Assembly: GCA_018052995.1 (NCBI GenBank)
Contig: JAGPMK010000024.1
Coordinates: forward strand, 1-32,699
Length of the DNA stretch: 32,699 nt
Source of the DNA: Syntrophorhabdales bacterium
GTDB lineage: Bacteria > Desulfobacterota > Syntrophorhabdia > Syntrophorhabdales > Syntrophorhabdaceae
Direction: 5' to 3'
Positions 1 to 32,699 of this stretch are shown here, piece after piece. The notes beneath the pieces are model-generated. The model was not told where the DNA came from. It saw nothing but the letters and a program-made list of their open reading frames with translations, and searched no databases. How positions within the stretch are numbered: position 1 is the first letter of the stretch; each line of letters begins with the position of its first letter. The position numbers and the translations under genes are program-made.

Positions 1-82
1 TGCCCCTGTATCTCTCTTGACTTTGAACCAACTATGGGGTATTACAAAATCTATCCTGCATTAGAAAGACAAAAGGCCCCAC

Positions 83-200
83 ATGAGAAGACAGATAACA
101 TCCCTCCCCCTTCACTATGGGAAAGGCGCCATCCTGGCTCTTCCAGAAGATGAAGGGGCTCTTTGTTGCCATTATCGAACCCCTGACCAAGCCAGCGTAA
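83..200 (+). pseudogene. Remnant of a DUF763-like gene start (frameshifted, truncated)
   Basis: An ATG at 83 opens a frame reading MRRQITSLPLHYGK. One base later the continuation KAPSWLFQKMKGLF is found in the next frame and stops at TAA 198-200. Joined across a single extra base near 119-124, the two pieces resemble the start of DUF763 proteins as I remember them (LPLHxGxxPxWLxxxM). Those proteins run to several hundred residues, so what remains is only a broken start. The unshifted frame from 83 stays open to 229 (48 aa) but does not look like a known protein. Bases 1-82 hold nothing I recognise. The family assignment is from memory and uncertain. Confidence 0.4.
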
Positions 201-235
201 TGGATTTTCTGACTAACATTATTCTTTAAAAAATC

Positions 236-263
236 TTGACAAAATAGTATGTTTCTGTAGAAA
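236..263 (+). promoter_or_regulatory. Sigma70-type promoter for iorAB
   Basis: A perfect -35 TTGACA (236-241) is followed after 16 bases by TAGAAA (258-263), giving a leader of about 105 bases before iorA. The leader also contains a strong Shine-Dalgarno-like GGAGGTGAGG near 318-327 that is not followed by an obvious start codon. The remainder of 201-374 shows nothing else. Confidence 0.5.
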
Positions 264-374
264 ATAGTTAAGTGAATTTATTAACAAGCCATAAAAAAGA
301 CATTGAAAAACAGAAGAAGGAGGTGAGGACTTAATTATTCTAAAAATACAGGCATAAAGCCAGATGGGGGAAAT

Positions 375-2186
375 ATGAAGAAAGAGATAATGCAAGGAAA
401 TGCTGCAATTGCAAGAGGTGCCTGGGAGGCAGGTTTAAAGGTTGCGGCTGCCTATCCTGGGACACCAAGTAGTGAGATTTTACAAGAGTATGCTCAAAAC
501 TACCCTGAGATCTATGCAGAATGGTCTCCCAATGAAAAGGTGGCGGTTGAGGTGGCAAGCGGTGCTGCCATAGCAGGGGTCAGGGCAATGGCATCCATGA
601 AGCATGTAGGTTTGAATGTGGCATCAGACCCGGTGATGACGCTTTCGTATACAGGCGTCAAGGGTGGTCTTGTTATAGTGGTGGCAGATGACCCGAATGT
701 CCATAGCTCACAGAATGAGCAGGATAGCCGTAACTGGGCACGTTTTGGTAAGCTTCCCATGCTTGAGCCAGGGGATGCCCAGGAGTGTAAGGATTTTACC
801 AAGATTGCCTTTGATATAAGTGAGGAGTTTGATACACCTGTGCTTTTAAGGACAGAGACAAGGGTTGCCCACTCTGATTCTCCTGTTGTCCTTGAAGACA
901 GGGTAGAATCAAAGGTTGTACCGGGGCTTGACCCAAAAGAGGCGCCTAAATATGTTATGGTGCCTGTTAACGTCCGTGTCAGGCGTAAGGCAGTAGAAGA
1001 GAAGATGAGAAGGCTTGAGGAATACGCAAATACATTTAAATACAATATCATGGAGATGAATGACACAAGCGTAGGTGTTATCTCAAGCGGTGTATCTTAC
1101 CTGTATACCAAAGAGGTATTCCCGGAATGGTCCTACCTGAAATTAGGGATGGTATGGCCTCTTCCAAAGAAACTCATTGCAGAGTTTGCAAGTAAGGTGG
1201 AAAAGGTTATCATTGTTGAGGAGCTTGACCCCTTCCTTGAAACCGAGATAAAGGCAATGGGCATAAAGATATGGCATGGCAAGGATGTAATCCCCAATAT
1301 GTATGAACTATCACCTGAGATTGTTGAAAAATCTCTAAAAGGGGATCAATATAAGGCACCAGAGATAAGGGTAAACCCTGATGAGCTTCCAAAGAGACCA
1401 CCAAACCTCTGCGCAGGTTGTTCCCACAGACCTATCTTCTATGCCCTTAAAAAGCTTGGTGCATTTGTTTTTGGTGATATAGGTTGCTATACCCTTGCAA
1501 CAGCGCCACCACTTCTGGCATTGCATACAACTATATGTATGGGTGCAGGTGTAGGACAGGCGCATGGTGCAATGAAGGCACTTGGCAAGGAATGGCTCGG
1601 CAAGACCGTTGCGGTCCTCGGTGACTCTACATTCCTACACAGTGGTGTAACACCCCTTATGAATGTGGTTTACAACAAAGGGAATTCAACGACAATTGTT
1701 CTTGACAACAGAATCACAGGCATGACCGGTCATCAGGAGCACCCAGGAACTGGTTTCACCGCAAGGCAGGAACCAACAAACATGGTAGATTACGCAGAAC
1801 TGGGTAAGGCCCTTGGTGTAAAGAGCATACGCTATGTGGACCCATACAATATAAATGAGACTATGGAGGTCATCAAGGAGGAGATGAATAAGGATGAGCC
1901 ATCTCTGATACTCTGTAAGGATAGTCCATGTATGCTGCTACGAAGGGCAAAACCCCTTGAAAGATTTAAGCATCCCTTCTATGTTGTCGATACAGATAAA
2001 TGCAGGGGCTGCAGGATGTGCCTCGAGATAAACTGTCCTGCTATAAGCTGGAGAGAAGGAGAGGGACAGACAAAGGATGGTCACAAGAGAAAAGGAACAG
2101 CCTATATAAACAGAGAGCAGTGCGTAGGTTGCGAGATATGTGCACAGGTATGTAAATTTGATGCCGTAGTCCCGGGCACAAAGTGA
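375..2186 (+). CDS. iorA: Indolepyruvate:ferredoxin oxidoreductase, alpha subunit
   Basis: Catalytic subunit of the thiamine-pyrophosphate enzyme that oxidatively decarboxylates aryl-pyruvates (from transaminated aromatic amino acids) to aryl-acetyl-CoA while reducing ferredoxin. It can also run in reverse. The N-terminal pyrimidine-binding domain carries PGTPSSEI. The central TPP-binding part carries CAGCSHRP, GDIGCYTLA and GDSTFLHSG. The C-terminus has two 4Fe-4S motifs, CRGCRMCLEINCP and CVGCEICAQVC. The length of 603 aa is normal for IorA. The start is the ATG after GGGGGAAAT. iorB follows after 11 bases, so the two subunits are co-transcribed, as expected for an obligate complex in the cytoplasm. 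Its presence implies anaerobic amino-acid or aryl-acid metabolism. Confidence 0.96.
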   Translation: MKKEIMQGNAAIARGAWEAGLKVAAAYPGTPSSEILQEYAQNYPEIYAEWSPNEKVAVEVASGAAIAGVRAMASMKHVGLNVASDPVMTLSYTGVKGGLVIVVADDPNVHSSQNEQDSRNWARFGKLPMLEPGDAQECKDFTKIAFDISEEFDTPVLLRTETRVAHSDSPVVLEDRVESKVVPGLDPKEAPKYVMVPVNVRVRRKAVEEKMRRLEEYANTFKYNIMEMNDTSVGVISSGVSYLYTKEVFPEWSYLKLGMVWPLPKKLIAEFASKVEKVIIVEELDPFLETEIKAMGIKIWHGKDVIPNMYELSPEIVEKSLKGDQYKAPEIRVNPDELPKRPPNLCAGCSHRPIFYALKKLGAFVFGDIGCYTLATAPPLLALHTTICMGAGVGQAHGAMKALGKEWLGKTVAVLGDSTFLHSGVTPLMNVVYNKGNSTTIVLDNRITGMTGHQEHPGTGFTARQEPTNMVDYAELGKALGVKSIRYVDPYNINETMEVIKEEMNKDEPSLILCKDSPCMLLRRAKPLERFKHPFYVVDTDKCRGCRMCLEINCPAISWREGEGQTKDGHKRKGTAYINREQCVGCEICAQVCKFDAVVPGTK

Positions 2187-2197
2187 GGAGGTAGGCA

Positions 2198-2791
2198 ATG
2201 AAAAATAATGGAAAAACGACAAATATATTTCTTTCAGGTGTTGGTGGCCAGGGAACAATCCTTGCCAGTAATATCCTTGCTGAGGTTTTTCTCAAGGCCG
2301 GATACGACGTTAAAAAAGCAGAGGTGCACGGGATGGCACAGAGGGGCGGCGATGTTACAACACACTTCAGATTTGGAAATAAGGTATATTCCCCCCTTAT
2401 AAAATACGGCGATGTAGATTTTCTTCTCTCCTTTGAGCTTCTTGAGGCAGTGCGCTATGTCAACTGGGTAAAGCCTGAGGGGAAGATTATTATCAATAAA
2501 CAGGAGATATATCCGCCAGCAGTTAATCTTGGTCAGATGAAATACCCTGGTGATGTGGAAGAGACATTTAAAAAATTCTTCAAAGACAATGTATGGGTTA
2601 TAGACGGACAGGGGATAGCAAGGGGTCTCGGAAACATCCAGGCAGCCAATGTTGTCCTTGTTGGCGCATTCTCCAATTTCTTCCCTGAGATCAAACCAGA
2701 GCAGTTCATTGATGCCATCAAAGGACTGCTTGCACCAAAACTCCATGACCTCAATGTCAAGGCATTCTATGAAGGAAGAAAGGCCCTTTAA
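2198..2791 (+). CDS. iorB: Indolepyruvate:ferredoxin oxidoreductase, beta subunit
   Basis: Gamma-domain partner of IorA, belonging to the pyruvate:ferredoxin oxidoreductase gamma-like family. It helps bind substrate and CoA in the complex. The 197 aa open with the family signature SGVGGQGTILASNILAE, followed by EVHGMAQRGGDVTTHFRFG. The ATG at 2198 is preceded by GAGGAGGTAGGCA, a strong ribosome-binding site. The last 23 bases overlap the proposed start of the M16 peptidase gene. An inverted repeat able to form a terminator-like hairpin spans its stop codon. Confidence 0.95.
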   Translation: MKNNGKTTNIFLSGVGGQGTILASNILAEVFLKAGYDVKKAEVHGMAQRGGDVTTHFRFGNKVYSPLIKYGDVDFLLSFELLEAVRYVNWVKPEGKIIINKQEIYPPAVNLGQMKYPGDVEETFKKFFKDNVWVIDGQGIARGLGNIQAANVVLVGAFSNFFPEIKPEQFIDAIKGLLAPKLHDLNVKAFYEGRKAL

Positions 2792-5333
2792 AAGGGGGCC
2801 TTTCCCCTTTTTTCACAAGATCCTTATAGCCATATTTTTCGTTCTCTCTGTTTCTAAAATGGTATATTCTATGGAGGCCTATACATTGGACAATAAACTG
2901 CAGTATATCCTTGACCAGCGAAAAGGTTCAGGCGTTGTTGCCATTCAAGTATGGATAAGGGTTGGCAGCTGGCATGAAACAGACAATATAGCTGGTGTCA
3001 CCCATTTTATTGAGCATCTTATATTCAAAGGCACAGAGAAGGTGAAGGCAAACGAGATGCCTGCAAGGATTGAGGCCCTTGGAGGCAGTGTTAATGCCTT
3101 TACATCTTATGACAATACTGTTTATCACGTTACCATACCCTCGAAGGCATTCAGAGAGGGATTTGAACTCCTTGCAGATGCAGTAAAAAATCCTGCCTTT
3201 CCAGAGGAAGAGATTGCAAAGGAAAAGCAGGTTATCCTTGAAGAGATAAAGATGGGCGAGGATGACCCACAGAGGAGGCTTTTTAAAGAGCTATTTTTAT
3301 TGAGCTATAATGATATACCCTATGGAAGACCCATAATCGGTTTTGAAGATACGGTAAAAAGTATTGAGAGAAGGGATATCCTTACATACTACAGAGATCA
3401 CTATACGCCAGATAATATGGTTATTGTAATAACAGGTGATTTTAATAAAGAAGAGGCAAAAAGACTCATAAAAAAACTTTTTTCAGGAAGGGGGGAAAAG
3501 CACGAGGCAGAGCCCGGTGATAAAGGAATAAAAAAACAGTCAGATATAAAAGAAAAAGTCATTGAAATGGATGTAAGGGAGAGATACCTTGCTGTCTCAT
3601 ACAGGGTGCCCTCAATAACCCATGAGGATATCCCGGCCCTTGATGTCCTTGCCACAATACTGGGGGATGGGGAGAGTTCACGTCTTAATGAAGCCCTGAA
3701 ATATAGACAGGGGGTTGTCACAGGCATATATGTAGAACTTTTCACACCAAGATATGATGGCATGCTTGTCATATATTCGACATTTACCGGTAGTGATTAC
3801 AGCCTAATACTAAATGGGATAGACAGCGAGTTACAGAGATTAATGAAGGAGGGTATTAGTGAATGGGAGCTTGTAAAGGCAAAAAACATCATAAGCTCCT
3901 CTTATATATATTCCAGAGAGACTGTTCAGGGCAGGGCAATGCAGATAGGCAAATACCTTACCCTAACAGGAGACAGGGAGTTCGTAGATAGATATCTAAA
4001 GAAGATTAATATGGTCAGCGAATCGGATATAAAGATGGTCCTCGAAAAATATATCCTCGAAAAAGAGAAATGGCTCGTTGCAATCGTGCCTTCAAAAAAA
4101 GCAGAAAATCCATATACGTTCATATTAAAAAATAATATGAGGTGTGTAGTTAATAAAAATAGTGCCTCTCCGAGTTTTGCATTCAAAATAGGTTTTGTAG
4201 GAGGGCTTAAGGATGAGCCTGAGGGTAAAAATGGTATATTTAATCTCCTTTCAAGGATGATGCTCAAAGGGACATCAAAGAAGGATGCCATCACAATAGC
4301 AAGGCAGATTGATATGTTGGCAGGGGATATAACACCCTTCAGCAGTAATAATACCTTTGGTCTTTCAGGGAGATTCCTCAGCAAAGATATAAAGGCAGTT
4401 ATGGAGCTCATCCATGAATTATTTACAACAACTACATTTAAAGAGGATGAATTCATCAAGGTAAAAGACGAGGTATTATCTGAGATAAGACAGAAGCATG
4501 ATGACCCTATTGCATATACATTTCTCCGCTTCAGAGAGTCTTTGTTCGAGGGTCACCCCTATGCCAGAGATCCTGATGGAGATGAGAGGGATGTAAAAGA
4601 TATAAGCCTGAACGACATTGAAGACTTTTATAGGCAATATATTACGCCTTCAGGGTCAGTCCTTGCCATATCAGGGGACATAGATGAGAAAGAGATTAAA
4701 GCTATGTTTGAGGGCTTATTCTCTGAATGGAAGGGCAGATCATCAAACGTATTAAAGAAAATACCAGTAAAACCAAGGAAAAAAACTGTAAATGTGGAAA
4801 GACAGATGCTTCAAAGGCATGTTATATTTGGTTTTCTGGGACCAGGGATAATCTCAAAGGATAGGTATCCTGTAATGGTCATGAGTGCTATCCTCTCAGG
4901 TATGGGCGGAAGAATCCATAGGGTATTAAGGGAAGAGAATCCATATGCATATGCCCTTACATTTTTTAACAGGAATGATTATGAAACAGGGAGCATGGGT
5001 ATCTACATTGGAACTGATTTCAGGTATCTCAAGGATGTAGAAAGGATAGCCATAGAGGAACTGAAAAGGATAGCAAAAGAAGGATTTACAGAGGAAGAGG
5101 TGAAAAATGCCAAGAATCGCCTCATCGGCAATAACCTTATCCACATGCAGTCAAACATGAATATAGCAACGGATATGTGTCTTGATACGATCTATGGTCT
5201 GGGGCCAGGCTATTTTAAGGTAAAACCAAAGCATATAGAGGCGGTAAAGAGAACTGATGTAAACAGGGTGGCAAAGAGATATCTAGACCTTGATTATATG
5301 GTTCAGCTCATAGTTGGTGGAAAGGATGAATAA
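2769..5333 (+). CDS. Two-domain M16 family zinc peptidase, probably exported
   Basis: A fused pair of M16 (pitrilysin/insulinase-type) domains, 854 aa from the ATG at 2769. The first domain holds the inverted zinc motif HFIEH (residues 79-83) and the downstream glutamate stretch EEIKMGEDD. The second domain (from about residue 455) lacks an HxxEH motif, as is usual for the inactive half of such fusions. Residues 16-29 are hydrophobic after a basic start, so an export signal or membrane anchor is likely. I chose 2769 because it is the only nearby ATG that includes this signal. ATGs at 2859 and 2871 would give a signal-less protein that still has a complete M16 fold. It overlaps iorB by 23 bases, which suggests translational coupling. 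The substrate is unknown. Confidence 0.85.
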   Translation: MKEERPFKRGPFPFFHKILIAIFFVLSVSKMVYSMEAYTLDNKLQYILDQRKGSGVVAIQVWIRVGSWHETDNIAGVTHFIEHLIFKGTEKVKANEMPARIEALGGSVNAFTSYDNTVYHVTIPSKAFREGFELLADAVKNPAFPEEEIAKEKQVILEEIKMGEDDPQRRLFKELFLLSYNDIPYGRPIIGFEDTVKSIERRDILTYYRDHYTPDNMVIVITGDFNKEEAKRLIKKLFSGRGEKHEAEPGDKGIKKQSDIKEKVIEMDVRERYLAVSYRVPSITHEDIPALDVLATILGDGESSRLNEALKYRQGVVTGIYVELFTPRYDGMLVIYSTFTGSDYSLILNGIDSELQRLMKEGISEWELVKAKNIISSSYIYSRETVQGRAMQIGKYLTLTGDREFVDRYLKKINMVSESDIKMVLEKYILEKEKWLVAIVPSKKAENPYTFILKNNMRCVVNKNSASPSFAFKIGFVGGLKDEPEGKNGIFNLLSRMMLKGTSKKDAITIARQIDMLAGDITPFSSNNTFGLSGRFLSKDIKAVMELIHELFTTTTFKEDEFIKVKDEVLSEIRQKHDDPIAYTFLRFRESLFEGHPYARDPDGDERDVKDISLNDIEDFYRQYITPSGSVLAISGDIDEKEIKAMFEGLFSEWKGRSSNVLKKIPVKPRKKTVNVERQMLQRHVIFGFLGPGIISKDRYPVMVMSAILSGMGGRIHRVLREENPYAYALTFFNRNDYETGSMGIYIGTDFRYLKDVERIAIEELKRIAKEGFTEEEVKNAKNRLIGNNLIHMQSNMNIATDMCLDTIYGLGPGYFKVKPKHIEAVKRTDVNRVAKRYLDLDYMVQLIVGGKDE
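2779..2813 (+). terminator. Overlapping hairpins with T-tract at the iorB/M16 junction
   Basis: AAAGGCCC (2779-2786) pairs perfectly with GGGCCTTT (2796-2803) and is followed by CCCCTTTTTT. An alternative helix, AAAAGGGG (2790-2797) with CCCCTTTT (2804-2811), uses some of the same bases, so the two cannot form together. The site spans the iorB stop and the first codons of the M16 gene. It could be a partial terminator or an attenuator-like switch. Function is inferred from sequence only. Confidence 0.45.
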
Positions 5334-5334
5334 A

Positions 5335-5357
5335 AAAACCCTCGCAGGGTTTTGCAG
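5335..5357 (+). terminator. Weak intrinsic terminator after the M16 gene
   Basis: AAAACCCT (5335-5342) and AGGGTTTT (5346-5353) form an 8-bp stem with a 3-base CGC loop immediately after the M16 stop. The T-tract is only four bases, all within the stem, so termination may be partial and moaC may still be read through. Confidence 0.4.
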
Positions 5358-5393
5358 AGGTCTTTTGTCTTAATATATAGGGGGGTGAGATTA

Positions 5394-5867
5394 TTGAGAT
5401 TTAGCCATCTGGATGAAAAAGGAAGGGCACAGATGGTGGATATTACCCATAAGAAACCCACCAGTAGGATGGCAAGGGCATATGGAAGGGTAAAGGTGTC
5501 TAGGGATACGTATAAGGCTATTAGAGAAGGATATGGACCAAAGGGCGATATATTCTCTGTGGCTAAGATAGCCGGGATAATGGCTGCAAAAAAGACCCAT
5601 GAACTTATCCCGCTGTGTCATCCACTGTCTATAACCCACATTGATGTGGATTTCAGATTTAATGACAATGAGTATTATGTGGAGATAATATCCACTGTAA
5701 AGACCACAGGGCAGACCGGGGTGGAGATGGAGGCACTTGTATGTGCAACCCATGTCTGTCTGACTATCTATGATATGTGTAAGGCCATTGATAAAGGCAT
5801 CGAGCTTGGTCCTTTCTATCTTCTCGAAAAAGAAGGTGGCAAGAGCGGACACTATGAGAGGGAATAA
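5394..5867 (+). CDS. moaC: Cyclic pyranopterin monophosphate synthase MoaC
   Basis: Second enzyme of molybdenum cofactor synthesis, converting the cyclised GTP product of MoaA into cyclic pyranopterin monophosphate. Family motifs are clear: AQMVDIT near the start, KTHELIPLCHPL in the middle, and the TTGQTGVEMEAL and YDMCKAIDK segments. I place the start at TTG 5394, five or six bases after the strong GGGGGTGAG. This gives 157 aa and the usual N-terminus (FSHLDEKGRAQMVDI). GTG 5385 or TTG 5352 would add residues not typical of MoaC. It heads a small cofactor group with the MOSC protein and mog. No moaA is seen in the window. Confidence 0.93.
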   Translation: MRFSHLDEKGRAQMVDITHKKPTSRMARAYGRVKVSRDTYKAIREGYGPKGDIFSVAKIAGIMAAKKTHELIPLCHPLSITHIDVDFRFNDNEYYVEIISTVKTTGQTGVEMEALVCATHVCLTIYDMCKAIDKGIELGPFYLLEKEGGKSGHYERE

Positions 5868-5937
5868 CACAGTGGCCTGGTAGCCGTAGGCCTTAACCAG
5901 CGTAATCATAAAACATTAAAAGATGAAAGGTTGATTT

Positions 5938-6375
5938 ATGAAAGGTAAGATTTTAGCAGTAAATATCAGTAAGGACAAAGGCGAAAAAAAACACAATATA
6001 GGGGTATGCAGATTGATTAAAGATAAAGGTCTTGAAGATGATGCCCATGCTGGATTTATGCACAGACAGGTAAGCCTCCTTGCAATAGAGAGTATAGAAA
6101 AGATGAAACAAAAGGGATTAGATATAAACTATGGGGATTTTGCTGAGAATCTTACCATAGAGGGTATTGACCTTGTGTCTCTGCCTGTGGGGACAAAGCT
6201 TAAGATAGGCGATAGGATAATCCTTAGAATAACCCAGATAGGCAAGGAATGCCATAAGGGATGTGAGATATTCAGACAGGTAGGAGACTGCGTAATGCCA
6301 AGGGAGGGTGTTTTTGCCGAGGTATTGGAGGATGGGGTTGTTAAAGTTGGTGATGATATAGAGGTTATAGGATGA
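5938..6375 (+). CDS. MOSC-domain protein
   Basis: A 145-aa stand-alone MOSC domain, the beta-barrel sulfur-carrier fold found at the C-terminus of eukaryotic Moco sulfurases. The conserved region GKECHKGCEI, with the expected cysteine, and QVGDCVMPREGVFAEV are present, as is the early GLEDDAHAG segment. Such small MOSC proteins are often encoded between moaC and mog and are thought to handle the terminal sulfur of Mo or W cofactors, but the exact reaction is not established. Its stop overlaps the mog start by four bases (ATGA), so the two are translationally coupled. The start is the ATG after AAAGGTTGATTT. Confidence 0.88.
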   Translation: MKGKILAVNISKDKGEKKHNIGVCRLIKDKGLEDDAHAGFMHRQVSLLAIESIEKMKQKGLDINYGDFAENLTIEGIDLVSLPVGTKLKIGDRIILRITQIGKECHKGCEIFRQVGDCVMPREGVFAEVLEDGVVKVGDDIEVIG

Positions 6376-6860
6376 GATATAGGGCAGCGGTGATTACAAT
6401 AAGCGACAGGGGTTCGAGGGGCGAGAGGATTGATACAAGCGGACCTGCGCTCGTAAGCATGCTTAAGGACTCCTATGAGATGGTGAGGACAGAGGTTATC
6501 CCTGATGAGGTGGATATCATTGCAGAGACAATAAAACGTCTTGTGGATGAAGAGAAAGTAGACCTCATAGTGACCACAGGCGGCACAGGTGTTGGGAAAA
6601 GGGATGTAACCCCAGAGGCAACAAGGTTGGTGATAGAAAAAGATCTACCTGGTTTTTCAGAGATAATGAGGCTGGAGAGCTATAGGATTACGCCCCACGG
6701 CATTATTTCAAGGGGTATCAGTGGTATCAGGGGTGTAAGCATCATCATAAATCTTCCTGGAAGCCCAAGGGCCGCAACGGAATGCCTTTCCTTTGTTTTT
6801 GGTGCGATACCCCATGCCCTTTCAAAGGTAAAAGGAGATCCATCTGAATGTGCTCGGTGA
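6372..6860 (+). CDS. mog: Molybdopterin adenylyltransferase (MogA/MoaB family)
   Basis: Activates molybdopterin by adenylation ahead of metal insertion by MoeA. It is 162 aa with the signature ISDRGSRGERIDTSGP at the N-terminus, the molybdopterin-binding TTGGTGVGKRDVTPEAT in the middle, and NLPGSPRAATECL near the end. The size matches single-domain MoaB/MogA. The two cannot be told apart with certainty from sequence alone, so the symbol is provisional. It is co-transcribed with the MOSC gene (4-base overlap). Together with moaC this implies the cell makes Mo or W enzymes such as formate dehydrogenases or aldehyde oxidoreductases. Confidence 0.9.
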   Translation: MRYRAAVITISDRGSRGERIDTSGPALVSMLKDSYEMVRTEVIPDEVDIIAETIKRLVDEEKVDLIVTTGGTGVGKRDVTPEATRLVIEKDLPGFSEIMRLESYRITPHGIISRGISGIRGVSIIINLPGSPRAATECLSFVFGAIPHALSKVKGDPSECAR

Positions 6861-6927
6861 TTTTTAAGATAAGACCTTACAAAACCATGCAGGGGATTGG
6901 GAATAAAAAAGAAGGAGGATTGAGATT

Positions 6928-7944
6928 ATGGTGAAGGCTGTCTCAGATAAAAGTACAAAAACAGAGATACTCGAGGCGTATAATGAACTGGTAACAAAGA
7001 TGAAGGAACAGAAAGCAATGGATGCAAAGGCGGTTAAAAAAGAGACAGAGGAAAAGGAGATCGTCAAGGCATCATCCCTTTCATCCATTGAGGATATAGT
7101 AAAAAGGCTTGCAGGCCTGAAGCTTGACATTGTCACTGCCATGGATGGACTGGAAAAATTGCTCATTGATGAGTTTAAAAAATTAAGCGATCTAAGGAAG
7201 GCAACAGAGATTGAGAACAAGAACCTGGAAGAGCTTTACCAGATTAAGGCAGAGGCAGAGAGCCTAACAGCGCTGATTGCCCTCCAGAAAGAAAAGAAGG
7301 CTGCCTTTGATGAGGAATTAGCAACAAAAAGGGCAGAATTTGACGAAGAGATGGTTCAGAAGAGGCAGGAATGGAAGAGGGAGCAAGAAAGATATGAACA
7401 GGAAAAAAAGGAAAGGGAGACACAATTAAAGAAAGAGAGACAGAGAGAGGAAGAGGAATATAGCTATAATCTTAAATTGGCAAGGAAAAAGGATGCAGAT
7501 GCCTATGAAATGAAAAAGGCAGCTCTTGAAAAAGAGCTTATTGATAAGCAGGCAGCCCTTGAAAAGAAATTTGCTGAGAGGGAGTCCATAATATCAGCAA
7601 GAGAGAAAGACTATGAAGAGATGAAGTCAAAGGTAGAGGCATTCCAGAGTGAACTTGCAAAGGCAGTAAAGGATACAGAAAAAACTGTAACAGAACGTCT
7701 TGAATTTAAACATAAACATCAGACAGAGATCCTGATGAAGGAGATAGAGGGAGAGAGAAGGCTGAACCAGCAGATAATAGCTGCCCTTGAGAAAAAGATA
7801 AAGGAGCAGGATGAGCTAATCCGTCAGCTTACAGAGAAGGCAAATGAGGCTGGCAGACAGGTTCAGGATATTGCCATCAAGGCTATTGAGGGGGCATCCA
7901 TGCAGAGGATACAGATAGAACGGGAGAAGGCAAAGGAATCATAA
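6928..7944 (+). CDS. Long coiled-coil protein of unknown function
   Basis: A 338-aa protein with no domain I recognise. The ATG follows a strong AAGGAGG ribosome-binding site. Residues 1-50 are charged and probably flexible. Residues 55-85 (SIEDIVKRLAGLKLDIV onward) look like a short helical head. From about 90 to 320 the sequence is almost entirely Glu/Lys/Gln/Ala-rich heptad-like helix, with an unusually charged core around 145-180. There is no signal peptide, membrane span or cysteine cluster. It resembles SMC-like or cytoskeletal filament proteins only in composition. It stands alone between mog and a convergent kinase gene, with no clear terminator in the 86-base gap. A structural or scaffolding role is a guess. 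Confidence 0.75.
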   Translation: MVKAVSDKSTKTEILEAYNELVTKMKEQKAMDAKAVKKETEEKEIVKASSLSSIEDIVKRLAGLKLDIVTAMDGLEKLLIDEFKKLSDLRKATEIENKNLEELYQIKAEAESLTALIALQKEKKAAFDEELATKRAEFDEEMVQKRQEWKREQERYEQEKKERETQLKKERQREEEEYSYNLKLARKKDADAYEMKKAALEKELIDKQAALEKKFAERESIISAREKDYEEMKSKVEAFQSELAKAVKDTEKTVTERLEFKHKHQTEILMKEIEGERRLNQQIIAALEKKIKEQDELIRQLTEKANEAGRQVQDIAIKAIEGASMQRIQIEREKAKES

Positions 7945-8030
7945 GATAGATACTACCTTTTAGAGGAGCCAGTTGAGTGGTCCTGCTCGTGAAGCTTGAC
8001 GTGTGGACAGGTGGATTCTGATTCTTGATC

Positions 8031-10475
8031 TTATCTGCCCAGCGCCTCCCTTATCTTAAAGGAAAGGTCATGGAATGTGAATGGCTTCTGGAGATATATT
8101 GTGTCATCCATAATAATACCATTATGGACTATGGCATTGTTTGCATAGCCTGACATAAATAGACATTTGATTATAGGTCTTATTTCCTTAATGGCAGTAG
8201 CAAGCTCTTTGCCATTCATCTCTGGCATTATTACATCAGTTATTAAAAGATGTATATCCCCTTTGTAATCTCTTATACCTTTTATTGCCTCTGTAGGTCT
8301 ATTGGCGGCTATTACCTTATATCCTAACTCCTCGAGCATATAGACACATAAATCCAATACATCCCTTTCATCCTCTACAACCAGGACAGTCTCCCCCTTG
8401 CTCATCGCTATATCAGTGTTCTCGCTCACCTGACTCCCTGCGGTATCGCCTTCAAGCCTTGGGATGTAGATCTTAAAGGTAGTGCCTTTTTTTGGTTCAC
8501 TATATACATTTATAAAGCCGTTATTCTGCTTTATAATACCATAGACCGTAGGAAGCCCGAGGCCAGAACCCTTGTCCACATCCTTTGTAGTAAAAAAGGG
8601 TTCAAAGATATGTTCAAGGGTATCCTTTCCCATGCCTATACCATTGTCACTAATTGCCAGCATAACATATTCACCAGGCTCAAATCCCGGATGGCTTTTG
8701 CAATAGACCTGATCAAGGACAATATTATTTGTCTCTATGGTTATGGTGCCTATGTCTTTTATTGCATCCCTTGCATTGACTATCAGGTTTACGATAACCT
8801 GGTTTAACTGGGCAGGATCAAGATTTACATGCCATAGTCTGTTGCCCGGAATCCATATCAACTCTATATTTTCGCCTATAAGCCTGTGTAGCATCTTTAG
8901 CATATCATCTATAATATTATTCAAATCAATAACTGTAGGCGATATGGTCTGTTTCCTTGCAAAGGCGAGGAGATTCCTTGTAAGCTCTGCAGAACGCTGA
9001 CCTGCCTTCTCAATCTCCAGAAACCTATGATGCAATGGATTGGTTGCATCGAGGTTAAGCAGTGCAAGCTGTGTGTGTCCGAGTATTACCGTCAACATAT
9101 TATTGAAATCATGGGCAATACCCCCTGCAAGCCTCCCTATTGCCTCCATCTTCTGTGCCTGCAGAAATTGTTCTTCTATACGCCTATAATCTGTTATGTC
9201 ATAGGCAGTGGTAATAAATAGATCATTTTCCACAAGCACTGCTATAAAATTAATAATCTTTACACTGCCATCTTTGCAGGTTACATTAAACACCATTGGT
9301 ATGCGTTCGCCAATCTGGACATTCTTCATATCCTTCAGCCACATCTCTATAATCATCCGCCTGTAATCTTTATCCGGATATGCCTTTTTAAACCAGGTCT
9401 TTCCATCCGGCAGCTCCTCTTGCGCATAGCCAAAGAGCCTTACCCACTCATTGTTGACATATATGAACCGGCCCCTTTTATCTAAAAGCACCAGACCATA
9501 GGGCATATGCTCCACAAGCAAGGAATATCTCCCTCTTTCGTGCTTAAGCTGTGCCTCTGCCTTCTTTCGTTTTGTTATATCACGAACCAGAGCCAGTATA
9601 TATGTCTCTTTTCCTATAGTCAGTCCGCTCAGACTTACCTCTGTATAAAAAGGTGTCCCATCGAGCGTAGAGTGCACCCACTCAAATGACGGGATCTTAT
9701 CTTTTAAGGCAAGCCTAATATTTTCAGATGCCTCTTTATTGGAATATCTTCCATTAGGGAGCTGGGGTGGTGAAAATTCATCAGGTGTTTTACCTATAAT
9801 CTGTTCTTTTGAGCACCTAAACATCTCAAACGCCTTGGTGTTGCAGTCTATGAATTTGTTTCCTTTTAATAAAAAAATAGCATCATTTGCATTTTCAAAA
9901 AGGCTCCTATATTTCAGCTCGCTCTCACGGAGATTTTCTTGTGCCCTGCTAAGTTTAATGTAGTTCCAGAAACCCTGGAGCAATAGCTTTGCATGTCTTA
10001 CATCGTTTTCATCATAGGGTTCTTCCTTATTGGCAAAACATCCTGCCATCACAACCTTGTCTTTATCTAATACAGGTATCCCCATAAATCTCTTTATGGG
10101 GATATGGCCTTCAGGCATACCTTTTTTTAAAGGATCTGGTCCATCGTAATCGTTGATAATGATTGGTCTTTTTTGTCTTATTGACTCAGCCCATAGACCA
10201 CCTTCTTTTATATTAAATTCTAATGAGCCATCATGTTCTATTTTGCACATCTCAACTATATTCTTTGACCAAAAGGTTGTCTTTAAGACTGCTACATCTT
10301 CATTTATAAAGCCTACATAGGCTAATTTGCTTCCTGTGATCTCAATACATTTTTCAACAATAAAATTCTTAATGTTTTTAGCTGGTTCATGCGAGATCTG
10401 GTGCAAATCAAGGAGAGCCTGCAGAATTAAGACATTTATCTTCTCTTTTTTGTCTTCAAAAACATGTTCAGCCAT
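8031..10475 (-). CDS. GAF-PAS-PAS hybrid sensor histidine kinase with receiver domain
   Basis: Soluble hybrid kinase, 814 aa from ATG 10475. Order: a GAF domain (about 20-180), PAS (about 185-310), a second PAS (about 315-440), the dimerisation/phosphoacceptor helix with GGIAHDFNN (His455), an ATPase domain with NLIVNARDA, DNGIGM and GSGLGL, and a C-terminal receiver with phospho-acceptor Asp747 (ITDVIMP) and the conserved LQKP lysine. No membrane segments are seen, so it should sense a cytoplasmic signal. ATG 10475 has no well-spaced ribosome-binding site. Better signals lie upstream at TTG 10567 in another frame (see the leader entry), so the native protein may be about 28 residues longer. 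It has no linked response regulator gene. Confidence 0.9.
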   Translation of the reverse strand: MAEHVFEDKKEKINVLILQALLDLHQISHEPAKNIKNFIVEKCIEITGSKLAYVGFINEDVAVLKTTFWSKNIVEMCKIEHDGSLEFNIKEGGLWAESIRQKRPIIINDYDGPDPLKKGMPEGHIPIKRFMGIPVLDKDKVVMAGCFANKEEPYDENDVRHAKLLLQGFWNYIKLSRAQENLRESELKYRSLFENANDAIFLLKGNKFIDCNTKAFEMFRCSKEQIIGKTPDEFSPPQLPNGRYSNKEASENIRLALKDKIPSFEWVHSTLDGTPFYTEVSLSGLTIGKETYILALVRDITKRKKAEAQLKHERGRYSLLVEHMPYGLVLLDKRGRFIYVNNEWVRLFGYAQEELPDGKTWFKKAYPDKDYRRMIIEMWLKDMKNVQIGERIPMVFNVTCKDGSVKIINFIAVLVENDLFITTAYDITDYRRIEEQFLQAQKMEAIGRLAGGIAHDFNNMLTVILGHTQLALLNLDATNPLHHRFLEIEKAGQRSAELTRNLLAFARKQTISPTVIDLNNIIDDMLKMLHRLIGENIELIWIPGNRLWHVNLDPAQLNQVIVNLIVNARDAIKDIGTITIETNNIVLDQVYCKSHPGFEPGEYVMLAISDNGIGMGKDTLEHIFEPFFTTKDVDKGSGLGLPTVYGIIKQNNGFINVYSEPKKGTTFKIYIPRLEGDTAGSQVSENTDIAMSKGETVLVVEDERDVLDLCVYMLEELGYKVIAANRPTEAIKGIRDYKGDIHLLITDVIMPEMNGKELATAIKEIRPIIKCLFMSGYANNAIVHNGIIMDDTIYLQKPFTFHDLSFKIREALGR

Positions 10476-10480
10476 ATCCT

Positions 10481-10567
10481 TCAGGGCACCTGCCTGTTCA
10501 GCATATGGAGTCTGTTTATCCCCATCTTCAATGCAAGATGGGTCAATCTGGTTTTTTTATCCTTCAA
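10481..10567 (-). CDS. Leader ORF / alternative N-terminus of the hybrid kinase, with A7 slip site
   Basis: TTG 10567 lies just after a perfect AGGAGGT (10571-10577). In its own frame it encodes 28 residues and stops at TGA 10481-10483, five bases before the kinase ATG. The codons GAT AAA AAA A at 10561-10552 contain a run of seven A. A -1 shift there joins the kinase frame, which has no stop from that point to the ATG and reads NQIDPSCIEDGDKQTPYAEQ before continuing into it. Nine bases after the A run is an 8-bp hairpin (CCCATCTT/AAGATGGG, 10521-10542). This is either a regulatory leader peptide coupled to the kinase, a frameshifted extension of it, or an indel in the homopolymer. Confidence 0.45.
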   Translation of the reverse strand: MKDKKTRLTHLALKMGINRLHMLNRQVP

Positions 10568-10599
10568 AATACCTCCTATTTTTTCACAAAAGTGTGGAT

Positions 10600-10628
10600 A
10601 GTCTACAAAAAATGGACCTATTTTTCAA
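10600..10628 (-). promoter_or_regulatory. Sigma70-type promoter for the hybrid kinase
   Basis: Reading on the minus strand, TTGAAA (10628-10623), 17 bases, then TAGACT (10605-10600). The start point would fall near 10593, leaving a short leader to the AGGAGGT at 10577. It sits just beyond the end of tyrS, so the kinase can be expressed independently of that cluster. Confidence 0.5.
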
Positions 10629-10666
10629 ATAATTATCGGGGGCTAATCTGGCTGGCTCTATTATTG

Positions 10667-11872
10667 TTATACAGTTATAACCTTTTTAAATCTCCTTTTG
10701 CCTACCTTTATAATAAGCTCATTACTAACAGGTGTCTCCTCTGCCTTTATCTTTTCCCCATTTATGGTCACTGCGCCCTGGGCTATCATCCTTTTGCCCT
10801 CTGTTGTTGAAGGAACCATACCTATATTTAAAAGAAATCTGGGAAGCCATCTCTCTATATCGTCCTCTTTTATCTTCACCACCTCGATATCCTCTGGTAT
10901 CTCCCTTTCTTTAAAGACCCTCTCAAAGTTTGCATGGGCATTATCAGCTGCCTCTTTATTATGGAACCTTGTAATAATCTCCTTGGCAAATCGGATCTTT
11001 GCATCCTTAGGATGGATTGTTCCGTCTTTTATACCGTTTTTTAATGCCTTCAGCTCATCTATTGTTATGTCACTTAAGAGTTCATAGTATTTCATCATAA
11101 GCTCATCTGATATGGACATGAGTTTACCGAATATGACATCTGGTGGCTCATCTATACCCACATAATTTCCATAGCTCTTGCTCATCTTGTTCACGCCATC
11201 TGTTCCTTCAAGTAAAGGGACGGTGACTATAATCTGTGATTCCTGACCATAAGACCTCTGTAGGTCTCTGCCCACATAGAGATTAAATATCTGGTCATGG
11301 CCACCAAGCTCCACATCAGCCCTCAGTGCCACAGAATCATAGCCCTGGACAAGGGGATATAGAAACTCATGGATGCTTATAGGGATATTGTTCTGAAAAC
11401 GATTTCTAAAGTCCTCCCTCTCCATCATCCTTGCCATAGTGTATTTGGCGCATAGCCTTATCATATCAGAGGCGCTCATTGCCTCAAACCACTCGCTGTT
11501 AAATCTTATCTCTGTCTTATCCGGGTCAAGTATCTTAAAGACCTGTTTCTTATATGTCTCTGCATTGGCGAGGAGCTCCTCCCTTGAGAGGGCAGGCCTT
11601 GTCTCTATCCTGCCTGTAGGGTCGCCTATCATGCCTGTGAAATCGCCAATCAAGAATATAGCTGTGTGTCCAAGCTCCTGGAACTGTTTTAATTTCTGTA
11701 AAACTACCGTATGGCCAAGATGCAGATCTGGTGCTGTAGGGTCTAAACCAAGCTTTACCCTCAGAGGTCTTTTTTCTGCCTGTGCCCTTTTTAGCCGGCT
11801 CCTTAACTCCTCCTCGCTTATAAGGTCTACGGCACCCCTTTTTATAATCTCCATCTGCTTTTCTATATCCAT
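10667..11872 (-). CDS. tyrS: Tyrosyl-tRNA synthetase
   Basis: Class I synthetase charging tRNA-Tyr, 401 aa. The HIGH-type motif appears as [11 protein letters not shown] near residue 52 and the second signature is a canonical KMSKSYG near residue 231. This places it with the TyrZ-like branch rather than the E. coli type, which has KFGKT. The last 65 residues form an S4 RNA-binding domain ([14 protein letters not shown]). The ATG follows GGGTGGGATATCT. It is the last gene of the long minus-strand cluster, 12 bases after ymdB, and no clear terminator follows it. Confidence 0.96.
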
Positions 11873-11884
11873 AGATATCCCACC

Positions 11885-12667
11885 CTATATCTTTTCTCTT
11901 ATTGCATCTATCTGAAGGCACTTTTTTGTCTGCCTGTCTATTGTGACAACTACGCCCTGCACCTCTACATCCTCTTTCCCTACCTCATATTTCTGAGGAA
12001 GAAGGGTTATAAATTTTTCAAGAACAGCCTTTTTATCCATGCCTATAACGGAATTTACACTTCCTGTCATCCCTGCATCGGTTATATAGCCTGTCCCACA
12101 GGGCAACACCCTCCAGTCTGATGTCTGAACATGGGTATGTGTTCCTATAACCGCAGATACCCTTCCGTCAAGGAACCACCCCATGGCAATCTTTTCTGAA
12201 GTGGCCTCGGCATGAAAGTCAACAATGACCGGCGACTCCCTGTCTATCCATATATTGTTCAGGAAGTCCTCCATGGTGCGAAAGGGACATTCTGGGTGAT
12301 TCATAAAAACACGGCCCTCTATATTTACAATGTAGATAGATTTATTATTCTTTTTTATGAGGCTGTATCCAAAGCCAGGGGTTCCATTGGGGTAATTTAG
12401 TGGTCTTATAACCCTCTGCTCTCCCATAAGAAAGGGTATGATCTCTTTTTTCTTCCACACATGATTACCTGTTGTTATGGCATCTACCCCGAGCGAGAGG
12501 ATCTCAAGGGCTGTCTTGGGTGTTATACCTATGCCCCCCGCAAGGTTTTCACCGTTTATTATAAAGAAGTCATGATCAGACCCCTTTATGAACTGTTCAA
12601 CCGCCTTCCTCCCTGGTTTACCGATAACATCCCCAAGGAAAAAGACCCTTATCTCATTATCTTGCAT
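11885..12667 (-). CDS. ymdB: YmdB-like metallophosphoesterase (TIGR00282)
   Basis: Calcineurin-like phosphodiesterase of the YmdB family, reported in Bacillus to hydrolyse cyclic nucleotides and to affect RNase Y-linked gene expression and biofilm choice. Metal-ligand motifs are [38 protein letters not shown] and [11 protein letters not shown]. From ATG 12667 the protein is 260 aa, the family's usual size. A TTG at 12697 would add ten untypical residues. The start lies inside the 3' end of rny (11-base overlap), so the two are probably translationally coupled, an arrangement common for this pair. The substrate here is not known. Confidence 0.92.
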
Positions 12668-14207
12668 ATTCCACTGCCCTGGTCTCTCTGATGACAACTA
12701 TCTTTATCTGACCGGGGTAAGATAGGTCTGTCTCTATCTTCTTTGCAATCTCCTTTGATAGCATGAAGATGTTCTCGTCAGTGACCTTGTCGCTACTTAC
12801 AACAATCCTTATCTCCCTTCCGGCCTGGATCGCGTAGGATTTCTCCACCCCAGTGAAGCTATTGGCTATACGCTCGAGCTCCTCAAGCCTTTTTATATAT
12901 GTCTCCAGCATCTCCCTTCTTGCCCCTGGCCTTGCACCAGATAAGGCGTCAGCTGCCTGGACTATCACATCAAGGATGCTTATCGCCTCCACATCCTCAT
13001 GGTGCGCCATAATGGCATGAACAATCTCATCATCCTCACCGTATTTCTTTGCAAGGTCAGCACCAATAAAGGCATGAGAGCCCTCAATCTCGTGGTCAAC
13101 GGCCTTTCCAATATCGTGTAGTAGCCCTGCCCTTTTTGCAAGCTTTACGTTTAGTCTTAGTTCAGAGGCAATAATGCCACAGATAAAGGCTACCTCAAGG
13201 GAGTGCTGATATACATTCTGGGCATAGCTGCTTCTGAATTTTAATCTGCCTATGAGTTTTACTATCTCAGGGTGGACATTATGAATCCCCAGGTCAAACA
13301 CTGCCTGCTCACCGGCCTCTTTAATCTTAGCCTCCATCTCCTCTGCAACCTTTGACACTATCTCCTCTATCCTTGCAGGGTGTATCCTTCCGTCGCTTAT
13401 CAGTCTTTCTATGGCTATCCTTGCAACCTCACGCCTTATAGGGTTAAAACACGAGAGTATAACTGCCTCGGGTGTATCATCTATTATTATATCCACACCT
13501 GTTGCAGCCTCAAGTGCCCTGATATTTCTTCCCTCCCTACCTATTATCCTACCCTTCATCTCTTCATTGGGCAGGTTTACTACAGATACAGTGCTCTCCC
13601 CCACATACTCCCCGGCGTATCTCTGGATAGAGGTTGCTATAATCTCCTTTGCCTTCTTGTCTGCCTTTTCCTTAGCCTCCTCTTCTATCCTTTTACATAT
13701 CTTTATAGCCTCATAACGTGCCTCATCCTCCATCATCTGGATCAGTATCTTCTTTGCCTCCTCACAAGTGAGCCCCGATATCTTCTCCAGTTTTTCTCTT
13801 TCCTTTGCCAGAAGGTCTTCATACTCCTTTATTTTATTTTCAAGGCCTGACTGTCTGTTGGTAAGCTCTCTTTCTTTTTTGGATAGCTCCTCTTCTTTTT
13901 TATCCAGAACATCAATCTTCCGGTCGATGCTGGATTCCTTCTGGGCAAGCCTCTTTTCTGCGTTTTGTAACTCATAACGCCTTGCCTTTATCTCCTGTTC
14001 AAGCTCATTTTTTGCCTGGATAGCTATGTCTTTTGCCTGGATAGATGCCTCTCTGATGGCAACATCAGCCTCTTTTTTTGCATCCTCCAGAATCTTTCTG
14101 CCTATCTTCTCATATTCGCCTATCTTTTTTTTCTGGATAAATCTTGCAAAAACAAGACCCATAAAAAAGGCAACTAAAAAGATTATTATGTATATTATTA
14201 TGTTCAA
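12657..14207 (-). CDS. rny: Ribonuclease Y
   Basis: Membrane-anchored endoribonuclease that starts mRNA decay. From TTG 14207 it has 516 aa. Residues 1-20 form one transmembrane helix ([19 protein letters not shown]). A long coiled coil covers about 25-200, the KH domain ([15 protein letters not shown]) about 210-270, and the HD domain with [12 protein letters not shown] about 330-425, followed by the C-terminal RNase Y domain. I chose TTG 14207 because it lies four bases after AAGGGGG and gives the standard N-terminus. A TTG at 14255 would add 16 residues before the helix. It lies directly downstream of the 6S RNA gene and overlaps ymdB. Confidence 0.95.
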
Positions 14208-14349
14208 AGTGCCCCCTTGTATATAAAAGGGGTTTAGATAGTGAGGAAAGTCCAATTATTATGTATAAATAAGGCGGTTATTATTACCTCCGGTTATTCT
14301 AAAATATTTATATCAAACCTTAGTTTCCTCTACTACTACCCCTTAAAAA

Positions 14350-14528
14350 TAAAAACCCCGCGGATGCCGTGTAAACAGTATTTCTTGAACCTCTAGTTAA
14401 AGTGGGTGCCTATTTGCTGGTTCAGGCTTCTCGCTTATTGTGCGAGCATGCACACTCCAGCAGTGTAAGGCCCCCAAAAAAGAGGTGTTGGCTCTAAGAT
14501 TACCATTTATCACGAACATCGCAGGGAA
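14350..14528 (-). ncRNA. ssrS: 6S RNA (ssrS), 5' arm inside zapA
   Basis: A roughly 180-base structure on the minus strand matches 6S RNA, which binds sigma70 RNA polymerase. Conserved pieces seen: GATGTTCG near the 5' end (14519-14512), GAGCC, the diagnostic GCATGCTCG then CGAGAAGCCT (about 14448-14420), and CGGCATCCGCGGGG at the 3' end. The closing helix pairs CCCTGCG-ATG-TTCGT (14526-14512) with ACGGCATCCGCGGGG (14370-14356), allowing G-U pairs and two single-base bulges. A T-rich tail after 14356 acts as terminator. The 5' arm overlaps the last codons and stop of zapA. Ends are estimated. No convincing promoter is seen inside zapA, so it may be processed from the zapA transcript. Confidence 0.85.
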
Positions 14529-14790
14529 CTTCAATCTCTTCTACCTTTCTTAAAAGCTTTAAGGCCCTACCTTCAAATCTCTCAGCCTGTTCCCTAAATT
14601 CAAGATACTCATCTGTTAGTTCCATCATAGCCATTATAACTGCATTCAGGGTGTTGATGATGCCATAGTCACTTATCACGTGGTTTACTTTATCATCAAC
14701 AAACTTTGCTAATCTTTTTATCCTATCCTCGTCCTGGCCTATAAAAACAAATGGTTGATTAAGTATATTTACCTCAACCCTTTTATCCAT
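14500..14790 (-). CDS. zapA: Cell division protein ZapA
   Basis: Small FtsZ-ring-associated protein, 96 aa. It begins with the family pattern VEVNILNQPFVFIG, followed by the helix DEDRIKRLAKFVDDKVN and a C-terminal coiled coil (MELTDEYLEFREQAERFEG). ZapA crosslinks FtsZ filaments at midcell. It lies eight bases after a small coiled-coil gene resembling ZapB, a common pairing. The final codons (after about residue 87) also encode the 5' arm of 6S RNA, so this stretch is constrained at both protein and RNA level. Confidence 0.93.
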   Translation of the reverse strand: MDKRVEVNILNQPFVFIGQDEDRIKRLAKFVDDKVNHVISDYGIINTLNAVIMAMMELTDEYLEFREQAERFEGRALKLLRKVEEIEVPCDVRDKW

Positions 14791-14798
14791 CTATATCC

Positions 14799-15032
14799 TT
14801 AAAAATCAACTGACTCGACCTTTTCGAGGATACCCATAACCTTTTCAAGCACCAGCCTTCTCTCTGCCGCTGTTTCATCGAGTTTCTGTTTCAGTTCCCT
14901 ATTCTCATTTTCAAGCGTGTGGAGTCTTGCCGAAAGCTGCTCTTTCTCTTCCTTAAAGGTTTTGTAATTTTTAATGAGCATCTCAATCTTTTTTTCAAGT
15001 TCATCTATCTTGTTGTCGCTAAACAGTTCCAT
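14799..15032 (-). CDS. ZapB-like small coiled-coil protein
   Basis: A 77-aa protein that is nearly all coiled coil (IDELEKKIEMLIKNYK, then ENRELKQKLDETAAERR), ending in an IxGILEKVESVDF-like tail. Size, heptad pattern and position just upstream of zapA match the ZapB/DUF904 group that partners ZapA at the division ring. ZapB is poorly conserved, so the assignment rests mostly on context. It starts 10 bases after prfB. Confidence 0.75.
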   Translation of the reverse strand: MELFSDNKIDELEKKIEMLIKNYKTFKEEKEQLSARLHTLENENRELKQKLDETAAERRLVLEKVMGILEKVESVDF

Positions 15033-15042
15033 ATTCTATTAA

Positions 15043-16156
15043 TTAATCCATTTTTTGTTTAAAAGTCAAGAATAAAAGGTATGCCTTTATAAACTCATCT
15101 ATAGAGCCATCGAGGACCGCCTCGGCATTGTGTGCCTCCACCTTAGTTCTGTGGTCTTTTATAAGCTTGTATGGATGGAGGACATAGGATCGGATCTGGC
15201 TTCCCCAGGCAATGTCCTTCTTCTCTTTATTGATGTTGTTCATCTTTTCTTCCTGCCTCTTCTTCTCCAGTTCATAGAGCCTTGCCTTAAGGATTGACAT
15301 GGCTATAGCCTTGTTTTTATGCTGAGACCTCTCGTTCTGACACTGGACTACAATGCCTGTGGGTATGTGGGTAACCCTTATGGCCGACTCTGTCCTGTTT
15401 ACATGCTGACCCCCTGGTCCACTTGACCTAAAGGTATCAATCCTTAGATCCTCATCTCTGATATCAACATGAATATCTTCAGGCACCTCAGGATAGGCAT
15501 ATACTGATGCAAAGGATGTATGTCTCCTGCTATTGGCATCAAATGGTGATATACGAACAAGCCTATGGATGCCGGACTCGCACTTCATATATCCGTAGGC
15601 ATACTTCCCCTTTATAATAAATGTAACGTTCTTGATACCTGCCTCCTCTCCAGGAAGCATATCCACTATCTGGGTCTCAAAACCTTTTTTCTCAGCCCAC
15701 CTCAGATACATCCTGAGAAGCATCTCTGCCCAGTCCTGCGCCTCTGTCCCCCCAGCCCCTGCATTTATATAGACTATGGCATTCTCGCTGTCATTCTCAC
15801 CGGACAGCATTCTCTCTATCTCATAGCCTTCAATCATGTTTTCAAGATTTTCAACCCTTTTTATAAGCTCTTTTACATCATCGGGGTCATCAGTAGAGCT
15901 TACTATCTCCCATAGTATCTCTATCTCCTCAAGCTCCCTCTCTTTATCCCTCCATCTCTCTGTCTCTTCAATAAGGGCTGACCTCTCTTTCATTATAGAT
16001 TGAGCCTTTGTCTGGTCCTCCCACAATGTCTCCTTTGCTATCTCGTTGTCCAATGCATCTATCTTTCTCTGGAGGGAGGGGGGGTCAAAGATAACCTCTT
16101 AAGGATTCTATCCTTTCTCTGAGGACATCTATCTTTTGTCTTATTTCTTCTAACAT
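15043..16156 (-). CDS. prfB: Peptide chain release factor 2, with programmed +1 frameshift
   Basis: Recognises UGA and UAA stops and triggers peptide release. The first frame runs from ATG 16156 for 23 codons to an in-frame TGA at 16087-16085. A +1 shift at CTT-TGA-C then continues DPPSLQRKIDAL into the main frame, giving 370 aa. Calling only the uninterrupted frame would lose the first 34 residues. The UGA/UAA-specifying SPF tripeptide (VRISPFDANS) and the catalytic GGQ (SGPGGQHVNRTESA) are present. It follows the isocitrate dehydrogenase gene by 22 bases, with a small hairpin (CTCAGA/TCTGAG) and AAGGTGAT between them, and precedes the ZapB-like gene. Confidence 0.96.
16084..16098 (-). promoter_or_regulatory. 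prfB programmed +1 frameshift site
   Basis: On the minus strand the sequence AGAGGTTATCTTTGAC contains an SD-like AGAGGT, three bases, the slippery CTT, the in-frame stop TGA, then C. This is the classical RF2 autoregulatory site: when RF2 is scarce the ribosome slips +1 on CTT and makes full-length factor. It differs from the E. coli version only in the SD-like part. Confidence 0.95.
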
Positions 16157-16178
16157 AAATCACCTTTTTCTCAGAAGA

Positions 16179-17354
16179 TTAATCTGAGCCTTTATCTCCT
16201 ATTCTCTTTGTCACCTCTTCGCCAAATCGGAAACACCCCACAGGGGTCACATCATCCATATTTCTTGCCAGGTCATAGGTCACTATCCTTGATCTTATTG
16301 TCTTTTCTACAGCATCCTCTATTAAAACTGATGCATCATCAAGACCTAGGTATCTGAACATAATAGCGCCAGAGAGGATAAATGATGTGGGGTTTACCAT
16401 GTCCTTGCCTGCATATTTTGGTGCACTGCCATGGGTTGGTTCAAATATGGCAACCCCATCACCGATGTTTGCGCCCGGGGCTACCCCAAGCCCGCCTATT
16501 AGCCCTGCACATGCATCAGATAGGTAATCACCATTTAGATTGGGACAAAGAAGGATGTCATAATCCTGGGGCTTAAGTATTATCTGCATAAACATATTAT
16601 CTGCAATCCTGTCATTTAATACTATTCTGTTTTCCCCATCCCTGCCCGTTTGTCTGTTATTCTCAAGGATTATCTTATCCCCATATCCCTTTGCTACCTC
16701 ATATGCCCATTCCCTGAATGCCCCCTCTGTGTATTTCATTATATTCCCCTTGTGGACAATGGTTATGGTCTTTCTCTTATTCTTTATGGAATAATCTAGA
16801 GCCCATCTTGTAAACCTCTGTGTCCCCTTTTTACTGATAGGCTTTACGCCCACCCCTGAATCATCAGGCAGGATAATCCCTGCCTTATCACGGACAAAAT
16901 CAATAAGATCCCTTGCCTCTTTTGTGCCCTCTCTCCATTCTATGCCCTTGTAGAGGTCCTCTGTGTTCTCCCTAAAGATTATCAAATCTATATTCTCTGG
17001 GGATCTGAGAGGGCTTGGAAGCCCTGGAAAGTATCTTATGGGCCTCATACATACATAGAGATCAAATACCTGCCTCAGGTATACATTGACACTCCTGAAT
17101 CCTCCCCCTACAGGTGTTGTCAGGGGTCCTTTGATAGCTGTTTTGTATGTCCTTACCTTTTCAAGGGTCTCTTCTGGCAGAAGTTGCCCTGTTTTATCAA
17201 GCGCCTTCTGTCCAGCAAGAAGATTTATCCATCTTATTGTCTTTCTTCCGCTATATGCCTTTAATATAGCCTCTTCCAGGACAGGCCTTGAGGCATTCCA
17301 TATGTCCTCACCGGAGCCATCACCCTCAATATAGGGTATATCAATACATTCCAT
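16179..17354 (-). CDS. icd: Isocitrate dehydrogenase, NADP-type
   Basis: Oxidative decarboxylation of isocitrate to 2-oxoglutarate. It is 391 aa of the bacterial Icd type: TTPVGGGFRSVNVYLRQ (isocitrate-binding loop), RPIRYFPG, RENTEDLYKGIEW, and NLNGDYLSDACAG. Cofactor determinants match the NADP form: HGSAPKYAG supplies the Lys-Tyr pair, and VTYDLARNM supplies the later Tyr and Arg. These correspond to K344/Y345 and Y391/R395 of E. coli. The ATG shares one base with the stop of the aconitase small subunit (TGATG), so the genes are coupled. The sequence fits isocitrate rather than isopropylmalate or homoisocitrate, and this identifies the operon as a citrate pathway. Confidence 0.92.
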   Translation of the reverse strand: MECIDIPYIEGDGSGEDIWNASRPVLEEAILKAYSGRKTIRWINLLAGQKALDKTGQLLPEETLEKVRTYKTAIKGPLTTPVGGGFRSVNVYLRQVFDLYVCMRPIRYFPGLPSPLRSPENIDLIIFRENTEDLYKGIEWREGTKEARDLIDFVRDKAGIILPDDSGVGVKPISKKGTQRFTRWALDYSIKNKRKTITIVHKGNIMKYTEGAFREWAYEVAKGYGDKIILENNRQTGRDGENRIVLNDRIADNMFMQIILKPQDYDILLCPNLNGDYLSDACAGLIGGLGVAPGANIGDGVAIFEPTHGSAPKYAGKDMVNPTSFILSGAIMFRYLGLDDASVLIEDAVEKTIRSRIVTYDLARNMDDVTPVGCFRFGEEVTKRIGDKGSD

Positions 17355-17851
17355 CAGATATTCAGCCCTCCATGTTTTTTTATATAATTATCAAGCCCCT
17401 TCTCCCTAAGTATGTCCATCATAATCGGAGGCAATGGGGGAAATCTCTTTGACGTTCCCTTTGTAATATTATACAGAACCCCCTCATCTACCCTTATCTC
17501 CAGCAAATTACCCTCATCTATATCATCGACATTACAGATTATTGCCGCAAGCCCAACATTTATGGCATTCCTATAAAATATCCTGGCGAATGAATTTGCA
17601 ACTATAGCGTCAATGCCTGCCATCTTTATTATAAGAGGGGCATGCTCCCTGCTTGAACCAAGACCAAAATTATTACCACCTGCTATTATATCACCCTTTG
17701 ATATCCTGCTATAGAATCCTGGCGCTATATCATCGAATACATACTTTTTCAGCTCCTCGAGGTTTGACCTTAGGTGATAGAATCTACCGGGTATTATATG
17801 ATCTGTTGAGATATTATCGCCGAATCGCCATGACCTGCCCTTGATTATCAT
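17354..17851 (-). CDS. Aconitase/homoaconitase-family small subunit (LeuD-like)
   Basis: Swivel-domain subunit of a split hydro-lyase, 165 aa, with GRSWRFGDNISTDHIIPGR at the N-terminus and the signature NNFGLGSSREHAP. The substrate loop reads FYHLRSNLEEL. As I recall, homoaconitase-type proteins have an Arg here (YLRT-like), binding an extra carboxylate, whereas isopropylmalate isomerases carry YLVY/T-like loops. That argues for citrate or homocitrate over isopropylmalate. Start and stop overlap the neighbours by one base each (TAATG and TGATG). With the adjacent isocitrate dehydrogenase the best call is aconitase. A homoaconitase or dual activity remains possible. Confidence 0.8.
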   Translation of the reverse strand: MIIKGRSWRFGDNISTDHIIPGRFYHLRSNLEELKKYVFDDIAPGFYSRISKGDIIAGGNNFGLGSSREHAPLIIKMAGIDAIVANSFARIFYRNAINVGLAAIICNVDDIDEGNLLEIRVDEGVLYNITKGTSKRFPPLPPIMMDILREKGLDNYIKKHGGLNI

Positions 17852-19110
17852 TATAGAACCTCCCTGGGGTCTGTGAGTTTACCTTTTAGTGCGCTTGCTG
17901 CTGCTGTTGCAGGAGAGGCAAGGATTATCTGGGATTCAGGATTACCCATCCTTCCAAGAAAATTTCTATTAGATGTGGATACACACACCTCTCTATCCCC
18001 AAGCACGCCAAGATGAAGCCCTATGCAAGGACCGCAGCCCGGCGCAAGTATTGTTGCCCCTGCCTCAAAAAGCCTTGTGAGGATACCCTCTTTCAGCGCC
18101 TGATAGTAGATGGCCCTTGATGCTGGACAGACCAGAAGCCTCACCCCATCATGTTTTCTTTTTCCATCAAGGATTCTGGCGGCTATACGGAAATCTTCTA
18201 TACGGCCATTTGTGCACGAACCTATAAAAACCTGATTGATCATGATATCCTTTACCTCATATTCACCCAACGCCACAACATTATCTACCTGATGTGGCAT
18301 GCTCACATGTGGGGCCAGACTGTCTAGGTCTATCTCATAGGTCTTTTCATACATGGCATCATCATCTGGTTCCAGTGCTTTGAATGATTCTCCCCTCCCC
18401 TTACCCTCCAGATAGGAAAGGGTTATTTTATCAGAGGGAAAGAGCCCACACTTTGCCCCTGCCTCTACTGCCATATTGGCAATGGTCATCCTGTCTTCCA
18501 TATCCATTTTATCCAGTGCGCTACCTGTAAACTCCATGGATTTATAGGTAGCGCCATCAGCACCAAGCATGCCAATTATCTTAAGGATAAGGTCTTTTGA
18601 GCCAACACCCTCTTGAAAACCCCCGGTCAGATGGAAGCTGAATGATTCAGGTACCCTCATCCATGTCCTACCAAGACCCATTGCCACTGCTATATCTGTT
18701 GAGCCCATGCCTGTGGAGAAGGCGGCCATTGCACCACCTGTGCATGTATGGGAATCTGCCCCAACAAGGAGCTCAGTAGGACACAAAAACTGTTCTGTCA
18801 TTATCTGATGGCATATGCCTTCGCCCACATCGAAGATATTCGCCCCATGGGCACTGGCAAACTCCTTTATTGTTATATGGTCATTGGATAGCTCTCTTCT
18901 GGGACTGGGTGATGCATGGTCAATAAAAAAATTTACGCGGCTACCTTCAAAGAGGGATTTAAAGCCCATATCCCTGAACCGCCTAATAGCAAGAGGGGCT
19001 GTCCCATCCTGAAGCAGTATCCTGTCCACATGGACAGTGACATAATCACCCTGCTTCACATCTTTTTTAGTATTTGTGCTCAAAATCTTTTCTGCTAAGG
19101 TCCTACCCAT
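17851..19110 (-). CDS. Aconitase/homoaconitase-family large subunit (LeuC-like)
   Basis: Iron-sulfur subunit of the split hydro-lyase, 419 aa, close in size to archaeal-type LeuC/HacA. The cluster cysteines lie in [13 protein letters not shown] and in the pair GCGPC ([11 protein letters not shown]). Substrate motifs [21 protein letters not shown] and [12 protein letters not shown] are intact. It begins four bases after the Re-citrate synthase candidate and is coupled to the small subunit. In annotation pipelines it will probably be called 3-isopropylmalate dehydratase. The flanking genes make citrate/isocitrate isomerisation more likely. Confidence 0.85.
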
Positions 19111-19114
19111 TACA

Positions 19115-20926
19115 TTAACCCTCCTCTACCTTTGTGAGATCCTCAAATTTTATGTCCAGGCCTAACACACCTACAATCTCACCATATTCATCCCTTATGG
19201 GGCCTGACACGGTAACGCATAGGGCGCCAGTGATCCTCGATGAATAGAGGTCTGTAACATGGATCTGCCCTGTTTTCATGGGGGCTATAAACCAATCTCT
19301 GTCAGAGAAGTCTTCATGGAGGCCTATTTTATAGTATTTTGCCCTGTCCACTACCTGGGTGATATTTTTAGTTATCTTTACACCCTCACTGTTTACTATA
19401 TAAGCAAATTGAACAAATGGATACTCCCCTACTATGCCCTTCAGCGCCTCTTCCTGCTGTTCAGGAGACATACTCTTTATCTTGGTATTTTCTATATACC
19501 TTTCAATGAGGTGGGCTGCCATATCGTATGCCCTCTTCTTTATAAGTTCAAATTCAGATACAAATATCTCGGGTATGTATCTACGACTTAAGTGTTCCAT
19601 CTCCTCCTCTGAGATACATGTAACCCTTCCCTCGTCGTATTGTCTTATTATCCACTTGTTTATCTTTGCCACGCCCGGATGTGTCTTCTGAATCCTATCA
19701 TTACCTGTTAGGGCAAAATAGGAGTTTATCCAGTGGGCAATCCCTGCAAGACCTGATTTATCCGTGATGTTTATGGCAATGGGTCTATTGAGGATCTTAT
19801 TTGTATCAAAGGGTATATATATCTCCTCATTTTTTGCCAGTCCATCTATGTGTATACCAGCAGATGTGGCATTAAAATCAGACCCTATGAAGGGTTGTTG
19901 TTTAGGTATGTGATGACCTATCTCTTTTTCAAAGTAGTTTCTTATCTGGGTTATTACCTGCGGTTGGATGCCATTGTCATTGCCCATGAGGGATATATAT
20001 TCCATTATAAGGCTCTCAATAGGTGCATTGCCAGTTCTCTCCCCTATGCCAAGTAGGGTGCCGTTTACATATGCACATCCATATAGCCAGGCGCTTATAC
20101 TGTTTATTACAACCTTATTGAAATCATTGTGACCATGCCACTCGAGGTATTCTGAAGGGACACCAGCATCATCTATCATGGCCCTTATTATCTTTCCTAT
20201 AGACCTTGGTAGGGCAGTACCGGGGTATGTAACCCCAAGCCCCAGGGTGTCGCAGAGCCTTATCTTCACAGGCATCTTTGCCTGCTGGGATAATTCCATA
20301 AGCGCCTGGGCGAAAGGCACACAGAAACCGTATATATCAGCCCTTGTTATGTCCTCGAAGTGACATCTCGGGACAATATTATTTTCCAGTGCCTTCTCTG
20401 CAATCTTTAAATATTCCTTCAATACCTGGGAGCGGGTCTTTTTGAGCTTCATGAAGATATGATAATCCGATGCACTGGTCAATATACCGGTTTCCCTTAA
20501 ACCGAATTCCTTAACGAGCTCCAGATCCTCTCTGTTAGCCCTTATCCAGCCTGTTATCTCAGGGTATCTATAGCCCTTTTCAAGGCATCTTGTCAGTGCC
20601 TCCCTGTCCTTATCCGTATATAGAAAAAATTCGCACTGCCTTATCACGCCGTTTGGCCCGCCTAACTGATGGATAAAGTCAAAAAGATCCTCTATCTGCT
20701 TGACAGTAAAAGGTGGCCTCGACTGCTGTCCATCCCTGAAGGTGGTATCAGTGATATAGATCTCCTCTGGGGGGTCTATAAGCTCTATCTTATTGTCAAA
20801 CTTTACCTTGCATACCTCGGTAAAAGGGAAGATATCCTTATATAACTGGGGTTCTTCCACATCGATAAGGGGATACCTCTTAAATTTTAAATCATTTTTA
20901 AATATAAAACCCTTTTTCTTTTTCAT
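19115..20926 (-). CDS. HMGL-family acyltransferase, probable Re-citrate synthase, with C-terminal Cache-like domain
   Basis: 603 aa from ATG 20926; AAAGG lies nine bases upstream, and GTG 20932 is the alternative. The N-terminal TIM barrel belongs to the isopropylmalate/homocitrate synthase family: [15 protein letters not shown] with catalytic Arg and metal Asp, and [10 protein letters not shown] with the HxH metal ligands. After a helical linker, residues about 465-600 resemble a Cache/PAS sensor domain ([39 protein letters not shown]) and not the LeuA allosteric domain. There is no signal or membrane segment, so the domain is cytoplasmic. With aconitase and Icd directly downstream, the likely reaction is acetyl-CoA plus oxaloacetate to citrate. 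Homocitrate or citramalate synthesis cannot be excluded by sequence. Confidence 0.8.
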
Positions 20927-21005
20927 AGACACCTGCCTTTAAAGATTATTATGTTGAAAAGATGGAACACTTCAGGGGAAAACAGATAATTGATTGATTC
21001 TGCCT

Positions 21006-22757
21006 CTATTTTTCATGGACAACCCTTATCTTTAACTCATTTAGTTGCCTCTGACTGACCCTTGATGGTGCATCTGTCAGAAGACATACGCCCTTCTGTG
21101 TTTTAGGAAACGGTATGACATCCCTTATACTCTCCTGTCCCATAAGCATCATGAGTATCCTGTCAAAGCCGAATGCTATGCCGCCATGGGGTGGCGCACC
21201 CATCTCCAGCGCCTCGAGGAGAAAACCGAACTTTTCCTCTGCCTCTGTCTCATCTATATTGAGGAGTTTAAACATCTCTGCCTGTTCCTCCCTCCTATAG
21301 ATCCTTATACTGCCACCTCCTATCTCAACACCGTTTAAGACAAGGTCATATGCCTTTGATTTCAGTGATTCATAATGCCCGTCAAACCTCTTTATATCAG
21401 TCTTGGATGCTGTGAAGGGATGGTGGCATGCCACGTATCGCCTCTGCTCCTCACTGTATTCAAATAGAGGAAAATCTGTAATCCATAGAAACTTATATAG
21501 GCCCTTATGGATAAGCCCATATCTTTCTCCAAGATATAGCCTGAATCGACCCATAAGGTCGCTCACCTTCTGCCTGTTTCCGGTCATTATAAAGATGACA
21601 TCGCCATCTTTCACATCAAGCCTTTTAATTATAGAGGATCTTTCTTCATCCTTGAAATATTTCACAACAGGGGATTGAAGTGTATCACCATCCCTTTTTA
21701 TCCAGATTAACCCCTCTGCGCCTATCTGCTTTGCCACGTCTACCGAGGTATCCAAGTCTTTTCTTGAAAGATTTTTGCCGCTCAGCACCATAGACCTTAC
21801 ACTGCCTGTATTTTCGATTGCCTTTTTTATAACCCCAAAATCTGTGTTTTTAAATATATCTGTAATATCAATAATGGGCAGGTCAAATCTTAGATCAGGT
21901 TTGTCTGTCCCATAGGTCTCTACTGCCTCATCATAGGTCATGCGCAAAAAAGGCTCATCCCATACCTCACCTTTTACAGACCTATAGATCTCCTTTATAA
22001 GACCCTCTCCCATATCTATCACATCCTCGACATCCACAAAACTCATCTCCATATCTATCTGGGTGAACTCAGGCTGTCTGTCTGCCCTTAGGTCCTCATC
22101 CCTGAAACACCGAACGATCTGAAAATACCTATCAAAACCTGCTACCATGAGTATCTGTTTAAATAACTGGGGAGACTGCGGGAGGGCATAAAAAGCCCCT
22201 GGATTCAAACGGCTTGGCACAATGAAGTCCCTTGCCCCCTCAGGTGTGCTCTTTGTAAGCATAGGGGTCTCTAATTCGTAAAAACCCTCTGATGCAAGAT
22301 AATCCCTTACTGCCTTGTATACATTGCTTCTTTTAACAAAGATATCCTGCACCACAGGCCTTCTCATGTCAAGATATCTATATTTCAGTTTTATTAACTC
22401 ATTGGGTTCATCCTCATCAAGCTGAAATGGAAGGGGCTTGGAGGTATTGAGAATATTGAGGTTATTTACAAGGACCTCAACCATCCCGGTAGGGATGTTA
22501 GGATTTTCTGTGCCTTCAGGCCTTTTTTCTACACGACCTTTTATCTGGATTACGTATTCCTGTTTAATATCCCCTGCCATTTCATGGGACTCTTTTGATA
22601 TCTCAGGGGAGAATACAACCTGCACAACCCCTGTCACATCGCGCAGATCGACAAAAATAAGCCCACCATGGTCTCTTCTCCTATAGACCCATCCTGCAAG
22701 GAGCATCTCTCTCCCTATATCCTCAGCATTAACATTACCGCAATATTTATCCCTCAA
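21006..22757 (-). CDS. aspS: Aspartyl-tRNA synthetase, predicted non-discriminating
   Basis: Class II synthetase of the bacterial long type, 583 aa with the anticodon-binding OB fold first, motif 2 (FRDEDLRADRQPEFTQ), the bacterial GAD insertion, and motif 3 (GIAFGFDRILMML). The start is TTG 22757 after GGAGGCAGACA. The anticodon domain has RRRDHGG, and RPEGTENPN follows, so His and Gly occupy the two positions reported in Pseudomonas AspRS to allow charging of tRNA-Asn as well as tRNA-Asp. This predicts that Asn-tRNA is completed by GatCAB amidation, which lies outside the window. It leads the minus-strand cluster from its own promoter. Confidence 0.95.
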   Translation of the reverse strand: MRDKYCGNVNAEDIGREMLLAGWVYRRRDHGGLIFVDLRDVTGVVQVVFSPEISKESHEMAGDIKQEYVIQIKGRVEKRPEGTENPNIPTGMVEVLVNNLNILNTSKPLPFQLDEDEPNELIKLKYRYLDMRRPVVQDIFVKRSNVYKAVRDYLASEGFYELETPMLTKSTPEGARDFIVPSRLNPGAFYALPQSPQLFKQILMVAGFDRYFQIVRCFRDEDLRADRQPEFTQIDMEMSFVDVEDVIDMGEGLIKEIYRSVKGEVWDEPFLRMTYDEAVETYGTDKPDLRFDLPIIDITDIFKNTDFGVIKKAIENTGSVRSMVLSGKNLSRKDLDTSVDVAKQIGAEGLIWIKRDGDTLQSPVVKYFKDEERSSIIKRLDVKDGDVIFIMTGNRQKVSDLMGRFRLYLGERYGLIHKGLYKFLWITDFPLFEYSEEQRRYVACHHPFTASKTDIKRFDGHYESLKSKAYDLVLNGVEIGGGSIRIYRREEQAEMFKLLNIDETEAEEKFGFLLEALEMGAPPHGGIAFGFDRILMMLMGQESIRDVIPFPKTQKGVCLLTDAPSRVSQRQLNELKIRVVHEK

Positions 22758-22783
22758 TGTCTGCCTCCATTAAAAAGTCACTA

Positions 22784-22813
22784 ATTATATATGTTTACAT
22801 GATGTTAAGTCAA
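22784..22813 (-). promoter_or_regulatory. Sigma70-type promoter for aspS and the downstream cluster
   Basis: On the minus strand TTGACT (22813-22808), 18 bases, then a perfect TATAAT (22789-22784). TATATA with a 16-base spacer overlaps it. The leader to TTG 22757 is short and contains GGAGG. It is the only strong promoter I see ahead of the genes running to tyrS. Confidence 0.6.
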
Positions 22814-22835
22814 GGAATAACAAGGCATGAAGACC

Positions 22836-22858
22836 TCAAAAAAACCTGCTGTGGGTTT
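22836..22858 (-). terminator. Intrinsic terminator after the second hybrid kinase
   Basis: On the minus strand AAACC (22858-22854) and GGTTT (22846-22842) form a short stem around a 7-base loop, followed by a T7 run. It lies about 35 bases past the kinase stop and separates it from the aspS promoter. The stem is short, so efficiency is uncertain. Confidence 0.5.
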
Positions 22859-22893
22859 AAGATTAGAGCATTTATTACGCTTATAAGGTGGGG

Positions 22894-25194
22894 TTAGTCT
22901 TCTTTTAAAAATTCAGGGGTGCGGGTTTGTAGCTGAGGCAACATCTCATTTATAATCCTCAATAGCATCTCTGCTGATATGGGCTTGGAGATAAAGGCAA
23001 TATTTTTATCATCAGGGGGGATTTTTGAAAGCATGTCTCTATCGTATCCGCTTATAAAGATAAACCTTGTGTTTTCTTTTATTGACCTTATCTCATTATA
23101 GGCATCAGCACCATCTTTTTTTGGCATGATAAGATCTGTAATCACAAGGTCAATGTTATCTTCTTCTTTGAAGATAGCAACGAGTTTTTCCCCATCCTGG
23201 GCATCCATGGTCTTGTATCCATGGTATTCCAGCACGTCTTTTAAAAAACCTCTTACGTTTTCGTCATCTTCCCCAATTAGTATGGTACCCCTGCCTTTTG
23301 GAAATTCAATTTTTTCCTTTAAATCTTCTCTGGTTGTCATATCTACCAGTGGTAGGTAAATATTAAATGTTGCCCCTTTCCCCGGGCTGCTAACCACTGT
23401 TATAAAACCACTATGCTGCTTCACAATGCCATAGACGCTTGCAAGACCAAGGCCTGTGCCCTTACCTGTCTCCTTTGTGGTGAAAAAGGGATCGAATATC
23501 TTATCCATTATCTCCCTGTCTATCCCACAGCCTGTATCTGAGACACTTATCAATGCATAATCACCCCTTTCACCAAAGCCATGGGTATCTATAAAATCTT
23601 CATCTATTTTTGCAGTATCTATCTTGAGCGTAAATCTTCCTCCATCAGGCATTGCATCCCTTGCATTGGTGGTGAGATTAAATAGCATCTGGCTTAACTG
23701 TGTTTTGTCTGCCATTATAGTGGGATTTTTCTCTGAGGCAATAATCTTAATCTCTATATTTTCTGTTAAGAGGCGTTTTAATAGCCTCTTTGTCTCTTTA
23801 ATCTCATTGTTTAGATCTAGGGGTTGTAGGTTTATAGGTTGCCTTCTGCTGAAGGCAAGGAGGTTTTTAACGAGATCAGCCATTTTGTTGGATACAGATA
23901 TTATCTGGTCGAGATATTTCTTTATATGGCTATCCTGGTTTAGTTTCATCTGGGATAGGGTTGTATACCCCATGATTGCCGTTAGAAAGTTGTTAAAATC
24001 ATGGGCAATACCGCCTGTAAGTGTCCCTATTGCCTCCATCTTCTGGGCATGGTTATATTGCTCTCTTAGACGTTCAAGCTCTTTTTCTTTTCTCTTTTTC
24101 TCTGTTATGTCTTCAATTATCCCCTGAAAATACATGATGTTGTTGTTTTCATCATATACCGCGGACATGCCTTCAGAGATCCATATCCTTGTCCCATCTT
24201 TTCTGTAGACCTCGGTCTCAAATCCCCTCACATCACTACCACCTCTTATAATCTCCAATAGCCTCTCCCTCTGATAGGGATTCACATAGAGTTGGGTCGC
24301 CACATCCTTTATGTTCTCAGATAGGTCCTCAAAGGAATCATAGCCAAGGATTTTTATCAAGGCAGGATTGGCGATAACAAACCTTCCATCTACTGTTGTC
24401 TGGTAGATCCCCTCTGTGGCATTTTCAAAAATGGAACGATAGCTTGTCTCAATCTTTTCCTTTTCTGTTATGTCAACAAAGGTCAGCAAAGACAGCCCTG
24501 CCGCCAGAATCACCGAGGCAATCTCTACCCTTTTCTTGGTGCCATCCTCGCATGTTATAGTAAATGTTCTTTTGGTGGATCTACCAACCTGGGATGTCTC
24601 TATCTCCTGTTTCCAGAAGGAGATAGCCTTTTCCCTGTATTCTTCGTCAGGATATGCCTTTTTAAACCATGTGTCCCTGTCTGGGATGTCATCTAAATCA
24701 TAGCCAAACATCTCCTTGAATTTAGGGTTAATGTAGAGGTATTTTTCGTTTGCATCGATAAGTGCCATGCCAAAGGGTGCATTATCTGTAAGGATTAAAA
24801 GCTTTTCCTTTTCTGCCATCAATTCGTCTTCCAGCTTCTTTTTCTCAGTTATATCATGGGCTATAATCAAGACCTTCTCTACATTACCTTGTGTATCTGT
24901 GAGTGGGCTCATATAGGAAATATAGCGTCTACCATCACGCTCATCCTCAAAGGAGGCTGGCTGTGCTGTTCTTATGATATGCTCTATATGGGATCTCCTT
25001 CTTTGTGCAATATCAGGGGGAAACAGTTGACAAAAACTGGCGCCATCTAATTCTTTTACTGTCTTCCCTATCCTTTTTGCCGAGACATCATTTGCAAAAA
25101 GGATTATGCCTTCTTTATCTACTATAAGGGCGGCCTCCTTAAAGGAGTTGATCAGGGTTTCCAATGCACTTTTGCTAATCTCCTCTGCCGGCAT
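22894..25194 (-). CDS. PAS-PAS-PAS hybrid sensor histidine kinase with receiver domain
   Basis: 766 aa from ATG 25194, six bases after AAAAAAGGA; an in-frame TTG at 25224 is the alternative. Three PAS domains (about 5-120, 125-250 and 255-375) precede the phosphoacceptor helix (GGIAHDFNN, His398), an ATPase domain ([23 protein letters not shown]) and a receiver domain with Asp687 (VITDLIMP) and the FISKP lysine. No membrane helix is visible, so the input is cytoplasmic. The second PAS is closely related to the second PAS of the kinase at 8031-10475 (both contain TWFKKAYPD), and the third to the third PAS of the divergent HD-GYP protein (shared YVNP and RGFET). It lies 54 bases downstream of the bacteriohemerythrin gene, probably one transcript. 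Confidence 0.92.
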
Positions 25195-25248
25195 ATATTT
25201 TCCTTTTTTAGCCCATCTTTTCAATCAATGCTAATATAATCAGACAGA

Positions 25249-25656
25249 TTATTTTAATCCCTTCTCATTGAAAAATGGACCATATTTTTTATCTGTTCCG
25301 AGGATGTGTTGTGTTAGCCAGTCCTTTAAAAAATGCATGACCTCAATGGTTAAGGCGAGGCTACCTTTATTGAATCCTTCTTGAAACTCACCTACCCTTT
25401 TTACAAAATCTGCATGCTCTTTTTTATGGCTTAAGGCACCTGGATACTTAAACATATCAAAATATCTTTCCTCTGTGGCAAAATGGGTTGTGGCATATAA
25501 AACAAGCCCATCTATAATTTTGCCTGCCACATCCCTCCCTTTTCCTTTTGCCATAGCCTCGTTTAATTCATTGATCATTGCCACAAGCCTCTGATGCTGT
25601 TTGTCTATTTCCTCTACATTTACACTCATATTACTATTCCATTCAATAAGCGCCAT
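25249..25656 (-). CDS. Bacteriohemerythrin
   Basis: Non-heme diiron protein that binds O2 in a four-helix bundle, 135 aa. The iron-ligand pattern is complete: the helix-1 His in EIDKQHQRL, HFATEERYF (HxxxE), HKKEHADF, and HFLKDWLTQHI, followed by the acidic ligand in GTDKKYG. Two ATGs six bases apart (25662 and 25656) are possible. 25656 is better spaced from AAAGGGG and yields the usual MALIEWN start. In microaerobic and anaerobic bacteria these proteins deliver, scavenge or report oxygen. Its position ahead of a PAS kinase suggests a sensing role here, but that is inference. Confidence 0.95.
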   Translation of the reverse strand: MALIEWNSNMSVNVEEIDKQHQRLVAMINELNEAMAKGKGRDVAGKIIDGLVLYATTHFATEERYFDMFKYPGALSHKKEHADFVKRVGEFQEGFNKGSLALTIEVMHFLKDWLTQHILGTDKKYGPFFNEKGLK

Positions 25657-25682
25657 AGACATATACCCCTTTCTTATTTTTC

Positions 25683-25711
25683 ATATTAAATTTCGAATCT
25701 CGTAATGTCAA
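25683..25711 (-). promoter_or_regulatory. Strong sigma70-type promoter for hemerythrin and kinase
   Basis: On the minus strand a perfect TTGACA (25711-25706), 17 bases, then TAATAT (25688-25683), about 27 bases from the hemerythrin ATG. The remaining divergent region up to 25844 is A+T-rich. I see no equally good promoter or ribosome-binding site for the HD-GYP gene on the plus strand. Confidence 0.65.
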
Positions 25712-25844
25712 TGAAAATTTTGTAGTGTTTCAGATTGTGAGCAGCCGATAGGGGGCTTGAGGTAGTTGCTATCTATATATTTTCCCATAATTAAGGTATC
25801 GAGATCATTGCAATTAAACTTTAAATATTGTAACTAAATTATTT

Positions 25845-27578
25845 ATGTGTAGCACTGATGAAGAAATCTTTAAGGGCCTTTTTTTGCTCTCCCCTATAGG
25901 CATGTTTGTTACGCAAAGAGGCATGCTTGTCCTTGTAAACCCCAAATTTGAGGAGCTTACCGGTTATAGCGCGAAGGACCTTATGGGTTTTCACTATGAG
26001 GATCTTGTCTATCCTGAAGACAGAGAGAGGTGCAGGCTCCAGGCAATCAAGACAATTAAGGGGATGCAATCTACCCCATATGAATTCAGGGCTGTTAGAA
26101 AAGATGGAGGGGTAAGATGGGTTATGGCAACCATTACCTCAATGAATTATCAGGGAAAACGCTCCGGGCTTGGCGTTATATTAGATATTACTGAAAAAAA
26201 GATGCTTGAGGAAAGACTTCATGAGACTATGGAGCAGTTAAGCACAGTAATTGAAACAGTTCAGGATGGTATAACATTCAGCGATGAACAGGGCAGGTTC
26301 TATGTCTATAATTCAGAGATGGAAAGGATTACAGGATATAGCATGGAAGAGGCAAATTCATTCAAGGACTTTATGACAATCCTCTATCCCGACAACGAAG
26401 AATACATAAAAGCCGTAGAGAGGCTGGAGGCACTAAAGGATAAAAAGACGATGAGGAATGTAGAGACAGTATTTACCACAAAACAGGGCATCAAAAAACA
26501 CATACTTTTGTCTACCTGTCTTATCCCTTATAAGGAAAAAACCATGTTCTTAAGTGTATATCATGATGCAACAGAACAGAAAGAGGCAGAGACAGCATTA
26601 AGATTATCAGAGGAGAGATACCGTTCTATATTTGACAATGCAGTGGAGGGGATCTTTCAGTCAACCCCCTCGGGCAGGTTTCTTCATGTCAATCCATCCC
26701 TGGCAAGGATGTATGGCTTTTCTGACCCTGAGGAGCTGATAGCCGCCAAAGATGATATACAGTCACAGCTATATGTAAATCCCGATGACCGTTTACATCT
26801 AAAGGAATTGCTTGAAAAAGATAGTATTGTCCGTGGCTTTGAGACACAATTTTACAGGAAAGATAAAAGTATCCTGTGGGCATCTATTAGTGCGAGGATT
26901 GTGAGGGATACCGCTGGAAATGTTTTGTATTATGAGGGAACCATCGAAGACATTACAAAGAGAAAAACAGTAGAGGAAAGGTTAAACAGAACCCTGGAAA
27001 GATTAAGAAGATCAATAGGGATTACTGTTCAGACAATTGTTCAGATAGTTGAGTCGAGAGACCCTTATACAGCAGGTCACCAATTAAAGGTATCACAGCT
27101 CGCAAGGGCAATTGCCCAGGAGATGAATCTACCTGATAATGTCATCGACGGTATACACATGACAGGGCTCATCCACGATATAGGCAAGATCTCAGTCCCC
27201 TCTGATATCCTCAGTAAGCCCGGAGAACTAACCTATTTTGAGTTACAATTGATAAGGCTGCATCCCCAAAAGGGCTATGAAATACTCAAGGATATAGAGT
27301 CTGAATGGCCTATTGCCCAGATAGTTCTCCAACATCATGAGAGGATTGACGGCTCTGGATATCCTCAGGGTCTAAAGGGTGACGAGATTCTTATAGAGGC
27401 AAGGATACTTGCTGTTGCAGATGTGGTGGAGGCAATGACATCCCACCGGCCTTATAGATCTGCCCTTGGTGTCATGGCAGCCCTTGAGGAGATAGAGATA
27501 AACAAGGGTATCTTATATGATAGGGATGTGGTGGAGGCATGTATTAGGCTATTTAAAGAGGGGAGATTTCATTTTTAG
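25845..27578 (+). CDS. PAS-PAS-PAS HD-GYP protein, predicted cyclic-di-GMP phosphodiesterase
   Basis: 577 aa. Three PAS domains (about 5-120, 125-245 and 250-375) feed a C-terminal HD-GYP domain (about 385-575) that hydrolyses cyclic-di-GMP. Catalytic motifs are complete: LIHDIGK (His444-Asp445), LHPQKGYEIL, HHERIDGSGYPQGL (His497-His498-Glu499 with intact GYP) and ADVVEAMTSHRPYR. No membrane segment is seen, so sensing is cytoplasmic. The third PAS is clearly related to the third PAS of the divergent kinase. The ATG at 25845 has no recognisable ribosome-binding site, so the mRNA may have a very short leader or the start may differ. It has no close downstream partner. Confidence 0.9.
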   Translation: MCSTDEEIFKGLFLLSPIGMFVTQRGMLVLVNPKFEELTGYSAKDLMGFHYEDLVYPEDRERCRLQAIKTIKGMQSTPYEFRAVRKDGGVRWVMATITSMNYQGKRSGLGVILDITEKKMLEERLHETMEQLSTVIETVQDGITFSDEQGRFYVYNSEMERITGYSMEEANSFKDFMTILYPDNEEYIKAVERLEALKDKKTMRNVETVFTTKQGIKKHILLSTCLIPYKEKTMFLSVYHDATEQKEAETALRLSEERYRSIFDNAVEGIFQSTPSGRFLHVNPSLARMYGFSDPEELIAAKDDIQSQLYVNPDDRLHLKELLEKDSIVRGFETQFYRKDKSILWASISARIVRDTAGNVLYYEGTIEDITKRKTVEERLNRTLERLRRSIGITVQTIVQIVESRDPYTAGHQLKVSQLARAIAQEMNLPDNVIDGIHMTGLIHDIGKISVPSDILSKPGELTYFELQLIRLHPQKGYEILKDIESEWPIAQIVLQHHERIDGSGYPQGLKGDEILIEARILAVADVVEAMTSHRPYRSALGVMAALEEIEINKGILYDRDVVEACIRLFKEGRFHF

Positions 27579-27727
27579 TGTTAAATTGTTGCTCCTCCCA
27601 TAATATTTTATCAATACCCTTTCCTTATACCTCCTGATTTTTTTATGCCCCTTTAAATATAAAAAGCCTTTTATGTCTTGTCTGGTAACCATACATCGTT
27701 GATAAACTGTTGCGTATTATATTCAGT

Positions 27728-27775
27728 AATTCTCAAGGGGTAGAGAAGGTGGATGAATAATATTCACTGAGAATT
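27728..27775. repeat. Inverted repeat upstream of the LysM-NlpC promoter
   Basis: AATTCTCA (27728-27735) and TGAGAATT (27768-27775) are exact reverse complements 32 bases apart, ending 22 bases before the -35 box. They could be an operator for a dimeric regulator or the base of an RNA stem. The remainder of the 27579-27797 gap is A+T-rich with no gene that I can support. Confidence 0.35.
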
Positions 27776-27797
27776 GATAATTATATTTAAAAAAAAC

Positions 27798-27825
27798 TTG
27801 ACACGATAACGTTTATTTTGATAAT
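27798..27825 (+). promoter_or_regulatory. Sigma70-type promoter for the LysM-NlpC/P60 gene
   Basis: A perfect TTGACA (27798-27803), 16 bases, then GATAAT (27820-27825). The start point would fall near 27832, about 50 bases before the GTG start. Confidence 0.65.
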
Positions 27826-27880
27826 AAAAAATGCATATACTACATAGCTTATTTTTAATATCTCTTAGAGGGGTTAGTTA

Positions 27881-28804
27881 GTGAAAAAAACATTACTTAC
27901 TGTTTTTGTAACTTTTTTTATATTTTTTGTCTGGAACACAGATGTTTTTTCCCAACAAGCCACAGGCAAGAAAAAGACACAAAACAATACAGATAAAAAG
28001 ACTCAACGATTTGAAACCAGTAAAAAAAAGAAAAATATTGTGATAGCCAAGAGAGATGCAAAAAATAAAACAATCAAAAAGAAAAAATCTAAACAGAGAA
28101 TTATTCATGAGGTTCCCGTTGCAGAGACTGATGGCGAGTTTATTGAGTATAAAACACAAAGAGGCGACACCATCGAGAGGATTGCAGCAAGATTTAATGT
28201 AGATATGAATGACATACTCGATGCCAACAACCTGAAAGAAGATACAAGGCTCTCTCCAAACACACTGGTTCTTATTCCAAGGACAGTATCAGAGAATGAT
28301 AAGGAGGGGTTTATTGATCTCCCAACCAATAGGAACATTAAGGCCTGGAAGACCAGTGATGAAAAATATATGTTAGTTAAGGTGGCAAAAAGTTTTATAG
28401 GCGCCCCATATAAATATGGCGGTAATACAGTTCAGGGCCTTGACTGTTCTGCCTATGTAAGAAAGATATATGAGATCTTTGATGTCCAGCTTCCAAGGAG
28501 TGCAAGGGAACAGTTTCATGCAGGGACAAAAATAGACAGAGGAGAGCTAGCTGTAGGTGACCTTGTATTCTTCAGGACAAAGCGGTACATAAAGTATCCC
28601 ACCCATGTGGGTATCTATATAGGAGATGGTTATTTTATACACTCCTCCTCGGGTCACGGTAGGATAGGTGTCAAGATAGACTCGCTTTCCTCTGAGTTTT
28701 ATTCAAGGACCTATATAGGTGCCACAAGGGTTAAAAAGTCAGTTGATGAAGGTATAGATGCAAAAAAATCTATCACCAGAGAAGGCATTCACGGTAACTC
28801 ATAA
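27881..28804 (+). CDS. Exported LysM plus NlpC/P60 peptidoglycan endopeptidase
   Basis: 307 aa. The GTG start follows GAGGGG. Residues 1-25 form a signal peptide (KKTLLTVFVTFFIFFVWNT). Residues 28-75 are an unusually lysine-rich linker, containing runs such as KKKKNIVIAKRD. Then comes one LysM domain (about 85-140; RGDTIERIAARFNVDMNDIL) that binds glycan, and an NlpC/P60 domain (about 165-290) with catalytic Cys in LDCSAYV and His in THVGIYIGDG, followed by HSSS. The enzyme should cut peptide stems of peptidoglycan in the periplasm during growth or division. It is a single-gene unit with its own promoter. Confidence 0.92.
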   Translation: MKKTLLTVFVTFFIFFVWNTDVFSQQATGKKKTQNNTDKKTQRFETSKKKKNIVIAKRDAKNKTIKKKKSKQRIIHEVPVAETDGEFIEYKTQRGDTIERIAARFNVDMNDILDANNLKEDTRLSPNTLVLIPRTVSENDKEGFIDLPTNRNIKAWKTSDEKYMLVKVAKSFIGAPYKYGGNTVQGLDCSAYVRKIYEIFDVQLPRSAREQFHAGTKIDRGELAVGDLVFFRTKRYIKYPTHVGIYIGDGYFIHSSSGHGRIGVKIDSLSSEFYSRTYIGATRVKKSVDEGIDAKKSITREGIHGNS

Positions 28805-29075
28805 TCTACAATGCCTGCCCCAATCCCCAATATACCTTGAAACATAACCTTTTTACAGCATAATCTCGAAAGGGTAAGACTTTTTCAAATTGCCATGCCT
28901 ACCATAATCTTCTGCTACAGGCCCCTGCTCAAGAAACAAGTCAATGGGGACTACAGATCCTATTCAAAGAATATTATTGTATATGCAGTATCTTATCGTT
29001 GATATGGGTGTGTGGCGCTTTTTTCCTTCTTACATGACATGGAAGGCATGAAGGCTGTACTGGATGTGCTGCATG

Positions 29076-29104
29076 TTGACTCGACATGGTTATTCTGTTA
29101 ATCT
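29076..29104 (+). promoter_or_regulatory. Sigma70-type promoter for lon
   Basis: TTGACT (29076-29081), 17 bases, then TAATCT (29099-29104), followed by GGAGG eight bases before the lon ATG. I see no convincing heat-shock sigma32-type promoter. The rest of the 331-base gap (28805-29075) holds only short, unconvincing frames and no terminator I can support. Confidence 0.5.
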
Positions 29105-29135
29105 TATCATATTGTTAAATTGGAGGCTTAGCTAA

Positions 29136-31472
29136 ATGCTTGAAGAAGAGATGATTAAGATACCCGAGGTGTTACCACTACTTCCTGTAAGGGATATGGT
29201 AATGTATCCCTCTGTTGTGCTACCCCTCTTTGTAGGCAGGGACATGTCTATAAATGCAGTGGAAAAAGCCCTCTCTAAAGACAGGCTCATAATAGTGGCA
29301 GCACAGAAGGATTTAAAGGATGAGGACCCCCTGCCTGACAGGATCTATTCCGTAGGTGTGGTATCCCAGATAATGAGGATGCTGAGACTTCCTGACGGCA
29401 GGGTCAAGATATTGATTCAGGGATTAAAGAAGGCAAGGGTGAAGGAATATATACAGGAGTCGCCCACCTTTCTTGTGAGTGCAGAGGTGATTGAGGAACC
29501 TGTGATAACAGAGATTACCCTCGAGATCGAGGCGCTTATGAGATATGTGAAGGAGGAGATGGAAAGGGTTGTCTCTATGGGCAGGATGGTTCCGCCTGAT
29601 ATCCTTATAGTCCTCGACACCATAGATGAGCCGGGAAGGCTTGCAGACATAGCCGCTGCTAATCTTGGATTAAATGTGGAAAAGGCGCAGGAGATCCTCG
29701 AGATAATTGATCCCATTGAAAGACTCAGAAAATTGTCAGAGATTCTCGGCAAAGAGATAGAGCTCTTAAACATGCAGGCAAAGATACTCTCCCAGGCAAA
29801 AGAGGAGATGACAAAGAGCCAGCGGGATTATTTCCTGAGAGAACAGATGAAGGCAATAAAGAATGAACTTGGGGAGGGCGATGACAGGACTGATGAGATA
29901 GAGGATCTACAAAAGCGGATCAAGAAGGCAAAGATGCCCAAAGAGGTGGAGAAAGAGGCTAAGAAACAGCTTGAGCGTCTTGACCTCATGCACCCCGATG
30001 CAGTGGAATCCTCCATGGTAAGGACCTATCTCGAATGGCTCGTTGAGCTGCCCTGGAGCATATCCACCAAGGATAATCTGGATATAAACCTTGCAAAAAA
30101 GGTGCTTGATGAGGACCATTATAACCTCGAGAAGGTAAAGGAGAGGATACTTGAGTTTTTAAGTGTAATGAAACTCAAGGGAGAGATGAAGGGTCCTATC
30201 CTCTGTTTTGTTGGTCCCCCTGGTGTTGGCAAGACATCCCTCGGGAAATCCATAGCCAGGTCTCTTGGGAGGAAATTTTCAAGGATATCCCTTGGCGGCA
30301 TGAAGGACGAGGCAGAGATAAGGGGGCATAGAAGGACATACGTAGGTTCCATGCCCGGGAGGATTATCCAGTGCCTGAAGCAGGCAGGGTCAAATAACCC
30401 GGTATTTATGATGGATGAGATAGATAAGATTGGCACAGATTTCAGGGGTGACCCTGCAAGTGCACTCCTTGAGGTGTTGGACCCTGAACAGAACCATTCC
30501 TTCAGCGACCACTATCTTAATGTCCCATTTAACCTCTCGAGGGTCATGTTTATCACCACGGCAAATAGGATAGATACAATCCCATCGGCACTTCGAGACA
30601 GGATGGAGATAATCAATATTGAGGGCTATACAGAAAAAGATAAGCTAATAATTGCAAAGAGATATCTCATCCCCAAACAATTAAAGGAAAACGGGATGAG
30701 CGAAATTTATATCAAATTTACAGACCGTGCCATCGTGAAGATTATCCAGGAATATACAAGAGAGGCAGGTTTAAGGAATCTTGAACGTGAGATAGCATCC
30801 GTAATAAGAAAGGTTGCCAGGAAGATAGCAGAAGGAGGCAAGGGTAAGACCATAATCACGACCAAGAATCTCCAGGGGTTTTTAGGTGTCCCCAAATATC
30901 TTCCAGAGGAGGACCTGGATAGGGACACCATAGGGATTGCAAGCGGTCTCGCATGGACTGAATTCGGTGGCGATGTCCTATACATTGAGGCATCATGCAG
31001 AAAAGGTAAGAAAGACCTCACACTTACAGGAAATATGGGTGATGTGATGAAGGAGTCTGCCCATGCAGCCATGACCTATATAAAATCTAATGCAGACAAA
31101 CTCGGCATAGAGGATAACATATTCGATGACCTTGAGATGCATGTCCATGTCCCCCAGGGTGCTATTCCAAAAGATGGCCCTTCTGCAGGTATTACAATGG
31201 CTATTGCCATGATAAGTGCCATATCTAAAAGGCCTGTTCCAAGAAAGATAGCAATGACAGGCGAGATTACCCTTACAGGCAGGGTCCTGCCCATTGGGGG
31301 ACTAAAAGAAAAGGCCCTCGCTGCACTTAGGTCGAGGATGGAGACTGTGATAATACCCAAGGAAAATACCAGGGAATTTGATGAGATACCCCTTTATGTG
31401 AAAAAAAATCTTAAATTCCTCCCCGTTAAAAGCATGGATGAGGTGATTAATATTGTATTTGGTGGCAGATGA
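29136..31472 (+). CDS. lon: ATP-dependent Lon protease
   Basis: Cytoplasmic hexameric AAA+ serine protease for misfolded and regulatory proteins. It is 778 aa, the standard LonA size. The N-terminal substrate domain (LPLLPVRDMVMYPSVVLPL) and the coiled-coil linker precede Walker A GPPGVGKTS (from residue 360) and Walker B FMMDEIDK. The proteolytic domain contains the Ser683 (DGPSAGITMA) and Lys726 (GGLKEKA) dyad. The ATG has a good GGAGG eight bases upstream. Its stop overlaps the amrS start by four bases. Confidence 0.97.
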   Translation: MLEEEMIKIPEVLPLLPVRDMVMYPSVVLPLFVGRDMSINAVEKALSKDRLIIVAAQKDLKDEDPLPDRIYSVGVVSQIMRMLRLPDGRVKILIQGLKKARVKEYIQESPTFLVSAEVIEEPVITEITLEIEALMRYVKEEMERVVSMGRMVPPDILIVLDTIDEPGRLADIAAANLGLNVEKAQEILEIIDPIERLRKLSEILGKEIELLNMQAKILSQAKEEMTKSQRDYFLREQMKAIKNELGEGDDRTDEIEDLQKRIKKAKMPKEVEKEAKKQLERLDLMHPDAVESSMVRTYLEWLVELPWSISTKDNLDINLAKKVLDEDHYNLEKVKERILEFLSVMKLKGEMKGPILCFVGPPGVGKTSLGKSIARSLGRKFSRISLGGMKDEAEIRGHRRTYVGSMPGRIIQCLKQAGSNNPVFMMDEIDKIGTDFRGDPASALLEVLDPEQNHSFSDHYLNVPFNLSRVMFITTANRIDTIPSALRDRMEIINIEGYTEKDKLIIAKRYLIPKQLKENGMSEIYIKFTDRAIVKIIQEYTREAGLRNLEREIASVIRKVARKIAEGGKGKTIITTKNLQGFLGVPKYLPEEDLDRDTIGIASGLAWTEFGGDVLYIEASCRKGKKDLTLTGNMGDVMKESAHAAMTYIKSNADKLGIEDNIFDDLEMHVHVPQGAIPKDGPSAGITMAIAMISAISKRPVPRKIAMTGEITLTGRVLPIGGLKEKALAALRSRMETVIIPKENTREFDEIPLYVKKNLKFLPVKSMDEVINIVFGGR

Positions 31473-32482
31473 AAGAGGCACTTTTTTATCAAAAACTTGA
31501 GGATAATAAGGTCAGATGCACCCTGTGCAGACACCACTGCACAATAACATCTGGAAAGACAGGCATATGTGGTATCAGGGAGAACAGGAACGGCGTCCTT
31601 TATAGCCTTGTCTATGGCCTTGCCTGTTCATATCATATAGACCCTATTGAGAAAAAACCCCTTTTTCATTTTTTTCCAGGTTCAAGGGCATTCTCTATAG
31701 CCACAGTAGGCTGCAATTTCAAATGCCTCCACTGCCAAAACTATGAGATATCCCAGATGCCCGAAGAGATCAAAAGAATATCAGGAGAAAGGCTCTCCCC
31801 TGAGGATGCCGTAAATATGGCAGAGGGCTCTGGCTGTAAGAGCATATCGTATACATACACAGAACCAACAGTTTTTTATGAATATGCCTTTGATATGGCA
31901 AAACTGGCAAAACAGAAGGGCATCTACAATAATTTTGTGACAAACGGCTATATAGAAGATGAGCCTTTGAGACAAATAAAACCGTATCTTGATGCGGCAA
32001 ATATAGATCTCAAGGGTTTTAATAAGGACTTTTATAGAAAACAGTGCAAGGCAGAGCTTGAAAATGTCCTTAAAACAATCAGGGCATACAGATCCCTTGG
32101 CATATGGATAGAGATAACAACCCTTATTATCCCGGGCCTAAATGACAGCGAAGAAGAGATAAAAGGCATAGCATATTTTATAAAGAATGAGATTGGCCGT
32201 GAAACCCCCTGGCATGTAACTGCCTTCTATCCCACATATAAGCTTTTAAATGTGAAAAGGACCTCCCCAAGGACATTGAAAGTGGCCCGTGAAATAGGTA
32301 TAGATGCAGGGCTACGTTATGTGTATGAGGGAAATATCCCAGGCTCAGAGGGCGAGCATACATATTGCTATAATTGTAAAAAGGTGGTTATAAAAAGATT
32401 TGGCTACACCATATCGGAATATAATATAAAAAATGGTGCCTGTATATTCTGTAACTCACCCATAGATGGCATAGGCCTATAA
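31469..32482 (+). CDS. amrS: AmmeMemoRadiSam system radical SAM enzyme AmrS
   Basis: 337 aa, related to pyruvate formate-lyase activating enzymes. The radical-SAM 4Fe-4S motif is CNFKCLHC (Cys82, Cys86, Cys89). N-terminal cysteines (CTLCRHHC and ICGIREN) typify the AmrS family, as does HIDPIEKKPLFHF. The C-terminus has two further pairs (CYNCKK and CIFC), possibly an extra metal site. AmrS normally occurs with AMMECR1 and Memo proteins in a system whose chemistry is not settled. Neither partner is in this window. The gene is translationally coupled to lon by an ATGA overlap. Confidence 0.9.
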   Translation: MKEALFYQKLEDNKVRCTLCRHHCTITSGKTGICGIRENRNGVLYSLVYGLACSYHIDPIEKKPLFHFFPGSRAFSIATVGCNFKCLHCQNYEISQMPEEIKRISGERLSPEDAVNMAEGSGCKSISYTYTEPTVFYEYAFDMAKLAKQKGIYNNFVTNGYIEDEPLRQIKPYLDAANIDLKGFNKDFYRKQCKAELENVLKTIRAYRSLGIWIEITTLIIPGLNDSEEEIKGIAYFIKNEIGRETPWHVTAFYPTYKLLNVKRTSPRTLKVAREIGIDAGLRYVYEGNIPGSEGEHTYCYNCKKVVIKRFGYTISEYNIKNGACIFCNSPIDGIGL

Positions 32483-32498
32483 TCCAAAAAAGATTTAA

Positions 32499-32533
32499 AT
32501 AAACCACCACCGACTATGTCGGTGGTGGTTTAT
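32499..32533. terminator. Perfect 16-bp hairpin after amrS
   Basis: ATAAACCACCACCGAC (32499-32514) and GTCGGTGGTGGTTTAT (32518-32533) are exact reverse complements around a 3-base TAT loop. On the plus strand there is no T-tract after the stem. On the minus strand the stem is followed closely by a T6 run (RC of 32486-32491). It may end transcription from either side, probably more effectively on the minus strand. Confidence 0.6.
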
Positions 32534-32648
32534 CCCTTACCCTGGGCTGCTTTACTATTATAGGCCCAATACCTGTAAGAATAGAACGTTCAGGAAGGAA
32601 ACCGTTTCTTACAACCGTACGCCTGCCCTTTTCATCCTTTTTATCCCT
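32514..32648 (-). pseudogene. Fragment of an IS256-family (mutator-type) transposase
   Basis: On the minus strand an open stretch of about 44 codons from 32648 reads RRTVVRNGFLPERSILTGIG and then PIIVKQPRVRDK, ending at TAG 32516-32514. This matches the N-terminal conserved block of IS256-family transposases (VVRNGxLPER, TGIGP, PRVRD). A stop lies in frame just upstream (TAA at 32651-32649) and the remaining several hundred residues are absent, so it is a dead relic. No inverted repeats or target duplication could be identified. 32649-32699 holds nothing I can name. Confidence 0.65.
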
Positions 32649-32699
32649 TTACTTGAAAGGGTTTGATGTTCGGTCGCTAATAAATGATATGTCTTTTTT

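What the first reader, a model, noticed from the sequence alone, without database searches (positions are those of the whole stretch)
16179..20926. Four-gene citrate-to-2-oxoglutarate module built from HMGL/LeuCD-type enzymes
An HMGL-family acyltransferase, split LeuC/LeuD-like hydro-lyase and a true NADP-type isocitrate dehydrogenase overlap or nearly touch. The Icd identity fixes the pathway, which implies the first gene is a Re-citrate synthase, an enzyme known from some clostridia and other anaerobes, and the hydro-lyase a non-standard aconitase. Automated annotation would probably label these as leucine or lysine pathway genes.
Basis: partly seen in the sequence, partly recalled or inferred. 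Interest (0 to 1): 0.58.

Follow-up and report, generated by a model that had tools for sequence, protein, structure and literature searches.

The report
Citrate-synthase operon with built-in sensor
A conserved bacterial operon appears to turn oxaloacetate into 2-oxoglutarate with an unusual (Re-type) citrate synthase whose tail is a small-molecule sensor domain normally found on cell-surface receptors, suggesting a built-in feedback switch on central metabolism.

Summary
The four genes are real, tightly packed and correctly read. The first gene is a Re-citrate-synthase-type HMGL enzyme: it falls in a 100/100-supported clade apart from LeuA, CimA and NifV; the genome has no Si-citrate synthase and no AcnA/AcnB; and across 297 phylum genomes this gene and Si-citrate synthase largely replace each other. 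The window comes from Desulfobacterota (Syntrophorhabdales), not clostridia. The four-gene order is present in 34 of 34 relatives of the order with enough sequence. Elsewhere a monomeric aconitase, a YbhJ-type hydratase, or malate dehydrogenase plus fumarase sit beside the same first gene, which supports the citrate-to-2-oxoglutarate reading. The LeuD-like subunit carries an invariant HLRS loop that LeuD lacks.

The first enzyme carries a C-terminal Cache (PDC) sensor domain, a fold typical of extracellular receptors. The Arg, Trp and Asp that bind amino acids in PctA are kept in 212, 216 and 216 of 216 sequences, which suggests a cytosolic allosteric site. And aspS sits directly upstream in 39 of 39 relatives. 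Not shown: stereochemistry, substrates, ligand. Loose end: no leuB was found, so Icd could moonlight.

The parts
19115..20926 (-). Re-citrate-synthase-type HMGL acyltransferase with C-terminal Cache domain (603 aa from ATG; 605 aa from GTG at 20932)
   Evidence: own clade 100/100 against LeuA, CimA, NifV
19940..20761 (-). HMGL-like catalytic TIM barrel (residues 56-329); RD of DTTFRDG, HGHND and the AGIH histidine kept as in LeuA
   Evidence: (homocitrate synthase 6ktq_B, Z 34.6, rmsd 3.6, 371 aligned)
19127..19507 (-). Cache/PDC sensor domain (about residues 474-600); candidate ligand residues R543, W545, F546, Y561, S563, D591
   Evidence: PF22673 E 1.7e-14; model pLDDT 84; KinD, Tlp3, PctA matches; conservation
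17851..19110 (-). large subunit of LeuC-type hydro-lyase, predicted aconitase
   Evidence: shares the GICHQ motif and two one-residue gaps with PRK07229 aconitases in the aligned rows, against LeuC
17354..17851 (-). small subunit of LeuD-type hydro-lyase, predicted aconitase
   Evidence: GSSRE motif present
17765..17776 (-). HLRS substrate-recognition loop of the small subunit (Arg28)
   Evidence: 42 of 42 operon small subunits; the 4 LeuD compared lack it
16179..17354 (-). NADP-type isocitrate dehydrogenase
   Evidence: B. subtilis Icd 1hqs, E 3.9e-137
21006..22757 (-). aspS, conserved upstream neighbour
   Evidence: PRK00476 834 bits; directly upstream in 39 of 39 order regions

Best explanation
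The operon makes 2-oxoglutarate, hence glutamate. Step 1: the HMGL enzyme condenses acetyl-CoA with oxaloacetate on the Re face to give citrate; it is the genome's only citrate synthase candidate. Step 2: a two-subunit LeuCD-type aconitase, tuned by an Arg-bearing recognition loop, converts citrate to isocitrate. Step 3: NADP-Icd makes 2-oxoglutarate and NADPH. The enzyme of step 1 is probably controlled by its C-terminal Cache domain, in the position where IPMS carries its leucine-binding domain: a small carboxylate, most likely an amino acid (glutamate or aspartate), would bind R543/W545/D591 and change activity. Shown by sequence: gene order, families, clade, absence of alternatives in the assembly, Cache fold and kept ligand residues. 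Inferred: stereochemistry, substrates, ligand, direction of the allosteric effect. The confidence given is for the pathway; for Cache as a ligand sensor I would say 0.65, for an amino acid as its ligand 0.45.
For: No Si-CS, no AcnA/AcnB, one Iso_dh. Own clade against LeuA/CimA/NifV, 100/100. Si-CS complementarity in 297 phylum genomes: 25 both, 118 this gene only, 120 Si-CS only, 34 neither; order: Si-CS in 1 of 46, this gene in 44 of 46. Four-gene order 34 of 34 with 3.6 kb or more downstream. Different aconitase types or other TCA genes beside the same gene: PRK07229 aconitase + Icd-family ORF (L221), YbhJ-type hydratase + Icd (L292), mdh + fumarase (L196). A Thermodesulfatator sp. MAG has a Cache-fused copy; its other HMGL hits are one LeuA-like, one CimA-like and one weak hit in a long frame; T. 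indicus labels Glu C-1 from acetate (PMC12743299), which I read as Re-type. Cache: (74 of 74 members).
Against: No biochemically proven Re-citrate synthase sequence could be fetched for direct comparison; PMC12016533 describes two Re-CS groups only about 28% identical, and which one holds this gene was not tested. The strict discriminating-site test on the large subunit was mixed: 4 sites side with aconitase, 3 with LeuC, 5 with neither. The PctA Y121 position is not kept (E in 112 of 216). Complete genes without Cache exist (L196, L221, L222, L224), so the domain is not needed for catalysis in all. Missing leuB leaves a second role for Icd open. 25 of 143 phylum genomes with this gene also have a strong Si-CS hit.
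Confidence: 0.85

Rival explanations
1. Homocitrate route: gene 1 is a homocitrate synthase (lysine or FeMo-cofactor) with homoaconitase and a homoisocitrate-type dehydrogenase.
For: Best NCBIfam model by E-value is nifV; the small-subunit loop has an Arg as in the M. jannaschii homoaconitase small subunit.
Against: nifV scores 140 bits against a 463 cut-off; NifV falls outside the clade; Icd meets the NADP-Icd equivalog, homoisocitrate models far under cut-off; DapB present.
Confidence: 0.04
2. A second leucine or citramalate set: gene 1 is an IPMS/CimA paralogue and the pair an IPM isomerase.
For: LeuC identity (45%) exceeds identity to PRK07229 aconitases (about 37%); no leuB in the leu operon.
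Against: The genome has a leuA-leuC-leuD operon and a CimA; clade separation; mdh, fumarase or aconitase neighbours elsewhere.
Confidence: 0.04
3. The pathway is as stated, but Icd (and perhaps the LeuCD-like pair) also serves leucine synthesis in place of LeuB.
For: Only one PF00180 gene in the genome; leuA-leuC-leuD-asd without leuB in 20 of 20 order loci plus the own one.
Against: The genome is 93.7% complete; leuB elsewhere was not excluded in the other genomes; Icd matches classical Icd.
Confidence: 0.15
4. The Cache domain is only a structural or dimerization element, not a ligand sensor.
For: PAS/Cache domains can serve as dimerization domains (PMC8694187 abstract); one PctA-motif position is lost; no-Cache copies exist.
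Against: Ligand-site equivalents R543, W545, D591 are among the most conserved positions of the domain (mean of 5 positions 0.967; none of 20,000 random sets reached it).
Confidence: 0.3

Closest known systems
Re-citrate synthase (Clostridium kluyveri, Syntrophus aciditrophicus, Dehalococcoides)
   Same: HMGL/LeuA-like family, replaces Si-CS in anaerobes; an aconitase gene next door in C. thermocellum (PMC6115520)
   Different: Carries a C-terminal Cache domain; no proven sequence could be aligned here
aksA-acnB-icd operon of Clostridioides difficile (PMC3510511)
   Same: HMGL-type synthase + aconitase + icd in one operon
   Different: There the aconitase is a single gene, acnB; here LeuCD-type two-subunit, with aspS upstream. 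Whether the C. difficile protein has a Cache domain was not seen
IPMS (LeuA) with C-terminal leucine-binding domain
   Same: Catalytic barrel plus C-terminal extra domain, proposed feedback control (allosteric role of the LeuA domain recalled)
   Different: The extra domain is a Cache, not the LeuA domain
dCache_1AA amino-acid sensors (PctA, Tlp3) and KinD
   Same: Domain fold; R126, W128, Y129, Y144, D173 of PctA align with R543, W545, F546, Y561, D591 (role of R126 from PMC10104139)
   Different: No transmembrane-like segment in the window protein, single PDC, fused to an enzyme; Y121 not kept
YkuI_C (B. subtilis YkuI)
   Same: One of two Cache families described as principally intracellular (PMC4822843)
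   Different: In YkuI it goes with an EAL signalling domain, not a metabolic enzyme
Heterodimeric homoaconitase/IPM isomerase
   Same: Fold, subunit split, GSSRE motif
   Different: HLRS loop with an extra residue relative to LeuD; operon context of an aconitase

Membership tests
Re-citrate synthase | HMGL fold with LeuA-type catalytic residues | tested here: met
Re-citrate synthase | Phylogenetically apart from LeuA, CimA, NifV | tested here: met
   28 rows 100/100
Re-citrate synthase | Clusters with proven Re-citrate synthases | not tested
   no named proven sequence was obtained; the genome-contig scan returned other lineages
Re-citrate synthase | Citrate from acetyl-CoA + oxaloacetate, Re-face | not testable with these tools
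   needs enzyme assay
Re-citrate synthase | Substitutes for Si-citrate synthase | tested here: met
   25 of 143 phylum carriers have both
LeuCD-type aconitase | Cluster Cys motifs and GSSRE | tested here: met
   SCTNG, CGPC, GSSRE present
LeuCD-type aconitase | Recognition loop unlike LeuD | tested here: met
   HLRS in 42 of 42 operon small subunits, absent in the 4 LeuD compared
LeuCD-type aconitase | Large subunit sides with aconitase at discriminating sites | tested here: inconclusive
   4 vs 3 vs 5
NADP isocitrate dehydrogenase | Curated equivalog cut-off | tested here: met
   PRK07006 518 vs 490; TIGR00183 546.6 vs 567.3 missed
dCache_1AA amino-acid sensor | Cache/PDC fold | tested here: met
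   PF22673 over cut-off; PF02743 just under its own
dCache_1AA amino-acid sensor | Full AA motif (Y121 R126 W128 Y129 Y144 D173) | tested here: not met
   five of six positions kept or conservatively changed; Y121 lost
dCache_1AA amino-acid sensor | Binds an amino acid | not testable with these tools
   needs calorimetry
Homocitrate synthase (NifV) | TIGR02660 cut-off | tested here: not met
   140 vs 463 bits

The most novel reading that the evidence does not exclude
A receptor-type Cache domain has been moved into the cytosol and serves, ACT-like, as an allosteric amino-acid sensor on the enzyme that commits carbon to the TCA branch, gating oxaloacetate between aspartate (aspS side) and glutamate (Icd side) in many anaerobic lineages.
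Probability: 0.45. Interest if true: 0.78.

Novelty: new variant of a known kind. Interest (0 to 1): 0.62.

Why it matters
I found nothing in print on how this kind of citrate synthase is controlled (searches; not an exhaustive look). If the Cache domain is an allosteric site, it shows a receptor sensor module reused inside a biosynthetic enzyme and gives an immediate test: which metabolite binds R543/D591. It also gives a sequence tag (HMGL + PF22673, often next to aspS) for naming this citrate synthase in many anaerobe genomes, and points to LeuCD-type and YbhJ-type hydro-lyases as working aconitases.

Tried and rejected
A direct tree with proven Re-citrate synthases was not possible: the single genome-contig scan (80 best of 590) returned no clostridial, Syntrophus aciditrophicus or Dehalococcoides record among those listed, and the plasmid search (40 of 216 records listed) gave LeuA/CimA/NifV-type hits and two Deinococcus homologues. 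The idea that Cache was gained once is neither shown nor rejected (AU p 0.355, 20 Cache rows against 4 without). The discriminating-site test on the large subunit was mixed. Rfam found nothing around the operon; promoter and terminator scans were near shuffled counts. Homocitrate, leucine and citramalate readings rejected as above. Literature searches for a Cache/citrate-synthase link: 3 papers, unrelated by title; 92 papers hold two of five terms; by the occurrence columns none of the 20 listed holds both a Cache term and a synthase term. Papers: PMC12016533 sections 10, 16 and passages; PMC12743299 sections 9, 11 and passages; PMC6115520 section 14 and passages; PMC3510511, PMC10104139, PMC4822843, PMC7308503, PMC8184944, PMC8542988, PMC8027424, PMC11257099, PMC4720418, PMC2930330, PMC3087415, PMC8694187 passages; others only as listings. 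PMC3187404 and PMC1913417 are not held.
Full report
What is there. Four minus-strand genes lie at 16179-20926: an HMGL-family enzyme (603 aa from ATG 20926, with AGGCAGG before it), LeuC-type and LeuD-type subunits, and Icd, with a 4-base gap and two one-base overlaps. aspS lies 79 bases upstream on the same strand and prfB downstream. The nearest named relatives of gene 1 include Syntrophorhabdaceae/Syntrophorhabdus records at 91% and 81% identity, so the window is from Desulfobacterota, Syntrophorhabdales.

Genome context. In the 1.93-Mb, 93.7% complete assembly there is no Pfam citrate synthase (13 of 14 control genomes ring), three HMGL genes (this one, a LeuA and a CimA), two aconitase-family genes (this one and leuC) and one Iso_dh gene (this Icd). 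DapB is present.

Is gene 1 a Re-citrate synthase? A 47-row tree puts 28 rows of this family on one branch at 100/100, apart from LeuA, CimA and NifV. Catalytic residues of the LeuA family are kept. In the order, 44 of 46 genomes carry the gene (the two without are 66% and 74% complete) and 1 of 46 a Si-CS. In 297 phylum genomes, 143 carry the gene; with strong Si-CS hits, 25 have both, 118 only this gene, 120 only Si-CS, 34 neither (Fisher p 1e-26, not corrected for relatedness). Gene neighbours point the same way: L221 has a Cache-less copy beside a PRK07229 aconitase and an Icd-family ORF, L292 (Desulfovibrio desulfuricans MAG) has Icd and a YbhJ-type hydratase (the name YbhJ for PRK11413 is recalled), L196 has malate dehydrogenase and both fumarase subunits. 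Thermodesulfatator indicus has a Re-CS homologue and places acetate label in glutamate C-1 (PMC12743299 sections 9 and 11); by my reasoning that needs Re-type citrate, since oxaloacetate C-4 comes from unlabelled CO2. A Thermodesulfatator sp. MAG carries the Cache-fused form (L258); its other HMGL hits are one LeuA-like, one CimA-like and one weak hit in a long frame. Direct alignment to a proven enzyme could not be done, and PMC12016533 reports two Re-CS groups at about 28% identity. I recall, from no call, that the C. kluyveri enzyme is about 450 aa.

The hydro-lyase. Overall it is nearer LeuC (45%) than PRK07229 aconitase (37%), but it shares the GICHQ motif and two one-residue gaps with those aconitases in the rows shown, and all 42 operon small subunits carry HLRS in the recognition loop where LeuD has a different, one-residue shorter loop. 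That loop sets substrate preference in this family (PMC7308503 passages). A stricter site test on the large subunit was mixed: 4 with aconitase, 3 with LeuC, 5 with neither.

Operon conservation. Of 40 other order regions fetched, 36 have all four genes; the four that do not are cut by contig ends, and 34 of 34 with 3.6 kb or more downstream have all. Outside the order 6 of 110 have the set (one of them, L221, with a monomeric aconitase) and 23 have Icd alone. aspS is directly upstream in 39 of 39 order regions with 1.5 kb or more upstream, 50 of 103 other phylum regions and 29 of 72 named loci.

The Cache domain. Residues about 474-600 match PF22673 (E 1.7e-14; PF02743 just under its cut-off), and all 74 members of A2 match PF22673, including records labelled Nitrospirota, Spirochaetota, Omnitrophota, Armatimonadota, Elusimicrobiota, Lentisphaerota, Fibrobacterota and Termititenax; most are MAGs whose labels may err. 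The predicted domain (pLDDT 84.3) matches KinD (Z 16.4, rmsd 4.1, 145 aligned), CitA (Z 14.8, rmsd 2.4, 127 aligned) and Tlp3 with isoleucine (Z 14.5, rmsd 3.5, 138 aligned). The profile alignment puts PctA R126, W128, Y129, Y144, D173 on R543, W545, F546, Y561, D591 (with the PctA numbering of PMC10104139). Over 216 sequences W545, S563 and D591 are invariant, R543 is kept in 212, F546 in 211, and Y561 is Y in 189 and F in 16; the Y121 position is E in 112. In 29 representatives under 65% identity: W, S and D 29 of 29, R 26 of 29. None of 20,000 random sets of five Cache positions reaches this conservation; with the lost Y121 position included, p is 0.0012. The window protein has no strongly hydrophobic stretch (maximum 1.08; 6 of 74 members just reach 1.6), so it is read as cytosolic. 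Upadhyay et al. state that Cache domains were found only with signalling outputs and that only Diacid_rec and YkuI_C are principally intracellular (PMC4822843 passages). Of 150 G regions 144 have the domain, four complete genes lack it (L196, L221, L222, L224) and two are cut.

How it probably works. Oxaloacetate either goes to aspartate or is condensed by gene 1 to citrate, which the LeuCD-type aconitase and Icd turn into 2-oxoglutarate and NADPH. The Cache domain sits where LeuA enzymes carry their feedback domain; kept carboxylate- and amine-binding residues make an amino acid (glutamate or aspartate) the leading ligand guess, an oxo acid (as pyruvate in KinD) the next. This last step is inference.

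Loose end. The leu operon reads leuA-leuC-leuD-asd with no leuB in this genome and in 20 of 20 order loci examined (in one, L353, leuA lies off the contig). leuB may lie elsewhere or in the unassembled part, or Icd may double for it.

Noticed in passing
L234:3268-7585 and L341-L360: leu operon is leuA-leuC-leuD-asd without leuB in the own genome and 20 of 20 order loci; the own genome has only one PF00180 gene (Icd).
   Followed up: partly
window:21006-22757 and relatives: aspS directly upstream of the citrate-synthase-type gene in 39 of 39 order regions and about half of the other phylum regions.
   Followed up: yes
L292:9859-12156: Desulfovibrio desulfuricans MAG: YbhJ-type 'hydratase' (NF008503, 1205 bits) beside the Cache-fused gene and Icd, suggesting that YbhJ-type proteins can be aconitases.
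   Followed up: partly
L338:1708-4310, L339:1715-4293: Deinococcus plasmids: Cache-less homologue divergent from a citrate/2-methylcitrate synthase gene.
   Followed up: partly
L196:5545-9554: Cache-less copy followed by malate dehydrogenase and both fumarase subunits.
   Followed up: yes
window:16053-16158: prfB start region looks like the usual programmed frameshift site (CTTTGAC) upstream of the listed ORF; site recognised from memory.
   Followed up: no
window:8031-10475, 22894-25224, 25845-27578: Three multi-PAS signalling proteins (two hybrid histidine kinases, one with an HD domain) in one window.
   Followed up: no
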